Assembly (NCBI RefSeq): GCF_025370785.1
Contig: NZ_JAMXFA010000018.1
Location: 1 to 64,000 of the forward strand
Length of the DNA stretch: 64,000 bases
Direction: 5' to 3'
DNA from: Laspinema olomoucense D3b
GTDB lineage: Bacteria > Cyanobacteriota > Cyanobacteriia > Cyanobacteriales > Laspinemataceae
Shown here: in pieces, positions 1 to 64,000 of the stretch
How the letters are laid out: the number at the start of each line of letters is the position of its first letter
Position numbering within the stretch: position 1 is the stretch's first letter
Notes under the pieces: model-generated
What the model was told of the DNA's origin: nothing
What the model saw: the letters and a program-made list of their open reading frames with translations, nothing else
Database searches by the model: none
Position numbers and translations under genes: made by a program

Positions 1-428
1 AGTTCCCTTCGATGGATAAAAGCGATTGAATCAGTCAGCTAATTTGGCTTACTGCAAGCCGGGGATTAAAGACAGTTCTCAGAGGAAATAAAATAATCAA
101 CAGTACAAAGTAACCGCTGAAAATGCTCCGGATTAACTGTTCCGTAAAGTTTCCCTTACGTTGCTGGCATTTATCATAAGCTAAACTCTTTTATAAGTAA
201 AGATGCGATTCCCAATGGATACCATAAATTTAATTTATAGCAAATCCCGTTTGGACTTCGAGGGATAGAACTGAGCCAGATCCCTAAATTAACCGCTATA
301 TACAGTGGTATAAAGTATTGCTTTTTCTAAATATAGTCTACACTTTCATCCATGCACTCTCACGGCGTTAGGTCAAGCCTCAAGAGAAAGTATGGCGATC
401 GCCTCTGGCACCTGAGCCGATGCTGAAT
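1..428. other. Intergenic stretch, little recognised
   Basis: The first 42 bases read as an open frame ending in TAA at 40-42 and could be the last 13 codons of a gene entering from the left, but this is too short to support. The rest has many stops on both strands, one HIP1 site near 394 and no convincing hairpin with a T tract. It also lies downstream of the frameshifted minus-strand gene at 429-693, so a terminator for that gene would fall here; none is obvious. Confidence 0.4.
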
Positions 429-693
429 TTAATATTCCCAGGGACACCCTTGTTGAGTTCTAGGGTCTTTTAATTTTCCCTGATCCCCAATGGCATTCAC
501 GTGATACCCTTCGGCAAGGGTGGCATCAAATTCCTTCGGGTTTAAATATCTCAGCTTAACATACTTATTAGTAGAAGGAGGAAATTTCACCAAAGGATTT
601 AAGATATAATATGCGAAATCACTCCACTTTTACCCGTGGGTAAAAGCACAAATATTGTTCATTTCTAGCCAAGTTCGGCGTAAAATTAGGCAT
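429..693 (-). pseudogene. Small unrecognised gene broken by a one-base frameshift
   Basis: On the minus strand an ATG at 693-691 follows a strong Shine-Dalgarno (GGAGGAG) and opens a frame starting MPNFTPNLARNEQYLCF. It stops early with TGA. One base away, a second frame continues through WSDFAYYILNPLVKF and ends with GCPWEY and TAA at 431-429. The switch point is a run of four T (628-631 on the plus strand); deleting one of them would join both halves into a single 87-residue protein. The strong RBS, protein-like composition of both halves and the homopolymer at the junction support a real gene that is broken, misread in sequencing, or frameshifted in translation. I do not recognise the family. 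The product would be a small soluble protein without signal peptide. Confidence 0.6.
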
Positions 694-1300
694 CTCTGGG
701 TCTCCTCCACCAGTCATTAATGGAATACATAAAGCCAAAAGTCGAGTTATGTTTTAGAAACGTTCAAGCGACCTTACTCGCCAATCCCAGCCAGCCCAAA
801 CCGGCGATTTTTGCCATCTTAGCTGTTGCTACTATGGGGATTTGTTCAGATTTTTTTTATCTATTCCTTTACCTTCTCTGTAGTAATCAATTAGAAGGAT
901 CAGGAAAATTAAGCAAAAACCCGTAGATTTCCAGGTTTATTTAGGTATTTTTATCCCCAGGACGTTACCAGAGACGCCAAAACCAGTTTGACAATTACCC
1001 ACAAGCGATCGCTCGCAATGGGTACAGGTGCTTTTAGAATGTCTCCAACCCGAAACTCAGCCCCGTTTAAAACGCGAAAATTTATCTCGCCTTTGAGGAG
1101 TCGCCAAAAGTTCGGCAACCGTAGGTAATCCGGATGCTCAAGAGGAGGATGTCACCTAACTCAGCCAGAAGTATCCATACAGAAACTCAGTTTCTTTAGC
1201 GGTTGGGACCAGAAACCCGAACCCAAGCTTGGGGATTTTCGCTTATATTTGTGTAAGTAACCCCGTTTCTGCTCCATACCACGGCATGACAGGAGAATTT
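694..1300. other. Intergenic stretch with a decayed coding-like segment
   Basis: Between the frameshifted gene and the toxin-antitoxin pair there is no intact gene. Plus-strand positions about 941-1158 read in one frame like protein (for example SQWVQVLLECLQPETQPRL near 1012-1068) but are interrupted by stops at 989-991 and about 1091, so this looks like a decayed gene remnant. A 68-codon open frame at 720-926 has no RBS and no recognisable features. An RBS (AGGAGA) for the antitoxin lies at about 1290. Confidence 0.35.
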
Positions 1301-1561
1301 ATGAACATTAAATTAGTAGAATCTTTAGCCCAAGTTGTTCAATCTCTTTCCCCAGAGGAGCGATCGCTTTTAGAGGAGAAGCTCAAAGCACACCAGGAGC
1401 AAACCTCAGCCGAGGGAAAAGAGCGTCCTTTTTATGAAACCGCCACTCCCGCAGAATGGGTGAAAGCTTTTCAGGAGTGGGCCCAGAGTCACCCACGCAA
1501 TCAGCCCTCTTTATCTGATGAAGCGATTAGCCGAGAAAGTATTTACGGAGAGAGGGGTTAA
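1301..1561 (+). CDS. Probable antitoxin partner of VapC-like toxin
   Basis: An 86-residue, charged, helix-rich protein (start MNIKLVESLAQVVQSLSPEE) directly upstream of a PIN-domain gene. The stop TAA shares its last base with the ATG of the PIN gene (TAATG), the translational coupling normal in toxin-antitoxin pairs. The ATG at 1301 is preferred over an upstream in-frame start at 1229 because AGGAGA lies just before it and the upstream extension is low-quality. The N-terminal half resembles small cyanobacterial antitoxins that begin with a leucine-rich helix and an SPEE motif; no clear AbrB or ribbon-helix-helix signature is visible, so the DNA-binding mode is unknown. The role, neutralising the PIN RNase and probably autorepressing the operon, is inferred from context. 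Confidence 0.7.
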   Translation: MNIKLVESLAQVVQSLSPEERSLLEEKLKAHQEQTSAEGKERPFYETATPAEWVKAFQEWAQSHPRNQPSLSDEAISRESIYGERG

Positions 1562-2004
1562 TGTCATTTTTGATTGATACTAATATTCTGTTGCGGAGTG
1601 CGGACCCTAACCATCCCATGCACGCTGATGCCATCAATGCCACCACCAGTTTACGCAGTCAAGGGCATCAGCTTTGTATCATTCCCCAAAATTTAATCGA
1701 GTTTTGGAATGTTTACACCCGCCCTGCGGACAAGAATGGGTTAGGGCATTCCCCAGCAGAAGCTGCTGCCGAAGTCAATCGGTTAAAAGGGCTTTTTTTG
1801 CTGTTACCGGATACATTAGCCATTTATTCTGAGTGGGAACGGTTGGTGCTGGCTTATGAGGTGAGGGGAGTTAATGTCCATGATGCGAGGTTGGTGGCAG
1901 CAATGTTGGTGCATGGATTGACTCATATCCTGAGTTTTAATACCAAGGATTTTGCGCGATATGGGGAAGTGACAGCAGTGCATCCAATGGAGATGCGATC
2001 GTAA
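1561..2004 (+). CDS. PIN-domain toxin, VapC-like RNase
   Basis: A 147-residue protein filling the normal length of VapC toxins. The four acidic PIN residues are visible: D6 in the opening FLIDTNILL motif, E47 in NLIEFWN, D108 in NVHDARLVA and D130 in NTKDFARY. PIN toxins are Mg-dependent ribonucleases that cut tRNA or rRNA and stop translation when their antitoxin is lost. The gene starts inside the stop codon of the upstream antitoxin, so the two are co-translated. The subgroup with IPQNLIEFWNV and VHDARLVA is common in cyanobacteria. Target RNA cannot be read from sequence. Confidence in the PIN assignment is high; the toxin role rests on gene pairing. Confidence 0.85.
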   Translation: MSFLIDTNILLRSADPNHPMHADAINATTSLRSQGHQLCIIPQNLIEFWNVYTRPADKNGLGHSPAEAAAEVNRLKGLFLLLPDTLAIYSEWERLVLAYEVRGVNVHDARLVAAMLVHGLTHILSFNTKDFARYGEVTAVHPMEMRS

Positions 2005-2093
2005 ACTTTTGGGACAAAAAAAACCGGGATTCTGCGATAACTTTGACCACAACAGCCAAAATTTACTGGAGAAACCCGGTTTCTGAACCATCA

Positions 2094-2267
2094 CTAAATC
2101 ACATCAGGCAACTCGCGTTCTACAAACCGCAGGCGAGGATAGCGGTAAATGGAAACTGCCACCAATATGGCGATAATTTCCATCGTAATAAATAGGAGAC
2201 TAATCCCGAGACCTGGCCCCCAACAATGAAACGAAGTAGCCAGAGAAATGCTTTGCCCCAATGCCTA
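2094..2267 (-). pseudogene. C-terminal remnant of an MFS transporter
   Basis: Minus-strand reading from about 2267 to the TAG at 2096-2094 gives about 57 residues without an initiator: a stretch like ALGQSISLATSFHCWGPGLG, then a hydrophobic helix (ISLLFITMEIIAILVAV) and the tail YRYPRLRFVERELPD. Transmembrane helix plus this charged tail matches the end of cyanobacterial macrolide/enterobactin-type MFS permeases as I remember them. A stop precedes it in frame and the methyltransferase gene begins directly upstream, so the rest of the permease is gone. It marks a past deletion or rearrangement beside the toxin-antitoxin pair. A GAAACC/GGTTTC palindromic repeat lies just beyond at about 2073-2085. 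Confidence 0.55.
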
Positions 2268-2271
2268 AGTC

Positions 2272-3132
2272 CTATTTTTCATAACGGACTAGAAGATGCC
2301 AGAGAAAAATATCCGGGTCGTCATGATCGATCATTTCTTTAAACAGGGAAACAAAAGGCTCATAGTCTAAAAACTGCATCTCCAAACTGAGTTGTTTTAA
2401 TCCCGCTTCTTTAAAAATGCGATTTAACCGCAAAGGAGTGTAATAAATCTGAGCCTCTTGCCACTCAGCGTCCCAAACTTTATTGCCGTAGACATCGATA
2501 AATCCCTCTGTAACACAGTGAGCGTGTTTGCGGCTGAAATAGGCAATTTCTAAGAAGCATAAGGTGGTTGGAAAATATCCGTATATCTTGCCACCGGGCT
2601 TGAGAACTTTACCAAATTCCCGAATCATCTCGCGGTTGGTTTTATCTTCACTGGAAACTACAGAATTGGCGAGAAGGACGTAATCAAATTTTTCATTCCA
2701 CTCCGGTTTTTGTTCAGTGATTCGCGTAGAGTCTAGTTCCTCAAATATGATTTGTTGGTTGTGGCTTCGAGAATCTCCCTCTGCTTTTTTCCAGTCTGCT
2801 TGTGATTTTTCAATCGCTGTTTTGGAAAAATCAGTACAGTAGACTTGTCCAATTTGGGGGCAAAATTCTAGTAAAGTCTTCTGAAGATAAATTTCTGAGC
2901 CACAACCGGGAATTAGGACTTTGATATCAGGCGAGTTGGGAATATCATAGCCTGGACAATGCTCTGGACGGATTAGGGTTTTGCAGATTTTGGGGTCTTG
3001 GGTGATGCTGAAAGAGGTGTTGGTATAATCTTCGTGGTTTTTATCCCAGAGAGCTTTCTCTTCTTCAATGGATTTCGAGCCTAGGTTAGGAGAAGAGGGA
3101 ATTAGCCATTTGTAATCATTTGTGCTGGTCAT
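2272..3132 (-). CDS. Class I SAM-dependent methyltransferase
   Basis: A 286-residue protein with a Rossmann-type methyltransferase core: motif I VLIPGCGSE binds S-adenosylmethionine, followed by an acidic strand end CTDFS and a motif IV-like segment FDYVLLANSVV, then a typical post-core LKPGGKIYGYFP. The N-terminal extension contains the DYTNTSFSITQDP segment. Substrate is unknown. The longest frame begins at a TTG five codons upstream, but ATG at 3132 has GGAG eight bases before it and is chosen. It lies 43 bp downstream of an ABC exporter on the same strand, so the two are probably cotranscribed; a small molecule or peptide that is methylated and exported is one reading, which is inference only. 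Confidence 0.8.
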   Translation of the reverse strand: MTSTNDYKWLIPSSPNLGSKSIEEEKALWDKNHEDYTNTSFSITQDPKICKTLIRPEHCPGYDIPNSPDIKVLIPGCGSEIYLQKTLLEFCPQIGQVYCTDFSKTAIEKSQADWKKAEGDSRSHNQQIIFEELDSTRITEQKPEWNEKFDYVLLANSVVSSEDKTNREMIREFGKVLKPGGKIYGYFPTTLCFLEIAYFSRKHAHCVTEGFIDVYGNKVWDAEWQEAQIYYTPLRLNRIFKEAGLKQLSLEMQFLDYEPFVSLFKEMIDHDDPDIFLWHLLVRYEK

Positions 3133-3175
3133 AATTTTTAACTCCAAAATGTTCAGTATAGGTCAAATCTGCGGG

Positions 3176-4843
3176 TCAATCACTCACCACTAAGCTGCCG
3201 TTTTCCATCACGTAAGTGACATCCGCGAGCAATGCATTAGCTATGCGGTGGGTGATGAAAATCACGGTGCGTTCTTTGCTAATGTGCTCGATGGTGGTAA
3301 GGATTTTGGCTTCTGTGGCGGGGTCGAGGGCAGATGTGGCTTCATCGAGAATCAGAATTGCTGGATTTCTCACCAAGGCTCTAGCTAAAGCGATTCTTTG
3401 CCGTTGTCCCCCTGATAACTGTCCGCCCCTGTCACCAACAAGTGTATCGTAGCCTTGGGGTAAGGACAAAATAAATTGGTGAATCTCGGCGTCTTTGGCT
3501 GCGGCTTCGACTTGTTCGTCAGTAGCTTCGAGATAGCCCATGCGGATGTTTTCTCGCACGGAGCTATTAAAGAGAATTACATCCTGAGAAACCAGTCCAA
3601 TTTGAGAACGGAGGGAGCGTATTGATGCATGACGCAAATCAACTCCATCAAACAAAATGCGTCCTTTATCTGGCTCGTAAAATCGCGTCAGCAAATTGAC
3701 AATTGTACTTTTGCCTGCTCCACTTTGCCCGACAAATACCGCGAAGTCTCCTGGGCGAATTTTCAGGGATAGATTTTTAACTCCTCCTCTATCTTGGGAG
3801 TAGCTAAAGGTAACATCTTCAAAATTAATTTCACTGGAAAAGTGAGGCAAATCAATCGCATCCGCTGCATCCTGAACTGCCGGAGTTTCTGATAAAATAT
3901 CGCTGATGCGTTGCAGCCCTGCTACTCCATCGATAAATGCAGGAAGTGACGAAGTTAAACCAAGGATATTGAGATTCAATCCTAGCATTAAAACTTGAAA
4001 GGAGGCAAGAGTGCCTACGGAAATGATATTCTGGTATGTCATGACAGCACCGATACTTAAAACGATAAGCTGCGTCAAAACAAAACCAATCATGGGGACT
4101 TTCTGCACTAAGTAGGAGAGAAAGGTTGCGCGGACATAAACCTGTTTTAAGTCATTCAAATCGGTGGCAAAATCCTTGGTCATTTGGTTTTCCAGCCCGA
4201 ATATCTTGACAACGGTTTGCGAGAGGATATTCTCTTCGATAACGCTGGCAATCTGTCCTTCTTTTTGCAGCAACTTATAACCGACTTCGGTTGCAAGGCT
4301 GGCAATTTTTATTGGAGCAATGGTACAGAGGGTTAAACCGATTAAACTGAGCAGGGCTAATTGCCAGTTGAGTAAGAAGAGGAAAGCCAGAGAAAATAGG
4401 AAGTTAGAAAGTTCTAAAACAACAACTGTCAGCCCCATTGTAATTACGCCATTTTCCACCTTTTGGACATCGGCGATGAGACAATTGACAATATCCCCGG
4501 CTGAACGTCGTCCAAAAAACTCCATTGAAAGGCTTTGGAGATGCTCGAATAGAGAGTGTCGGATATTGTTAGTGATTAAAATGCCCAAACGCGCTCCTAG
4601 GAAAATTCCTAGCAAACCGATGCAGGCATAGAGAATTGCTCCGACGACTAGCAATGACAGGATTAGAACCAGAAGACTATAGTTTTGGGGAACGATGGCG
4701 GCATCAATGATAAATTTTAAGCTGGCTCGGAAGACTGAATCAAATGCTGCGTCGAATATTAGGCAGATAAAGAGTAAAATAAATTGCCCTTTGTAGGAGG
4801 CAATGTATTTGTTGAGGGTTTTAAAGAACCAAATAAGTTCCAT
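3176..4843 (-). CDS. ABC exporter, fused membrane and ATPase domains
   Basis: A 555-residue half-transporter of the MsbA/lipid-peptide exporter type. The N-terminal half carries about six hydrophobic segments (residues about 20-40, 55-80, 135-180 and 250-300), and the C-terminal half is the nucleotide-binding domain: Walker A GQSGAGKST (372-380), Q-loop LVSQDVILF, signature LSGGQRQR (476-483), Walker B ILILDEATSALD (496-507) and switch His532 in FITHR. It should homodimerise in the inner membrane and use ATP to export a hydrophobic substrate. The protein ends soon after the D-loop region (VMENGSLVVSD), roughly 20-25 residues shorter than usual, lacking the GxHxELL tail. It sits upstream of a methyltransferase in the same direction. 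Confidence 0.88.
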   Translation of the reverse strand: MELIWFFKTLNKYIASYKGQFILLFICLIFDAAFDSVFRASLKFIIDAAIVPQNYSLLVLILSLLVVGAILYACIGLLGIFLGARLGILITNNIRHSLFEHLQSLSMEFFGRRSAGDIVNCLIADVQKVENGVITMGLTVVVLELSNFLFSLAFLFLLNWQLALLSLIGLTLCTIAPIKIASLATEVGYKLLQKEGQIASVIEENILSQTVVKIFGLENQMTKDFATDLNDLKQVYVRATFLSYLVQKVPMIGFVLTQLIVLSIGAVMTYQNIISVGTLASFQVLMLGLNLNILGLTSSLPAFIDGVAGLQRISDILSETPAVQDAADAIDLPHFSSEINFEDVTFSYSQDRGGVKNLSLKIRPGDFAVFVGQSGAGKSTIVNLLTRFYEPDKGRILFDGVDLRHASIRSLRSQIGLVSQDVILFNSSVRENIRMGYLEATDEQVEAAAKDAEIHQFILSLPQGYDTLVGDRGGQLSGGQRQRIALARALVRNPAILILDEATSALDPATEAKILTTIEHISKERTVIFITHRIANALLADVTYVMENGSLVVSD

Positions 4844-5278
4844 GAGTTATGGGAGTTTGTCTAGAGGCACGATTTATACTTTGACGTAACATTTATCCAG
4901 TTTTAGATTGGATTCAGTTGCTCTTTTTTTGAGGCGGCATCGTCTCTATCATCCCTCCTCTCGCCCACCCCTGTCACTCGGAAAAGTCGGATCGTAAAGT
5001 CGGAAAAGTAGGATCTTTGCTTAATTGATATATTTCTGAGTGACTGATACAATATCATGCGCTAAAAGACATCGGTAATAATACTGAAAATTAATCGAAT
5101 TGTCTGCGCTAATCGGCGGAGGCTTTTACTTTTTAGTAATAAAAGGAATCAAGCCTTGTCTTTATCCATAAAACAAGCCTTGACACTTAGTTATACGGTT
5201 GTCCGCTAGGGAGCGAACTCAGATTGATGAAAGAAAGAAAGAGGCGATCGCACTACTTTTGAGCTGTTGGCCCTGTAA
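4844..5278. other. Intergenic stretch, nothing clear
   Basis: This 435-bp gap precedes the ABC exporter and follows the beta-domain gene at 5279. It holds a short repeated word (GTCGGAAAAG, near 4978 and 4998) and two copies of CAAGCCTTG near 5150 and 5170. No ORF on either strand looks coding and no strong promoter or terminator is visible. Confidence 0.4.
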
Positions 5279-6166
5279 TTACCATTCTTCTTCTGCCACG
5301 GTGTATGCGACTAAGTAGATAGAAGCTTCACTCGCACTTGTGACTGTTACTACATAAGCTCCTGGAGCAGTATCCTGTTCAATTGCGAAACTCCCGAGTT
5401 GATCGTCCGAGGAAATAGTATCGTATTCCCAAAGGCTGATATCTATAGGCTGAGTGAGAGAATAACGCAATTCATCAAACCGTATAATTTGACCCGCATA
5501 AATTTCATAGAATTTACCGGGTTGAGGCCAAAACCGCTTACCAATCCCCGGTTGATTGCTAAAAGTCATGTACAGTTGATCTGGGTAGTTGCCTGCCTTA
5601 CCAATTGCGTCTACCAAGCCTGGAATCTTTTCCAAAACTGCTGAACCTGCGTTCAGAGCTTGTGCAACCAGTTGAGCTTTAGGGTTTGGAACGTTACCCA
5701 GGACAACACCTGCAGCAGCTGAAACGGCACTTGACAAACCTGCAGCCTGCTGAACGAGCCCAGAATTTACACTCTCTGACATGGCTACACACTTGAGGGA
5801 ATGGGGCCTGACGACCTTGACCTTGGCTGCCAGGTACTCATAATTCAATTCATAGACGTTCCCTTCTTTTGGATCGGTCAGCTTTACCAGTCCCGAACCT
5901 GAACCCGTTGCAGAAAATACCTGCGTACCCATGTAGTCATCAGACGAGGTGGTGTCATATTCCCACAGCTCGATCTTCAAATCTTTATTAAAACTAAATG
6001 TCAAGTTGAGGGTTGCTACATCTCCGATGTTCATGTCATAATCACCGCCCTGCGGCCATCGTTGAGTCTCCCGCCCATCTACAAAAAATTTTGCATATAC
6101 ATCATCAGCACCACCGCCACTAGACGTTTTAATGCATTTCAGTCTGCTTAGAGAAATCTTAGCCAT
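5279..6166 (-). CDS. Duplicated C2-like beta-domain protein, function unknown
   Basis: A 295-residue protein with an internal duplication. Residues about 1-112 and about 190-295 both contain a strand-rich unit ending in a nearly identical motif: ELWEYDTTSSDDYMGT in the first and SLWEYDTISSDDQLGS in the second. The paired Asp residues in WEYD-x-x-SSDD sit where C2 domains carry calcium-binding loops, so a C2-like, calcium-binding beta-sandwich is plausible. Between them is a small-residue, amphipathic segment (residues about 130-185, SAVSAAAGVVLG) that could insert in membranes or form a helical hairpin. No signal peptide. Start ATG at 6166 has AAGAGGA upstream. I do not recognise a named family; a lipid-binding or membrane-active role is only a guess. 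Confidence 0.6.
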   Translation of the reverse strand: MAKISLSRLKCIKTSSGGGADDVYAKFFVDGRETQRWPQGGDYDMNIGDVATLNLTFSFNKDLKIELWEYDTTSSDDYMGTQVFSATGSGSGLVKLTDPKEGNVYELNYEYLAAKVKVVRPHSLKCVAMSESVNSGLVQQAAGLSSAVSAAAGVVLGNVPNPKAQLVAQALNAGSAVLEKIPGLVDAIGKAGNYPDQLYMTFSNQPGIGKRFWPQPGKFYEIYAGQIIRFDELRYSLTQPIDISLWEYDTISSDDQLGSFAIEQDTAPGAYVVTVTSASEASIYLVAYTVAEEEW

Positions 6167-6190
6167 TTCATCATCCTCTTTAATTCTTGG

Positions 6191-6262
6191 ACATCTATAA
6201 GACGATTCCAGAACGCAATTTCTGAATTTTTCGAGTTAGCCGTTGTTTTTCCCTAACTCAAT
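6191..6262. repeat. 72-bp direct repeat, copy 1
   Basis: This block (opening ACATCTATAAGACGA, with a central AATTTCTGAATTTTTCGAG) is repeated nearly identically at 6562-6633, 371 bp away. Its right half contains a hairpin with arms GAGTTAG and CTAACTC around a T-rich loop. It lies just upstream of the start of the beta-domain gene (6166). The two copies differ at scattered positions, so this is an old duplication. Confidence 0.8.
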
Positions 6263-6351
6263 CCACCCATGAAACCCACCTCAAACACGAGAACTATAAT
6301 TTCCACCCATTGCACCAGGTTTTGTCATTAACTTAAGGTCAGCAACAAAAA

Positions 6352-6389
6352 ATGTAGGGTAGGCGCTGACGGCAGTGCCTACCCTACAT
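6352..6389. repeat. Perfect 13-bp palindrome, mobile-repeat type
   Basis: Arms ATGTAGGGTAGGC (6352-6364) and its exact complement (6377-6389) enclose a 12-base loop. Short GTAGGGTAGGC palindromes of this kind are dispersed in cyanobacterial genomes. Located between the two copies of the 72-bp direct repeat. Confidence 0.8.
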
Positions 6390-6561
6390 CTATTTTCAAT
6401 TACCGATCAATTTGAGATCGCAATTGATTTTTGTTTCTAGAAACCTCTACGAAATCTCATGATTAATCTCCTTTTTGCTAGTTTTACTTGTTGTTTTTGA
6501 TTGAGGTTTTATTCTCAATTTTTTTCAAGATTAGTCGAGACGAAATTGTATTTTTGTCTCT

Positions 6562-6633
6562 ACACCTATAAGACGAATCCAGAGGTCAATTTCTGAATTT
6601 TTCGAGTTAGAGGCTGTTTTTTCCTAACTCAAT
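6562..6633. repeat. 72-bp direct repeat, copy 2
   Basis: Second copy of the block at 6191-6262, again with the GAGTTAG/CTAACTC hairpin. It ends about 47 bp beyond the stop of the TPR gene at 6681, so the hairpin could act as a 3-prime end signal there. The two copies bracket about 300 bp of non-coding DNA. Confidence 0.8.
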
Positions 6634-6680
6634 GCACTCTGAGAGGTTCAGATCCCCGACTTCCCTAAGAAGTCAAGGCT

Positions 6681-8417
6681 CTACGCTTTAGCCCGATCGC
6701 CCTTTCGCCTCTTACCTTTCAACCGTTTCACAGCCTCCTCAACCTCACCGCGAAAAGGGTAGAGCAACCGCCGACTCAGCGCACTTCGATACGCCTCCAC
6801 AGCCTCCGTCACATCCCCCAAGCCCAACAACGCTCTCCCTTGCCAGTAGCAAGCGATAGCCGGGTCAAACTCCATCAATTCCTGAGCGAACTGACAAGCC
6901 TTTTCCAACCATTTCCAACTCGCCACCTCATCCCCCAGCCCTCGATAACTCTCTCCCAGCCACACCGCAGCAGACACAGATTGCAGATAACTCCCATCTT
7001 CTGGTAGCAACTGCCATCCTTGCGCCAAAGCCTCCACCGCTTCCCGGTGTTTCCCCGCCAGCGCCAACACCCGCCCATGACAAAACCAAGCATCAGGTAA
7101 CTGCGGTTCAAGTTGCGTCCCCCGCACAGAGACACCACACCCCCGCTCAATTTCCTGAAAACTTTCCACCAACACCCGCCCCGCCGTCGTCCAAACATTC
7201 CAGCGTTCGGGAAAAAGATCGAGCATCTCTTCTACTATTGATGTAAGGGTTACTTGACGGTTCGATCCCCCTAAATCCCCCTTAAAAAGGGGGACTTCCA
7301 GAGGAGTTCCCCCCTTGCAATTAGAAGACTTTGCCTGCTCTAGCTCCCCCCTTTTTAAGGGGGGCTGGGGGGGATCGAGAGGAGCTGGGGGAGAGGTTAA
7401 AGGCAAAATCTCACACAACGCCCGATAAATTTCACAATCCTGGGGATACAGACGATAAGCCTTCAGCATCGCCTCAGCCGCTTTCTGATATTCCCCCGTA
7501 TGGAACAAGCACCGCCCATAGGAATACCAACCCCTCGGATGATTCGGGTGTTCCTCAGTAAACCGTTCCAACACCCCAATCCCGTTAGCCGACTCCCCCC
7601 GGAACAGGTGATAATATGCCAGCAACTCGCGGGCATCCGCCGCATCAGGAGCCTGTTGCAGCACAGAACTAATTATTTTTTTAGTCTGCTTCCCCTCCTC
7701 ACCGGATACCAATCTCATCCGGCAACGAGTATCCGCCAGTCGTTTGAGCGCTCGGAAATCACCCGGAGCCACCTCTAGCACTTTGCTCAACCGCCGCTGC
7801 GCTTGGCGCACATTACCCACCGCCTGACTCGCGTCGTAGCTGTCAATCAGCGCTACAACATCATCCGGGTTCAGTGACAAAACCGTATCAAACGATCGCA
7901 AAGCTGCAACCGCATCCCCTCTCCCCATTTGCACCTGCCCCAACGCCAGCCAGTGAGCCGCATTATCTGGTTCTAGGGAAGCAGCCGACTCAAAAGCGAG
8001 TATCGCTGCCTGAGTGTCACCTCTACAGAGTGCGATCGCTCCACAAATATGCTGCCGAGTCGCCTCATTGCCTGCATTAGCCAAGGCATTTTCATAAACC
8101 GCTACTGCCTCAGCCTCTTGTCCCATAAGCTGCAAGAGTTTCCCCAATTGCAACCGCACGCCAATCAATGGTTGCTGCCGATCGATTACTTGGCGATACT
8201 CCTCAACCGCCTGCTCAATACGACCCATTGCATAGAGCAGATTCGCCAATTCCAACCGTTTCTTCCATCCAGAAGGATGCTGCTGCACGTACTCACTTAA
8301 GGTTTTCAGCTTCTGGTCAATTCGGGCTGGCTTTTCGTCTATAACTAGGTAAGCATTCAACTCCACCCCAGAGGACTGAGTGAGGGATACCACCCGGAGT
8401 GTAGTGTTTCTAGACAT
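6681..8417 (-). CDS. TPR-repeat protein partnered with ECF sigma factor
   Basis: A 578-residue protein built of tetratricopeptide-like helix pairs (for example WKKRLELANLLYAMGRIEQA, HWLALGQVQMGRGDAVAALR, GWYSYGRCLFHTGEYQKAAE). TPRs are protein-binding scaffolds. The start overlaps the 3-prime end of the ECF sigma gene by about 60 bp, so the pair is translationally linked; such sigma-TPR pairs recur in cyanobacteria and the TPR protein may control the sigma factor (inference). Around residues 347-390 the repeat pattern breaks into a proline- and lysine-rich segment (PPQPPLKRGELE ... VPLFKGDLGG) that is the translation of an inserted palindromic DNA repeat. A degenerate TPR section then resumes. 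No signal peptide. Confidence 0.85.
   Translation of the reverse strand: MSRNTTLRVVSLTQSSGVELNAYLVIDEKPARIDQKLKTLSEYVQQHPSGWKKRLELANLLYAMGRIEQAVEEYRQVIDRQQPLIGVRLQLGKLLQLMGQEAEAVAVYENALANAGNEATRQHICGAIALCRGDTQAAILAFESAASLEPDNAAHWLALGQVQMGRGDAVAALRSFDTVLSLNPDDVVALIDSYDASQAVGNVRQAQRRLSKVLEVAPGDFRALKRLADTRCRMRLVSGEEGKQTKKIISSVLQQAPDAADARELLAYYHLFRGESANGIGVLERFTEEHPNHPRGWYSYGRCLFHTGEYQKAAEAMLKAYRLYPQDCEIYRALCEILPLTSPPAPLDPPQPPLKRGELEQAKSSNCKGGTPLEVPLFKGDLGGSNRQVTLTSIVEEMLDLFPERWNVWTTAGRVLVESFQEIERGCGVSVRGTQLEPQLPDAWFCHGRVLALAGKHREAVEALAQGWQLLPEDGSYLQSVSAAVWLGESYRGLGDEVASWKWLEKACQFAQELMEFDPAIACYWQGRALLGLGDVTEAVEAYRSALSRRLLYPFRGEVEEAVKRLKGKRRKGDRAKA
7263..7377. mobile_element. MITE-like palindromic element inside the TPR gene
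   Basis: The left end (7263-7293, CGATCCCCCTAAATCCCC ...) and the right end (7346-7377) are imperfect inverted repeats of about 31 bp, each holding a CCCCC-TTAAAAA-GGGGG core. The roughly 115-bp unit sits within the TPR coding frame without introducing a stop, adding a PPLKRG / PLFKGDLGG peptide. Elements of this sequence type are frequent in filamentous cyanobacteria and lack a transposase of their own. Confidence 0.75.
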
Positions 8418-9292
8418 ATTGCTGTTACTTGATAATTAATTGTCTCGCCAATGTTCTCTGCCATCGCGGCGATCGAGTCGGATGCGATCGTCTCATTCGA
8501 TTGTAGGGGCAATCCCCCCGCGTGAAGCGAAGCTATCCCGTAGGGAATCGCCTCTCCCGTGGTTGCTCCATAATCTTGAGGTGGTAGGCACTCGGGCGCT
8601 ATCCCTGGGGCAAAATCATCCCGGCTCAAGGCAACATCCCGCTTTTTAAAGGACTCGGAGGAATCTAATCGGGCATCATCCAGTCCTGAAAAATACCTGC
8701 TCAAACGCTTTTGCAGAATATCTCGGGCCTGTTGGATGCGCTTGTAAATGTTATTGAGCGAAAGAGCAAGTTGTTGGGCAATATCTTGATAGGGAATCTG
8801 ATGCCAGTAACGCAAGATAAATGGAGTTCGTAATCGAGAAGGAAGAGAATTAATAGCGTGGCGAAGGTACTGTCCCAACTCATGATGTAGAAGTGCCTCT
8901 TCAGGAGAGCCAGAACCCAAAATAACTGCTGAGGTTCCTTGGGCAGCTACTTCTTCAATATCCTCCATTTGCATTGCTTGTCGGCGACGTTTTCGGTAGA
9001 TATCTGTATATAGATTACGGGTCAAGCTAGTGAGCCAAGCTCTGAGGTTAGTGATTTTTTCGGCATGGTCTTGTAATTTATCTAACGCTTTAACCATAGC
9101 CTGACTCAGGAGGTCTTCTGCTTCGGTTGAGTTGCCGTTTGTCCACTTGAGACAGCACCGAAACAGATAGTTTCGGTACGGTTGGATGAGTTGCCAGAAC
9201 GCTTGAGTTTCCCCAGCAGCAAGGCGATGTAAGAGTTCTGATTCTTTGGTTAAGGGTGGGAGTTGATTAGTAGTGGCTTTCATGTCCATCAT
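8357..9292 (-). CDS. ECF-type RNA polymerase sigma factor with long tail
   Basis: A 311-residue sigma-70 family protein. Region 2 lies at residues about 30-105 (FRCCLKWTNGN ... EAEDLLSQAMVKALDKL, then LRAWLTSLTRNLYTDIYRKRRR) and region 4 at about 140-200 (LPSRLRTPFILRYWHQIPYQDIAQQLALSLNNIYKRI, an HTH for the -35 element). ECF factors are normally about 170-200 residues; here about 110 extra follow, with low complexity and a peptide encoded by repeat DNA (8501-8570). ATG at 9292 is preceded by GAGGT. The 3-prime end overlaps the TPR gene start. No anti-sigma factor with membrane segments is adjacent. A second sigma of the same design is at 12034. Confidence 0.88.
   Translation of the reverse strand: MMDMKATTNQLPPLTKESELLHRLAAGETQAFWQLIQPYRNYLFRCCLKWTNGNSTEAEDLLSQAMVKALDKLQDHAEKITNLRAWLTSLTRNLYTDIYRKRRRQAMQMEDIEEVAAQGTSAVILGSGSPEEALLHHELGQYLRHAINSLPSRLRTPFILRYWHQIPYQDIAQQLALSLNNIYKRIQQARDILQKRLSRYFSGLDDARLDSSESFKKRDVALSRDDFAPGIAPECLPPQDYGATTGEAIPYGIASLHAGGLPLQSNETIASDSIAAMAENIGETINYQVTAICLETLHSGWYPSLSPLGWS
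8501..8570. repeat. Dispersed palindromic repeat within the sigma tail
   Basis: TTGTAGGGGCAATCCCCC at the left and the related CCCGTGGTTGCTCC at the right bracket an inner palindrome with AGCGAAGCTATCCCGTAGGG. This is the pattern of repeats widely dispersed in cyanobacteria. It is translated in frame as part of the C-terminal tail of the ECF sigma factor. Confidence 0.6.
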
Positions 9293-9375
9293 TTTACCTC
9301 GTCAATTTATTGAAAATAAATCTGTAGGGTTTATAACTGTCGGGGCCATTTCTGACTGACCCCGATTCAGCAAAA

Positions 9376-11595
9376 TTAAGCAAAAGGAAGGGAGAAAATA
9401 CTACCGCCTTCGGTATAAGGAGCCGCAGTAGCCTCATTAAAAGGAATGCCCGGAAAGTTGCGGTCTACCATTTCACGCCAGTTCCCCACTGCCGAAATCG
9501 CATTTAGAGCGAAATCGTTGGACAAACCCAGACTTTCCCCGATATTTCCTTCCCCTCCTAAAAAGCGGCGAATAACTGGATTTGAACTATTGACGGCTTT
9601 AGCCACATTTTCTGAAGTTAGACCCAGTTCTAACGCCTCATAAACCGCATAAGTCACCCCAGAAACTACATCTTTCCACTGAGATTGATTCTCATCCACG
9701 ACCATTGCTAAAGGCTCCTCTCCCAAGACTTCTGGGAGCGGTTGAGAGATGCTTTGCTGTTCAGGAGGTAAGGTGAGAAGACTGGAGATAATCAGCCCCC
9801 CATCTCCCGTGATGGCATCTAGTTCGCCATTGATATAACTATCAAATAGGGTTTGAAAATTATTAGAGGTAACGATTTCCGCACTAATGCCCAGAGAGTC
9901 GAGCTTTTCTCGCAGCTTGGTCTCAGAAGTCGTACCCGCACTGACCCCAATTCGACGACCTTCAAGCTGCTCAAACGAAGTAATCCCCCTATCAGTTCGA
10001 GTATCTACAAATTGAGCATCGTAGACATTAATCGGAGCGTAGTCTACTCCCAACAACGCATCCCGTCTCAGGTTATGGGTGGCATTCCGGCTGGTGACAT
10101 CCACAATGCCATTGGCGACATCGCTAAAGCGCTGGGCACCGGATGTCTGAATCACGAATTCTACGGCATTGGGGTCGCCAAATAGAGAAGCTGCCAATGC
10201 CCGACCCAAATCCACATCAAAGCCGCTTAAGTTGCCGTTTTCATCGGCAAAACCCAGTCCTTGGGCATCATTTCTCACCCCGACGCGCACGAAACCTCGG
10301 TCTAAGACTTCTTGCAAAACATTGCGGTCATTGTTATCAACCAAGGGTACAGTCACTCTATCGCTACCGCTAAAGGGGGGATAATAAACCAGTCCCCCTG
10401 GCTCCACAAACATCAGTTCATTGAGATTCCGAGGTAAAGCGGTTTCATCGAAGTTGCGATTGTAAATCTCTTCGTAGTTGCCGATTTGTTGGATAATTTT
10501 CAGGGCGAAGTCATCGGAGACTCCCAGGGATGCTCCTAAATTTCCTTCCACTCCCAAAAAGCGTTTGATGTCGCTATTTCCATCCAGAAATTCATTGACA
10601 TTCTGAGAGTTGATGCCAAAAAATTCGGCTTGAATGGGAGCGTTGACGGCCCAGCGCACTACATCGGCCCATTCGGACTCGTTTTCTGGCACGATGAGTC
10701 CTAACGGTTCTTTACCCAGATTCTCCTCCAGGATGACATGATTCCCGGGATTGGATAGGGTCGGAATTCGATTGGTGAGAACTCCGCGATTGATGGAAAC
10801 TGCACCCAATCGCCCTGCATCATAGGCGGCAAATAGGGCATCTTGAGAGGGGTAAATTTGAAAATTGAGGGTAATTCCCGCACGACTGGCGGCATCTTGT
10901 AAGTTTTGCCGGGACCTTGTTCCTTCTAATACCCCGATGGTGATTCCTTGCAACTGCTCAATGGAATTAATCCCACTGTTCCCCCGCACCATTACCCCTT
11001 GAGTATCGAAGAAAACTGTGGGGGAATAGTCCACTCCCAAGGTGGCATCGCGCAGGAGACTATGAGTCGGCAAGGTGGCAGCGATATCTACTGCACCATT
11101 GGCAACACGAGTAAATTCTTGTCCAGGGGCTACTACCACATACTGAACCGCCTCTGGGTCCCCGAATAAGGCAGTGGCGATCGCCCGACTAAAATCTACC
11201 CCTATCCCGCTAAAAGAACCATCGGCTTCCCGTTGGCTAAATCCGATCGCATCCTCGTTAACCGCCACCCTTACAAATCCGCGATTAATAATCTCTTGCA
11301 ACTGAGAACCGGGGCGAGTATCACTGGCAACAGATGCTCGACCTTCCGCCGCACCAAACCGGGCATAATGCTCCAATCCGCTGGAGAATCCCCCATTAGT
11401 AATGGCATTGGCTACATCGGGGTAATAGTCCCGATAAAAGTTCTCTGAAAACGCAATTTGCGGCGTTCTGCCTTCCTTAAATCCAAATGTTGTCCAATGA
11501 TGTAAGCCACTGGTAAATGAGCCATTCGTAACGGCGCGGGCCACGTCAGCGTTTTGTTGAAGGTAGGCGTTTTCGTTAAAGTTAGGCAGGGCCAT
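9376..11595 (-). CDS. Tandem amino-acid-binding domains fused to surface repeats
   Basis: A 739-residue protein. Residues about 5-88 hold two copies of a repeat of the form NENAYLQQNADVARAV ... GLHHWTTFGFKEGR and ENFYRDYYPDVANAI ... GLEHYARFGAAEGR, known from large secreted cyanobacterial proteins, often with RTX modules. Two periplasmic-binding-protein (SBP_bac_3, amino-acid type) domains follow, at about 95-400 and 430-725, each starting LQEIINRGFVRVAV / LQEVLDRGFVRVGV and each ending with RFLG-EGN-G-SLG. Such domains bind polar amino acids for ABC uptake, yet there is no signal peptide, no lipobox and no permease nearby. Export by a type I or other non-classical route, and a scavenging or sensing role, are inferences. 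Confidence 0.8.
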   Translation of the reverse strand: MALPNFNENAYLQQNADVARAVTNGSFTSGLHHWTTFGFKEGRTPQIAFSENFYRDYYPDVANAITNGGFSSGLEHYARFGAAEGRASVASDTRPGSQLQEIINRGFVRVAVNEDAIGFSQREADGSFSGIGVDFSRAIATALFGDPEAVQYVVVAPGQEFTRVANGAVDIAATLPTHSLLRDATLGVDYSPTVFFDTQGVMVRGNSGINSIEQLQGITIGVLEGTRSRQNLQDAASRAGITLNFQIYPSQDALFAAYDAGRLGAVSINRGVLTNRIPTLSNPGNHVILEENLGKEPLGLIVPENESEWADVVRWAVNAPIQAEFFGINSQNVNEFLDGNSDIKRFLGVEGNLGASLGVSDDFALKIIQQIGNYEEIYNRNFDETALPRNLNELMFVEPGGLVYYPPFSGSDRVTVPLVDNNDRNVLQEVLDRGFVRVGVRNDAQGLGFADENGNLSGFDVDLGRALAASLFGDPNAVEFVIQTSGAQRFSDVANGIVDVTSRNATHNLRRDALLGVDYAPINVYDAQFVDTRTDRGITSFEQLEGRRIGVSAGTTSETKLREKLDSLGISAEIVTSNNFQTLFDSYINGELDAITGDGGLIISSLLTLPPEQQSISQPLPEVLGEEPLAMVVDENQSQWKDVVSGVTYAVYEALELGLTSENVAKAVNSSNPVIRRFLGGEGNIGESLGLSNDFALNAISAVGNWREMVDRNFPGIPFNEATAAPYTEGGSIFSLPFA

Positions 11596-12033
11596 AATTT
11601 CCAGTGAGTTAGAGAATTTTTGCAGTCAATTGGCTGAGGTTAAGAGAGATGCACCTGTAAGGTAAAAACCCGGGTCGCTTCAGAGCTTAACCCTTGGGTC
11701 ACTGTTCTATCCTTCGTTTATATAGACGTTTTAGGTAGGCTAACTGTGAGTCAATTTTTGTAAATTAATTAAGGAAATGAGATGAGTAAAATCTATCAGG
11801 ACTTACGGAAATTTTTAGAATTTACCCAAAATATAGAGATTGTGTAAGTCATAGCTATGCATCTAGCTTGAAGATTTGCCCTAATTTTTATTTTTATCTA
11901 GGGGAAATTTTGCGATGTTTTATCCTGTAAAAACCGCAGTAATATGGCTTCGGGGAATTATGCATGGCAGATATTTAAAGCACTGCGAGCAAGATGTACG
12001 GGAATAACTATGGGGAACGCTATAATTCCCGGT
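11596..12033. other. Intergenic stretch, nothing clear
   Basis: This 438-bp gap separates the tandem-binding-domain gene from the second sigma gene, both on the minus strand, so it should hold the promoter of the former. It is AT-rich around 11750-11930. No convincing ORF or terminator is seen. Confidence 0.4.
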
Positions 12034-13254
12034 TTAATCCCGATACAAATGGCAATAGCCCCCACTATCCATCCAGACTCGCCACAACAGTCCAAACTGT
12101 TTTTGGAAGGAGTCTAGGAGAGAGCGAGTTAAGGTCTGATAATTTATCTTGGGCTGACTCATAGGACTTACGCCGAGGTTGAAAATCGACCCTAAATGGA
12201 GAGGCGATTCGCGAATCGCCCCTCCATTTAGGACGGGTACGGTTGTGAAACTGAATCTAATGGGTAAAACTGGGTTAGGGTCAATTTTTGTGAGAACTTT
12301 ATACTTTAATCCTCCTCCCTTTGTGGAATCAGGGCCAGTCGCATCGGGTAAAACTAAGGAAATTTGAGGAACTCCGCCTTGCTCTGCGGTGACCGATAAG
12401 GGTGGACTGGAGATATTTTCCCCTCCCTCAACTGCCTCTAAAACGGGCTGATGTTGCTCAGTGGCTCTATCTACAGGGTGAGGGGGCTGGTGAACCGGGG
12501 GAGTCGGTTCGGATTGAATGAGGGGTGGCGGCGTCTTTTGCTGGGTTGAACTTGGGTTGAAACTCCCGAGACTGGGATTTTCTTCCGCACCGCGATAATC
12601 ATTCCACTGGTGACGCAAAATTTTCCGGGCATCGGAAATCCGTTTGCGGGCAGTTGAGTAAGAAATCTGTAGGGGTTCGAGGATGGCTGGATAGGATTCG
12701 TCGTTCTCATAGTAGAGAACAAATGTCTCCCGTAACTTGTGGGGTAAGCCATCGATGGCATTTTCAAAAAAATTTTCCAGTTCACGATGCATAGCATCGT
12801 GAACTGGGTTTTGTCCTTGGTTAGCCCATTCTCCTTGCGGGGCGATCGCCTCGATATCCTGAACCGCTATTTTCTTTCTGTGGCGAAGGAAATCGAGGCA
12901 GAGATTTTTCGTAAGTCGTTTAACCCAGGCCCTGAAGTTCTTGATAGCAGTTACACAGGTTGTTACCTGTTGCCACGCTTTGAGCATTGCCTCAGAAAGC
13001 AGGTCCTCTGCCTCCGTGGGATTCCGCATATACTGGAGGCAGTCGCGATAAAGCTCATCTTGATAACAAATCCATTGCTGCCAAAATGCGGCATCCTGCT
13101 GTTTCTTCTGTCTCTTAGGATTCGGGCAGTCTGGGCGGGAAAGTCTCTCAACGGCTGAAGTCATAGATTCTAGTGGGTACTCTAGGGGGAGTGATGAATC
13201 TGGGATGATGCATCTCAAACCAGGAGTGGTGGCTACACTTGATGAGGTTTGCAA
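12034..13254 (-). CDS. ECF-type sigma factor with extended low-complexity tail
   Basis: A 406-residue paralogue of the sigma factor at 8357. Region 2 spans about residues 55-130 (YRDCLQYMRNPTEAEDLLSEAMLKAW, FRAWVKRLTKNLCLDFLRHRKK) and region 4 about 165-220 (LPHKLRETFVLYYENDESYPAILEPLQISYSTARKRI). After residue about 225 comes a proline/glutamine-rich tail (PPPLIQSEPTPPVHQPP) of about 180 residues, far longer than a normal ECF protein, part of it encoded by a 42-bp palindrome at 12191-12232. The tail ends with a more ordered segment, QKQFGLLWRVWMDSGGYCHLYRD, which may be functional. The N-terminal 40 residues are also non-conserved; a later start near residue 31 (MTSAVERL) is possible. Confidence 0.82.
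   Translation of the reverse strand: MQTSSSVATTPGLRCIIPDSSLPLEYPLESMTSAVERLSRPDCPNPKRQKKQQDAAFWQQWICYQDELYRDCLQYMRNPTEAEDLLSEAMLKAWQQVTTCVTAIKNFRAWVKRLTKNLCLDFLRHRKKIAVQDIEAIAPQGEWANQGQNPVHDAMHRELENFFENAIDGLPHKLRETFVLYYENDESYPAILEPLQISYSTARKRISDARKILRHQWNDYRGAEENPSLGSFNPSSTQQKTPPPLIQSEPTPPVHQPPHPVDRATEQHQPVLEAVEGGENISSPPLSVTAEQGGVPQISLVLPDATGPDSTKGGGLKYKVLTKIDPNPVLPIRFSFTTVPVLNGGAIRESPLHLGSIFNLGVSPMSQPKINYQTLTRSLLDSFQKQFGLLWRVWMDSGGYCHLYRD
12191..12232. repeat. 42-bp near-perfect palindrome inside sigma coding sequence
   Basis: Arms of 21 bases (12191-12211 and 12212-12232) pair with a single mismatch. The unit begins CCTAAATGGAGAGGCGATTCG and adjoins its complement directly. It lies within the long tail of the sigma gene and is translated. 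Confidence 0.8.
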
Positions 13255-13531
13255 TCTCGGTGGTTCAGAAACTCTCGTTGCTTAGGACCCATATTTCTAT
13301 CCCGAGGGTTTTTTGGCCGCCCTTAACCAAATATGATAAGTTTGTCCTCTATCTTCAGGTAGATTTATCCTAACTTTTCAGCGAGAGAAACGTCAAATGC
13401 CCAGGGTTAAAGTTTTTGTAAAGGGGCAACAACCGGATTGGGGATTCAACCCACTCTGAGTATTCCCCCCCCTCTTCCTTTTTTACCCCGCCTTTCTTAT
13501 AATGCTCCCAGCAGTCATCAGGACATCAGCC

Positions 13532-15061
13532 GTGCTTGCTAGAGTTTGGAGTGCATCGTTAGTTGGGATTAATGCGGTCAAGGTTGGCGTTGAAATAGAC
13601 GTCTCGGGGGGAATGCCAGGAATCGTCGTGGTGGGATTGCCCGATACAGCGGTGCAAGAATCCAAGGAACGGGTGAAAGCAGCCCTAAAAAATTCTAGCT
13701 ACGCCTTCCCCCTGCGCCGGATTGTGATTAACTTGACCCCGGCGGATTTACGCAAGGAGGGGCCCTGTTTTGACTTACCGATCGCTATCGGAATTCTCGC
13801 CGCTTCAGAACAAGTCAGCGCCCAACTTTTAGGAGATTTTCTTTTCCTGGGGGAAGTCTCCCTCGATGGCACCTTACGTCCCGTTGCTGGAGTCCTCCCT
13901 ATTGCTGCTGCCGCCCAAGAGATGGGCATTACCGCCTTAGTCGTCCCCGAAGGTAATGTGGGGGAAGCAGCAGTAGTGAAAGGGTTGCAGGTTTATGGAT
14001 GTCGGCATTTGTCTGATGCGATCGCCTTACTGAACAACCCCAGTCAGTACGAACCCACCCAACTCGATGGCAATGTCCCCTTTGCACCCCATCCCTTCGG
14101 GGGTTTAGACTTGCAAGATGTCAAGGGTCAAGCGCATGGACGCCGCGCCTTAGAAATTGCCGCAGCCGGAGGACATAACTTAATCTTTGTCGGTCCCCCT
14201 GGCAGCGGGAAAACCATGCTGGCTAAACGGTTACCCGGTATTTTACCCCCCCTGAGTTTTGAAGAAGCTTTAGAAGTCACCCAAATTTATTCCGTAGTGG
14301 GGTTACTGAAAAATCGCGGGGCATTAATTGGCGATCGCCCTTTTCGCAGTCCCCATCACTCCGCCTCCGGTCCTTCTCTCGTCGGCGGTGGCAGCTATCC
14401 CAAACCGGGAGAAATTTCCCTCGCTCATCGGGGTATTTTGTTCCTAGATGAACTCACAGAGTTTAAGCGGGATGTGCTAGAGTACCTGCGCCAACCCTTA
14501 GAAGATGGGCGTGTCACCATTTCCCGCACTAAACAAAGTGTGGAGTTCCCTGCCCAATTTACCTTAGTTGCCAGTACCAATCCCTGTCCCTGTGGCTACT
14601 TTGGCGACCCGATTCAACCCTGTACCTGTTCCCCCCGTCACCGAGAACAATACTGGGCTAAACTTTCAGGACCCCTTATGGATCGGATAGACTTGCAAGT
14701 TGCAGTGAATCGCTTAAAACCAGAAGAAATTACCCGTCAAACTACCGGAGAGGGTTCCGAAGCAGTCAGACAGAGGGTTCAGGCAGCCCGCGATCGCGCC
14801 CGGGAGCGATTTAAAGCCGAACCCAAGATTCGCTGCAATGCCGAAATGCAAACCGCTCAACTGCGCCAATGGTGTCCCCTGGATGAGGCAACCCGCAATC
14901 TCCTCGAAGGAGCCATCCGTAAGCTGGGACTCTCAGCCAGAGCAACCGATCGCATTTTAAAGGTAGCCCGCACCATTGGGGACCTCGCTGGTGATGAGCA
15001 ACTCAATCTCTCCCATGTGGCAGAAGCCATCCAATATAGAACAATTGATAGAATGCAGTAA
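13532..15061 (+). CDS. comM: YifB/ComM-family Mg-chelatase-like AAA+ ATPase
   Basis: An AAA+ protein of 509 residues. The N-terminal domain has the LonC-like ChlI segment (GMPGIVVVGLPDTAVQESKERV, INLTPADLRKEGP). The AAA core follows with Walker A GPPGSGKTML (about 221-230), Walker B ILFLDELTEF, and the Cys-rich insertion NPCPCGYFGDP...CTCSPRH that probably binds zinc; a C-terminal Mg_chelatase_C domain ends it. ComM helicases promote branch migration during natural transformation. The GTG at 13532 is chosen over an in-frame ATG at 13502, because family members begin MLARVWSASLVGI and AGGA lies eight bases upstream. Monocistronic as far as I can see. Confidence 0.92.
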   Translation: MLARVWSASLVGINAVKVGVEIDVSGGMPGIVVVGLPDTAVQESKERVKAALKNSSYAFPLRRIVINLTPADLRKEGPCFDLPIAIGILAASEQVSAQLLGDFLFLGEVSLDGTLRPVAGVLPIAAAAQEMGITALVVPEGNVGEAAVVKGLQVYGCRHLSDAIALLNNPSQYEPTQLDGNVPFAPHPFGGLDLQDVKGQAHGRRALEIAAAGGHNLIFVGPPGSGKTMLAKRLPGILPPLSFEEALEVTQIYSVVGLLKNRGALIGDRPFRSPHHSASGPSLVGGGSYPKPGEISLAHRGILFLDELTEFKRDVLEYLRQPLEDGRVTISRTKQSVEFPAQFTLVASTNPCPCGYFGDPIQPCTCSPRHREQYWAKLSGPLMDRIDLQVAVNRLKPEEITRQTTGEGSEAVRQRVQAARDRARERFKAEPKIRCNAEMQTAQLRQWCPLDEATRNLLEGAIRKLGLSARATDRILKVARTIGDLAGDEQLNLSHVAEAIQYRTIDRMQ

Positions 15062-15100
15062 ATAGCATTTTTTATTGGCTATTTTAAGGAGCTAACTCTC

Positions 15101-15511
15101 ATGAAAACTCTTCTTTCTTTGGTTTTATTGGCGACTGTTGCTGTTCTGGATACTTTACCGGCTCAGGCTCAAACTTTCCAACCCCTCAAGGGGGTTGAAG
15201 CGATTGCCCAGGCTACTCCAATGGTCTCCCAAGCTGAAGAATTTGTGTCTTTACTCGCCGATGGAGAGTTTAACCAGGCTTTACAGAAATACGATGCTAT
15301 TGCCCGACAAAATATTACCCCAGAAACTCTGGAAACAACTTGGCAAGATTTAGTGGATAAATCGGGGGATTTTCAAGAAATTGTTTCGACCGAGGTGGTT
15401 CCGGGTGAGGAGCAAGAGGTGGTTCTAGTAACGACTCGGTTTGAACAGGAGACGGTGGTGTTGTTCGTTATTTTTGATAGCGAGCAACAACTTAACAGTT
15501 TCACCTATTAA
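15101..15511 (+). CDS. Secreted DUF3887-like small protein
   Basis: A 136-residue protein with a clear signal peptide (MKTLLSLVLLATVAVLDTL, cleavage likely after AQA). The mature part is a DUF3887-like unit: AEEFVSLLADGEFNQALQKY, then LETTWQDLVDKSGDF, then VVLVTTRFEQETVVLFVIFD. DUF3887 is an NTF2-like alpha/beta fold found alone or before hydrolase domains. It follows yifB by 40 bp, with AAGGAG before the ATG; whether the two share a transcript is unknown. Likely periplasmic. Function not known. Confidence 0.78.
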   Translation: MKTLLSLVLLATVAVLDTLPAQAQTFQPLKGVEAIAQATPMVSQAEEFVSLLADGEFNQALQKYDAIARQNITPETLETTWQDLVDKSGDFQEIVSTEVVPGEEQEVVLVTTRFEQETVVLFVIFDSEQQLNSFTY

Positions 15512-16189
15512 CCCAGGCGATCGCCTAACCCATTGTTGGAGTTAGATTCGCCAGGATTGCATTGCAGAAATAGAAGAGAGTTGTAACCGCTCCCTCAATC
15601 CAGGGAGCGATCGGTTGATTAGGGTGCTTCCCTCAGAGTTGGGCTTGGAGGGGGGAAAAGAGGCAGATTATGCCGCTCCTCATCAGCAGTTTTCGGGAAA
15701 AGGTGCTGATTTCTCATCAAACCCAAAACCCCTGGGAATGGACTGGGAAAAAATCGCGTAAAACTACGGAAGAAATTAATGTTTTATTGAGAGGCTTCAT
15801 AAAACATTATGTTAAATTCCTTGAATTGGGGTGATAATATAGAAATAGAAGAATTCAGTGGCTTTTACAGTAAAGCCAACGGCTATGAGTCGAGTAAAAA
15901 TGGATTTAGGTTCTGACTTCCATCGCCTAGAGGCCAGTTTGATGAAAATCAAACTATTCCGCTTGCTCGTGAACGGATGGCTGGCCTTCGTCAATGTGTC
16001 TCGGGACTTTTATATAGCGCGGATGATTCTGCTTAGCGATCACGTCCCCTCCCCCCAGAGAAATCACCACGCCCCAAGCTAGGGAGTCTGAGGTCGGGAA
16101 GCCCCCTCTAGGGGTCAAGGGCAATGGAAAAAGAGCCCCTTACCCCAGTTCAAAAACATAAACCGGCAAGGTGACAGTAAGGTTCTGTC
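15512..16189. other. Intergenic stretch with interrupted open frames
   Basis: Before purB there is no intact gene. Besides the interrupted frame annotated at 15809-16036, a plus-strand open frame at about 15670-15834 (54 codons, starts MPLLISSFREKVLI) and an overlapping one ending at 15762 are open but unrecognised. The area looks like decayed coding DNA. Confidence 0.35.
15809..16036 (+). pseudogene. Short unrecognised frame interrupted by an in-frame TGA
   Basis: From ATG at 15809 one frame reads MLNSLNWGDNIEIEEFSGFY and continues protein-like to a TGA at 15914-15916. It resumes in the same frame as LPSPRGQFDENQTIPLARER, through a Cys-containing segment, to TAG at 16034. Composition on both sides of the stop is protein-like, suggesting one gene of about 75 codons broken by a nonsense change. 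There is no good Shine-Dalgarno and I do not recognise the sequence, so this is a weak call. Confidence 0.3.
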
Positions 16190-16268
16190 CCGTAGCCGAA
16201 GCGATCGCAGCCAGGGAGAGAATTAGCTTCCTGGCTCAGAACGCCCTAGGCGATCGCTTCGGCTACGG
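16190..16268. repeat. Nested 19-bp inverted repeat upstream of purB
   Basis: Perfect arms CCGTAGCCGAAGCGATCGC (16190-16208) and its complement (16250-16268) enclose a second hairpin with arms AGCCAGG and CCTGGCT (16209-16236). Both arms contain a HIP1 octamer. It ends about 140 bp before the purB start and could be either a dispersed mobile repeat or a structured leader. Confidence 0.75.
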
Positions 16269-16410
16269 TTTTTTCCCAGTTGTCATAAATCGTAACGACT
16301 GTTGGGGCAAAAATAAGGTAGGAAATCCAGCAGAAAAAGATTGAGTGGATTACGGAAAGATTATGTAGACAGAGGGGGTAAAATGAGACAGTTGTGTTCT
16401 GTGCCGGACG

Positions 16411-17706
16411 TTGATCGAGCGCTATACCTTGCCCGAAATGGGCGCACTGTGGACTGAGACCTATAAATTTAAAACCTGGCTCGAAGTCGAGCTTGCGGTT
16501 TGTGACGCTCAAGCCGAACTGGGTTATATTCCCGCCTCGGCAGTGGAAGAGATTAAAGCTAAGGCTAATTTTGACCCCAAGCGCATCCTCGAAATTGAGG
16601 CGGAAGTTCGCCATGACGTGATTGCCTTTTTGACCAATGTGAATGAGTACGTCGGGGAAGCCGGACGGTACATTCATTTGGGATTAACCAGTTCCGATGT
16701 GTTGGACACAGCTTTAGCATTGCAGATGGTGGCGAGTCTGGATCTGTTGCTGTCGGAATTGGAAACGGCGATCGCCGCGATTCGCTATCAAGCGCAGCAA
16801 CACCGGGATACGGTGCAAATCGGGCGATCGCATGGAATTCATGCTGAACCGATTACCTTTGGGTTTAAACTGGCCGGATGGTTAGCGGAAATGTTGCGCC
16901 ATCGCGATCGCCTAGTGCGGGTGCGATCGTCCATTGCCGTGGGTAAAATCTCCGGAGCTGTAGGAACCTACGCCAACATTGAACCCCGGATTGAAGAGAT
17001 TGCCTGTCAGAAACTCGGACTTGAACCCGATACCGCCTCCACTCAGGTGATATCGCGCGATCGCCATGCTGACTTCTTGCAGCATCTCGCCCTCCTGGCA
17101 GCTTCTATCGAACGCTTTGCCGTAGAAATTCGCAACCTCCAGCGCACCGATGTTTTGGAAGTGGAGGAATACTTCTCCAAAGGACAAAAAGGCTCCTCTG
17201 CCATGCCCCATAAGCGTAACCCAATTCGGTCCGAACGCTTAACCGGGATGGCGAGAATCGTGCGGGGTCATGCCGGAACAGCTTTGGAAAATGTGGCGCT
17301 TTGGCATGAACGGGATATTTCCCATAGTTCCGTCGAACGAGTGATTCTGCCCGATGCTTGCATTTTAACTCACTTTATGTTAAGGGAAATTTCAGAATTG
17401 GTGAAAAATCTCCAAGTCTATCCCGAGAACATGAAGCGAAATATGAACGTTTACGGCGGCGTGATTTTCAGTCAGCGCGTCATGCTGGCTTTAGTGGAAA
17501 AAGGCATGAATCGGGAAGCGGCGTATAAAGTTGTACAATCCTGCGCTCATCAAGCTTGGAATCAACCCGAGGGAGACTTTCATGGAGCGATCGTCAAAGA
17601 TGCCGCCGTCACAGAGAAGCTGTCACCGGAGGAAATCGAAGACTGTTTCGACCCGAAATATCAGCTAAGACACCTGGATACAGTTTACCAACGGTTAAAC
17701 ATTTAA
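16411..17706 (+). CDS. purB: Adenylosuccinate lyase
   Basis: A 431-residue fumarase/aspartase-superfamily enzyme. It catalyses two purine steps: SAICAR to AICAR plus fumarate, and adenylosuccinate to AMP plus fumarate. Visible motifs: TSSDVLDTALA near residues 92-102, the GRSHGIHAEPITFG region with the catalytic-type His, and the superfamily signature SSAMPHKRNP near residues 262-271. Length is normal for the bacterial short form. The start is a TTG at 16411, since the family begins MIERYTLPEMG and no ATG is in place. No other pur genes are adjacent. The structured repeat at 16190-16268 lies in its upstream region. Confidence 0.96.
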   Translation: MIERYTLPEMGALWTETYKFKTWLEVELAVCDAQAELGYIPASAVEEIKAKANFDPKRILEIEAEVRHDVIAFLTNVNEYVGEAGRYIHLGLTSSDVLDTALALQMVASLDLLLSELETAIAAIRYQAQQHRDTVQIGRSHGIHAEPITFGFKLAGWLAEMLRHRDRLVRVRSSIAVGKISGAVGTYANIEPRIEEIACQKLGLEPDTASTQVISRDRHADFLQHLALLAASIERFAVEIRNLQRTDVLEVEEYFSKGQKGSSAMPHKRNPIRSERLTGMARIVRGHAGTALENVALWHERDISHSSVERVILPDACILTHFMLREISELVKNLQVYPENMKRNMNVYGGVIFSQRVMLALVEKGMNREAAYKVVQSCAHQAWNQPEGDFHGAIVKDAAVTEKLSPEEIEDCFDPKYQLRHLDTVYQRLNI

Positions 17707-17728
17707 AACCTGCCTAAAGGAAGCGAAG

Positions 17729-17769
17729 GGATGAACGATGAATTGAATGGTCAAGGGTTCGGTTCATCC
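17729..17769. repeat. Hairpin downstream of purB
   Basis: GGATGAAC (17729-17736) pairs with GTTCATCC (17762-17769), extended by a partial match of flanking GAAG/CTTC. It falls between purB and the xylanase gene. There is no T tract, so termination is uncertain. Confidence 0.45.
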
Positions 17770-17804
17770 TTCATCCTTCCCCTTAATTCTCATAGAGGTC
17801 GCGC

Positions 17805-18878
17805 ATGAAACTCCGTTCCTTCATCGCATATATTCTGGTGATGCTGGCGATCGTCTGGTCAATTTCCTCCGCAAGTATTGCCACCAACCCAGAACCCCAA
17901 CCCACCGACTTAGCTGGAGAATCCCTGCGATCGCTGGCAGCAAAGCGGGACTTTTTAATTGGAACTGCTGTCAAACCCCAACCCTTACAAGACGAGCCTA
18001 CCTATCGAGAGGTGGTGGCACGGGAATTTAACATCATCATCCCGGAGAACCATACTAAATTTTCGCGACTTCATCCAGAACGCGATCGCTATGATTTTAC
18101 TCAAGCCGATGCGATCGTTCAGTTTGCCAAAGAACATGATATAAAGGTGATTGGTCATGCACTGGCCTGGTTTCACGCCCTTCCCCGCTGGGTTGTGGAA
18201 GGGAATTTTTCCCGGGAGGAACTCATGGAAATCCTCCATGATCACATTCAGACCGTAGTCGATCACTATCGAGGTCAGATTTATGCTTGGGATGTGGTTA
18301 ATGAACCTGTAGAAGCCAATGGGAGTTTAAGAGAAACTATCTGGTATAAAACCATTGGACCGGAATATATTGACCTAGCGCTCCGGTGGACTCGTGAAGC
18401 CGATCCCGATACCTTATTATATATTAACGACTATGCAGAAGGACTTAATTCTAAATCTCAATCCTTTTATAATTTAGCAAAAGAACTCCGACAAAGAGGA
18501 GCCCCTCTCGATGCAGTGGGTTTCCAAACCCACGTGGGATTTTTATCCTCTGATAACTCTGAAGAAGTCGCTGAAAATATGAAGCGCTATGCCGAACTGG
18601 GGTTAGAAGTGATGATTACTGAAATGGATGTTCCGATTGATCAGTTTAGCGGAACTCCAGAGGAGCAATTAGAGGCACAAGCTAAAATGTACCAGGATTT
18701 CCTGAAGGTCTGTTTGGATGCCTCCAACTGCAACACATTAGTGATGTGGGGATTTACAGATCGCCATACCTGGTTGACGGGGTTTACCGGGAGTAAAGAC
18801 CCGTTAATTTTTGACAAATCCTATCAACCTAAACCCGCCTATCATGCCATGTGGGAAGAGTTAAAAGGGACAGAATAG
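17805..18878 (+). CDS. GH10 endo-1,4-beta-xylanase, secreted
   Basis: A 357-residue glycoside hydrolase family 10 protein with an N-terminal signal or anchor (residues about 4-27). The GH10 TIM-barrel markers are present: IIPENHTKFSRLHPER, VIGHALAWFHALPRWV, the acid/base WDVVNEP (Glu167), DAVGFQTHVG, the nucleophile VMITEMDVPID (Glu273), and TLVMWGFTDRHTWL near the end. Together these support a retaining endo-xylanase or related beta-glycanase acting outside the cytoplasm. The insertion pattern is compact, with no carbohydrate-binding module. It starts 98 bp after purB with GAGG before the ATG. A polysaccharide-degrading enzyme in a phototroph may serve remodelling of its own sheath or use of plant/algal debris (inference). 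Confidence 0.93.
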   Translation: MKLRSFIAYILVMLAIVWSISSASIATNPEPQPTDLAGESLRSLAAKRDFLIGTAVKPQPLQDEPTYREVVAREFNIIIPENHTKFSRLHPERDRYDFTQADAIVQFAKEHDIKVIGHALAWFHALPRWVVEGNFSREELMEILHDHIQTVVDHYRGQIYAWDVVNEPVEANGSLRETIWYKTIGPEYIDLALRWTREADPDTLLYINDYAEGLNSKSQSFYNLAKELRQRGAPLDAVGFQTHVGFLSSDNSEEVAENMKRYAELGLEVMITEMDVPIDQFSGTPEEQLEAQAKMYQDFLKVCLDASNCNTLVMWGFTDRHTWLTGFTGSKDPLIFDKSYQPKPAYHAMWEELKGTE

Positions 18879-19050
18879 AGCCGATGATCCGGGTTCGGAA
18901 AAGATGTCTGTTCTTACCCCTGGCATGACCCTAATCGGTCTGCAAAAACCTCCCCTTCAAGGGTGGAGGCTTAGCGGAGGTTCCAGGGGTGTTTAGTGGT
19001 TCGGGAGGGATAGGGGTTGGTGGTCGCCCGGAACAGACCCGATCGCAACC

Positions 19051-19080
19051 GAGCAATATCGAGCAATATCGAGCAATATC
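19051..19080. repeat. Three tandem copies of a 10-bp unit
   Basis: GAGCAATATC is repeated three times head to tail between the convergent xylanase and WD40 genes, followed by one diverged copy. A small slippage-prone repeat. Confidence 0.8.
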
Positions 19081-19109
19081 AGCGGGGGATTTTCCCGGGG
19101 GAATTGCCC

Positions 19110-21920
19110 TTAAACCAGGCTTTTGGCCGTTGCAGCGGTTTCGCGCAGTAACAACTGCCGCCACTGGCGGATAATCTGCTCAAAAATACCTCGTTCCGGA
19201 GTGACGAAGGAAGCGAGCGCCTCGGCTTCCAGGGTATCCAGGGCCACCGTTGCTTGGGCCAAGGTTGCTAGTCGGTGTTCGGAATCCGTCACAGGAGAAT
19301 TGCCACCGACCAAGGTCCCAATTTCTGCCAGATGACCGATCGCACTCAGGACTTCCGGTCGAATTAGGCCCAATCCCTCCATCTGAGCTTCTCCCTCCCC
19401 CGGATAAAAGGCGGTAGTAGACTCACTCATCGTTTCTAGGGCCATCTTGAGGTCTGAGAGGTCCTGCACAGCGGCAAATCGGGCCAAAATGGTCAAAGAG
19501 TCGATAATTTCTAAACCCCCGGGATAGTCGCGTAAGCTCCCCAGGGTTGGCTTATAGTCGGTCCAATCTAACGGGGACAAATCTCCCTCCCAGTTGAGGA
19601 AGTGGTAGAGGAGGGCGGCGAAACGAGTTAAGGGGGTTTGACGATGCGATCGCTGGAACCAAGTCAGCACCCGAATCGCATCCTCAGCGAATTGATTCAA
19701 CCAATCACTCCCACATTTTACGGGTTGTAACCCCAATTCGCCCAATAACACTTGTCGGCGTTCCGGGATGCCGAGCCAATCTTCGGCACTGACTGGGGAC
19801 CAGAGATAGGCCATTAAATCCGGGTCACGGGCGATCGCATACAGCAGATGGAGGGGGTACTCGGTGGAATGTAAATACCGAGATAAAGCACTCAAGGCAA
19901 CTGAACGTTGAAAGGGGTTGCGGCAGACTTCCGCAATCCGGTGTAAACCCGCCTTTTCATCCCGTTGCAACTGTTGGAGTAGATATTTGCGACTATTCGG
20001 CAGTGGCAACACGAGCAACTCATCCCAAAACACCGGATGTCCCTCACCGCGTCGGTTTGGTTTCAGTGCAGCTATCCACTCAATCGGGTAAAACAGGAGG
20101 CGCAACGATCCGATTGTCACGAGCAAATTAAAGTAAAATCCGATTTCAACCCCTCGGGAAATTCCCGCCACGAACCGGACTCGGGAGGCAATATCTTTAT
20201 CTTTAATGATATTCGCGTCGAAAGCAGCCAGGGCCACAGCGATCATCAAAATCAACCCTATTCCAGCAAAGGCAGCCACCCCACTGCGTCCTGCTAAGGC
20301 AAAGGCCACAGACCAGATTATTCCCAGGAAAATCGCAAACCCGACCGTGAGCACCCAGGGATCAATGGCGATCGCCCCAAACATCTGTTGATAGGGTGGA
20401 TTAATCTTAAGCAAATCATTCAAGATCACCAGGTTGGTGAATAGGAAACTCCCTGCTAGGGCCAGGACCAACGCGGCTATCACACTACCCGCCAACCCCA
20501 GGGCCATAAAACTACAAGTGAGAATCAGCGCCGTTGCGAATATAATCCAGATCCATAGGAAAAAGGCCCCAACTGCAAACCCGAGGGTAGTCCAAAACAG
20601 AGTGCGTTCCACCGATTTGAGGGGAATTTCCTCGCCGGAGGTTAGATTCCAGACTTTCAAGCGGCGATCGCCTGCACCCGAGATCACCCGTTGTCCATCT
20701 GGGGTCACCGCAACAGATCTCACCCACTCTTGATGTCCAACCAGAGTATGCATCAGCGACCCTTCTTGGAGGTTCCACACTTTGAGGGTATGGTCAGAAG
20801 AGGCCGAAATCACTTGCTGTCCGTCCGGGGTGATAGCTAATCCATTAATCCACCCCTGATGTCCCGTTAAGTCGTACCGCAGGGCTCCGTCATTTAGGGT
20901 CCAGACCTTGACCGTTCCATCTGCACCCCCAGATATCACCTGCTCTCCGTCTGGGGTGACTGCAATGGTATTGACCCCTCCAGGATGTGCCGTCAAATTC
21001 TGGACTTCCGTTCCAGATGACCGGGCCCACACTTTAACGAAACCATCCAGACTGGCCGAAATCACCTGTTCTCCATTAGGCGTGAGGGAGACAGCTTTAA
21101 CCCCTGCGGTATGACCGCTTAAGGTTTGCACGAGAGATCCCTGTTCCAGGTTCCAAATTTTCACGGTTCCATCTCCAGATCCAGAGATGGCCTGGGTTCC
21201 GTCTGGGGTGAGGGTTAGACTGTTTACAGGTCCGGTGTGTCCCTCCAGGATATGCAGTTTTTTTCCGGACTCAATATTCCAGACGATGAGGGTATTGTCT
21301 GCTGAGGCGGAAATTGCTAATTTTTGGTCTGGGGTGACTGCGAGATCTTCAATCCAGCGACGGTGGTTTTGGAGACTATTGAGGCGATCGCCGCTTTTGA
21401 TGTCCCAAATATTAACCGCGCGGTCTCCTCCGCCTGAAATAACCCGGTCTTTTGAGAGTAATGCTATGGTGTTAATCCCGCTGGTATTAGCCGGTAAGGT
21501 TCGGACCAATGCACCCCTTTCTAAATCCCATACTTTTAAGCTGCTGTCTCCGGTAAAGTCTCTCCCGGAGGCGGAAATCGCTTCGGTATTGGAAAGGGCC
21601 AGGACCGAATTAATGGATCCGGTATGACCTTGATTCACCGCAATGGTATAGAGGAAAAATGTGAATGCCAGTAAGAACAAACATTTCACCACCGAGGCGA
21701 TCGCCATCAGATACAGGTTTCGATATCCCCGAACCTTAAAACTCCCCCGGAATTTACTCCATCCGCTTTGTCGATACAAATCAGGGGCAGCTTTGTACAA
21801 ATAGCTTCGGAGTACACTGGGACGAAAAAAGACCCAGTAGGCCAGCAGACCATAATGATAGGGATTTAAAGGATTGAGGGATTCGGGTCGTTCACCCCGA
21901 TCCAGTGGGAAGATGGGCAT
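19110..21920 (-). CDS. Membrane-anchored WD40 beta-propeller protein
   Basis: A 936-residue protein. A short cytoplasmic N-terminus (LAYWVFFRPSVLRSYLY) is followed by a transmembrane segment at about 70-93. Residues about 97-440 hold about eight WD40 repeats (GHTGPVNSLTLTPDGTQA ... DGTVKIWNLEQG), enough for a propeller. Residues about 445-640 hold several hydrophobic helices, and about 300 soluble helical residues follow. The tail contains no recognised catalytic motif. WD40 propellers bind proteins; enclosed by membrane segments this one would face one side of the membrane as a docking platform. The arrangement recurs in filamentous cyanobacteria without known function. Start ATG at 21920; an alternative a few codons later cannot be excluded. 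Confidence 0.85.
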   Translation of the reverse strand: MPIFPLDRGERPESLNPLNPYHYGLLAYWVFFRPSVLRSYLYKAAPDLYRQSGWSKFRGSFKVRGYRNLYLMAIASVVKCLFLLAFTFFLYTIAVNQGHTGSINSVLALSNTEAISASGRDFTGDSSLKVWDLERGALVRTLPANTSGINTIALLSKDRVISGGGDRAVNIWDIKSGDRLNSLQNHRRWIEDLAVTPDQKLAISASADNTLIVWNIESGKKLHILEGHTGPVNSLTLTPDGTQAISGSGDGTVKIWNLEQGSLVQTLSGHTAGVKAVSLTPNGEQVISASLDGFVKVWARSSGTEVQNLTAHPGGVNTIAVTPDGEQVISGGADGTVKVWTLNDGALRYDLTGHQGWINGLAITPDGQQVISASSDHTLKVWNLQEGSLMHTLVGHQEWVRSVAVTPDGQRVISGAGDRRLKVWNLTSGEEIPLKSVERTLFWTTLGFAVGAFFLWIWIIFATALILTCSFMALGLAGSVIAALVLALAGSFLFTNLVILNDLLKINPPYQQMFGAIAIDPWVLTVGFAIFLGIIWSVAFALAGRSGVAAFAGIGLILMIAVALAAFDANIIKDKDIASRVRFVAGISRGVEIGFYFNLLVTIGSLRLLFYPIEWIAALKPNRRGEGHPVFWDELLVLPLPNSRKYLLQQLQRDEKAGLHRIAEVCRNPFQRSVALSALSRYLHSTEYPLHLLYAIARDPDLMAYLWSPVSAEDWLGIPERRQVLLGELGLQPVKCGSDWLNQFAEDAIRVLTWFQRSHRQTPLTRFAALLYHFLNWEGDLSPLDWTDYKPTLGSLRDYPGGLEIIDSLTILARFAAVQDLSDLKMALETMSESTTAFYPGEGEAQMEGLGLIRPEVLSAIGHLAEIGTLVGGNSPVTDSEHRLATLAQATVALDTLEAEALASFVTPERGIFEQIIRQWRQLLLRETAATAKSLV

Positions 21921-22393
21921 GATGATTTTACCGTAGGGGTCAGTTTTACGCAGAAACTGTCAAGCTCTTTATCGGTCTTTTCACAGTATTCCTTTTCCGC
22001 TCCTTCTCGGGATCTGGGTTTGGTTAAATTTTATGAAGCAACCATCGCAATTCTAAATAAATGGGCAAATTTCAGCCCCCAGTGGGAGCATCTTCCTCCC
22101 TACTGCTCCCAATCATCGCAAGATGCTCCCCACGATTAATTTTAGGGAAAGAATAATTTAGAGTGGGTCTATCATTTTAATACCGGACCCCACCCTTAAT
22201 CGGCCTTCTTTTTATCGGTCCAATTAGTGCTTCTTTAATAACTCGTTACTTTTCTAACGGCGTAAACCTCGCTATTTAAAAAATGCTTTAATTTTTTAAT
22301 GTTTTAAAGTCTGTTAATTCATGATATTTTATAATTTATAAGTTAAATTATAGTTTATGGAAATATTACTTCTTCAATTTTGCTCCCCAAACC
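21921..22393. other. Divergent intergenic region
   Basis: This 473-bp region separates the divergent WD40 and VanX-type genes and must hold both promoters. The right half (22200-22390) is strongly AT-rich. A palindrome sits at 22082-22133. No ORF is supported. Confidence 0.5.
22082..22133. repeat. Palindrome with GGGAGCATCTT arms
   Basis: GTGGGAGCATCTT (22082-22094) pairs with AAGATGCTCCCCAC (22120-22133) with one bulged base; a further CTCCC is in the loop. It shares the GAGCATCTT core with the longer palindrome at 47136-47189, so both are probably members of one repeat family. Confidence 0.7.
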
Positions 22394-23140
22394 ATGAAAA
22401 ACAGCATGAAAATTAATTACCCCCTTTTATTCTCAGTTGCTTTAGGGTCGGTCATCACCACTGGCTCTTGGGAAAGAGCGGAATCTGTTCGGATTTTAGA
22501 CGGATTGAAGTTGGGAGAAGTTGTCCCACAAAGTCCATCAATGGTAATGCCTAAAACTGCTGATACCCCTCAGTTAGAGGGGGAAAAATTGGTAGATATT
22601 CAAGATATTAATCCTGAGATTATTCTTGATATCCGCTATGCCACGGCCAACAATTTCTTAAAAGTTCAACTTTACTCTGTTCCTCGATGTCTTCTGCGAA
22701 CTAGCGTTGCCCAAAAGTTATCCCTTGTTCAAGAGCAATTGCAAGCAATGGGACTAGGGTTAAAAGTATTTGATTGTTATAGACCTTTATCTGTAACCCG
22801 GAAAATGTGGGAAGTTTTGCCAGATCCGCGCTATGTTGCCAATCCGGCAAGAGGGTCTCGACATAATCGCGGTGCAGCGATAGATTTAACCTTAATTGAT
22901 GCAAGGGGTAATGAGTTAGAAATGCCCACGGACTTTGATGATTTTAGCGATCGCGCGGCCCGAGATTATCAGGGAACCGATGTCAGCCCTCAAGCCCGCC
23001 AAAATAGTCAGTTACTCGAAAGAGTGATGACTCAACAAGGTTTTATTCCCTTGATTACCGAATGGTGGCATTTTGATGCCGAAAACTGGCAAGACTATCC
23101 CTTGCTGGATATTTCTTTAGAGGAAATCAATGCGGGTTAG
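22394..23140 (+). CDS. VanX-type D-Ala-D-Ala dipeptidase, secreted
   Basis: A 248-residue M15D peptidase. An N-terminal hydrophobic segment (YPLLFSVALGSVITTGSW) suggests export. Key motifs: Arg130 in FDCYRPL, zinc ligands His157 and Asp164 in SRHNRGAAIDLTL, Glu223 and His226 in EWWHFD. VanX enzymes hydrolyse D-Ala-D-Ala; outside resistance clusters they recycle the dipeptide from cell-wall turnover. No vanA or vanH is near, so a recycling or nutritional role is more likely than glycopeptide resistance. A second ATG at 22406 is an alternative start. Confidence 0.92.
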   Translation: MKNSMKINYPLLFSVALGSVITTGSWERAESVRILDGLKLGEVVPQSPSMVMPKTADTPQLEGEKLVDIQDINPEIILDIRYATANNFLKVQLYSVPRCLLRTSVAQKLSLVQEQLQAMGLGLKVFDCYRPLSVTRKMWEVLPDPRYVANPARGSRHNRGAAIDLTLIDARGNELEMPTDFDDFSDRAARDYQGTDVSPQARQNSQLLERVMTQQGFIPLITEWWHFDAENWQDYPLLDISLEEINAG

Positions 23141-23142
23141 GT

Positions 23143-23925
23143 TTACTTGACTTCGACGACAAAATCATAGGTAAACCCTCGGAAATGGGAGTCTAAAACC
23201 AGGAGATAGTCGCCGGTTGTGGGGAGAGTCCCACTCCAGTTTGTCAGACCCGTATAGTGACCCCCCCCGGTGAGGTCAGTTTGCTGATTGGGGTCATTGG
23301 GAATAAAAACAAACGGCAATGCGCCTTCGGAAACCGAGAGGGTCAAGGTTTGACCAGCAGATGCCTTGAGCAGATATTCATGACTTCCGCCGCCAATAAT
23401 CCGCCCTTTGACCCGCGCAGAGGTGCCATTAGGGGGGAAATTAATCCGTTCTGTGATTTCAGAACAAGAACTTTCGGTGATACTTTTGGCAATCCAACCT
23501 TCCACCGGACTATTGATTTTAAACCAGCCATTTTGTTCTTCTGTAACGGTGAGATAGGTTCCATTACTCAGTGTGCCTAAAAGATTTGTGGCGGTCACTT
23601 CTGGACTGGAACGAACGTTAGCTGGCGGGTTGGGATCAAAGACAATGGCAGCGGTAATTTTGCAATTGTTTTGGGAAGGAGTAATCATAATCGGTTTTGA
23701 AGTAGGGGTTGGGGGAGATGGGGTGGTTGGGGGAGCTTGGGGGGATTGGGGAGATTGGGGGGATTGGGGAGATTGGGGGGATTGGAAAGATGGGGGAGAT
23801 GGGGTGGGGGATTGAGTGACTGGAGGGGGTGATTGAGGGGATTGGGACGCGAAATAGGCTCCCGCGAGTGCGGCGGCGATCGCACCTACAGCCAAAGCAA
23901 TTATAAACGGTGTGTTCCCTTGCAT
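23143..23925 (-). CDS. Membrane-anchored SH3b-domain protein with PPC-like tail
   Basis: A 260-residue protein: an N-terminal anchor (TPFIIALAVGAIAAALAGAYF), a proline-serine-glutamine linker of SPQ repeats, and a bacterial SH3 domain (NVRSSPEVTATNLLGTL ... GWFKINSPVEGWI). The C-terminal beta domain resembles pre-peptidase C-terminal modules (LTLSVSEGALPFVFI, GLTNWSGTLPTTGDYLLVL). SH3b domains commonly bind peptidoglycan or peptides, so an envelope protein is likely. ATG at 23925 is chosen; the frame also opens at a GTG at 23967, which would put 14 polar residues before the anchor. Its stop lies 2 bp from the convergent VanX-type gene. Confidence 0.75.
   Translation of the reverse strand: MQGNTPFIIALAVGAIAAALAGAYFASQSPQSPPPVTQSPTPSPPSFQSPQSPQSPQSPQSPQAPPTTPSPPTPTSKPIMITPSQNNCKITAAIVFDPNPPANVRSSPEVTATNLLGTLSNGTYLTVTEEQNGWFKINSPVEGWIAKSITESSCSEITERINFPPNGTSARVKGRIIGGGSHEYLLKASAGQTLTLSVSEGALPFVFIPNDPNQQTDLTGGGHYTGLTNWSGTLPTTGDYLLVLDSHFRGFTYDFVVEVK
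23734..23785. repeat. Minisatellite encoding the SPQ linker
   Basis: Near-identical 9-bp units (GGGGATTGG / GGAGATTGG) repeat about five times in tandem. They encode the Ser-Pro-Gln linker of the SH3b protein and probably vary in number between strains. Confidence 0.75.
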
Positions 23926-24084
23926 AACGTTGATGGGATCTGAGCCAAAATAGAACCACTCACCCACTCTAAACCGGAGAAGGGGTGGGGTTTTTTACAG
24001 ATGGATATGAACCCGGGGAGAATGGCCCACTCTTCCATCAGGAATGAGTGCATCCGGAGGGTTTAGCCTTACCTCTGGACCGGG

Positions 24085-24573
24085 CTATCCGGGCACATTC
24101 GTTCCCGCACTGCGTAAGTCGCTTCCCGAAGGCTGTGATTGAGCCGCAGTTTGAGCGTTGACTCGATTCAGTTCGCGGATCCGACGAGAGAGCAGGCGGA
24201 TGATATTGATGGCAATTCCGGGGGTTTCATCAATGGCATCGTAGAGTTGCTGCTGAGTCAACACTAGACACTCGCAAGATTCGAGGGTGGTGACGGAAGC
24301 TGAACGAGGTTCAGCATCAAACAAAGACATTTCGCCAAAACAGGTCCCCTGTTCTAGTTTTGCGAGGTCTCGATTGCCAATGTGAACGCGGACCTTACCA
24401 GAAACGACGATATAGAGCGATCGCCCCTCCTGACCTTCTGTAAAGATGGTATGCTTTGCCGGGAAAGATAGCTCATCCATCACGGAAGCCAGACGCACGA
24501 GAAAGTCATCCCGAAGCTCCTTAAAAATCGGAACGGCCCTGACAAATAATAATCGGTCAACACTGGTGAGCAT
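24085..24573 (-). CDS. Cyclic-nucleotide-binding domain protein
   Basis: A 162-residue protein consisting almost only of a cNMP-binding domain: LFVRAVPIFKELRDDFL, HTIFTEGQEGRSLYIVVSGKVRV, and the phosphate-binding cassette FGEMSLFDAEPRSASVT. The FGE-(x)n-RSA core matches real cNMP binders. A helix with IRLLSRRIRELNR follows, but no HTH, so it is not a CRP-type regulator. It lies 100 bp downstream of the translocase-HEAT gene in the same direction and is probably its soluble partner; cNMP-binding domains are fused to such transporters in some bacteria (from memory). Ends with a short disordered tail. Confidence 0.88.
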   Translation of the reverse strand: MLTSVDRLLFVRAVPIFKELRDDFLVRLASVMDELSFPAKHTIFTEGQEGRSLYIVVSGKVRVHIGNRDLAKLEQGTCFGEMSLFDAEPRSASVTTLESCECLVLTQQQLYDAIDETPGIAINIIRLLSRRIRELNRVNAQTAAQSQPSGSDLRSAGTNVPG

Positions 24574-24673
24574 CTTAAGGCAGTAAACCGTAAAAAATAA
24601 AGCTTAAAAAGTAATCAGGAGTAAAAAGGCAAAAACAAAAATTTTCCTTTTATCTTTTTACTTTTACCGTACT

Positions 24674-27600
24674 TTAGGTCGCTTCTAACCCGGGAAGGCC
24701 CGGATAATTGGGAAAACCCTGGGGGCCTCCGGCAGTGGATGAGGTTTGCTGCGGTGAATCCGCAATGCCCAATTCAGCCATCATTTCCTTGACTTGAGAG
24801 GCAACGAGGCGATCGCGATCGTTTTTCATCCGGGGCAACAGTTCGGCGAGGGCACGAGGAGAGGCCACTTTCAGGTAGGCTAACACAGCTTCACGCACAA
24901 AACTTTTGGGATGGTTCAAACAGGCTAAAGTTTGTTCAGCACTCAGACTCCACCGAGAAGCCCGAGCCAGGTGAAAACAACAAGCCAGGGGCCACTCGGA
25001 GATAAAGTGGCGTAAGTCCACCAATCGCCGGAGGCGATCGCTCGCGGAGAGGGATTCGATCGCAATCAGTTCCGAGAGACTTTGGAGTTTTTCTTCATCG
25101 GCACGGCGATCGAGAATACTCAGCAAAATCCGCTTACTCGGAATATCCAAAGTATTATCCAAAATTTCCAACCCCCGCGCCATATTCGTGCGTACACCGG
25201 ACTTTAAATTAAAAGCGGCTGCTTGAATGGACCCGAGGGGATAGAGAAACTTCATCAGCAAAAACAAGCGGTCCACAGAATCCGAAATGACATCGCGCAA
25301 AGCGCGGCGCAGTAAATTCGCTTCTCGTCCAACAATTTCTTCGGGATTGAGTCCGATGAGGGCCTGATAAATTTGACCCATCAACATCAATTCTTGGTCG
25401 ATTAACATTTCCACCCCACTGCGACCAATCCGATCTAAAACCCCTTCAATTCCACCTTCCTTGGGGATTTTTAACAGAATGCGCAGGATATTGCGGCGGG
25501 TGGTTCCCCAACTGGTGACCAGATGATTCACCAATACATTCAGGGATTCCAGGGTGCCAATCTGACCGATCGCCGTCCAAGCGTGCATCCTGACTAAATC
25601 GGGCTTGTGAATATCTTCCGCCAGGGCCACGAGGCGGTCTAGAATTTCATTCTCCAACCGTACCAAAGCCCGCATCGCCGAGTCCCGGGTTGATTTATAG
25701 TAAAGTCCGCGCAACAGCGAAGGATAATACTCTTCTAAATGAGTTGATGCAATCACCTCCAACAGGGCGCAACGGACTCGCAAAGACTCATCCTGAAGCA
25801 GATTAGGGATAAACAGTCGTAACCCTTGCAAATAATCGGCTTCCCCCAGGGCACGACAGCCCATTACCCGTTCCCGTTCCTGTTTGTGGGTCAACATATG
25901 GCGCAGGGCGTTAGTCGCTTCAGCTTTTTGTTCGCGGTTGCCTCGCCGCATGATGGAGGAGGCGGCGGTCCCGCGAACCACTGGGTCTACATCTGCACGC
26001 AGATAGGGGCGCAATTGCTCGATATCGAGTTCCGGTTCCGTTAGCCAGATATAGCGCAACGTCAAAGCTAAGACTTCTGGGGTGACGGATTGGTTGAGGA
26101 GGGTTCGCAGATGGGAGGTGTAAGTGGGATTGGGATGGTTGAGCATCACCTCCAGACTTTGACGCTGTAGATTGGGGGAAAGATTGGGCAGCAGGGGGGC
26201 CAGGGCTTCGCCAACGTGCTCGGGGTCAATTTGGGTCAGCAATTCGATACAGGAGCGTTTATCCTCTTCACTGCCTTTCTGTTCAAGGGTTTCCACCACG
26301 GTGCGCTTTAACGCCCGCATATCCACATCGGAAACTCCCAGGCGTCCCCGTTCCGCACTGGAGACTAATAAGCCGAGATAGCGCGATCGCAGGATCCAGA
26401 CAATAAAAAACCAGCCTAACCCCATCAAAACTACTGATACCAAGAAAACGGAGCCTTGATACCCCAGAATCTCTTCGGCGGTAGCTTGAGGAAAGATCAT
26501 CCGGCACACCCAAATCGCGGCTAAAATTGCCACGCCGGTTACCCCCACTGCCAGGGGTTCGGCAATACCATTCACCATCGATTGGATGTTACTGCGAATG
26601 CTATCGGGGAGGGGTTGGAAAAAGACGGGACCAGTCCCTTCGATTAGGGTGTATTTGAGGAGTTCTTCAATAAATTTCAGGGAAACTAGCCCCCAAAAGA
26701 AGGGCACAATCGGGGTCAGGGAAAAGGCGCTGAGTAAAACCACCGCAGCGGGTAAGAGGGTGGCGGCGGCAAAGACCCCGAAGCGTTCGACAATCCGGCT
26801 GGAGGCAAACCACTGCATCACCAGTTCAAAGAGGCCCAGGACGCCGTTAAAGACGCCCAGGAAACTAGCAATCCCGATCGCCAAATCTTGTCCGGCAGGG
26901 TTTTGCTGTTCTAATTCACTTAAAAATAGGAAGTCAACGACGAGATGTAAGGCTTCGGCGAGGATAAAAAATCCAAACAGAGGAATCACATAGCCTTTCA
27001 GGGGTCCACCCAGTCGGCGATTAGTGAAATCGGGTTCATTTTCGAGGGTGCTGGTCCGGGGAGCGTCGGGAAAGGCTTGTTTGTAGGTGCGGCTTAGGTA
27101 AAATAGCAAAAATGCCCCTAACAGCATCATCACGCAGGAGGCTACGAGGACGTTATTCAGTCCCACGACTCTGAGCAATGCGGGGAGGGAAAACCCACTA
27201 ATCACATCGGCGAGTAAAATACCGCTACTGATGAGGGGATAGGTGCGTTTAATCTCGCGGATGTTAAAGAGTTGGTTAGCGGCGATGGAGGTGTTGAGGT
27301 CATTCAGGGCAAAAATGGCTTCCAACCACAAGCGCATCAAGAAAATGGTGACGGCAGCGGCGATCGCAATATTTAATGCCACCCGAAAAAATAGCAAGGG
27401 GATCGCCATCAGGATCGCCACGGAGACGATCACTTGTCGTAGGGGGAGGAACCGTTGCATCCAGGAGTACAGGACTCCTAGGAAGGAACCCAGACCCGCC
27501 CCCGCCACATAAATCCAGGGCAGGGATTCCGCCCCATATTCATTCAAGAACAGACCCACTGTACTTGCTTCTAACCACAACATCCCGATTGAGGTGACGG

Positions 27601-27718
27601 TATAGAATGCAAACATCAACCAGGTGCGCTCTCCTTCCTCGGGACGGAGATTTAACCACTGTAGCAATGCGGTTGCTAACCTACCCTTAGCGGCAAACCG
27701 CTGTTCTTTTAGTTCCAT
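24674..27718 (-). CDS. ATP/ADP-translocase-like transporter fused to HEAT repeats
   Basis: A 1014-residue protein. About 430 residues contain some 11-12 transmembrane helices of the MFS-related nucleotide translocase (NTT/Tlc-like) type: NLRPEEGERTWLMFAFYTVTSIG, LEAIFALNDLNTSIAANQLF, ELLKYTLIEGTGPVFFQPLP. The C-terminal 500 residues are HEAT/armadillo-like helical repeats (DPVVRGTAASSIMRRGN, ERVMGCRALGEADY, PKSFVREAVLAYLKVASPRAL). Bacterial NTT-like proteins with HEAT repeats have no proven substrate. The longest frame begins at a TTG at 27862, but ATG at 27718 places the start just before the conserved LLQWLNLRPEE segment and is preferred. A cNMP-binding protein follows on the same strand. 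Confidence 0.82.
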   Translation of the reverse strand: MELKEQRFAAKGRLATALLQWLNLRPEEGERTWLMFAFYTVTSIGMLWLEASTVGLFLNEYGAESLPWIYVAGAGLGSFLGVLYSWMQRFLPLRQVIVSVAILMAIPLLFFRVALNIAIAAAVTIFLMRLWLEAIFALNDLNTSIAANQLFNIREIKRTYPLISSGILLADVISGFSLPALLRVVGLNNVLVASCVMMLLGAFLLFYLSRTYKQAFPDAPRTSTLENEPDFTNRRLGGPLKGYVIPLFGFFILAEALHLVVDFLFLSELEQQNPAGQDLAIGIASFLGVFNGVLGLFELVMQWFASSRIVERFGVFAAATLLPAAVVLLSAFSLTPIVPFFWGLVSLKFIEELLKYTLIEGTGPVFFQPLPDSIRSNIQSMVNGIAEPLAVGVTGVAILAAIWVCRMIFPQATAEEILGYQGSVFLVSVVLMGLGWFFIVWILRSRYLGLLVSSAERGRLGVSDVDMRALKRTVVETLEQKGSEEDKRSCIELLTQIDPEHVGEALAPLLPNLSPNLQRQSLEVMLNHPNPTYTSHLRTLLNQSVTPEVLALTLRYIWLTEPELDIEQLRPYLRADVDPVVRGTAASSIMRRGNREQKAEATNALRHMLTHKQERERVMGCRALGEADYLQGLRLFIPNLLQDESLRVRCALLEVIASTHLEEYYPSLLRGLYYKSTRDSAMRALVRLENEILDRLVALAEDIHKPDLVRMHAWTAIGQIGTLESLNVLVNHLVTSWGTTRRNILRILLKIPKEGGIEGVLDRIGRSGVEMLIDQELMLMGQIYQALIGLNPEEIVGREANLLRRALRDVISDSVDRLFLLMKFLYPLGSIQAAAFNLKSGVRTNMARGLEILDNTLDIPSKRILLSILDRRADEEKLQSLSELIAIESLSASDRLRRLVDLRHFISEWPLACCFHLARASRWSLSAEQTLACLNHPKSFVREAVLAYLKVASPRALAELLPRMKNDRDRLVASQVKEMMAELGIADSPQQTSSTAGGPQGFPNYPGLPGLEAT

Positions 27719-28143
27719 GCAGCGTTGATTTCCCGTGTTGTAGAGTTTCCCTGAAAGCCGGTTCTCTTCATCTACTATTGTTCTGGTATTTAGAATGCCA
27801 TACCCGGTTTTGGCATGAAAAAGCCCAGTTGCTCGCTCATTATCCTCTGCTCTTGTCGCCAACGGGTTCTCGTTAATGGTTGACTCTAGGGGCTTGCTTC
27901 GGCTTCCAGGGGTTAATTCCCTGATGCCTAGCTCCTGTCCCGTTACCTGGCGCAGTCAATCACTAGAACGATTCATTGGAGTTTTTCTTCCTTCTGATTA
28001 CCATAATCTCTACTATTTTTCAATTGCTCTGGCTTGGTGATGCCGGAAGGAAGCTGACAGGGTTTTGGCGAGGGTTGAGAAGGGCTTGCAAGGCTCGGTC
28101 GTCTGAGACTCTGAGGCTGGTTTGAGGGCGGCAAACAAGTCTT

Positions 28144-28166
28144 GCGCCGATCGCGGCGATCGGCGC
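28144..28166. repeat. GC-rich perfect palindrome
   Basis: Arms GCGCCGATCG (28144-28153) and CGATCGGCGC (28157-28166) with a 3-base loop. It overlaps HIP1-like sequence. No T tract follows. Confidence 0.75.
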
Positions 28167-28523
28167 TTTATGAGGATACCTCAGTTCTCGTCAGTCCCGG
28201 TTCGCCCCTCTAGGGGAACGACACCAGCATTCCCTTTCCAGGGTTTAAGAGTGCTTGATTTGAGGGTTCAAATCCTAACAGCCAGGGCTGATGGTTATTT
28301 TATCGCTTTATGGGGGTCGTCACCCCCGATCGCCGGATTTCCCCCGCTGGTTTTTCTCGGCACAATTTTTGGGGGAAATCTCTCGTTGCTCTGGTCGGTT
28401 CGCGCTCTCGTCAGTCCCGGTGGGCCACAAGCCTCTACTGCCTTCTCTCTTTCAGTCCGGCTTGTCACCCACTTATCAGACCCCAGAGGCGATCGCCGCT
28501 GTTTTCTCTCTCCAGTCAAACCA

Positions 28524-28564
28524 TGAGGGCGCTGTGCACTTTGACTTAAGTACCTGCGCCCTCA
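28524..28564 (-). terminator. Inverted repeat downstream of infC
   Basis: TGAGGGCGC and GCGCCCTCA form a 9-bp stem 20 bp beyond the infC stop, read on the minus strand. It lacks a U tract, so this is a possible 3-prime end or stabiliser rather than a proven intrinsic terminator. Confidence 0.4.
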
Positions 28565-28584
28565 CGATTTTTGGACGATTTTCC

Positions 28585-29118
28585 CTATTTTTTAGGAGAG
28601 AGCAACATCATCATGCTCCGCCCTTCTTTTTTAGGGGCTTGCTGCACTTCGGCGACTTCTTCGAGGTCCGTTGCCATGCGCTTGAGTAATTCCTCAGCCA
28701 GGTCCGTATGTTGAATTTCCCGCCCTCGGAAGGTAATCGTCGCTTTTACCTTATCTCCCACTTTCAGAAAGCGCTGGGCTTGATTGAGACGCACGTTATA
28801 GTCATGCTCTTCAATCTTGTAGCGCATCTTGACTTCTTTGACTTCAGCGGTATGCTGCTTTTTCTTAGCTTCCCGCGCTTTTTTCTCTTGCTCAAACTTA
28901 TATTTGCCGTAGTCCATGATTCGGCAAACTGGGGGATCGGCTTTATCGCTGACTAACACCAAGTCGAGGTCTTTTTCTTCAGCGATTCGCATCGCCTCTT
29001 GAGGCGTTAGAATCCCAAGCTGGCTGCCGTCTGTGTCAATGGCTCGAATTTGAGGAAATCGGATTCTTTCATTAATTTGAGGTAAATCCCGATTTCTTCT
29101 TTTTTCAGTCACAGGCAT
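28585..29118 (-). CDS. infC: Translation initiation factor IF-3
   Basis: A 177-residue IF-3: N-terminal domain with [31 protein letters not shown], linker with [20 protein letters not shown], and C-terminal domain with [18 protein letters not shown] and [24 protein letters not shown]-3 binds the 30S subunit, checks the start-codon/initiator tRNA pairing and keeps 50S away. ATG at 29118 ([13 protein letters not shown]) matches the usual cyanobacterial start; the frame also opens at GTG 29151, adding [11 protein letters not shown]. Neither has a strong Shine-Dalgarno, which is interesting because infC is often controlled through its start codon. rpmI and rplT do not follow. Confidence 0.95.
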
Positions 29119-29276
29119 TCTGGAAGAAGATGATGGAAGCAAGTCGTTCACAGAGTAAATTTTCTAAAAGTTTAGTTGACACTGATACATTTACGCGACA
29201 TTTGTCCGGCTATTGCTGGACAATGCAGCGATGGCACTATCACCCTTATAAGGGGACAGAGGCGGTATCCCGCAAA

Positions 29277-29299
29277 GCTTTTAGAAAGATTCTAAAAGC
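29277..29299 (-). promoter_or_regulatory. Hairpin in the infC upstream region
   Basis: Perfect 10-bp stem GCTTTTAGAA / TTCTAAAAGC with a 3-base loop, about 160 bp upstream of the infC ATG. It may be a leader structure or an operator-like palindrome; there is no direct evidence which. Confidence 0.45.
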
Positions 29300-29350
29300 G
29301 CTTGATGGTTTAAGGTCGATGAGCATTATTAGACTGGGACCCTCTTAGAC

Positions 29351-29569
29351 TCAAGAATCCACACGAACCTCGGCAACCAAGCGAGGAAGTCTCAAAGGTA
29401 GGGCGGAAAAATCTTGATAGAGGGCGCTCCTTGGCGGATCCATTTTCAACTCTTGTGGGATATTATACCCGATTATCCACAGATGCCCAGCAAATATAGG
29501 ATTAAATCCTTGCTCTGACGGGGGTCGGCTGAAGACTCTGAGATTCTTTAAGATTAACTTAAAAGGCAT
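29351..29569 (-). CDS. Possible small protein, unrecognised
   Basis: A 72-codon open frame from ATG 29569, beginning MPFKLILKNLRVFSRPPSEQ and ending PRLVAEVRVDS. The composition is protein-like with a basic N-terminus and an aromatic centre (AGHLWIIGYNI). There is no clear Shine-Dalgarno and no family is recognised. It could be a gene fragment. Confidence 0.3.
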   Translation of the reverse strand: MPFKLILKNLRVFSRPPSEQGFNPIFAGHLWIIGYNIPQELKMDPPRSALYQDFSALPLRLPRLVAEVRVDS

Positions 29570-29917
29570 TGTCAAAGTACCTTTACCGGCTCAAAACAAC
29601 AACCTGTACGAAAGGTCTTGCAATTGAGCTTACTTTTTGAGAGGGAAATCAGCTTTCAGAATCTATCACTGTTGTCAGTTGGGTACGCTCAACAATTCAA
29701 GGAGTGCTTGTTTAACTGGCTACTGCAATCATACCGTAGACGAGTTAAAGCAGGATTTTCACTCTGATTGGATTGTTTCAACGCGCAGATAGTTATTCTT
29801 CCGGCTTTCTTGATTATAACTGCATTTTGACGGGTAATAAATGGAATAGCATCGCCTGGGGTCCGGGTTCTTTAAAGAACTTCGGCTTCTAGGCATACCG
29901 TATGTTCAGGTGAATCG

Positions 29918-30076
29918 ATGGAGAGCGGCGATCGGGTTGATGGTCCTGGATCAGGCATCGAGAATAAGCCCATCGGGGTGGAAGTCAACTCCTTACAGGC
30001 TACCCAGATTGATGTCGTTACCAAAACCTCCAGTCCGTTGTTGCTTTCTCCAACCACAAGTTATATCCCATTTTAA
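29918..30076 (+). CDS. Possible 52-codon ORF or gene remnant
   Basis: ATG at 29918 with AGGTGA about six bases upstream opens a frame reading MESGDRVDGPGSGIENKPIG, then VEVNSLQATQIDVVTKTSS, to TAA at 30074. The frame is open for some 16 codons before the ATG too. The residue pattern is protein-like. Family unknown; it may be the end of a lost larger gene. Confidence 0.25.
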   Translation: MESGDRVDGPGSGIENKPIGVEVNSLQATQIDVVTKTSSPLLLSPTTSYIPF

Positions 30077-30733
30077 GGATGATGCTAAGGGTGGCTAATT
30101 CACTAAAGATGAACTCGTACTTATCATTTTACTCAGTCTTAATGAATTTTTGATGAATCTTCATCTAACTTAAGATATAACTTGGGGCTTCGCCCGTTTG
30201 GATTTTGAGAGAAAACGGGTAAAAGCGAGTCTCTATCCCTTCAAGCATAACAGGAAGTCTGCCCTTCGACGGTATCCTAGATAGCTTTCACCGGATAAAT
30301 CCCACGGCCCCGATCGCGAACAAAGGGGCGGGTCTCCAGGGATTTGGCTGTTGTGAAACTTCCCGGTTAGTCAGGGATTGAAGTGGATCTGGTGATTCTA
30401 TCCTCCGAGGGAGAATTTTCCGGGGTGGAGGGAACCTATTGCCCTAGGGGACACTTCGGGTATTGTAACAAGGCAGGGCACAACGGCTCCCTGGCTATCG
30501 GGGTAGAAACGCTCCCTGGCTTGTGTTGACAGTGGGCGTTGGTTCGGTACGGGAGGATATAGATCCCCGGGGTGAAGTTCCCCTCAAAACTAGACTCGAA
30601 CAATGGTGGCGATCGCCCAGGGGACAGTTAACGAACCACAACATCAACTCTGTTTTGATCCGCCTCCCTGGCTTCACAATAAAACTATGCCCAGAGGCAT
30701 TTACCACTCACCCGACGGTTAAACAAGCGCACT

Positions 30734-31951
30734 ATGAAGACTTCACTCCTACTCAAAACGGCTGCGATCGCCACGGCAACCCTCTCGGCTTTGACCCTTG
30801 CCCCTCAAGCGATCGCCTCGATATTCGGACAACAAAGCGTTGATCAAAGCCGCTTCATCGCGGTTGCCCAATCTTTTAGCGGTGGCGTTGCTCCCCCCCT
30901 GTTAATCCTTGAGCAAGTCTCCAATGCTCGGGAATGTTGGAGCGAAAGTGGCAGCAATCCAGTTCGCGTGGATCCCCTCTTAGTCAATTTTGACTTCACC
31001 GGGATTTGCGGTCGCAGTACGGATAGCAATGGCTATTCTATCCGAGTGGGCGGTGAAGATGTCGGCCTTCAGTACACCTTGAGGATCGTACAGCGCAATG
31101 GAAACCTGGTCCTCCTTGGGGTGAATACGTTTGAACGTCGGGAAATAGAAATTGGACGCACGAACGGCATCGCCAATGGATTTAATAAAATTGTCCTCAA
31201 TCCCGGATGGCAGTTTGCCAAACGCACCTATAACGGTCAGACTTTGGGTCACGTCTATCTCGCCAACACCCAATCTTTAACCGCCCTTGCTAAACCGATG
31301 GGTTCATCGGGCACGACTTCTCCTCCGGTGGTGACGACTCCCCCGCCGGTGAAGGTCTCCTTTGCAGATACGCGATCGGATATCTACGCTCAGGAAATCG
31401 AGCAAGCGGTGGCCCTAGGGTTCGTCTCGGGTTTCCGGGAAGATAATACGTTCCGCCCCCAAGTGGCCCTGACTCGCGAACAGTTGGTCTCAATGGTTAT
31501 CGAGTCATTGAAAAACGTTCCCGGTGCCAATATCAATATTCCCACCGCGATTTCCTCTCGGCCCTATTTTGACGTGGAGGCGTCGCGATGGAGTGCGGCT
31601 AAAATTCAATGGGCCAAAGACAATAATATTATTAGTGGCTATCAAGATCAGAGTTTCCGTCCAGCCCAAACCGTGACCCGTGCTGAAATGATGGCGGTGT
31701 TACGTCGCGCTGCTGAATATGGCAATACTCTGCGGGGTCGGGGTACTACCCTCACGGCTACCCGCACGCCTACTAATTTCTCGGATACCCAAAATCACTG
31801 GGCCGCTTCTCTAATTTCCGATATGTCGAGTTATTGTCAGGTTGCTTCTCCATTAAATGAATCGGGAACACAGTTTTCTCCGAACTCTCCAACGTTGCGA
31901 AATTATGCCGCAGCGGCAACGGTCCGGATGGTTAACTGTGTGAGACAGTAG
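30734..31951 (+). CDS. DUF3747 plus S-layer homology domain protein
   Basis: A 405-residue exported protein. The signal peptide (TAAIATATLSALTLAPQAIAS) is followed by a DUF3747 domain (about 30-195) with its usual GQQSVDQSRFIAVAQ, NFDFTGICGRSTDSNGYSIRVGG and NPGWQFAKRTYNGQTLGHVYL segments. After a Pro/Thr linker come SLH repeats (about 210-400): FADTRSDIYAQEIEQAVALGFVSGF, FDVEASRWSAAKIQWAKDNNIISGY, FSDTQNHWAASLI. SLH domains anchor proteins to cell-wall polysaccharide, so this should sit in the periplasm or on the peptidoglycan. A strong intrinsic terminator follows at 32020-32049. Confidence 0.92.
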   Translation: MKTSLLLKTAAIATATLSALTLAPQAIASIFGQQSVDQSRFIAVAQSFSGGVAPPLLILEQVSNARECWSESGSNPVRVDPLLVNFDFTGICGRSTDSNGYSIRVGGEDVGLQYTLRIVQRNGNLVLLGVNTFERREIEIGRTNGIANGFNKIVLNPGWQFAKRTYNGQTLGHVYLANTQSLTALAKPMGSSGTTSPPVVTTPPPVKVSFADTRSDIYAQEIEQAVALGFVSGFREDNTFRPQVALTREQLVSMVIESLKNVPGANINIPTAISSRPYFDVEASRWSAAKIQWAKDNNIISGYQDQSFRPAQTVTRAEMMAVLRRAAEYGNTLRGRGTTLTATRTPTNFSDTQNHWAASLISDMSSYCQVASPLNESGTQFSPNSPTLRNYAAAATVRMVNCVRQ

Positions 31952-32019
31952 GGGAAGGGGTAAAAACCCGATGATTCTGTTGAGTTGACGGGATTTTTTC
32001 CTAGATAAACTTCCTAAAA

Positions 32020-32049
32020 GCTGACAATATCTTGTTGTCAGTTTTTTTG
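32020..32049 (+). terminator. Rho-independent terminator
   Basis: Stem CTGACAA / TTGTCAG (32022-32028 and 32036-32042) with a 7-base loop and a run of seven T. It ends the DUF3747-SLH transcript. Confidence 0.85.
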
Positions 32050-32181
32050 TATTTATTAAGCTAGGGATCAAGTAGAAATGGGCTATTTGACTGCCCTAGA
32101 GAGGGGGCTTACCCACTGACTTCTCGAAAATCGCTTACAATCAGTGGCAGAAAACATTTTAAAACTGTTATTTCCAAAGCC

Positions 32182-32973
32182 ATGCAGCACATTAACCGCC
32201 ACCGGGCTTTTCCAAGCTTTCTGTCTCGAATTCGAGAGCGCGATCGCCTCGAACTCGCTGAGTCGGCATCCCTGATTGGTTCGGCTGTGGGATCCGTGGT
32301 GGCGGGTTTGTCTGGACAGGTTTTATTTGCGGCGACTCCGATTACTCTGGCATTGTGGTTGAATCAACTGAATCGCAGTCGGTTCGGGGAGCAAATGCGG
32401 ACCGAACACCAAGGGGCGATCGCCGAGATGTATCAGGTAGTTACGGCGGTTCACAGTAGTTTACAAACCTTGCCCAAATCAGAACGGATTCAGGATGTGG
32501 AAAATACGTTGATGCGTCTTTCGGAGGCGATCGCTATCTTGCAACAACAAGGCGATCGGGCTAATTCCAGTAACCCCAATGATGAAGAAATCCAACGGGA
32601 ATTTGCGATCGTCCGTCGCGGAGTCATGCGCCTGCGGGATGTCACCGAAACCCGCTTCAGCGAACTCCAAGAAACCCTCAATAGCGAAGTCCAAACCCTC
32701 CGTCAAGAGTTAGCATCTCCCCCTTCAGTTCCCTCCCCTGAACTGGCAAACATCAAAGCCGAATTACTCACCCTCGCGCAAAGTTTAGCCGACATTCAAA
32801 CCCAGTTCCAAGCCTTAACCCAACCAGTGGCCCCCGACGACACCGCTGTTCAAATCCAACTGGATGAACTGCAAAGCCAAATTGTCAAACTGCAACAGCA
32901 AAATCGCGAAGTGGTTAAACCCTATCTCCAACATCTCAACCGCGCCCTTCAAAAGTTAGAAGCCGAAGGGTAA
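32182..32973 (+). CDS. Membrane-associated coiled-coil protein
   Basis: A 263-residue protein. Residues about 30-60 hold a hydrophobic, glycine-rich segment (SLIGSAVGSVVAGLSGQVLF, then ATPITLALWLNQLNR) that may span or hug the membrane. The rest is long amphipathic helices with heptads (VENTLMRLSEAIAILQQQGD, RFSELQETLNSEVQTLRQEL, IQLDELQSQIVKLQQQNREV), predicting a coiled coil. Such proteins are common in filamentous cyanobacteria, sometimes acting as scaffolds, but no function can be named. Its ATG lies 133 bp after the upstream terminator, so it has its own promoter. Confidence 0.7.
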   Translation: MQHINRHRAFPSFLSRIRERDRLELAESASLIGSAVGSVVAGLSGQVLFAATPITLALWLNQLNRSRFGEQMRTEHQGAIAEMYQVVTAVHSSLQTLPKSERIQDVENTLMRLSEAIAILQQQGDRANSSNPNDEEIQREFAIVRRGVMRLRDVTETRFSELQETLNSEVQTLRQELASPPSVPSPELANIKAELLTLAQSLADIQTQFQALTQPVAPDDTAVQIQLDELQSQIVKLQQQNREVVKPYLQHLNRALQKLEAEG

Positions 32974-33176
32974 CCCTCAAGGGACTCTCTAAATCTGCGA
33001 TGGGTTGGCTTACCATTTGCATCCAACCCATCTCCCAGGGATTGAGAAGAGACAAGGGTTAATTTTTGTTACGCAGTCCCACCCTAGGCCGGTCAACTGC
33101 ATCTATTCAATCGATATATAGCCCCTTAGATAACGGACTATAAAAATTTTTCATCCCTAGTCTTTTTTTGGAAATT

Positions 33177-34535
33177 ATGTCTCAACAGCAGCAGTTAAGT
33201 ATTCAAAACTTTGGTCCGATTAGCCAGGTTCAGATTGACATCAAAGATATTTTGCTGTTTATTGGTTCGCAAGCCAGCGGCAAAAGCACAATTAGTAAAG
33301 CTATATTTTTCTTTAAATCCTTACGAGATGAATTAATCCAGTATTTTTATCAAGCCTACACCCAAGATAATTTTACCCCTTCCATTACTCCTTTTGCTAA
33401 ACAGGCAAAAAATCTATTGATTAAAACTTATGGTTCCGTTTTGCAATTTCCTGACATGGAACTTAAGTACCAATATGGAAATGGCATGGAGGTAATTGTC
33501 AGAGCATCTCCCGACCAGAAGTTTACTGATATTATCTTTAATCCCTATTTTAAAGATAATTTTTCTCAAATTGTTTCTTTATTTCAACGTAAAAAAACGG
33601 AACTCAAGCAAAAACCCCTTAAATTTTCTTCTTCCCGCGAGATTACGCTGATTAAGGCTGAAGAAGCGGCTTTGTTTGAAAAAATTGCTGACCAGGTGAA
33701 TCAACTTTTTAATGATGAAAGTGATTTACTGTTTTTGCCCGCAGGTCGTAGTTTGATTACTACCTTATCTCAGCAACTTTATAAGATTGATAGACTTGAC
33801 CGAGGTGATGAGTTTTCCGAGGAAAATAGTTTGATTAAACTAGATTATCTGATGGAAATATTTCTAAATCGGATTGATGGAGCTAAATCTATTCTCAATC
33901 AAACTTCTCTTGCACGATTAATTCAAGAACAAAGTTCAGAAAGTAACAATTCTGAACTTTTATCGGTGATTTTTTTAGCTCAAGATTTAGTCAATTCTAT
34001 CCTAAAAGGCTCTTACCGCTATCAAAATGGCAATGAATGGATTGATATTGGAGATAAAAATAGCACGTTAATTAATTTTGCTTCATCAGGACAACAAGAA
34101 GTGGTGTGGATTTTATTACTCATCCAGTTGTTGATTGTCAATCAACGCCAAGTATTTCTAGTCATAGAAGAACCTGAAGCACATTTGTTTCCCGTAGCCC
34201 AAAAGGAAATTATTGATTTAATCGGACTCTTGGTCAATCAAACCCACAATCAAGTTTTGTTAACCACCCATAGTCCCTATATTCTCTCATCCTTCAATAA
34301 TCTGCTGTATGCTTATAACTTAGGTTCAAAGCAATCTGAACAAGTCGAGCGAGTTGTTAATCGCCATTTGTGGATCAATCCGAATCGACTCGATGCTTAC
34401 ATCTTAGAAAGTGGCAAAGCTCGTTCTATCTTTGATGCAGAAATGGGATTGATTGAGTCAGCCGAAATAGATAAGGCTTCAGATATTATTGTCACCACTT
34501 TTAATCAACTCTTTGAGCTTGAGGATGAAGCATGA
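33177..34535 (+). CDS. OLD/AAA_15-type ATPase of a two-gene nuclease cassette
   Basis: A 452-residue P-loop ATPase with an ABC/SMC-like layout: Walker A GSQASGKST (30-38), a long helical insertion, ABC-type signature SSGQQE (303-308), Walker B VFLVIEEPEAHLFP (Glu331/332), and TTHSPYIL (363-370) supplying the switch His. This is the AAA_15/AAA_21 family that includes the ATPase subunits of OLD, Septu, Gabija and PARIS phage-defence systems. It lacks a C-terminal TOPRIM domain; instead the next gene overlaps it (ATGA) and looks like a nuclease. The region is clearly richer in A+T than its flanks, pointing to acquisition. ATG 33177 replaces an upstream TTG. Confidence 0.85.
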   Translation: MSQQQQLSIQNFGPISQVQIDIKDILLFIGSQASGKSTISKAIFFFKSLRDELIQYFYQAYTQDNFTPSITPFAKQAKNLLIKTYGSVLQFPDMELKYQYGNGMEVIVRASPDQKFTDIIFNPYFKDNFSQIVSLFQRKKTELKQKPLKFSSSREITLIKAEEAALFEKIADQVNQLFNDESDLLFLPAGRSLITTLSQQLYKIDRLDRGDEFSEENSLIKLDYLMEIFLNRIDGAKSILNQTSLARLIQEQSSESNNSELLSVIFLAQDLVNSILKGSYRYQNGNEWIDIGDKNSTLINFASSGQQEVVWILLLIQLLIVNQRQVFLVIEEPEAHLFPVAQKEIIDLIGLLVNQTHNQVLLTTHSPYILSSFNNLLYAYNLGSKQSEQVERVVNRHLWINPNRLDAYILESGKARSIFDAEMGLIESAEIDKASDIIVTTFNQLFELEDEA

Positions 34536-35026
34536 ACTGTACTTGCCAAGAGTTTGAGACCCATTATCCCGATTGTACCTCTTGCTCTGACCGTAAGATC
34601 ATTACAGCACAGGAGAATGGCAGAAAATATATTTTCAACAATTTATCCCAACGACGGGTCTGCAAAGTCAGAGTAGATGACTGTGTAATTACCAGCCAAG
34701 AACAATGTAAATGTGACTACTTATTCATCGTTTGCAATCCAGAGCAAGTAGAAGAGGAAAAGTTACAGTCTTTAGAGCAACTTTACTTTGTTGAATTAAA
34801 AGGAAAAGACCTAATCCATGCCGTCGAACAGTTAACTCAGACTATCGACCATTTTAAGCCCCCACTTAATCATGCCCAAGTCTTTGGTCGCGTCGTCTTG
34901 AGTAAATCTCCTTCAGTTAAGAGTATCGAGAATGATGCTAAGGTGGTCAGACTGAAAAAATTGTTAAGAAAATATCAGGGGAATTTGGAGTACAGTTCTC
35001 GACAGTATGAGAAGGATTTTATTTAA
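34532..35026 (+). CDS. Small Cys-rich PD-(D/E)XK-like nuclease candidate
   Basis: A 164-residue protein. The N-terminus has cysteines spaced as a small metal site (Cys3, Cys5, Cys15, Cys18). The centre fits a PD-(D/E)XK core: Asp62 in KCDYLFIV, then Glu88-Leu-Lys90 in YFVELKGKDL, then Gln100 in HAVEQLTQTI. Asp, E-x-K and a following Gln are the metal and catalytic positions of this nuclease fold (as in Holliday-junction and restriction nucleases). C59, C61 and C68 add further possible ligands. It starts four bases inside the ATPase gene, so the two are translated together and probably form a complex. Nuclease function is inferred from motif and context only. Confidence 0.65.
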   Translation: MNCTCQEFETHYPDCTSCSDRKIITAQENGRKYIFNNLSQRRVCKVRVDDCVITSQEQCKCDYLFIVCNPEQVEEEKLQSLEQLYFVELKGKDLIHAVEQLTQTIDHFKPPLNHAQVFGRVVLSKSPSVKSIENDAKVVRLKKLLRKYQGNLEYSSRQYEKDFI

Positions 35027-35186
35027 AAATTTAGCGGTTTCGGGATAAAGTGGCGACTCAATCCAGAGGTTGCCCGATCGCCAATTGGGGGACCCTCTGC
35101 CCTCAACCGGAGAAAAAACAGCGGTTCTGCATGGTAGCATCGTCTGCGCTTCTGCTTTAATCGAAAGTGTTGATTCAAGCAGAACT

Positions 35187-37640
35187 ATGACGACTCCATC
35201 CACTCCCCCTCAAATTCCTCCCCAGACTTGGCAGCGTCCAATTGGTTTAGATTGGGACAAACCCTATACTGTTCGCTATGGCAGTAATCTCGATGATGGT
35301 CCCTGGCATGGAATGCCCCTTGGGGGGTTTGGGGCCGGTTGTATAGGCCGATCGCCTCGCGGTGACTTTGATCTGTGGCATCTCGACGGGGGGGAACATA
35401 CTTTCCAATCCCTTCCCGCCTGTCAGTTTAGCGTTTTTGAAGAAACTCAAGGCAAGCGCCAAGCTTACGCACTTTGTACGGAACCCCCTTCCGATGGCAG
35501 TTTGAATTCCTGGCAATGGTATCCCGCCTCTACTGAGGAGACTTCTACCGGAATATATCACGCTTTGTATCCTCGGAGTTGGTTTGTCTATCAAAATGTT
35601 TTTAAGGCACAACTCACTTGTGAGCAATTTTCCCCAATTTTGCCAGGAAAATACCAAGAATGTAGCTATCCGATCGCAATTTTTGAATGGACGGCCTACA
35701 ATCCTACCGATGAACCAATTACCCTGAGTATTCTGCTGACTTGGGAAAATGTGGTGGGTTGGTTTACCAATGCCATCAAATCCCCCACAGTCAAAGTGAG
35801 AGATGATGGTTCACCCGTCTATGAATACCAATCCAAATGGGGGCAAAGTCAGGGCAATTCTAATCGCTATGTAGAAGATTTCTATCGGATTGGGTGTATA
35901 ATGGCCGGGGGTCACTTGGGAGAGGTTCCCCAGGAAGGGGAGGGAGAACTGGCGATCGCCATTGCTACCAATCCCTTTCTTGATACCTTCAAAAACACCC
36001 GATGGAATCCCACCGGCAGCGGTAAAGAAGTCTGGGAACAGTTTTCTCGGGATGGTTCTTTATTGGATTGTACCGATGAAACCCCGGCAGCTAAGGGAGA
36101 ACGGATTGGGGTAGCATTGGCCGTTCGCTTCACCCTTCCACCGGGAAAAACCCGGAAAATTCCCTTTATCCTCGCTTGGGATTTTCCCGTGACTGAATTC
36201 GCTGCGGGAGTCTGGGAATACCGCCGCTATACGGACTTTTTTGGGCGTCATGGCAAAAATTCCTGGTCCATGATTCGCACTGCACTCAAGCATTCGGATA
36301 TGTGGCGTGAGACTATCATCACGTGGCAAAACTCAATTTTAGGCCGGGAGGATTTGTCCGACTCAGTAAAAATGGCTCTATTTAACGAGTTATATATTCT
36401 CACTGATGGGGGAACATTATGGACGGCCCAGGATGCGGAGGAACCTCGGGGTAAATTTGCAGTGCTTGAATGTATCGATTATCGCTGGTACGAAAGTTTA
36501 GACGTGCGATTATACGGGTCTTTTGCCCTGTTGATGTTGTGGCCGGAATTGGAAAAATCCGTGATGCGAGGGTTTGCGCGGGCGATTCCTACGGGGGATG
36601 ATACACCCCGGATTATTGGGTATAATCAAGCGGCAGCAGTGCGCAAAGTGACCGATGCGACGCCTCATGATTTGGGTGCACCGAATGAACATCCTTGGGT
36701 GAAAACGAATTATACCAGTTATCAAGATTGTAATTTGTGGAAGGATTTACCCTGTGATTTTGCCTTGCTGGTGTATCGGGATTTTCTGTTGACGGGGGGG
36801 GATGATTATGAGTTTTTATGGGATTGTTGGCCCTCAATGGTACAGGCGATCGCCTATTTAAAAACCTTTGATAAAGATGGGGATGGGATTCCCGAAAATG
36901 GCGGTGCACCAGATCAGACCTTTGATGATTGGCCGATGCGTGGCGTCAGCGCTTATTGTGGCGGATTGTGGATGGCGGCATTACAAGCAGCGATCGCCAT
37001 TGGTGCCGTAATTTTACACAATCCTCCCCATTCGGGCGTTTTTACCGATACGATTTATGAGCAGAAGCGATCGCAATTACTCGAACCGGCAACAATTCAA
37101 GAAACCCTGAGTACCTATCAAGATTGGTTGGAACAGGCACGAACGCTGTATCAAGAAAAACTCTGGAATGGTACTTATTATCGCCTTGACAGTGAAAGCG
37201 GTTCCGAGGTGGTAATGGCGGATCAGCTTTGTGGTCAATTCTATGCGCGGTTATTAGGGTTAGCCGATATTGTGCCAATAGACTGTGCAGAATCAGCTTT
37301 AAAAACGGTCTATGACTCCTGTTTTCTAAAGTTTCATCAGGGGAAATTTGGAGCAGCCAATGGTCTATTAATCGATGGTTCACCCGTGAATCCAAATGCC
37401 ACTCATCCGTTAGAAGTCTGGACCGGGATTAATTTCGGATTGGCGGCCTTTCTGTTGCAAATGGGAATGAAGGAGGAAGGGTTTAAATTGACCGAAACCG
37501 TGATCCAGCAAGTCTATGATAATGGGTTGCAGTTCCGCACTCCGGAAGCGATTACGGCAGTGGGAACGTTTCGCGCTTCTCATTATTTACGGGCGATGGC
37601 AATTTGGGCCGTTTATGGGGTGTTGACTGGGTTTAAATAG
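35187..37640 (+). CDS. GH116 beta-glucosidase / GBA2-like glucosylceramidase family
   Basis: An 817-residue GH116 protein. The N-terminal beta domain shows GMPLGGFGAGCIGRSPRGDFDLWHLD, typical of GBA2-like enzymes, and the C-terminal (alpha/alpha)6 domain shows the two catalytic regions: FAVLECIDYRWYESLDVR (nucleophile Glu) and IPENGGAPDQTFDDW (acid/base Asp). These enzymes hydrolyse beta-glucosides; bacterial members act on aryl- and oligo-glucosides or glucosylated lipids. No signal peptide, so cytoplasmic. The longest frame starts at 35070, but ATG 35187 is used because it precedes the first conserved part and the added N-terminus is low-complexity. It ends at a strong bidirectional terminator facing a sugar ABC operon, which may feed it substrate. 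Confidence 0.9.
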   Translation: MTTPSTPPQIPPQTWQRPIGLDWDKPYTVRYGSNLDDGPWHGMPLGGFGAGCIGRSPRGDFDLWHLDGGEHTFQSLPACQFSVFEETQGKRQAYALCTEPPSDGSLNSWQWYPASTEETSTGIYHALYPRSWFVYQNVFKAQLTCEQFSPILPGKYQECSYPIAIFEWTAYNPTDEPITLSILLTWENVVGWFTNAIKSPTVKVRDDGSPVYEYQSKWGQSQGNSNRYVEDFYRIGCIMAGGHLGEVPQEGEGELAIAIATNPFLDTFKNTRWNPTGSGKEVWEQFSRDGSLLDCTDETPAAKGERIGVALAVRFTLPPGKTRKIPFILAWDFPVTEFAAGVWEYRRYTDFFGRHGKNSWSMIRTALKHSDMWRETIITWQNSILGREDLSDSVKMALFNELYILTDGGTLWTAQDAEEPRGKFAVLECIDYRWYESLDVRLYGSFALLMLWPELEKSVMRGFARAIPTGDDTPRIIGYNQAAAVRKVTDATPHDLGAPNEHPWVKTNYTSYQDCNLWKDLPCDFALLVYRDFLLTGGDDYEFLWDCWPSMVQAIAYLKTFDKDGDGIPENGGAPDQTFDDWPMRGVSAYCGGLWMAALQAAIAIGAVILHNPPHSGVFTDTIYEQKRSQLLEPATIQETLSTYQDWLEQARTLYQEKLWNGTYYRLDSESGSEVVMADQLCGQFYARLLGLADIVPIDCAESALKTVYDSCFLKFHQGKFGAANGLLIDGSPVNPNATHPLEVWTGINFGLAAFLLQMGMKEEGFKLTETVIQQVYDNGLQFRTPEAITAVGTFRASHYLRAMAIWAVYGVLTGFK

Positions 37641-37651
37641 GTGAACAATAA

Positions 37652-37680
37652 GAAAGGACAAGGCATTGCCTTGTCCTTTC
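37652..37680. terminator. Bidirectional intrinsic terminator
   Basis: GAAAGGACAAGGC (37652-37664) pairs perfectly with 37668-37680 across a 3-base loop. It sits between the convergent GH116 and msmX/ugpC-like genes, 12 bp from each stop, and can serve both strands. Confidence 0.85.
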
Positions 37681-37691
37681 GGGGGAAATCC

Positions 37692-38867
37692 TTAGAGGAT
37701 TGCGTTGCCGTGGCGATCGAATAGGTAGAGTTGGCGGGTATCGACGGCGAGGGAGAGGCGATCAGCATGGTGGAGTTTTTGGGCGGAACCGACTCGGGCG
37801 ATCGCAATGGATTGACTCTCTCCTGTTGGTTTTTCTAGCACTTTGGCTAGGTCATCTTTATCTTGAATTTCAATTTTAGCAATGGGAGAATTGAAATAGA
37901 TAATCGTTTCATGACCCAGGGATTCAAGGGTGGTGATTTTTACTTCAATTTTATGACTTTCGGGAGTATTGCTATTTGCTATTAAAAAGGCTTCGGGGCG
38001 CAATCCGGCAAAAATGGGTTTGTTGAGATAGCGCTCAATTTCGCGGTAACGATCGCAGGTTTCAGGGGCGATCGCCAGGTGTTGGGTTCCGTAGGTGATG
38101 GCAAATTGACCGCTTTCGGTTTTGTGTAACTCACTATGAAAGATATTCATCGCCGGAGACCCCATGAATCCCGCAACAAAGACATTCCTGGGGCGATCAT
38201 ATAACTCTTGAGGCGGTGCCACTTGTTGCAGTTCCCCCAAGCGCATCACTGCCACGCGATCGCCCATTGTCATCGCCTCTACTTGATCGTGCGTCACATA
38301 TACGGTTGTTGTTCCCATTTTGCGCTGCAAATCGGCAATTTCTGTGCGAATTTGCACCCGCATTTTTGCATCTAAATTCGACAGGGGTTCATCCATTAAA
38401 AACACTGCCGGGTCTCGCACAATTGCCCGTCCCATTGCCACCCGTTGCCGTTGTCCCCCAGACATTTGTTTGGGTTTATTATCCAGCAAATGAGTCAATC
38501 CCAGTTTTTCAGCCGCTTCCATAACTCGCTGTTGTCGTTCTCCTTTAGGAACTTTCATCATGCGGAGGGGAAATTCCATATTCTGCCGCACCGTCATGTG
38601 CGGATACAGGGCATAATTTTGAAAAACCATTGCAATATTCCGGTCCTGGGGACTTTTATTATTCACCACATCCTGACCGATGATTAATTTTCCTGCACTA
38701 ATCTCTTCCAACCCCGCCAACATCCGCAAGGCAGTTGATTTGCCACAACCGGAAGGTCCAACAAAGACCATAAATTCCCCATCTTCAATGGTCAAACAGA
38801 GGTCTTTCATGGCGGTAAAGCCATTGGCATAAACTTTGTAAATGTGGTCAAATTCTACTTTTGCCAT
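37692..38867 (-). CDS. Sugar ABC importer ATPase, MalK/UgpC family
   Basis: A 391-residue ATPase. Walker A GPSGCGKST (37-45), Q-loop MVFQNYALYPHMTV, signature MSGGQRQR, Walker B VFLMDEPLSNLDAKMR, switch His in YVTHDQVEAM. The C-terminal 150 residues form the MalK-type TOBE/OB regulatory domain (FAGLRPEAF). MalK homodimers power CUT1 sugar importers. Last gene of the operon SBP - permease - permease - ATPase, all on the minus strand, though a 155-bp gap with a hairpin (38965-38982) separates it from the second permease. A cytoplasmic glucosidase is convergent just beyond. Confidence 0.92.
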   Translation of the reverse strand: MAKVEFDHIYKVYANGFTAMKDLCLTIEDGEFMVFVGPSGCGKSTALRMLAGLEEISAGKLIIGQDVVNNKSPQDRNIAMVFQNYALYPHMTVRQNMEFPLRMMKVPKGERQQRVMEAAEKLGLTHLLDNKPKQMSGGQRQRVAMGRAIVRDPAVFLMDEPLSNLDAKMRVQIRTEIADLQRKMGTTTVYVTHDQVEAMTMGDRVAVMRLGELQQVAPPQELYDRPRNVFVAGFMGSPAMNIFHSELHKTESGQFAITYGTQHLAIAPETCDRYREIERYLNKPIFAGLRPEAFLIANSNTPESHKIEVKITTLESLGHETIIYFNSPIAKIEIQDKDDLAKVLEKPTGESQSIAIARVGSAQKLHHADRLSLAVDTRQLYLFDRHGNAIL

Positions 38868-38964
38868 TGTTTTAATTTTTGGATAGTTTAGACAGCAATG
38901 ATTGAATGAAGGAGAGGGGAAAAATCGCGATAACTCATCAATTCAGACAATACTTAATTCAAGT

Positions 38965-38982
38965 AGCCCGCGCAGGCGGGCT
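38965..38982. repeat. GC-rich hairpin between permease and ATPase genes
   Basis: AGCCCGC and GCGGGCT with a 4-base loop, flanked by GTAGCCCGCGC, a common dispersed cyanobacterial repeat. It may attenuate readthrough from the permease genes to the ATPase gene. Confidence 0.6.
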
Positions 38983-39022
38983 TTGTTTGTAGAGCCAGAC
39001 CCTTTAGGATGCGGGCTAATTT

Positions 39023-39946
39023 TCAACCCTTAATACCCGAAGAAGCAACCCCTTGAACAAACCCTTTTTGGAAGATTAAGAAAATCACTAACATGGGTGC
39101 AACCATCATCACCCCAAAGGCCATAATATCCCCCCATTGAACGGGAGGTAAGGTTTGAAATTGAGCGATCGCTACGGGTAAAGGACGGACTCTTTCCCCC
39201 ACAGCAATCATCGTGGGCCACAAAAATGACCCCCATTGGGTTAAAAAAGTTAGAATCGCTACAGATGCAAAAACAGGTTTAGAAACCGGGACAATAATTT
39301 CAAAAAAGGTCCGGATTGGACCCGCCCCATCTACTCTTGCTGCTTCTTCCAATTCCTTGGGCAAAACGATAAAAAAGGTGTAAAATAAATAGATAGAAAA
39401 GGCATTCGCAATAAACGGAATGATTTGGGCGATGTAAGTATTGCGTAATCCCAGCCAGGTCATTTGAAAAAACAGCGGAACGGCAATGGCTTCAAAGGGG
39501 ATAATCATTAAAGCGATAATCACCGGAAAAATAATATCCCGTCCCCGCCACTGCAACCGAGAAAAGGCATAAGCCGCCATTGAATTGACCAGGAGTCCCA
39601 AGAGGACGATCACCGCCGTAATAAAAATCGAGTTCCAGAAAAACCGAGTAAAATTAACCCTCTTAAATACATCTTGATAGTTTTGCAAGGATGGTTTATC
39701 CGTGACAAACGCTTTAAATGAACCCGCCTCGACTAACACCAGATTATCGGGCTTAAAACTGCCCATAATCATAAATAAAATGGGTGCAATAAACAGCAGG
39801 GCCAAAATTGTCAAAACTACATAGCTGAGAATCATACTAACCCTCTGCTGGTTTTGACGGCGGGTTATTAACTCATCATGAGTCATCGCCGAAACGCGAC
39901 TTCTTCCGGTTGATGCTTCCTGGGAAATGTTTGTAATTTGTTTCAT
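39023..39946 (-). CDS. Sugar ABC importer permease, MalG family
   Basis: A 307-residue inner-membrane permease with six predicted helices and a cytoplasmic N-terminus (SRVSAMTHDELITRR). The EAA loop that docks to the ATPase is LPKELEEAARVDGAGPIRTFFEIIVP. The segment VNSMAAYAFSRLQWRGRD is typical of MalG/AraQ proteins. It forms the translocation channel with the MalF-type partner. It lies 99 bp after that gene on the same strand. Substrate specificity is not readable. Confidence 0.9.
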   Translation of the reverse strand: MKQITNISQEASTGRSRVSAMTHDELITRRQNQQRVSMILSYVVLTILALLFIAPILFMIMGSFKPDNLVLVEAGSFKAFVTDKPSLQNYQDVFKRVNFTRFFWNSIFITAVIVLLGLLVNSMAAYAFSRLQWRGRDIIFPVIIALMIIPFEAIAVPLFFQMTWLGLRNTYIAQIIPFIANAFSIYLFYTFFIVLPKELEEAARVDGAGPIRTFFEIIVPVSKPVFASVAILTFLTQWGSFLWPTMIAVGERVRPLPVAIAQFQTLPPVQWGDIMAFGVMMVAPMLVIFLIFQKGFVQGVASSGIKG

Positions 39947-40045
39947 TAATTTAGAGTTGTGAAGGATTATTGAGCAAGTGATTTATCACTTTCATCTGGA
40001 TGAGGGGGGGCAACTGTTACCGCCCTTGTTGCTAAAACTGACAAT

Positions 40046-40954
40046 TTAATCGATCGCCCGTTCTTCTTTAATCAAGGTCCGTTGGATGAGGGTAATCATT
40101 AGAACAACTAGGAAAAAGACCACCGTCATGGCTGCCCCTTTGGCCATTTTTTGCTGTTGATAGGCAGCGGTTACCGCTTCATACATCACCGTTGTGGTGG
40201 CATCCAGCGGGCCTCCATTGGTCATGATTTCGATTTGGTCATACAGGCGAAATGACAGAATGGAAGTCACCAACATGACGAAAATTAAAGTATTTCGCAG
40301 TTGGGGTAAGGTGACGTACCGAAATTGGTTCCATTTATTACTGCCATCAATGGCGGCAGCTTCATATAAATCACTGGGAATTGATTGCAAACCGGCTAAG
40401 AGAATCACCATTTGAAATCCCACTCCCTGCCATATAGATAGCAGCATAATCGCCGGAAGTGCTAGATAGGGGTCACGCAGAAAATCTCGCGGTTCCCACA
40501 ATCCAAAGGTAATAAAATCCAGAAATGAATTCATCATACCATTGGCACCGGGGGCATAAATCAAAATCCAAATGACAGAAACCAACGCCATCGGAAAAAC
40601 TACCGGCATGAAAAACAAGGTCCGAAAGATAGCCATGCCGCGCAGGGGACGGTTGAGTAAGAGGGCTAACCCAAGGGCGATCGCTGTTTGCAACGGCACA
40701 ACTACCAGGGCAAAAATGGCATTATTGAGTAAGGCGCGACGAAACGAGGGTTCGCTAAAAATTCGCGCATATTGTTCTAACCCAATAAACCTCGTTGGTA
40801 ACGGTGAACCCAGTCTTAAATTCGTAAAAGACAAAATGGCCGCTAAGGTAAAAGGCAAGGCCACAAATAGGAATAATCCAATCAAGGCAGGGGCTGCCAT
40901 CCCTAGGGCGCTACGCGTATCATTTTGAGCAGTTAGAGTAGTTCGATTTGCCAT
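40046..40954 (-). CDS. Sugar ABC importer permease, MalF family
   Basis: A 302-residue permease with six helices. The EAA loop is IPSDLYEAAAIDGSNKWNQFRYVTLPQL; the segment SLRNNAIF-type following the second helix (RRALLNNAIFALVVVPLQTAI) is characteristic of MalF/UgpA. It heterodimerises with the MalG-type protein encoded next. Located 93 bp downstream of the substrate-binding lipoprotein gene. Confidence 0.9.
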   Translation of the reverse strand: MANRTTLTAQNDTRSALGMAAPALIGLFLFVALPFTLAAILSFTNLRLGSPLPTRFIGLEQYARIFSEPSFRRALLNNAIFALVVVPLQTAIALGLALLLNRPLRGMAIFRTLFFMPVVFPMALVSVIWILIYAPGANGMMNSFLDFITFGLWEPRDFLRDPYLALPAIMLLSIWQGVGFQMVILLAGLQSIPSDLYEAAAIDGSNKWNQFRYVTLPQLRNTLIFVMLVTSILSFRLYDQIEIMTNGGPLDATTTVMYEAVTAAYQQQKMAKGAAMTVVFFLVVLMITLIQRTLIKEERAID

Positions 40955-41047
40955 AAGTTTAGATTAATAATTAATCTTTATCATCACTAAAATGTGGTCA
41001 ATTTGGGGTCAATTTTAGAAAAAGTTTCTGAAAAAGAGGGGAAGCTT

Positions 41048-42343
41048 TTAGGGGTTCTGACTCACATTGGGATACCCTTCATTATCCCGAATATCTAAGT
41101 CAATTTCTGTGGCGGCCCGTTCTAAGGCTTGTTGCACTTCCAAACCATTGCGAATGTTATTAAAAGCTTCTTGAAAGGCTGAAGTAATCACCGGATAACC
41201 GGGAGTTTGGGGACGGGGAATGGTCTTGTTATTCAACAATTGCGAAGAAAATAAGCGTAGCGCTCCGCCTTCGCGGTATAAGGGAGATTGAGCGATCGCA
41301 CTTTGGGTGGCGGGGACGGCCCCATTGGCATTGGACATGGCGATCACTTCATCCTGCTGTAATAAAAACTCCAAAAATGCCATTGCTGCTTGGGGGTTTT
41401 GACTTCTTTGTGTGATTCCCCAATTCCATGAACCCTGGGCAGTTTTTGATCCATTGCCTAAATTCGGCAGAGGCAACACCACTAAATCATCCCCAAACGC
41501 TTCTGCATAACTCGGATAAACCCAGTGTCCCACCCAAGAAAGCGCTACCCGTCCGGTGGTAAAAGCGGCGTCATCCACATTCGGATCAACGTAGCCATTT
41601 TGCATCCAAGACTGCACTTGTTCCATTGCTGCCACGGATTCGGGACTATCCATTACCCCGGAAGCGGTTTGGTAATTTGTGCGATCAATGGTGGCACCGC
41701 CCGCAGAATATAATAGCGGCATAAAGGCATAAGTAAACCACTCTCCAGAATAGTTCAGTTTAAGGTCCAGAACTTGCCTGTCCGGGTCATTTTCCGCTAA
41801 TGCTGCTAATGCACGATTAAATTCCTCTGCCGTCCAAGCGTCGGCATTCCCTTGGGGGATGCGAATTCCAGCGGATTCTAAGATACTGCGGCGTCCATAA
41901 ATTCCTAGTGCAGAATCAAATGTTCCCACGGAATAAAGGCGATCGCTATAGGTTCCCTGAGTGAGAATCGACGGCAGCAAATCCATACGGACTTCTGAAG
42001 AAATCAAGTCGTCAATCGGTCGAAGGTTTTTCTGCCAGACATAATTATAGATAAATGGCCCATCAAATTCCAGAACATCGGGCAAATCTTGTGAGATGGC
42101 TGCCGCTTGGACTTGGGCATTATAGGAACCTTCAGGTAGAAAAGTGAGATTAACGGTAACCTCATCATGAGCGGCATTAAACCGATTGACTTGTTCTTGC
42201 AGGGTGATTCGTTCTGCATCTTGACCCGCGTGCGCCCAGACTTCGAGGGTTCCGGGTTCCCTGGCATTCCTGACACATCCAACCACGATGGTCAGCAGAA
42301 ATACCGTAAAAGCAAGTATTCGATATAAACGTTTAAATTTCAT
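41048..42343 (-). CDS. Sugar ABC importer substrate-binding lipoprotein
   Basis: A 431-residue extracellular solute-binding protein (SBP_bac_1, cluster B). The N-terminus is a lipoprotein signal (RLYRILAFTVFLLTIVVGC, lipid-modified Cys at residue 23). The mature part shows LEVWAHAGQDAERITLQEQV, NAAHDEVTVNLTFLPEGSY and LPDVLEFDGPFIYNYV, the usual binding-protein pattern. It captures a sugar outside the inner membrane and delivers it to the permeases. ATG at 42343 is taken because it starts directly at the signal; a GTG at 42400 would add 19 residues. First gene of the four-gene operon. Glucosylglycerol, sucrose or trehalose are possible ligands by analogy to cyanobacterial MalK-type systems. 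Confidence 0.9.
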   Translation of the reverse strand: MKFKRLYRILAFTVFLLTIVVGCVRNAREPGTLEVWAHAGQDAERITLQEQVNRFNAAHDEVTVNLTFLPEGSYNAQVQAAAISQDLPDVLEFDGPFIYNYVWQKNLRPIDDLISSEVRMDLLPSILTQGTYSDRLYSVGTFDSALGIYGRRSILESAGIRIPQGNADAWTAEEFNRALAALAENDPDRQVLDLKLNYSGEWFTYAFMPLLYSAGGATIDRTNYQTASGVMDSPESVAAMEQVQSWMQNGYVDPNVDDAAFTTGRVALSWVGHWVYPSYAEAFGDDLVVLPLPNLGNGSKTAQGSWNWGITQRSQNPQAAMAFLEFLLQQDEVIAMSNANGAVPATQSAIAQSPLYREGGALRLFSSQLLNNKTIPRPQTPGYPVITSAFQEAFNNIRNGLEVQQALERAATEIDLDIRDNEGYPNVSQNP

Positions 42344-42700
42344 GGCGGGTTGATTGTGATTCCCAAACATCATTGGTTCCCATGCTACCTCTATCTTCAC
42401 GATAAATTGGATCTTTTTGTGGGTTTAGGGAAGAAAACCCAAATAATTTTAAGTTTTTTAACCCAACGTCATCAAAACTTGGATTTTTTAAAGAAGGGTT
42501 GGAATCACTTCCGGGTGAGACTGTTTCCTATTCAATTTAGCACCAGGGAGAGCAAACAAAGTGAGTCTGACCGGAGGCGATCGCCGACTGCCTGGGTATC
42601 TCCTCGAAGTTCAGACTCTTTCGCCTATCCCTCTATTATTCCACTGAAAAAATGCCGGTTCAATGGGTTTTTGCCGGCTTTGGATGGAGCAATTTTAGAG
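42344..42700. other. Upstream region of the sugar transporter operon
   Basis: About 357 bp between the lipoprotein gene and a small peptidoglycan-binding gene, both on the minus strand. The transporter promoter should lie here. A HIP1 site is near 42578. No ORF is supported and no clear operator is seen. Confidence 0.45.
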
Positions 42701-42949
42701 TTAGGGACGGCTTTTTTTTAAGAAAAACCAAGTTTGGTGATCAACCTTTCCATCCATAATCACCGTTGCTTCAGGATATTGCAAATTGAGATCTCCTTGA
42801 AAGTTTTTAACGGCTGCTTCGGTTTGAGGCCCAAATGTTCCATCAACTCCCGCATCGCCTACATCGTATCCCATATTTAATAAAATCTGTTGAATTTCTT
42901 TAACTTCTTCCCCTTGACTTCCCTGTTCTAATATCCGGTGCTCTAACAT
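42701..42949 (-). CDS. Single-domain peptidoglycan-binding protein
   Basis: An 82-residue protein that is one PG_binding_1 domain: LEQGSQGEEVKEIQQILLNMGYDVGDAGVDGTFGPQTEAAVKNFQ, then a C-terminal VDHQTWFFL. Such domains bind peptidoglycan, normally as part of a hydrolase. Here there is no catalytic partner and no signal peptide, so its location is uncertain. The ATG has a strong Shine-Dalgarno (GGTGGAGGT) about six bases upstream. The domain is complete, not a fragment. Confidence 0.85.
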   Translation of the reverse strand: MLEHRILEQGSQGEEVKEIQQILLNMGYDVGDAGVDGTFGPQTEAAVKNFQGDLNLQYPEATVIMDGKVDHQTWFFLKKSRP

Positions 42950-43543
42950 GATTGTACCTCCACCTTTTTCTAAAAATTTGATAAATTTCCACAGGTTTTC
43001 CGCTGGGTAGGACTGGGTACAAAACTCTGACTCCTACCGATTCAGAGCCAGTTTAGCCTGGTCTCGGGTGGGTCTCCCACTATCCCGGGATATATTTTGG
43101 CGATGAAATTTTCGGGCGTCGCTACAGTCAGGGCAAGACTAACGGAATTACTCCCCAACATTTTTACTCATGCGGACCCCATTAGACCGATTAACCGGGC
43201 TTCTTGGGGTCTTTATCTCATCCCTAGGGGAATGTCCCCGACTCGGGCAAATCAGGGGTTACCAGCGGACGTCCGATGCTCAATTTGGGGGCGATCGCCC
43301 GTTAGATTTCTTGAGAGTCTAGGGGAGAAGACTTCTCCGTAAACGGCGATCGCCGCTTCACCGAGAAGGATTGCGGATGGCAGCAATTTCAGGAGGCGAT
43401 CGCCGCTTTACCCCGAAGGATTGCGGGTTGACTCTTGCATCCTTCGAGGCAAGCTCAGTGATTAAATTTGTTAACGCAGCAGAAAACACAGCGCAACTAT
43501 CTTTTCCAAGTCAAATATAGATTCTCCTTATGTAGTTTAATAT
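42950..43543. other. Intergenic stretch rich in HIP1 and direct repeats
   Basis: About 590 bp with no convincing gene (an 81-codon plus frame at 43097-43342 has no RBS or recognisable features). It contains two 32-bp near-identical units, each starting with a HIP1 octamer, at 43345-43376 and 43395-43426. Confidence 0.5.
43345..43426. repeat. Two 32-bp HIP1-headed direct repeats
   Basis: Units at 43345-43376 and 43395-43426 share GGCGATCGCCGCTT, then ACC, then GAAGGATTGCGG, with few changes, at a 50-bp period. A third HIP1 site is nearby at about 43300. Probably dispersed-repeat debris. Confidence 0.7.
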
Positions 43544-45007
43544 CTACGGAGAAATTCTTTGCCTAGCTTCAGCAAGTCTCTCTTCAGCTTGATTCATAAC
43601 TTGTGACATATTTTCCAGCATTTCTCCAGGATACTTCTCTAAAATTTTTGTTGAAAGGCTAATTTGAGTTCCCGAGACATTTATGATGACTGCTTTTATC
43701 ATTTGATTGGATATAAATAAATTTTTAATGTGGCTAGGAAACACAAACTTATTGCTTATTTGACTTTTATGGAGCAATCCCCATAACCCCTTACAATTAA
43801 CAAATACACCATAATCTTCTGTTTTCATTATTTCTCCTTCAATAAGCTGGCCCGTTTCAAAAGAAGAAGCTTTAAGCAGTTTTTCTGAAAATTTTAATTG
43901 TTGAGTTGCTTTGGTTATTTCTAAAATTAAAACTTCTAATGATTGACCAACAAGGCCCCGGTAGGTGTGGGGTAGTTGCACTAGATCTTTTTTATATATA
44001 AAAGAACTCATATTAAATATGTTAACAACGATACCCTCATTATTGACACTTGTTATCTGAACCTCTATCATTTCCTTTTTGTCATATTTTTCTTGTAAGA
44101 TTTCCCAAGGGTCGGAGAATTTCGGGAGTCCTCCTTTTCGTGGTCCGGGTGGTTGTCGTGGTCCGGGTGGTTGTCGTGGTTCGGGTCGAGACTTAACTGC
44201 ATCTAATACTTGCGTTGCTGTCCAACGCTGTTTCGGGTCTCTAATCAAACACCCACCCACAATTTTATCAAAAGGTGCAGGAAGATTTTCAGCTAATTGT
44301 AGTCTATCAGCTGTCATGATTTCTACTTGTAAAACTTGATCAGTGCTCGTGTTGAATGGTAATTTTCCGGTTAGCATTTCTATAATCATTACACCTAAAG
44401 ACCATAAATCCCAAGGTAATGAAGTAATTCCTTGATATGACTCAGGTGGAGCATATTCTTTAGTACCCATTATTAAACTGGTGACACGAACTCCTTGGGG
44501 GTTGGTCTCCCCCGCTATACCAAAATCGCCGATTTTCCACTCTTCGCCCATTCGCATTACATTTCCGGGCTTCAAATCTCGATGTACAATAGGCTCAGTC
44601 TGACCGTGCATATACTCCAGTGCTGAAGCCAGACTTTTGACTACCTCTACCACTTCTATTTTTGATAAAGGAGAATTTGGGCTTAAGCGGTCGCCTAACG
44701 TTCCGTTTGCCACATCCATCACCAGAAACAAAAACTGGTCATTGTTTATTTGCCATTCACCTACATCTAAAGCTCGTACTAGGTGAGGGTGATTTAGCCG
44801 ACTGGCAGCATCTAGTTCCTTCAAATGCCGATCAAAGTTCTCTGTATCAGTGGACCGAAGTTTTACAGCATATTGGTGTGCCAGTATCCGGTCTCCTATA
44901 ATCTTGTTTGCCCGAAAAACACATCCCTCGCCTCCTACGCCTAATATTTCTACTAGACTATAGTCTTTAACTTTCTGTCCTCTTAGAAATCCCCATCCCC
45001 CGTTCAT
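43544..45007 (-). CDS. Ser/Thr protein kinase fused to two S1 RNA-binding domains
   Basis: A 487-residue protein. Residues about 16-270 are a Hanks-type kinase: Gly-loop GVGGEGCVF, Lys49 in YAVKL, HRDLKPGN (Asp144), DFG (Asp161), APE-like YAPPES. A proline-rich linker (RQPPGPRQPPGPR) leads to two S1 domains at about 308-380 (IEVQITSVNNEGIVVNI ... LKFSEKLLKA) and 384-456 (GQLIEGEIMKTEDYGVFVN ... GLWGLLHKSQIS). The tail STKILEKYPGEMLENMSQVM and AEERLAEARQ resembles cyanobacterial ribosomal-protein-S1-type proteins. No transmembrane segment. The ATG overlaps the stop of the PP2C gene. The kinase would act on, or be recruited to, RNA or ribosomes (inference). Confidence 0.9.
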   Translation of the reverse strand: MNGGWGFLRGQKVKDYSLVEILGVGGEGCVFRANKIIGDRILAHQYAVKLRSTDTENFDRHLKELDAASRLNHPHLVRALDVGEWQINNDQFLFLVMDVANGTLGDRLSPNSPLSKIEVVEVVKSLASALEYMHGQTEPIVHRDLKPGNVMRMGEEWKIGDFGIAGETNPQGVRVTSLIMGTKEYAPPESYQGITSLPWDLWSLGVMIIEMLTGKLPFNTSTDQVLQVEIMTADRLQLAENLPAPFDKIVGGCLIRDPKQRWTATQVLDAVKSRPEPRQPPGPRQPPGPRKGGLPKFSDPWEILQEKYDKKEMIEVQITSVNNEGIVVNIFNMSSFIYKKDLVQLPHTYRGLVGQSLEVLILEITKATQQLKFSEKLLKASSFETGQLIEGEIMKTEDYGVFVNCKGLWGLLHKSQISNKFVFPSHIKNLFISNQMIKAVIINVSGTQISLSTKILEKYPGEMLENMSQVMNQAEERLAEARQRISP

Positions 45008-45813
45008 CAGTTATCTTCCTCCTGAACTAAAATAGCCACCATACTAATGTTATCTTTTCCTCCTTGTTTTAAGGCATTATTTACACAATTTTTGGTTAAC
45101 TCTGATGGAGATTTTTTATGGATTTTAACGAAATATTGTAACTCCGAATCACTCATTTCTCCATGTAACCCGTCACTGCATAAAACTAACACATCCCCAG
45201 GATGCAATTCTCGAAGAACGGGAGAGTTAGGATCATTCCATTTAGGGTCAACTGATAATCTAGCTTTTTCCCCACCGCCTAAACAGGACGTGACAACAGA
45301 ACGCATAGGGTGATTAACCGATTCTTCCGGAGTAATTTCGCCTAGTTTCAAGAGGACGCTGATGGGTGTATGATCCGATGTTACATAAGGGGAAGCATCA
45401 CCACTAAAATGATAAAAACGACAGTCTCCAGCATACAGATGTAAACATTCACTCTGTGTAATAATAGCGGCCACCACTGTGGCCCCCATTTTCATCAAGC
45501 CAAAGTCTTGCGATGCTTGCTCTCGAATTGCTTGGTCAGCAGCATGAAAACCCTGCAAGAGGAAATGATAGCGTTCTTCTGGTGTTGCAGGTAAAGGCTG
45601 CTTTAATAGTTCTTTGAAAGTATCAATGGCAATTTTAGCCGCCTCTTTCCCTCCTCGTTGTCCCCCCATTCCATCAGCAACAACGGCTAAAAGTGCTGAT
45701 TTATCGGGCCAAGGCTTGACAAACTTAGCGTCTTCGTTAACTTTTCGCACTTGGCCCTTGTTGGTTTTCTGATCATAAACCAGTCTTAGCTTGCTCAGTT
45801 CCTTATCTGACAT
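45007..45813 (-). CDS. PP2C-family Ser/Thr protein phosphatase
   Basis: A 268-residue bacterial PP2C (PPM) phosphatase. Metal-binding motifs are present: Asp27 region with NEDAKF, VADGMGGQRGG, a GAT motif in MGATVVAAI, the SDHTPIS segment, VLVLCSDGL and the final GGKDNISMVAI. It should reverse phosphorylation by the downstream kinase, with which it shares an ATGA overlap. It begins 21 bp after the VWA gene. Short, cytosolic, no sensor domain. The TNKGQVRKVNEDA start is standard for the family. Confidence 0.92.
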   Translation of the reverse strand: MSDKELSKLRLVYDQKTNKGQVRKVNEDAKFVKPWPDKSALLAVVADGMGGQRGGKEAAKIAIDTFKELLKQPLPATPEERYHFLLQGFHAADQAIREQASQDFGLMKMGATVVAAIITQSECLHLYAGDCRFYHFSGDASPYVTSDHTPISVLLKLGEITPEESVNHPMRSVVTSCLGGGEKARLSVDPKWNDPNSPVLRELHPGDVLVLCSDGLHGEMSDSELQYFVKIHKKSPSELTKNCVNNALKQGGKDNISMVAILVQEEDN

Positions 45814-45834
45814 CTTTAATTACTATGTCTGCTA

Positions 45835-47052
45835 TTACGATTTTTGGACGTTTTCCCAAGCTCTAGTCTTGCGACCTTCATCCACTTTACCAGTTTTTTC
45901 CAGGTCGTTTTTTAATTGAGCAACTTGTTCCGCCAGTTCGCTTAACCCATCTTGTAAGGTATCTATTTCTAGTCGATCCAATAACTGCCTCGTCCGTTTG
46001 GGATCGTTTTCTCGAATCAAGCTGTTCATATTCTCCTTAATTTCCCAAAGCTTGCGGTTGTTGTCTACATCATTGTTAAGCTGTTCCGCTTCTGTGGCCG
46101 ATTTAGTGTAAAGAATAGAGGCTTTCCCACTGACTTTAGATAAATTGGTAGCGGTTAACTCAACTTGCAGCAACTCACGGCTACCTAAAGATTCCCCGAC
46201 ACCTAATTTGGGGATTTCCACTTTGACCAGTATATCCGTTGGGGTATCGGTCCGAATCACTCCAATATTCAGCTTTCCCTTGGCTGTTTCTTCTAATGGC
46301 AAGTAATCAGGTCTGAATCGACAGAAGGCTTTGAGGGTAACTTCAGATTTGGGAGTAAACTGAATTTGGGCATCATCAATGGCGATCGCTTGGCTTGCGG
46401 TTAGCCTTTCTCTTAATTTAGGCTGTAGTTCTGATGGAGTTTCAGCATAGATAAACTCCCCTTGTCCTCGATTACCCAAATCAATCAGAAAGACGTTGTT
46501 AAAGTTACTCGCATTTCCCAAACCTACCGGATAAATTAAAATCCCTGATTTGCTCAATTCAGCAGCTTTATCCAGCAAGGCAGTCACATCACTGAGAATA
46601 GCTCCTTGAGAAGTTGTGGCATGACCATCGGTAATCAAAATTCCTACACGAACAACGCCTTTTTCCTCTGGTAAAGTCTTCTGAATCCACTCTAATGCCA
46701 TATCTGTACGAGTGACGCCAGACGCTTGCAGCTTCGTGATGGCTGTATTTGCAGCATCTAAGGCTTCTGAACCACCGGCCAGAGATTTGAGCAGAGGCTG
46801 TACTTGAGTGGAGAAACTAGCCAACTCTAGGCGATCTATCTTGCGTAATTGAGCCACAACAGAACGGCAGGTTTCTTTGGCTGCTGTTAGTTTTTCCCCT
46901 TGCATGGAACTGCTAGTATCTAAGGCGATCGCCATCCTTAAGGGCAATCCTACTGTATTCGATTGGGGACGAATTTGTACCCTTAATACATGATCAGTCG
47001 ATTGATTCCAAGTTTTGGCTGGTTTATTCCAGGCTAGTTCTAAATTAAACAT
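45835..47052 (-). CDS. VWA-domain protein, TerY-like, of the kinase operon
   Basis: A 405-residue protein. The VWA domain has a complete MIDAS: DTSSS (Asp45, Ser47, Ser49), Thr114/116 in GVTRTDMAL and Asp142 in LITDGHAT. A beta-rich middle (FTPKSEVTLKAFCRFRPDYL) and a helical C-terminus (LDRLEIDTLQDGLSELAEQVAQLKND) follow. VWA - PP2C - kinase triads are known as TerY-P modules, linked by comparative genomics to stress and metal responses. The VWA protein probably binds the phosphorylated target or scaffolds kinase and phosphatase. AAGGA lies about ten bases before the ATG. First gene of the three-gene operon. Confidence 0.88.
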   Translation of the reverse strand: MFNLELAWNKPAKTWNQSTDHVLRVQIRPQSNTVGLPLRMAIALDTSSSMQGEKLTAAKETCRSVVAQLRKIDRLELASFSTQVQPLLKSLAGGSEALDAANTAITKLQASGVTRTDMALEWIQKTLPEEKGVVRVGILITDGHATTSQGAILSDVTALLDKAAELSKSGILIYPVGLGNASNFNNVFLIDLGNRGQGEFIYAETPSELQPKLRERLTASQAIAIDDAQIQFTPKSEVTLKAFCRFRPDYLPLEETAKGKLNIGVIRTDTPTDILVKVEIPKLGVGESLGSRELLQVELTATNLSKVSGKASILYTKSATEAEQLNNDVDNNRKLWEIKENMNSLIRENDPKRTRQLLDRLEIDTLQDGLSELAEQVAQLKNDLEKTGKVDEGRKTRAWENVQKS

Positions 47053-47346
47053 AATTTAAGTTTCCTTTAGGTCTGATTAAGTATTTTACTGGAGCCATTT
47101 ATGGTGGTTCACACAGTTATTCACGTATGTTTTTTGGAGTGCGAGCATCTTGCTCGCTATTGTTTGAGCGATCAAGATGCTCGCACTCCTTAGAATCTCT
47201 TCACCTCATGAGTCCAGGAACCGCTATATATCGATTATGAAAGCCCTCGGTGAGTTGTTGGGTCCCAAGCTATCAAAAACGGTATTTCATTCGTCAGATA
47301 TAACTGGACTCTGCTTAAAAAGCTAAAGGCAATTTATCCTGCTATA
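47053..47346. other. Upstream region of the VWA-PP2C-kinase operon
   Basis: About 294 bp dominated by a long palindrome (47136-47189). The operon promoter presumably lies between it and 47053. No ORF. Confidence 0.5.
47136..47189. repeat. 17-bp perfect inverted repeat, dispersed-repeat type
   Basis: GGAGTGCGAGCATCTTG (47136-47152) pairs exactly with 47173-47189, and inner CTCGCT/AGCG bases extend the hairpin. Related by its GAGCATCTT core to the palindrome at 22082-22133. In transcription toward the VWA gene it would form a strong leader hairpin. Confidence 0.85.
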
Positions 47347-47565
47347 TTACTGATGACTGCCTCCACACTTCTTTGCCAGTGATTTAATGTTACCCACAAA
47401 TTCTGGTGGCACGTTGATTATTTCCAAAATAAATTGATTTCTTTGGTCATCTACAGGAATATTTTTATCCCGATACTTAGAATTAGAAAAAATAGATTCC
47501 AGGCTATCCACAAACCTTTTTAATGAAGCGGTATCTGGAAAATTAGCTGATATGTTCATGTTCAT
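47347..47565 (-). CDS. Small unrecognised protein upstream of the VWA operon
   Basis: A 72-residue protein starting MNMNISANFPDTASLKRFVD and ending LAKKCGGSHQ. AAGGA just before the ATG (47565) supports it. It looks like a small alpha/beta protein without signal peptide. Same direction as the VWA-PP2C-kinase genes, but about 300 bp and a large hairpin lie between them. No family is recognised; it may be an accessory of that operon. Confidence 0.6.
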   Translation of the reverse strand: MNMNISANFPDTASLKRFVDSLESIFSNSKYRDKNIPVDDQRNQFILEIINVPPEFVGNIKSLAKKCGGSHQ

Positions 47566-47791
47566 GTATCCTTATAGTTTGAAGGTAGCGAGTCTAAATG
47601 AATTGGTCATTAAGAAATCGAACAAGATGTCAAGCCAATATGCATAGCGAAACTGATCGCCAATGACAAGCGGGCGCTTTACACAGTACCCAGGTTATAA
47701 GCCTTAGAGCTTTGTTAAAGTCCTGTAATGCTAACTATTCCTGGATGTTGGCTACGGGAGTTTACAATTTTCCTCTCGTTAGTGACGGGGT

Positions 47792-48040
47792 TTAATCTAA
47801 GCCAATTAGCCTCGGATCGGGAATCCCCCAAATTTCTTCTGCTGCCTCTATGGCATTATTATATGTGGGATTTTCGCAATAGGCATCATAAGCTTCGCCT
47901 GGGGGATAGGGTAGCAAGTCTTCTTCATCTTCATAGAGATCGTAATACGATTGGTCTTTTTCAACCTCTTGCGCTATATTTTCCGGCGATCGGGGTTGAT
48001 GGCTGTGATTATTCCCTTGGTTTGGGTTGTTTGTATTCAT
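47792..48040 (-). CDS. Small acidic unrecognised protein
   Basis: An 82-residue protein starting MNTNNPNQGNNHSHQPRSPE, with a disordered polar N-terminus and a strongly acidic, tyrosine-rich centre (SYYDLYEDEEDLLPYPPGEA) ending EEIWGIPDPRLIGLD. The protein-like, strand-specific composition supports coding; the frame could extend upstream to 48112. A 38-codon frame at 48057-48173 on the same strand just upstream (MAHLGDQLLIILSEAG) might be a leader or a separate micro-gene. The Shine-Dalgarno is weak. Function unknown. Confidence 0.5.
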   Translation of the reverse strand: MNTNNPNQGNNHSHQPRSPENIAQEVEKDQSYYDLYEDEEDLLPYPPGEAYDAYCENPTYNNAIEAAEEIWGIPDPRLIGLD

Positions 48041-48173
48041 TGCAGGAAATCCTTTGTCAGAAGATACGCTTAATCTCTTGGCTATACCGGGGTTTATGGG
48101 CGCGCAGTCCACATTGTTTGTGGATTCCCGCCTCCGAAAGTATGATTAGCAGTTGATCGCCTAAGTGAGCCAT

Positions 48174-48841
48174 GAACCCAGCTATAAAACGCTGGTATCC
48201 CGTTGGCTTTCAAAAACCCCGCTCTTGGGAGTCCCTCTATTCTCTGTATTGCCTCCCAATCTTACCTAATTATTAGAAGTCAATCTTATTATTGAGTATT
48301 TGGGCGGAGTTTTCAACCTGACTTTACAAAATTTATCATTTATTCGGGTGAGTACCAACTTTTCTGATATCTATCATCAACTATCCTCTATGTCAGGGGG
48401 TGCGATCGCGAACCGACTTGATTGCACTCAGGAATAGGTGTTTGCAAAACTGAAAACCGCTTAGAGCATCTGGCGCAAAACTGAGAAACCGGATTTCTGG
48501 ACCGTTGAATCTAAGACGCTACTCGGATCCTAAAACAGAATTTAGCAAATCGTTGGTGGACTTGAGGCTGTGTCAATCTTGTCTGTCAAAAAACGATGAC
48601 TTAGACTATGTTACCCGATTCAGACGGGTCAATTTTCGATAAGCCACAACCTCTGTGACTGTAATTGTCCATAGCTTACTTGTCCAGAGACTTGGTTCAA
48701 GCGGGATGCGGTTGATGCCAATTGGCCTCTGGACCCACTTCCCTTTCTCAACCCTGGCGGTCCTCTGTTTGCTCTATTTAACCCCCCTGTTTTATCAAAA
48801 TATCCTAAGTCAATTTGATTTTCTAATATTTGGGAAAACCC
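48174..48841. other. Intergenic stretch, no supported gene
   Basis: About 670 bp upstream of the XRE genes. A 77-codon plus frame (48655-48888) has a hydrophobic middle but overlaps the XRE promoter and operator and lacks an RBS, so it is not called. Copies of the GAAACCGG/ATTTCTGG dispersed repeat occur near 48485. Confidence 0.45.
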
Positions 48842-48870
48842 TTGAATTTTCTCTGAGGGAAATATATACT
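48842..48870 (+). promoter_or_regulatory. Sigma-70-type promoter of the first XRE gene
   Basis: -35 TTGAAT (48842-48847) and -10 TATACT (48865-48870) are separated by exactly 17 bp. The -10 is directly followed by the palindromic operator at 48871-48890, so a bound repressor would cover the transcription start. Confidence 0.7.
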
Positions 48871-48890
48871 ATTCATGTAGATACATGAAT
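48871..48890. promoter_or_regulatory. Palindromic operator of the first XRE gene
   Basis: ATTCATGTA and its perfect complement TACATGAAT are separated by 2 bases. The half-site TCATGTA recurs before the second XRE gene (49340-49356), supporting binding by these paralogous regulators and autoregulation. Confidence 0.75.
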
Positions 48891-48904
48891 TTTTGATAAA
48901 TTGC

Positions 48905-49246
48905 ATGGAGTTTTCCCTTGGTCCTCGGCTGCGTGCCACCCGGCAACGACTTGGTTTAACTCAGGAACAGGTTATTGAACAGCTTAAAGACTGCTATGGT
49001 GTCACGATGAGTCAACAGGCGCTCTCTTGTATTGAACATGGCAAGCGCAAGATTGATGCGGAACGGGAATTACCGGCATTAGCAGCAGTGTATGGTCAGG
49101 CGATCGATTCGTTTTATCAGTCTTGGACTCTACCGGCAGTGGTGGAGGCTCCCTCGGTGTCTGGGGGTGATTTACAGTCTCTGACCCCGGAGGAGAAATT
49201 TCATCTGGCGATCGCCCTCCTGCATCAAGTTTTCCTCAATTCCTAG
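48905..49246 (+). CDS. XRE-family transcriptional regulator (paralogue 1)
   Basis: A 113-residue protein with an N-terminal Xre/Cro HTH: LGPRLRATRQRLGLTQEQVIEQL, YGVTMSQQALSCIEHGKRKIDAERELPALAAVYG. The C-terminal 40 residues (LTPEEKFHLAIALLHQVF) form a short helix probably for dimerisation. ATG at 48905 is taken; the frame also opens at TTG 48893. It lies just downstream of a palindromic operator, suggesting autorepression. The second copy, 119 bp downstream, shares about three quarters of the HTH region. Confidence 0.88.
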   Translation: MEFSLGPRLRATRQRLGLTQEQVIEQLKDCYGVTMSQQALSCIEHGKRKIDAERELPALAAVYGQAIDSFYQSWTLPAVVEAPSVSGGDLQSLTPEEKFHLAIALLHQVFLNS

Positions 49247-49339
49247 CGGTTCTGAGTGGCTCCTCCGGGGGCCATACATGATTATTGGAATTGGACATTT
49301 TTATCGGATACTACCGAGACTCTGGAGAATGTAAGACTT

Positions 49340-49356
49340 TCGTGTAGTTTACATGA
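49340..49356. promoter_or_regulatory. Operator of the second XRE gene
   Basis: TCGTGTA and TACATGA half-sites separated by 3 bases, ending 9 bp before the ATG. It matches the 48871-48890 palindrome except for one base and the spacer. A further lone half-site TACATGA is at 49275-49281. Confidence 0.65.
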
Positions 49357-49365
49357 TTTTCTGAT

Positions 49366-49755
49366 ATGGCCTTCTCCCTCGGCAAGCGTCTCAAGGCTAC
49401 CCGCGAGTCCCTCGGATTGACTCAAGAACAGGTGATCGAACAGCTAGAGATTCGCTATGGGGTGAGTCTCAGCCAACAAGCGATGTCCTCGATTGAAAAT
49501 GGCAAGCGCAAGGTGGATGCGGAACGGGAATTACCGGCATTAGCGGCAGTTTATGGTCAGGCGATCGATTCATTCTACGATTCCTGGGCGTTGCCGGAGG
49601 GGGGGAAATCTCAGAAACGCGCGTTTGCTGCACCGGCTGTGCGATCGCCCCAGGATGTGAGAGCGATCGCCCCGGTGGATTTGGAGGCCCTCACAAAACG
49701 GGATATGTTAGAACTGGCGGCTGAACTAATTTATAATGTTTTAGAAGAACCTTAG
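49366..49755 (+). CDS. XRE-family transcriptional regulator (paralogue 2)
   Basis: A 129-residue paralogue of the upstream regulator: FSLGKRLKATRESLGLTQEQ, YGVSLSQQAMSSIENGKRKVDAERELPALAAVYGQAIDSFYDSW. The C-terminal tail is longer (LEALTKRDMLELAAELIYNVLEE) with an Arg/Ala-rich linker. Tandem duplication with separate operators suggests the two proteins cross-regulate. The target beyond themselves is unknown; no toxin gene lies next to them. Confidence 0.88.
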   Translation: MAFSLGKRLKATRESLGLTQEQVIEQLEIRYGVSLSQQAMSSIENGKRKVDAERELPALAAVYGQAIDSFYDSWALPEGGKSQKRAFAAPAVRSPQDVRAIAPVDLEALTKRDMLELAAELIYNVLEEP

Positions 49756-50002
49756 CCCCTTTGATGAATTTATATGATATCTCTCCATTTCCAATACAGG
49801 GGAGGAGTTGGAACGTGAGGTTGTAGAGTTTCCTGATTGTACTGGAGTTATGTTAAAATAAAGGCTTAGATTAATATCGGCCATCAGTTATGGTAAAGTT
49901 AATTTTGTTTAAACCTACACTGGAGAAGTTTAATCATTAAAGGACTTTTAATGGGGCCGGAATTTACGGTTTGAATTGCTTGATAAATTGGGTAGAAAAT
50001 TG

Positions 50003-50233
50003 ATGGGAATCGAAAGGCGAATGTCTCGGGATATTTTTGCGGCTACTGAGATTGTTGAACTGAAGCAGCCTTGTTTTACGAGTACGGGTGTGTTGTATCC
50101 TGGGCTTTATCCGGTGGGACAATTACCGGATGTGGCGTTTGAAATGGGGTTGGTGGATAGAGTGTATCCGGAACGGGGGAAGGCGGGGAAGGAGGAACAG
50201 CAATCTCCGCCTGATGAGCCGGGGGAAGGTTAA
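50003..50233 (+). CDS. Small unrecognised protein, possible gene fragment
   Basis: From ATG 50003 a frame of 76 codons reads MGIERRMSRDIFAATEIVEL, then CFTSTGVLYPGLYPVGQLPDVAFEMGLVDRV and a charged Pro/Glu tail. The frame opens earlier at a TTG (49976). The block VLYPGLYPVGQLPDVAFEMGL has the look of a conserved domain. No strong Shine-Dalgarno, and the direct repeats start 30 bp after the stop. I cannot name the family. Confidence 0.45.
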   Translation: MGIERRMSRDIFAATEIVELKQPCFTSTGVLYPGLYPVGQLPDVAFEMGLVDRVYPERGKAGKEEQQSPPDEPGEG

Positions 50234-50263
50234 TGGGTTGTAGTTAATTCGGATAGATTAGAC

Positions 50264-50400
50264 AGGAGGCAGAGCCTCCAATTGGGTATTCCTAGGCAGA
50301 GCCTAAGAACGAGGATTGGGGGCTTTTTGTGGGGGTTTGGGGAGGAGGCAGAGCCTCCAATTGGGCATTCCTAGGCAGAGCCTAAGAACGAGGATTGGTG
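50264..50400. repeat. Two 58-bp direct repeats with twin hairpins
   Basis: Copies at 50264-50321 and 50343-50400 are almost identical. Each carries GGAGGCAGAGCCTCC and TAGGCAGAGCCTA, two small hairpins. Such GAGGCAGAGCCTC repeats are dispersed in cyanobacteria. They lie directly upstream of bioF. Confidence 0.85.
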
Positions 50401-50431
50401 GGGGTGTATTGTAGTTTTAATTGGATGAACT

Positions 50432-51610
50432 ATGTCAACAAATCCTTATGGTTGGATAGAAGACTCTCTCCGGACGATTCATCGGGCGAAGTGGTATCGT
50501 TCGGTGCAAGAAATCAGGGGTTGTCCGGGTCCGGTGGTGCGGATAGATGGGCAAGAGTTGATTAATTTTGCGAGTAATGATTATCTGGGTTTGGCGGGGG
50601 ATAGTCGGGTAATTTCTGCGGCGATCGCAGCGACTCAATTGTATGGGACAGGGGCGACGGGTTCGCGGTTGATTACGGGGCATCGTCCGATTCATCGGGA
50701 GTTGGAACGGGCGATCGCTGAGCTGAAACAAACAGAGGATGCAATTGTTTTTAGTTCGGGTTATTTAGCCAATTTGGGAGCAATTTCGGCTTTAGTGGGG
50801 AAACGAGATTTAATTCTGTCGGACCAATACAATCATGCGAGTTTGAAAAATGGCGCAATTCTGAGTGGGGCGACAGTTTTAGAGTATAAACATGGGGATG
50901 TGGAGGGGGTAAAATTCCTGTTAGAATCCCATAGAAAGGATTATCGGCGCTGTTTGATTTTGACCGATACAGTGTTTAGTATGGATGGGGATTTATGTCC
51001 TTTACCGGAAGTATTAGATGTAGCGGAAACTTATGGTTGTATGCTGTTAGTGGATGAGGCACATGGCACGGGGGTGTTTGGGGACCGGGGCGCGGGGGCG
51101 GTGGAATATTTGGGCTGTACGGGTCGAGGTTTGATTCAAATGGGAACCCTGAGTAAGGCATTAGGGAGTTTGGGGGGATATGTGGCAGGAACGGCGCCGT
51201 TAATTGATTTTCTGCGAAATCGGGCGGCGAGTTGGATTTATACCACGGGACTTTCCCCGGCAGATACGGCAGCCGGATTAGGGGCGATCGCCATTGTGAA
51301 TCAGGAACCGCAACGACGGGCTAAATTGTGGCAAAATGTCAAATACCTTAAACAGTTGCTGGCAGAGAGTGTACCCTCGGTGGCATCCCGGTTACTGCCC
51401 TCAGAGTCCCCGATTCTGTGTTTGCAAGTCCCTGATGCTCAAACGGTTTTAGCCGTGGGAGAGGGACTCAAAGCTGCTGGGATTTTAGTAGGTGCTGTAC
51501 GTCCCCCGACGGTTCCAACCAGCCGGATTCGGGTGACGGTGATGGCAACTCACGAAAAGGCTCACTGTGAGCGACTTGTTGAAGGGTTGCAGTCTCTCTT
51601 AAAATCCTGA
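50432..51610 (+). CDS. bioF: 8-amino-7-oxononanoate synthase
   Basis: A 392-residue PLP enzyme of the alpha-oxoamine synthase family. It condenses pimeloyl thioester with L-alanine to give KAPA, the first ring-forming step of biotin synthesis. Visible residues: [27 protein letters not shown], His134 in DQYNHAS, the PLP-site Asp208 and His211 in [13 protein letters not shown], and Lys242 in [14 protein letters not shown], which binds PLP. Length is normal. The stop TGA overlaps the ATG of the following TPR gene. No other bio gene is in the window; kbl or spt family members are possible but the sequence fits BioF better. Confidence 0.92.
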
Positions 51611-52698
51611 TGAACCGAACGCTAAATGCTGTTTTTCCTGCTTTGGGACTGACGATCGCCCTGATGGGAGGTCCGGTAATTTTGCCGATGTTGGCTGTAC
51701 CGCAGGCAGTCGCCCAAACTCGCCCTCAAGATTTCCTGACGGAGGGGGTGCAGAAATTGGAGGCGGAAGACTACGAAGGGGCGATCGCAGATTTGACCCG
51801 GGCGATCGAGTTAGATCCCAAATTGGTGGAGGCTTATACAGCCCGGGGAATTGCTCGTCACCGCAGTGAGGACTATCGGGGGGCGGTGGAAGATTTTACG
51901 GAAGTGCTGGAAATCCAGCCTGAAAATAATCAAATTTATGGGTTACGGGCTTTAGATTATTTATACTTAAGAGAGTATCAGGCGGCGATCGCGGATTTTA
52001 ATCGGGTGATTGAGGAGAATCCTAGGGATGCGGATGCTTATATGCTTAGGGCAGAGGCACAGACGGAACTGGGGCAGTTTCCGCAAGCGCTTCAAGACTA
52101 TAACCGGGCGATCGAACTGGCACCAGATAACCCCACATTTTATAGAAGACGGGGGCAAAGTCTCGCCCGGAGTGGGGATTATCCTGGAAGTATTGAAGAT
52201 TTTAATCGCGTCATTGAACTGGATGCCAATGATGCCCTCGCCTATGTGTTTCGGGGAAATGCTTATGACGATATCGGGGAGAGTGAAGCTGCCCTCGCCG
52301 ATTACGAGAAAGCCTTGGAACTGGACCCGACTTTAGCACAAGCCTATTATAATCGAGGGATTACCCGGCGTCGCTTAGAAGATTATCGTGGGGCGATCGC
52401 CGATTATACAAAAGCGATCGAGATTAATCAAACCGATGCAAATTCCTACTTAAATCGGGGGGTGGCTTATGGGTTACTGGAAGAATTTCCCAATGCGATC
52501 GCCGACTATACCCAAGCCATTCGGTTTAATCCCAACTTAGGAGAAGCCTATTATAATCGCGGGCTGACTTACCAACGGATGGGAGACTCACAATCCGCCC
52601 GGGCGGATTTTCAACAAGCCGCGCAACTCTATCAAAGGCAAGGATTGACAGCCAAATATCAAGATGCGATCAAGGCGATAGAAAATCTCACTCGGTAA
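51610..52698 (+). CDS. Exported TPR-repeat protein
   Basis: A 362-residue protein with a signal peptide (NRTLNAVFPALGLTIALMGG, cut near AVAQ) and about nine consecutive 34-residue TPRs (YEGAIADLTRAIELDPKLVE, YRGAVEDFTEVLEIQPENNQ, FPQALQDYNRAIELAPDNPT ...). Periplasmic TPR scaffolds usually bind partner proteins. It is translationally coupled to bioF (TGATG). No functional link between the two is known; the overlap may reflect compaction only. Confidence 0.88.
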   Translation: MNRTLNAVFPALGLTIALMGGPVILPMLAVPQAVAQTRPQDFLTEGVQKLEAEDYEGAIADLTRAIELDPKLVEAYTARGIARHRSEDYRGAVEDFTEVLEIQPENNQIYGLRALDYLYLREYQAAIADFNRVIEENPRDADAYMLRAEAQTELGQFPQALQDYNRAIELAPDNPTFYRRRGQSLARSGDYPGSIEDFNRVIELDANDALAYVFRGNAYDDIGESEAALADYEKALELDPTLAQAYYNRGITRRRLEDYRGAIADYTKAIEINQTDANSYLNRGVAYGLLEEFPNAIADYTQAIRFNPNLGEAYYNRGLTYQRMGDSQSARADFQQAAQLYQRQGLTAKYQDAIKAIENLTR

Positions 52699-52835
52699 TT
52701 CAAAGTTTCACAAAAGTCCGGCAAAATCCGAGGGGAAAAGTACAAAAGTCACCGGGGTATCCCAAAACATCAAACCAGGATAGAAGCATTTCGATTCCGA
52801 GGTAAACTAGAAAGGTCAACCTATTCCCAAAAGCA

Positions 52836-53702
52836 ATGAAGGCAATCGATGGGGCGATGGAACAGCCGCCCATTTCTAATCGACTGGGCGATCGCATTGG
52901 CAAGGTTTTGATTATTGCGTACAAAGAATCCACGGATTTGCTAGAGAAGACGTTACGTGAGGAAGGGTTAACCCCGGAAGTAATGCGACAGGCAGAAAAT
53001 CCCGCGATGCAGGACTTTTCCTCCAGCTATCGCTGTCTGCTCAATCATCGATCTGCCTGGGAAAAAGCCTTGAATGAACCGCAACCCACCTTAATTATAG
53101 AAGCAGATTTTGTGCCGGTGCAGGGATTTGGAGAACTGCCGTTACCCTATCCAGGCGATCGCACCGATCTGGGAATTGCGTGGCTTTATACCTGTGCCCC
53201 CCAAATTTATAGCGTTTCTCAAGAAGGTTATGCCCAGGGATTTTCTACCGCAATGGTAGCTTATATCATCACCAATCAGAGCGCTGAGTATTTAATCAAA
53301 CTGGCAGAGCGAATCAAAGATGAAATAGGACCGAAAAATTACTCTGCTTGGGATTCAGAAATTGATGCATTTTTGCGCAAAAATAAATTTAACAATTACG
53401 TCCCCTTTCGCAACTATGGAGAACATGGGGGACGTCCTAATCCCGAACATCGTCAAAATCAACTCAGTTCCAGCCATCGCGCAGACGTTCTTTATGGAAA
53501 ACTAGCCTTTTTACCGATGTATGCCTCCGAAGATCACGACGGGAGTTTTCCGGTGTTGGGAGTGCGACTCAAGGCGCGTCTTAAAGGCATCGGGCGTTTA
53601 GTAACGGGACGATATCTGCGGTTACCGATCCTAAAACAGTCGAGTGTTCCAGGCAGACTCCTGAGTTTTGCCATTCGCCGACACCTCACCCTGAGACTGT
53701 GA
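52836..53702 (+). CDS. GT25-like glycosyltransferase, LPS-type
   Basis: A 288-residue protein with GT25-family features: VLIIAYKESTDLLEKTLRE, the conserved FSSSYRCLLNHRSAWEKAL, and the acidic motif LIIEADFVPVQGFGEL, where EAD replaces the usual EDD/DDD sugar-nucleotide motif. The C-terminus has NYSAWDSEIDAFL and a basic tail. GT25 enzymes add sugars during lipooligosaccharide synthesis. The altered acidic motif makes donor type uncertain. ATG at 52836 is taken; ATG 52857 is also possible. It stands alone, 137 bp after the TPR gene. Confidence 0.75.
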   Translation: MKAIDGAMEQPPISNRLGDRIGKVLIIAYKESTDLLEKTLREEGLTPEVMRQAENPAMQDFSSSYRCLLNHRSAWEKALNEPQPTLIIEADFVPVQGFGELPLPYPGDRTDLGIAWLYTCAPQIYSVSQEGYAQGFSTAMVAYIITNQSAEYLIKLAERIKDEIGPKNYSAWDSEIDAFLRKNKFNNYVPFRNYGEHGGRPNPEHRQNQLSSSHRADVLYGKLAFLPMYASEDHDGSFPVLGVRLKARLKGIGRLVTGRYLRLPILKQSSVPGRLLSFAIRRHLTLRL

Positions 53703-53960
53703 GGGGAATGGGTTAGAGTGCCGGTGAAGGAGGAGCTAAGCGGGACAAGAAACGAGGTTTCACCGTCTAGATTTGTGACAAAGAAAGCCCAAATTTTGGA
53801 CAGCAACTGCGTTGGTAACCTTTACTGTACCCCAGGAGGAGAGCAATGGTCAGCAGACGGGGGGATTCTCCCCCTCAACCCGTCGCGATCGCCCCCCTGC
53901 AATTTGTGGAAACTACGTTAGGGTAAAAATAGCGTATATTTTTTCTCCTATTGAATCGTG

Positions 53961-55316
53961 ATGTTGTTAAAACCTCTATCGGCATCCCTGACGGCGATCG
54001 CCCTGGTGATCGGATTGAGTGCCTGTGCCAACAGTCCGAATAGCCAAACCTTAGAACGGACTTTTGCTGCAGATCCGCTGCTGGAAGAGAATGGGGAAAC
54101 TCCAGTGACACCGCCACCGCCTGCGGATCCCGCCTTGGAGGGAGTGGAAGGCTCCTCTGAACTTCCCCAGGATTTCCCAGACACCATCCCCTCCTATCCC
54201 AATGCAGAATTTATCCGGACGATCGCCCCGAATGAGACTCCTGAAGCCCCAAAAGTAGATGAGGGAGTTGTTACCCTCTGGCAAACTTCAGACAGTCTTG
54301 AACAAGTGCTGAACTTTTATCAACAACAGTTTAATCAGCCGAATTGGGAAATCGTACCCCAAACCAATCAAACCGAATCCCCAGCGAATTTAATCGCCCG
54401 TTACGGAATGGATTTGCTCGTGAATATTGACCTCAAACCGCCAATCGGGATGGGGGAAAATCCTCCACAGAAAGGAGAATTTCTGATTAGTTATGTTCGC
54501 GCTAATCCCACGCCAACCACGGGAGAAACCCCCGCAGATCAACCCCCCAAAACGATCGCCATTGAAGCGGCAACCCCAGTTTCTCCACCCGCCTCGGAAC
54601 CCTCCACAACCTCCGCCACCCCCACTGCACTAGAAAAGGTTCCGGAACAGTTGCGACCCTATCTGCGCGACTTAGAAAAAATGGGCATTGCGATCGCCCA
54701 ACCCTCCGGAAATACCAGCGCTAATGCTACCGAATCTACCGTGGATCTCAACCAAGGAATTACTCGAAAGCAATTTGCGCGATGGTTGTTAGAAGTCAAT
54801 AATAAAATCTATGCCAACCAACCGGGAAAACAAGTCCGATTAGCACCTACCACCGCTAACCCAGCCTTTTCCGACGTCAGTACAAACCATCCCGATTTCC
54901 CCGTAATTCAAGGATTAGCCGAAGCCGGGATTATTCCCAGTTCATTGAGTGGGGATAGTAGCGCCACTACATTTCGTCCCGATGCCATAATCACCCGAGA
55001 ACAATTGCTGTTGTGGAAAGTACCCTTAGATCGGCGCAGCAATTTACCCAGCGCATCCGTAGATGCGATTAAAGAAAGCTGGGGGTTCCAAGATGCCAGT
55101 AAAATTGACCCGAATGCGTTGCGGGCAGTCTATGCCGATTATCAGAATGGGGACCGATCGAATATTCGCCGTGCTTTTGGTTATACCACCTTATTTCAAC
55201 CCAAAAAAGAGGTGACTCGGGCTGAAGCGGCTGCTGCCTTGTGGTTTTTTGGGCTACAAGGGGAAGGACTAACGGTTCCAGATGCCATGACAAATCCCAG
55301 TCCTGTAGCACCGTAA
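53961..55316 (+). CDS. SLH-domain lipoprotein
   Basis: A 451-residue lipoprotein: signal with lipobox VIGLSAC. A middle domain holds LPQDFPDTIPSYPNAEF and VVTLWQTSDSLEQVLNFYQQQFN, a pattern found in other cyanobacterial lipoproteins. Then a Thr/Pro linker and SLH-like repeats at about 270-440: GITRKQFARWLLEVNNKIY, FSDVSTNHPDFPVIQGLAEAGII, FRPDAIITREQLLLWKV, VTRAEAAAALWFFG. It should be tethered to a membrane and bind cell-wall polymer. ATG 53961 is preferred to the adjacent GTG 53958. Confidence 0.88.
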   Translation: MLLKPLSASLTAIALVIGLSACANSPNSQTLERTFAADPLLEENGETPVTPPPPADPALEGVEGSSELPQDFPDTIPSYPNAEFIRTIAPNETPEAPKVDEGVVTLWQTSDSLEQVLNFYQQQFNQPNWEIVPQTNQTESPANLIARYGMDLLVNIDLKPPIGMGENPPQKGEFLISYVRANPTPTTGETPADQPPKTIAIEAATPVSPPASEPSTTSATPTALEKVPEQLRPYLRDLEKMGIAIAQPSGNTSANATESTVDLNQGITRKQFARWLLEVNNKIYANQPGKQVRLAPTTANPAFSDVSTNHPDFPVIQGLAEAGIIPSSLSGDSSATTFRPDAIITREQLLLWKVPLDRRSNLPSASVDAIKESWGFQDASKIDPNALRAVYADYQNGDRSNIRRAFGYTTLFQPKKEVTRAEAAAALWFFGLQGEGLTVPDAMTNPSPVAP

Positions 55317-55366
55317 AGGCGGTAAGGGAGAGCATTTGGGGTAATATCTACCGAAAGCCCCAACGG

Positions 55367-56014
55367 ATGAAATCGACAGGGGATAGTTCCCCTCTCCTTG
55401 AGATAGATACCGGGTCAAGGTTTAGGACAAAAGTGAGTCAACGTTTATCAGTGGGTCAAAAATTTTTGAGGTTATTCCTCACTACGGTACTGGTGATGCT
55501 GGTGGGATGGATTCCCGTGCAAATTGCGATCGCCCGCCTGTTGAACCCGCTTCCTCAAGCGATCGTGGTTTTAGAAGGACATCCCCACCGCATGAGCTTT
55601 GCCGCCCAGTTTTGGCAGCAGCAGCCCCAGTTGGATATCTGGCTGTCGGGAGTTGGGGTGGATAATCCGGGCTATCGTCAGATTTTCCAAGCAGCGGGAG
55701 TCCCCGAAGCGCAACTGCATTTTGAAGTGCGATCAACGGATACAGTGAAAAATTTTACCGATATGCGTCAGGAGTTGGTTGCCCGGGGTCTGCGCCATGT
55801 GTATTTAATCACATCGGATTATCATATTCGCCGATCCTGGGCGATCGCCTTTTTCGTGTTTGGCAGTCGCGGTATGATCATCACCCCGATTGCCGTACCT
55901 TCTGGGGGGTTGCCCTCGGAGTCCCCTAGGCGAGTTCTTCGCGACTGCTTGCGTTCAATTCTGTGGATCTTTACCCGCTATTCCGGGGCAGATCTTAATC
56001 CCAATTTGCCCTAA
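55367..56014 (+). CDS. YdcF/ElyC (DUF218) family membrane protein
   Basis: A 215-residue protein with one N-terminal transmembrane segment (FLTTVLVMLVGWIPVQIAIA) and a DUF218 domain: AIVVLEGHPHRMSFAAQFW, IWLSGVGVDNPGYR, RSTDTVKNFTDM, HVYLITSDYHIRRSWAIA. E. coli members (ElyC, SanA, YdcF) act in envelope maintenance, ElyC in peptidoglycan assembly. ATG 55367 is selected from a longer frame that runs back into the SLH gene. It lies 50 bp after that gene, so cotranscription is possible. Confidence 0.85.
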   Translation: MKSTGDSSPLLEIDTGSRFRTKVSQRLSVGQKFLRLFLTTVLVMLVGWIPVQIAIARLLNPLPQAIVVLEGHPHRMSFAAQFWQQQPQLDIWLSGVGVDNPGYRQIFQAAGVPEAQLHFEVRSTDTVKNFTDMRQELVARGLRHVYLITSDYHIRRSWAIAFFVFGSRGMIITPIAVPSGGLPSESPRRVLRDCLRSILWIFTRYSGADLNPNLP

Positions 56015-56096
56015 GTTTTCGGGCAACAAACTTGAGGAGTGACTGATCTGGATCTGTCGGAAAATAGCAGGGGAAATCTTAATTAGGTAAATAATC

Positions 56097-57140
56097 ATGT
56101 CAGTGTTAGAGTACGATCGCTTATTCGAGACGATTGAAACCTTAGTCTTGCATCATTCGCCCAGTGGGGATGAGGGCGAAATCGATCGCTGGTTATTGAA
56201 TCAATTTCAGGAGATTGGGGTGGAGGTATGGCAGGATGCGGCAGGAAATGTGATTGCCAAAACTCCGGGACGCCCGGGGGGAAAGTCCCTAGGGATTACG
56301 GGACATAAGGATGAAATTGGGGCGATCGTCAAAACCATCGAACCCACGGGACGAGTCCAAGTCCGCAAATTGGGCGGTTCGTTCCCTTGGATTTATGGGG
56401 AGGGAGTGGTGGATTTTTTAGGCGATCGCCAGGTTGTCAGTGGCATCCTCAGTTTTGGGTCCCGTCACATCTCCCACGAATCCCCCCAACAGGCATTTCA
56501 GAAAGATAAACCCCTAAATTGGGAAGATGCCTGGGTGGAAACCAAATGCACCCCGGAAGCATTAGCCGAGGCTGGGGTCCGTCCCGGTACTCGCATGGTG
56601 GTGGGCAAACATCGGAAAAAACCCTTGCGGATGGGGGATTACATCGCCAGTTACACCCTGGACAATAAAGCATCGGTGGCAATTTTGTTAGCCCTGGCGG
56701 AAACCGTGAAGAATCCCCCGGGCGATATTTATTGGGTGGCATCGGCAAAGGAAGAAGTCGGGGCAGTGGGGGCCTTGTATTTTACTAACCGTCAACGGTT
56801 GGATGCCTTAATTGCTTTAGAAATTTGTCCCGTGGCCCCGGAATATCCGATCGCCGAGGGGGAGGTTCCCGTGTTGCTGTCTCAGGATGGGTATGGGATT
56901 TACGATGAAGGGTTGAATCGGGAGATTCGGCAGGCGGCAGAACAAGAGGCAGTCGCCTTGCAACTGGCAACCATTAGCGGATTTGGCAGTGATGCCTCCA
57001 TCGCCATGAAATTCGGTCATGTCGCCCGGGCTGCCTGTTTGGGCTTTCCCACCCAGAATACTCACGGCTATGAAATTGCCCATATCGGGGCGATCGCCAA
57101 CTGCATTCGCATTCTCCAACGGTACTGCCTCCAGGAATAA
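56097..57140 (+). CDS. M42-family metallo-aminopeptidase
   Basis: A 347-residue M42 peptidase (glutamyl aminopeptidase / TET type). Binuclear metal ligands are visible: His70 and Asp72 in TGHKDEIG, Asp189 in YTLDNKAS, Glu219-Glu220 in SAKEEVGAVGA, Glu242 in ALEICPV and His323 in THGYEIAH. These peptidases form large cytosolic cages that trim peptides from their N-terminus. The ATG is preceded by AGGTAAATAATC. Family members are sometimes called CelM endoglucanases; peptidase activity is the better call. Confidence 0.9.
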   Translation: MSVLEYDRLFETIETLVLHHSPSGDEGEIDRWLLNQFQEIGVEVWQDAAGNVIAKTPGRPGGKSLGITGHKDEIGAIVKTIEPTGRVQVRKLGGSFPWIYGEGVVDFLGDRQVVSGILSFGSRHISHESPQQAFQKDKPLNWEDAWVETKCTPEALAEAGVRPGTRMVVGKHRKKPLRMGDYIASYTLDNKASVAILLALAETVKNPPGDIYWVASAKEEVGAVGALYFTNRQRLDALIALEICPVAPEYPIAEGEVPVLLSQDGYGIYDEGLNREIRQAAEQEAVALQLATISGFGSDASIAMKFGHVARAACLGFPTQNTHGYEIAHIGAIANCIRILQRYCLQE

Positions 57141-57310
57141 CCCCGATTAGGATGCTCAGGGATTGGAAATTCATCAGGTCCCATCCCGCGATGTAGCCTC
57201 CCCGATGGCCGCAGCAGGGCTACATCAATAATTTTTAAGCGCTTAAATCCTTGCTAGGCATGACTTTCAGCAATCCGACTAAAATTTCTAAAATTTTTTT
57301 GAAAAAGGGG

Positions 57311-57339
57311 TTGACAATACTAGGCTACCTGGTTAATAT
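57311..57339 (+). promoter_or_regulatory. Promoter of tRNA-Glu
   Basis: -35 TTGACA (57311-57316) and -10 TAATAT (57334-57339) with 17-bp spacing, about 68 bp before the tRNA 5-prime end. Perfect -35 consensus, fitting a strongly expressed stable RNA. Confidence 0.75.
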
Positions 57340-57406
57340 ATAAAAGGTGCTGAGGGCAAGCGAAAAACAACCGCGAAAGACGACCTCAACAAAGCACGAA
57401 ACACCT

Positions 57407-57479
57407 GCCCCCATCGTCTAGAGGCCTAGGACACCTCCCTTTCACGGAGGCGACGGGGATTCGAATTCCCCTGGGGGTA
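57407..57479 (+). tRNA. trnE: tRNA-Glu (UUC anticodon)
   Basis: A 73-base cloverleaf: acceptor GCCCCCA pairs with TGGGGGT, anticodon stem CCTCC/GGAGG around loop CTTTCAC with anticodon TTC, T-arm GGGGATTCGAATTCCCC, discriminator A. CCA is not encoded. In cyanobacteria glutamyl-tRNA also feeds the C5 pathway to haem and chlorophyll. Confidence 0.97.
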
Positions 57480-57505
57480 TTATACCGCAGTTCGGCAGGA
57501 TTCAT

Positions 57506-57538
57506 AAAAAAGGCAGCTCAAAAGGAGCTGCCTTTTTT
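57506..57538 (+). terminator. Intrinsic terminator after tRNA-Glu
   Basis: Stem GGCAGCTC / GAGCTGCC (57512-57519 and 57525-57532), flanked by A and T tracts that can extend it, so it works on both strands. It also faces the convergent UbiB-type gene. Confidence 0.9.
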
Positions 57539-57600
57539 AATGCAATCAGGTTAAGTCCCCTGATTGAACCCTGGGGGAAAATCAGCGGTAATCCCTGGGA

Positions 57601-59274
57601 TTATTCCGAGAGGTTATCCAACTTTTCCTGAACCGATAGATTGAGTAAAGAGCGCAGGAAAATCAGAAACGTGAAACCGGAGAGGGTAAAGAAGGCGATC
57701 GCCCCGCCTGGATAGGTCCCAATCCACAGCACTGCACCCGCCACCAGAAAAAAGCCACTGACGCAAGCATAAATCAAACTTTTAATCCCTAAATTCAGCC
57801 GTTTCAGGAGGCGATCGCTTTCCAAGGAACGTACGCGAAATTCCAACTCCCCCCGTTCAATCCGTTGTTCCATCCGGCGGATAATTTCCCCTTGCCTGGG
57901 TTGTTGTAATCGATATTTAACAAACTCTCGCGCCTGTTGAGTTAGGCCACTAATCAGACTGGTTTTACCTCGGGCCATTGTTACCCTGCGGATGAACGGT
58001 TTAGCACAGGCAACGGGATTATATTGAGGGTCTAAAGTCCGGGCAATTCCATCGAGGGTAGTGAGGGATTTGAGAATAAACGTCATTTGGGCCGGTAAGC
58101 GAAAGGGTTGCTGCTGAAACATCGCATACAACTCGCTTCGCAGTTCCCGTAATGCCCTAATTTCTAAGGGCTTTTCCGTGAAATTTTCTAATAAAAAGGT
58201 AATCATGCGGCGCACGGGTTTCATATCCGGAACCGGCACGACTAATCCCATCTCAATTAAGCTATTGAGAACCGCTTCTGTATCTTTTCTTAAAACGGCA
58301 AAGAAGGTGCGGATCATCTGGTCTTTGGCCAGAGACTTCATTTCCGCCATCATGCCAAAATCGTAAAAGATGATACTGCCTTCCTGATTGACTGCCATAT
58401 TCCCCGGATGGGGGTCAGCCTGAAAGAATCCATCTTCTAGCAATTGTTTGAGATAGCAGCAAATTCCTAGGACATTGACTTGCTGGACATCGATGCCACA
58501 GGATTCTAAAGTTTGGCGATCGTTAATTTTGATGCCCGGTAAATATTCCATCGCTAAAACCTTACGACTCGTGTAGCGCCAATAGATTTTAGGAACGATG
58601 ATATTAGAGTAATCTTTAAAATTGTCGCGGAAGCGATCGGCGTTTTTGCCTTCTTGAACGTAATCGATTTCTTGAGATAAAAAATTAACAAACTCCTGAT
58701 AAATTTCTTGGAGTTCGTATTTGCGAGTCCAGGGGAAAAAGCGATTGCAAATTTTCACGAGGTCTTGCAATGCTTGAAAATCGAGTTGAAATAATTTTTC
58801 TAACCCCGGACGCTGGACCTTGATGACCACATCTTCCCCACTATGGAGGCGAGCTTTGTGGACTTGACCCAGACTTGCAGCAGCGATGGGGAATTCATCA
58901 AAATCGCGAAAGAGGGAGTAAAGGGAGTTGCCGAGTTCGGACTCAATGACGGCGATCGCCTCAAGGGAACTAAATTCCGGGACCTGATCCTGCAAGGTTG
59001 CCAATGCTTTAACGTATTCTTTGGGGAGAATATCGGCCCGGGTAGAGAGGGCCTGACCGATTTTAATAAAAGTCGGGCCTAAATCCAGGAGGGTTCCCAC
59101 TAACCATTCGGCCCGCCGATAGCGGTGATGGGAGGTCTTACCAGCCACCTTGTCATCCCACCACAAATAGAACATGAACTGGGCTGCCGAGCTAAAAATA
59201 TCAAGCTGACGCCCTAGCAAAGAATAGTTAGAGCGTTGCCACCGGAGTGGTTTCGGTGCCGTCTTTACCACCAT
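57601..59274 (-). CDS. ABC1/UbiB-family atypical kinase
   Basis: A 557-residue member of the UbiB/COQ8 (AarF) family: signature TFIKIGQALSTRADILP (KxGQ), alanine-rich loop AAASLGQVHKA, Lys in VVIKVQRPG, catalytic-loop QADPHPGN and metal-binding FYDFGMM. Two transmembrane helices end the protein (IYACVSGFFLVAGAVLWIG, FFTLSGFTFLIFL). UbiB proteins support quinone or prenyl-lipid biosynthesis; cyanobacterial and plastid members affect plastoquinone and tocopherol metabolism. ATG 59274 replaces a TTG 14 codons upstream, because homologues begin near PLRWQRSNYSLLGRQ. Confidence 0.9.
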   Translation of the reverse strand: MVVKTAPKPLRWQRSNYSLLGRQLDIFSSAAQFMFYLWWDDKVAGKTSHHRYRRAEWLVGTLLDLGPTFIKIGQALSTRADILPKEYVKALATLQDQVPEFSSLEAIAVIESELGNSLYSLFRDFDEFPIAAASLGQVHKARLHSGEDVVIKVQRPGLEKLFQLDFQALQDLVKICNRFFPWTRKYELQEIYQEFVNFLSQEIDYVQEGKNADRFRDNFKDYSNIIVPKIYWRYTSRKVLAMEYLPGIKINDRQTLESCGIDVQQVNVLGICCYLKQLLEDGFFQADPHPGNMAVNQEGSIIFYDFGMMAEMKSLAKDQMIRTFFAVLRKDTEAVLNSLIEMGLVVPVPDMKPVRRMITFLLENFTEKPLEIRALRELRSELYAMFQQQPFRLPAQMTFILKSLTTLDGIARTLDPQYNPVACAKPFIRRVTMARGKTSLISGLTQQAREFVKYRLQQPRQGEIIRRMEQRIERGELEFRVRSLESDRLLKRLNLGIKSLIYACVSGFFLVAGAVLWIGTYPGGAIAFFTLSGFTFLIFLRSLLNLSVQEKLDNLSE

Positions 59275-59496
59275 TTTTCGGTCAAGCGATGTGAATTCAC
59301 CCCGAACAAGCGACAAGTTCTTTACCTCAAATTGTACGATCTAGGCCATCGGATGGCGATCGCCCACCCTACTGTCTTTCATTAAAACATGAAATCGGGC
59401 CAGGGGGAGTGCCACCGAGGGGGGAAAGAGACCTAACCCCCTTCCCACCCCTCCCCTAAGAGGAGAGGGCCTTCCAAGAGGTTTCTCCCCTCACAA

Positions 59497-61716
59497 CTAA
59501 CCCAGGGCATTGTCCACCAACTGAGGTAAGGTCAGGGTAAAGCAGGTTTCCCAAGCTGTAGAGTTTTGGATGGGGGTACTGGAGACAGCAATCGAGCCAT
59601 TGAGATGTTGAACCAAACATTTCACCAGGGCCAAACCTAAGCCAGTCCCGCCGATCGCCTGTTGGGTGACCCCTTGACCCCGGCGAAACTTTTCAAAAAT
59701 ATGAGGGAGGTCCTCGGGAGAGATGCCTGCACCCGTATTAGTTAACGTCACGATCACTTGGTTTTGTTGTAAATCAATTTGGTGAGACGCTCGTAAATAA
59801 ACCGTCGTCCCGGGGTCAGAATATTTGCCCGCATTGGTGAGCAGTTCGTGCAGGATCCGCTCAAAACTTTCGGCGTCCGTGTTGAGTTTAAAAAATTTCT
59901 TACCAAGGGCTTTGGGGGCGCGTTTAGGCAAGTCCAAGGTGAGATTTAATCCCTTTTCCTCAAATTTGTCCTGAAACGAGTTAGCAATTTCGGTGAGGAC
60001 GAGTTTCAGGTCCAGGTTTTGGACATGAATGGTGGCTTGATTGGACTCATACTCCTGAAGTTTGAGCAAATCGCGGACTAAATTGCTTTCTCTGCGCCAT
60101 TCGGACTCTAGGATATCCAGATAGCGGGTTTGGCGATCGGGAGTAATTCCCGGTTGCCGCAACATCTGGATTGCCACCTTCATGCTAGTGAGGGGGGTAT
60201 TGAGTTCGTGGGAGAGAGTGGTGAGGAATTCATCCTTGAGTTGGTTTAATTGGCGCAGTTGGTCAATTTGCTGACGGGTTTTTTCGTAGAGTTTGGCTTG
60301 AACGTCCAAAGAGCGCTGTAATTGAGCCGTGCGTTCTTCGACCAATGCCTGAACTTGCTGCATAGTTTGTCGGTGGAGGATAGCGGTGCTCAATTGGGCC
60401 GCTACTAATTCGACGAGACGGAGTTCCTCCACTTGCCACTGACGGGGTGTACTGTGTTCTAGGACAAGAAAGCCCAAAACCTTGCCTGGGCCGGATCCGG
60501 CACTGGTAATCCCGACCAAGGGAAAGGTGAGGAGGGCTGGCATAGATTCGGGAGAGAAGATCGGGGAGGTGCCGATCTCAGGATTGAGGGCGAGGAGGGT
60601 ACGGCGATCGGCGATCGCCAAGGAACTGGGGGCGGCTAAAAAGGCTTGCTGACACCAGTAACATTCGGACAACCAAAACGAGCGATCGCATGGGGGACCG
60701 GAGGACTGGCCCTCTCCAAGGGGGGTGAAAGACTCCAAATCCTCTTGGGCGTGGGGGATACTGTCAGAGACAACCGTTACTTTGGCTTTAGGAATGCGTG
60801 AGGCTGCCGAATCCGGGGGCCGTTCGGAATCACCCTCTCGGGAAGCGGGGATCCGGTTGCTGGGCTGGACGCCCGGTTTAAACAGGGGGTCGGCATATTT
60901 TAAGAGCAGAATGCGACCGCGATCGGCTTGCAACGTTTCAGCCAGACTAGGGATTGCCATCTGAAGTATTCGTTCAATATCGGCCCCGCGATGAATTGCG
61001 ATCGTGAGCTCGTGGATCAGGGTTTGATATTTTTCTTTTTGGCGAACCTGTTGTTCTAAGGATCCGACTGCCTGAGTCTGAAGGACCTGATTGAAGGCGA
61101 TCGCCACTTGTTCGGACAGGGCCGTTAGGTTCATCATTTCCATTGAGGTCCAATATGACCCCTGGGATTGCTGCAAATTTTCCACCCGGGTCCTCCCATC
61201 TGAGGGCTTCTTTCGTTCCAACCCGACTCGAAGACATCCACGCATCACAATAATGGCTCCGTTAATCTCTCCCTGGAATCGGGTGGTGATGCCCAAGACT
61301 CTCCGTACTGGCACCCCCCACCCGGCCTCACCCCCGAAGACCTCTGTCCATGCCCTCTGGGTATCAGAAATCGCCACCAGGTTTGCACCGGCCAGGATTT
61401 CTAACCAATTTACTCCTTGCAGAGTTGCCAATTCCTCGGGCAAGAATGGGGCATTTGGGCCTGGGGATTGCCAAATGTGGGTCTGTAGACCTGGGTCTTG
61501 GGGGTCTCGAACCACCATCACACAACAATCGGCGGGGAATAAAGAGCCAACCCACTCCAGAATGCCGCGCAACACGCTCCCGGTCTCGGTTTGCGTCAGG
61601 AGGATTTGGGCAATTTGTCTCCCTAAATCAGCGCGGTGGAACTCTTGCATGAATCGAGCCGGGGATTCGGGCCTCAGAACGGGTGAACTCAGGTGTATAG
61701 TAAAAGACTCAGCCAT
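59497..61716 (-). CDS. GAF-domain sensor histidine kinase
   Basis: A 739-residue cytosolic kinase. A first GAF-like unit (about 30-220) includes ILEWVGSLFPADCCVMVV; a second (about 240-470) includes LQMAIPSLAETLQADRGRILLL; a coiled linker leads to the HisKA domain with LSHELNTPLTSMKVAIQML (phospho-acceptor His) and the HATPase_c with LHELLTNAGKYSDPGT (N box), GAGISPEDLPHIFEKFRRG and GGTGLGLAL. No transmembrane helix. The second GAF contains a Cys in LSECYWCQQAF near where bilin-binding Cys sit, but without a clear CH pair I do not call it a phytochrome. No response regulator is adjacent. ATG 61716 is chosen; a GTG 46 codons upstream is possible. Confidence 0.88.
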   Translation of the reverse strand: MAESFTIHLSSPVLRPESPARFMQEFHRADLGRQIAQILLTQTETGSVLRGILEWVGSLFPADCCVMVVRDPQDPGLQTHIWQSPGPNAPFLPEELATLQGVNWLEILAGANLVAISDTQRAWTEVFGGEAGWGVPVRRVLGITTRFQGEINGAIIVMRGCLRVGLERKKPSDGRTRVENLQQSQGSYWTSMEMMNLTALSEQVAIAFNQVLQTQAVGSLEQQVRQKEKYQTLIHELTIAIHRGADIERILQMAIPSLAETLQADRGRILLLKYADPLFKPGVQPSNRIPASREGDSERPPDSAASRIPKAKVTVVSDSIPHAQEDLESFTPLGEGQSSGPPCDRSFWLSECYWCQQAFLAAPSSLAIADRRTLLALNPEIGTSPIFSPESMPALLTFPLVGITSAGSGPGKVLGFLVLEHSTPRQWQVEELRLVELVAAQLSTAILHRQTMQQVQALVEERTAQLQRSLDVQAKLYEKTRQQIDQLRQLNQLKDEFLTTLSHELNTPLTSMKVAIQMLRQPGITPDRQTRYLDILESEWRRESNLVRDLLKLQEYESNQATIHVQNLDLKLVLTEIANSFQDKFEEKGLNLTLDLPKRAPKALGKKFFKLNTDAESFERILHELLTNAGKYSDPGTTVYLRASHQIDLQQNQVIVTLTNTGAGISPEDLPHIFEKFRRGQGVTQQAIGGTGLGLALVKCLVQHLNGSIAVSSTPIQNSTAWETCFTLTLPQLVDNALG

Positions 61717-62234
61717 GTTTGCAATACTTTTCCTCGTGACGAGATCTAACAGGGACAGGTTGAGTCGGTTAGGGGCAGTAATTTTCCGGGGCCTTGTGGC
61801 CGGGAAGGGTGCATTGAGATCCGGTCTTCGGGATCGTTCATGCACTTGATCCACTGCCTCTTGAGTCTCTCAACTGTTCCTCGCTTTATCTGCAAACCGA
61901 GCTGCCATTTTATCCACCAATGATAGACCGACTCTGCTGATCCCAAGCGGATCAGGATGTTTTCTACGACACCCCCTGTGGGGCTGAGTCCTTTTGATCC
62001 AGGTTACACCCTGGGGAACCCCTATGGCATCCGTGATTTCTCTGCAATTTATCATTTGAGTCTGAATGCTACTGTTACCACAAATCCGGCGGCAGAGGGC
62101 TGGAGATAGCTTTTTAAGGAACTCCCTCCCGAAAAACCCAATATTAACTTGCTTTGATAGTGCTAGTATCACCGATTGGTTACCGGAGTTGATGAAGATA
62201 GATGGAAACAGGTGCACAGGATTAAATTAGAAAT
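61717..62234. other. Divergent intergenic region
   Basis: About 518 bp between the histidine kinase and the amidase gene, with both promoters. A 115-codon minus-strand frame (61870-62217) and the kinase N-terminal extension fall here but are not convincing. No strong hairpin. Confidence 0.4.
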
Positions 62235-63608
62235 ATGGGCAGAATTTTTATTTCAGCCGGTCACGGGGGTTATGAGAATGGCGCACTCGATCCTGGGGTG
62301 ATCGCCGGGGGAACGACGGAAGCGCAGGAAATGATTCTCCTGCGGGATTTAATTGTGGCGGAGTTGCGATCGCGCCCAGGGGTAGAAGTCTTAACGGTTC
62401 CCGATAACCTGAGCATGAGTCAGTCTATCTCCTGGATTAACAGCCGCGCTCGGTCTTCTGATGTGGCCCTGGAAATCCAGGCCAATGCCTTTGCTAACCC
62501 GACGGGCCGTGGAGCCAGCGTCTACTACATTGCCAACAATGACCAACGTAAGCAAAATGCCGAACAACTGCTGCTAAGTTTACTCCGGCGGGTTCCCCAA
62601 CTTCCGAATCGGGGAGTGAAACCGGATACGGCAACGACTCTGGGCAATTTACCGTTCAATCGCTGGGTGATTACCCCCTCTTTGCTGATGGAGGTTTGCT
62701 TTCTCACCAACCCCGAGGACCGCTCTTTACTCCAAAATCGTCGTCGAGACTTTGCAGTCGGCATTGCTGAAGGGCTAGTAGCTTGGGCTGCCGGGACCCC
62801 GCTTCCTGAGCCTTTGCCTCCAGGGACTTCCACCCCGGTGCCACCGACTTATCCCCCGATTAGTATCAATATTAATGGGCAGATCTATGGCGAGCAGGGG
62901 GTGATTATTAATGGGAATGCTTATATTCCCATTGATGTTGCGGATAGTTTTAAAGTGAACCTGTCCACTAATGCAACCATTCGGCGGGTAACCTATCGCA
63001 ATATTGTATATGTCCGGGCGATTGAGTTGCGGGAACATGATATTTCGGTGTCGTGGGATGGGGGAACGCGCACGGTGCTGTTGCGCTCAATTTTACAAAT
63101 TTGTCCGGGCTATCTCGATCGCATTATGGGACATGGCAACACCTCAGAAGTGCAACTGATTGTCTTTCTCAAAGGCAACAATCCCCAGGCGATCGTCCAG
63201 TTCCCAGACCTTCCTAAACTCTATCGGGAAGAAGCGGCGATCGAAGGCATCAATTACGATATCGCCTTCTGTCAAATGTGTTTGGAAACGAACTTTCTGC
63301 GCTTTAATGGGGAAATCCAACCTACCCAAAACAATTTTGCGGGATTGGGTTCCCTGGGTGGGGGCAATACTGCCGCTTCTTTCCCCAGCGCTCGGATTGG
63401 GGTCCGCGCCCATATCCAACATTTGAAAGCTTACGCGAGTATTGAACCCCTGGTCATGGAACAGGTTGATCCGCGCTTTCGCTTTGTGGCCCGTGGCATC
63501 GCCCCTTTACTGGCACAACTCAGTGGTCGCTGGGCCGCCGATCTCCAGTATGGTCAGAAAATTTTGGCCCTGTTGCGACGACTGTATGAATCGTCGGGTT
63601 TGTTGTAA
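62235..63608 (+). CDS. Three-domain N-acetylmuramoyl-L-alanine amidase
   Basis: A 457-residue protein. Residues 1-185 are an Amidase_3 domain: zinc ligands His10 in ISAGHGG and Glu29 in GGTTEAQEM, and the catalytic Glu in LLMEVCFLTNPED. The third ligand, normally His in an xIHAN motif, is Gln82 here (LEIQANAF). Residues about 210-285 form a copper-amine-oxidase-N-like beta unit (ININGQIYGEQGVIING), and about 290-455 a glucosaminidase/lysozyme-like domain (YDIAFCQMCLETNFLRFNG, NNFAGLGSLGGGNTAASF). It should cut peptidoglycan at two bonds, but there is no signal peptide. The ATG lacks a clear Shine-Dalgarno. Confidence 0.88.
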   Translation: MGRIFISAGHGGYENGALDPGVIAGGTTEAQEMILLRDLIVAELRSRPGVEVLTVPDNLSMSQSISWINSRARSSDVALEIQANAFANPTGRGASVYYIANNDQRKQNAEQLLLSLLRRVPQLPNRGVKPDTATTLGNLPFNRWVITPSLLMEVCFLTNPEDRSLLQNRRRDFAVGIAEGLVAWAAGTPLPEPLPPGTSTPVPPTYPPISININGQIYGEQGVIINGNAYIPIDVADSFKVNLSTNATIRRVTYRNIVYVRAIELREHDISVSWDGGTRTVLLRSILQICPGYLDRIMGHGNTSEVQLIVFLKGNNPQAIVQFPDLPKLYREEAAIEGINYDIAFCQMCLETNFLRFNGEIQPTQNNFAGLGSLGGGNTAASFPSARIGVRAHIQHLKAYASIEPLVMEQVDPRFRFVARGIAPLLAQLSGRWAADLQYGQKILALLRRLYESSGLL

Positions 63609-63777
63609 GCCCACTCCAAACCCTCAACTCTACACCCCCTCGGATGAGAGTAACCGGGCCATTCCCAACCCGACTCTCATCCGTGCACGCCCTATCCCCG
63701 TCTACAAATCAGGACTGATCCTCAACATTTCCTTCAAAACAATTCATAATGAGAACGAAGAAGGGAGACTGGCTGCT

Positions 63778-64000
63778 ATGGGGGATAAAATCAGCTTAAA
63801 AGATGTCATACACTTTTATGCAGAGGGGCGTAGAAACTTTAGAAATGCGGATTTTAGTGGCTTAGAATTCAAGCGGATTAATCTTCAAGAAGCGGATCTT
63901 CAGGGGGCCTATATTCGCTGGGGGGAACTCCAAGGGGCGAATCTCAAAGGAGCCAATTTGTCTTGGGCGGACCTCCAAAAAGCGAACCTGTCTGATGCAG
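63778..64000 (+). CDS. Pentapeptide-repeat protein (3-prime end outside window)
   Basis: Open from ATG 63778 (AAGGGAGA upstream) to the window end, 74 codons so far. After MGDKISLKDVIHFYAEGRRN it enters A(D/N)Lxx repeats: NADFSGLEFKRINLQEADLQ, GELQGANLKGANLSWADLQ. Pentapeptide repeats fold as a right-handed beta-helix and are numerous in cyanobacteria; function is usually unknown. The start is complete, the end is cut by the window. Confidence 0.85.
   Translation, partial: MGDKISLKDVIHFYAEGRRNFRNADFSGLEFKRINLQEADLQGAYIRWGELQGANLKGANLSWADLQKANLSDA

What the first reader, a model, noticed from the sequence alone, without database searches (positions are those of the whole stretch)
43544..47052. 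VWA - PP2C - kinase triad whose kinase carries a ribosomal-S1-like tail
Seen: three same-strand genes with 21 bp and ATGA junctions encode a VWA protein with complete MIDAS, a PP2C phosphatase and a Hanks kinase followed by two S1 domains and a C-terminus (STKILEKYPGEMLENM) like cyanobacterial ribosomal-protein-S1 relatives. Known: VWA-PP2C-kinase triads are described as TerY-P stress modules. Inference: fusion to S1 domains would direct reversible phosphorylation to RNA, ribosomes or an RNase complex, a form of the triad I do not know to be described.
Basis: partly seen in the sequence, partly recalled or inferred. Interest (0 to 1): 0.85.

Follow-up and report, generated by a model that had tools for sequence, protein, structure and literature searches.

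The report
Signalling kinase with borrowed ribosomal tail
A cyanobacterium carries a three-gene phosphorylation switch whose kinase ends in a pair of RNA-binding domains copied from a relative of ribosomal protein S1, and related tails sit on other, unrelated proteins, which suggests a portable arm that points stress or defence proteins at RNA or ribosomes.

Summary
Window 43544-47052 (minus strand) encodes a VWA protein, a PP2C phosphatase and a Hanks kinase with intact catalytic motifs that ends in two S1 domains. The fusion recurs in two congeners, one a 3-contig assembly. The tail groups with Rps1B, the cyanobacterial S1 paralogue, rather than with the 30S protein. 'TerY-P' membership is not shown: the nearest VWA and PP2C relatives seen sit with an FHA protein. 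Kinase-OB-fold triads are already mentioned in print as antiphage systems. First, the tail is modular: tails of the same clade end an Hsp70 and a UvrD helicase, and a second tail clade ends dynamin-like GTPases and the kinase of a different VWA-PP2C-kinase operon beside restriction-like genes. Second, the triad is an insertion in 3 of 8 congeners; its VWA is 98% identical between species while its S1 domains are 54-77% identical. Best reading, moderate confidence: an accessory conflict or stress kinase aimed at RNA or ribosomes by a fast-changing S1 arm. RNA binding, substrate and defence role are untested.

The parts
45835..47052 (-). VWA protein, 405 aa, MIDAS motifs present; first gene of the set
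   Evidence: 98.3 and 98.5% identical in two congeners
45007..45813 (-). PP2C-type Ser/Thr phosphatase, 268 aa
   Evidence: 92.5 and 94.4% identical in two congeners
43544..45007 (-). Hanks-type kinase fused to two S1 domains, 487 aa; start overlaps the PP2C stop by one base (TGATG)
44201..44962 (-). kinase domain (residues 16-269), catalytic motifs present
44114..44200 (-). Pro/Gly-rich linker (about residues 270-298); nucleotide identity to G113 drops here
43886..44083 (-). first S1 domain, 22.8 bits (cut-off 22)
43646..43861 (-). second S1 domain, 36.7 bits in the genome search
43544..43645 (-). C-terminal segment (KILEKYPGEMLENM...), similar in Rps1B and in the other S1-tailed proteins
43345..47916 (.). 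accessory segment with the triad: other or fewer genes at this site in the three congeners whose contigs span it (G170, G202, G212)

Best explanation
The three genes form one reversible-phosphorylation switch: an active Hanks kinase, the PP2C phosphatase that opposes it, and a VWA protein that probably scaffolds or gates the pair. The kinase's C-terminal S1 pair was taken from the cyanobacterial S1 paralogue Rps1B and probably works as an RNA- or ribosome-binding arm. It either senses an RNA or translation state or brings the kinase to ribosomal or mRNA-bound substrates. The gene set is an accessory, exchanged module, most likely for stress or antiphage conflict rather than housekeeping. Shown here: domain content, catalytic motifs, kinship of the tail, insertion at a variable site, uneven divergence, and other proteins with related tails. 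Inferred: co-expression, kinase and phosphatase activity, RNA or ribosome binding, signal, substrate, and defence role.
For: Domains and motifs. The tails of the three window-type kinases group with Hsp70 and UvrD tails (support 100/100), and all 10 S1-tailed proteins in the tree lie on the Rps1B side of a 100/99 branch, apart from Rps1A. Own Rps1A passes the NCBIfam 30S S1 cut-off (653.6 bits against 460), own Rps1B does not (291.5). PMC12475003 (passages) calls Rps1A and Rps1B RNA-dependent and involved in Shine-Dalgarno-independent initiation. Triad in 3 of 8 congeners, at a site with other or fewer genes in the three others whose contigs span it. VWA 98%, kinase domain 78-79%, S1 domains 54-77% identity, against 93-97% for flanking genes. 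A different VWA-PP2C-kinase operon in G117 also ends in an S1 pair and is followed by restriction-like ORFs. In print: kinase-OB triads as antiphage systems; kinase/PP2C/VWA and Hsp70/GrpE sets in predicted conflict systems (PMC7159879, passages).
Against: No defence gene beside the window triad: of 7 neighbouring ORFs scanned with PADLOC, only the two small HTH regulators gave matches, weak ones to HTH-containing models; the rest of the window was not scanned. For the triad itself PADLOC gave no match to the tail, one weak match each for PP2C and VWA, and generic kinase matches. RNA binding is untested, and likely contact positions vary: GVF of the second S1 is RVI in G130, LLH is FLY in G113. 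dN/dS is below 1 wherever it could be computed, so positive selection is not shown. G130's frame breaks near its end.
Confidence: 0.45

Rival explanations
1. The triad is an endogenous stress regulator of translation: the S1 arm docks the kinase on ribosomes or S1 proteins to adjust initiation, and phages have nothing to do with it.
For: Tail kinship with Rps1B, linked in print to translation initiation. VWA under strong constraint (dN/dS about 0.07). No defence gene recognised beside it.
Against: Window-type kinase found in 3 of 8 congeners and in none of the other 380 order genomes sampled at E up to 1e-60, at a variable site. A general translation regulator should be kept more widely.
Confidence: 0.25
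2. The S1 pair does not bind RNA but serves as a protein-protein adaptor, as effector-associated domains do in other conflict systems, linking the kinase to Rps1B or to other S1-tailed proteins.
For: Related tails on kinase, Hsp70, UvrD and dynamin-like proteins. Likely RNA-contact positions vary between copies (their role is recalled from other S1 domains).
Against: Each of the 6 genomes with a window-type tail has a single one, so no evident S1-tailed partner except Rps1B.
Confidence: 0.15
3. The tail is a passive remnant of a chance fusion and is drifting; its divergence reflects weak constraint.
For: dN/dS of the S1 domains about 0.39-0.55 against 0.04-0.14 in flanking genes. Frame break in G130. 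The kinase domain is also loose (0.41-0.68).
Against: S1 pair kept in frame at full length in two of three genomes; 53 of 206 alignment columns invariant across six tails; S1 tails on kinases of VWA-PP2C-kinase sets apparently arose twice.
Confidence: 0.1

Closest known systems
TerY-P triad (TerY-like VWA, PP2C, Ser/Thr kinase with C-terminal zinc ribbon), as described in PMC11090510
   Same: VWA, PP2C and Ser/Thr kinase genes together, with an extra C-terminal domain on the kinase.
   Different: Window VWA has no BLASTP match to the TerY-P-like VWA proteins of G117, Calothrix or Herpetosiphon; no zinc ribbon found; two Rps1B-like S1 domains instead.
TerY-P-like antiphage modules with a kinase C-terminal OB-fold (Gao et al. 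2020, as cited in PMC11090510; the review PMC7699616, passage read, says TerY-P acts against T7-like phages)
   Same: Kinase carrying a C-terminal OB-fold beside VWA and PP2C genes.
   Different: The OB family used there could not be examined. Here it is a tandem S1 pair akin to a cyanobacterial S1 paralogue.
Cyanobacterial VWA-PP2C-FHA loci (G037, G060, G202)
   Same: Closest relatives seen of the window VWA (43%, G037) and PP2C (48.5% G037, 50.6% G202).
   Different: The third gene is an FHA protein (Pfam), not a kinase-S1.
Rps1B, cyanobacterial S1 paralogue
   Same: Its second and third S1 domains and C-terminal segment align with the tail (37.6% identity).
   Different: The tail lacks the first domain, is fused to a kinase, and forms its own clade with Hsp70 and UvrD tails.
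G117 operon: VWA, PP2C and kinase with an S1 pair
   Same: Same overall plan, S1 pair at the kinase C-terminus.
   Different: VWA not matched by BLASTP; cysteine pairs like zinc ribbons on PP2C and kinase (by eye); tail in another clade; restriction-like ORFs downstream.

Membership tests
TerY-P triad | TerY-type VWA protein | tested here: not met
   No BLASTP match at E 0.01 in a 21-protein set to three TerY-P-like VWA proteins; the only VWA match is that of a VWA-PP2C-FHA locus. No curated TerY profile was at hand, and the comparison proteins were called TerY-P-like from their operons.
TerY-P triad | PP2C phosphatase gene beside it | tested here: met
TerY-P triad | Ser/Thr kinase with C-terminal zinc ribbon | tested here: not met
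   Kinase present; Pfam lists S1 and no zinc ribbon
TerY-P-like antiphage module with kinase-OB fusion | VWA, PP2C and kinase with C-terminal OB-fold | tested here: met
   (S1 is an OB-fold family)
TerY-P-like antiphage module with kinase-OB fusion | sequence relation to the system tested by Gao et al. | not tested
   paper not held; PADLOC showed no TerY-named match in the rows listed (25 of 34 for the kinase)
TerY-P-like antiphage module with kinase-OB fusion | protection against phage | not testable with these tools
   needs an experiment
Ribosomal protein S1 (30S bS1) | reaches the curated cyanobacterial S1 model NF005639 | tested here: not met
   66.7 bits against a cut-off of 460; own Rps1A reaches 653.6. 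The model spans a whole S1 protein, so a two-domain tail could hardly reach it.
S1 domain family (PF00575) | score over the Pfam cut-off | tested here: met
   36.7 and 22.8 bits against 22
Catalytically intact Hanks-type kinase | glycine loop, HRD, DFG and APE-type motifs | tested here: met
   (activity itself not tested)

The most novel reading that the evidence does not exclude
Some cyanobacteria use an Rps1B-derived S1 tail as a portable, quickly exchanged specificity arm that plugs different effectors (a VWA/PP2C-gated kinase, Hsp70 with GrpE, UvrD, a dynamin-like GTPase) onto ribosomes or translated RNA during conflict. In the window triad this would make a bacterial counterpart, in logic, of an RNA-sensing translation-arrest kinase such as PKR (analogy from recall).
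Probability: 0.22. Interest if true: 0.8.

Novelty: new variant of a known kind. Interest (0 to 1): 0.52.

Why it matters
If the S1 tail binds ribosomes or mRNA, this gene set links reversible Ser/Thr phosphorylation to translation in bacteria through a recognisable ribosome-derived part. It would give a concrete way to find the substrates of a VWA-PP2C-kinase module, a type already tied to antiphage defence. Related tails on a chaperone, a helicase and dynamin-like GTPases would define a shared adaptor, so that one binding experiment would inform several uncharacterised systems.

Tried and rejected
Viral contigs: 176 pattern matches, none confirmed. Phages: 10 records with S1-like matches, one annotated rpsA in a Microcystis phage; not examined further. 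Plasmids: 647 records match the kinase, none over 80% of it, and the 25 listed match the kinase part only; 105 match the G117 tail, the 40 listed being annotated ribosomal S1 or unannotated. Window VWA in plasmids: 5 weak matches, none over 80%. Rfam on 43000-49000: nothing. The class-wide A2 search does not separate fusions from Rps1B (S1 proteins of about 300 aa score up to 147 bits, the window 155), so it is not used as a count. I first took GE[MIL]L...VM..AE as a signature of the fusions; one search showed that Rps1B-type proteins carry it too, and I dropped it. Positive selection was considered and is not claimed.

Full report
WHAT IS THERE. The window is part of a 7.02 Mb genome; relatives found are cyanobacteria. 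Congener G130 is probably Oscillatoria sp. HE19RPO, since its contig C383 has the same length (97325) as the contig of L009 and the match lies at the same end. On the minus strand of 43544-47052 lie a VWA protein (405 aa), a PP2C phosphatase (268 aa) and a kinase (487 aa). Pfam and NCBIfam agree on the domains. Both S1 domains pass the Pfam cut-off in the genome search, the first only just (22.8 against 22 bits). Catalytic motifs of the kinase and the MIDAS motifs are present. Spacing is 21 bp and a 1-base TGATG overlap.

IS THE FUSION REAL. Congener G113 (3 contigs) has the same three genes, with a 521-aa kinase ending in the same S1 pair. G130 has VWA, PP2C and a kinase split over two contigs, with the S1 pair on the second; its frame breaks shortly before the usual end. 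A profile of six tails finds 6 of 388 genomes of the order at E up to 1e-60, and 1 of 388 of the class, the window's own; both samples are drawn from larger groups, and genomes recur in them. Of the six, three are kinases of VWA-PP2C-kinase sets, two are Hsp70 proteins (G136, G199), one is a UvrD helicase (G202). The six carriers are the six rows of the profile; this search added none.

WHERE THE TAIL COMES FROM. The own genome holds two S1 proteins of three domains each. One passes the NCBIfam model of 30S S1 (653.6 bits, cut-off 460); the other does not (291.5). I take the second for what the literature calls Rps1B; this is inference, not a direct comparison with slr1984. In a tree of 47 rows the tails of the window-type kinases, Hsp70 and UvrD form one clade (100/100), and all 10 S1-tailed proteins lie with Rps1B-type proteins across a 100/99 branch from own Rps1A. 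G117's kinase tail groups with three dynamin-like tails (94/83) on long branches, so its place is unsure. The label needs two changes on the tree; one origin is not ruled out. PMC12475003 (passages) says Rps1A and Rps1B of Synechocystis are involved in Shine-Dalgarno-independent initiation and are RNA-dependent.

THE TAIL ON OTHER PROTEINS. In G136 and G199 it ends an Hsp70 protein encoded beside a GrpE-domain protein and a UvrD-helicase/Hsp70 fusion. In G202 a UvrD part runs straight into the tail; the linker resembles the end of the Hsp70, so it looks like a deletion product of the same cluster (by eye; domains). In G276, G104 and G165 a dynamin-family protein of 937-979 aa ends in one S1 domain with a similar C-terminal segment. 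In the family of G276, 2 of 61 genomes (G276 and G698) have a match running through both parts. The other listed matches are either to the dynamin part, mostly in frames of about 800-890 aa without the S1 part, or to S1 proteins, mostly of about 300 aa. So the S1 version looks like a rare form of a common protein.

A SECOND TRIAD. In G117 a VWA-PP2C-kinase set ends in a kinase with an S1 pair; cysteine pairs on its kinase and PP2C look like zinc ribbons (by eye; the PP2C one scores just under an NCBIfam cut-off). Two ORFs downstream on the same strand match AAA_5 and a PADLOC type II restriction model, and RE_LlaJI. A search with its ribbon and S1 part gave 30 of 388 genomes at E up to 1e-43, but only G117 itself in a long frame; the other 29 are frames of 300-382 aa, S1 proteins by length. 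Its VWA relatives on plasmids of Calothrix and Herpetosiphon lie beside kinases for which I saw no S1 tail. So kinase-S1 fusion in such a set was seen in two apparently separate lineages, 4 genomes in all. The searches went by tail similarity and would miss weaker fusions and kinase-S1 proteins with other tails.

ACCESSORY AND UNEVENLY DIVERGED. The triad is in 3 of 8 congeners. Three other congeners have contigs that span the site. In G170 other genes fill about 4 kb, in G212 one ORF fills 1.3 kb, and in G202 about 0.6 kb remains, with a small ORF. The G143 and G079 contigs end before spanning it. Against G113 and G130: VWA 98.3 and 98.5% identity (dN 0.008, 0.006; dS 0.11, 0.08); PP2C 92.5 and 94.4%; kinase domain 79 and 78%; first S1 62 and 77%; second S1 with C-terminus 60 and 54% (dN 0.27, 0.35; dS 0.50, 0.77). 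Three flanking genes are 93-97% identical with dS 0.25-0.45. Nucleotide identity to G113 is 93-100% in 150-base bins from 45100 to 48099 (PP2C, VWA, upstream), 83-90% over the kinase domain, 70-74% over linker and S1 domains (43600-44199) and 85% at the very end. Low dS in VWA and PP2C suggests recent exchange between species; higher dS in the tail suggests an older or separately imported segment. dN/dS stays below 1, so diversifying selection is possible but not shown, and relaxed constraint is a real alternative.

RELATION TO WHAT IS KNOWN. The nearest VWA and PP2C relatives seen outside the triad are in VWA-PP2C-FHA loci of G037, G060 and G202 (43-51% identity; FHA by Pfam). The VWA search covered only the 14 family genomes and plasmids. 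In G202 the VWA frame is broken into pieces. PMC11090510 (passages) describes TerY-P as VWA, PP2C and a kinase with a zinc ribbon, and says that modules with an OB-fold in place of the ribbon are antiphage systems, citing Gao et al. 2020 (not held). PMC7159879 (passages) describes kinase, PP2C and VWA genes, and separately Hsp70 with GrpE, in predicted conflict systems, and S1-like OB-folds among effector domains. PMC8195603 (passages) mentions S1 domains in effectors of a ternary system. The search listings showed me no paper on an Rps1B-like tail on these proteins. They cover open-licence papers only and I read few of them, so this is no proof of absence.

HOW IT MOST LIKELY WORKS. Kinase and PP2C set a phosphorylation state, the VWA protein assembles or gates the pair, and the S1 pair brings the kinase to RNA or ribosomes. 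The patchy distribution, the exchange pattern and the restriction-like neighbours in G117 favour a conflict or stress role. Against this, the window neighbours are an ABC transporter, a peptidoglycan-binding domain protein, two HTH regulators and a class I/II aminotransferase. PADLOC finds nothing among them beyond weak HTH matches and nothing specific in the triad. RNA or ribosome binding, substrate, signal and defence are inference.

Noticed in passing
L043:5112-11957 and L044:4831-11772: Three-gene cluster in two genomes: a UvrD-helicase/Hsp70 fusion (1076 aa), a GrpE-domain coiled-coil protein (561 and 589 aa) and an Hsp70 ending in two S1 domains.
   Followed up: partly
L086:2413-8853: VWA, PP2C and kinase-S1-S1 genes followed by two restriction-like ORFs (AAA_5 and RE_LlaJI matches).
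   Followed up: partly
L082:1838-4777, L083:2713-5526, L084:4301-7228: Dynamin-family proteins with a C-terminal S1 domain; in the family of G276, 2 of 61 genomes have this long form.
   Followed up: partly
window 47136-47189: 23-nt inverted repeat (96% complementary) upstream of the VWA gene; similar copies at 11 other places of the genome (20 matches listed, strands counted apart), so a dispersed palindromic repeat.
   Followed up: yes
window 47050-47949: Stretch upstream of VWA that is 94-100% identical to G113, more than the flanking genes; no Rfam match, and the small ORF 47792-48112 at its far end has no Pfam match.
   Followed up: partly
window 48893-49755: Two neighbouring HTH_31 regulator genes that resemble each other.
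   Followed up: partly
phage record MW495066.1, 13368-13877: Microcystis phage MaAM05 carries a gene annotated 30S ribosomal protein S1, 30% identical to the kinase tail.
   Followed up: no
L085, L087, L088; L089-L091: Further S1-like proteins: frames of 457-476 aa that look like several S1 domains, and frames of 371-384 aa with an unknown N-terminal part and an S1-like end.
   Followed up: partly
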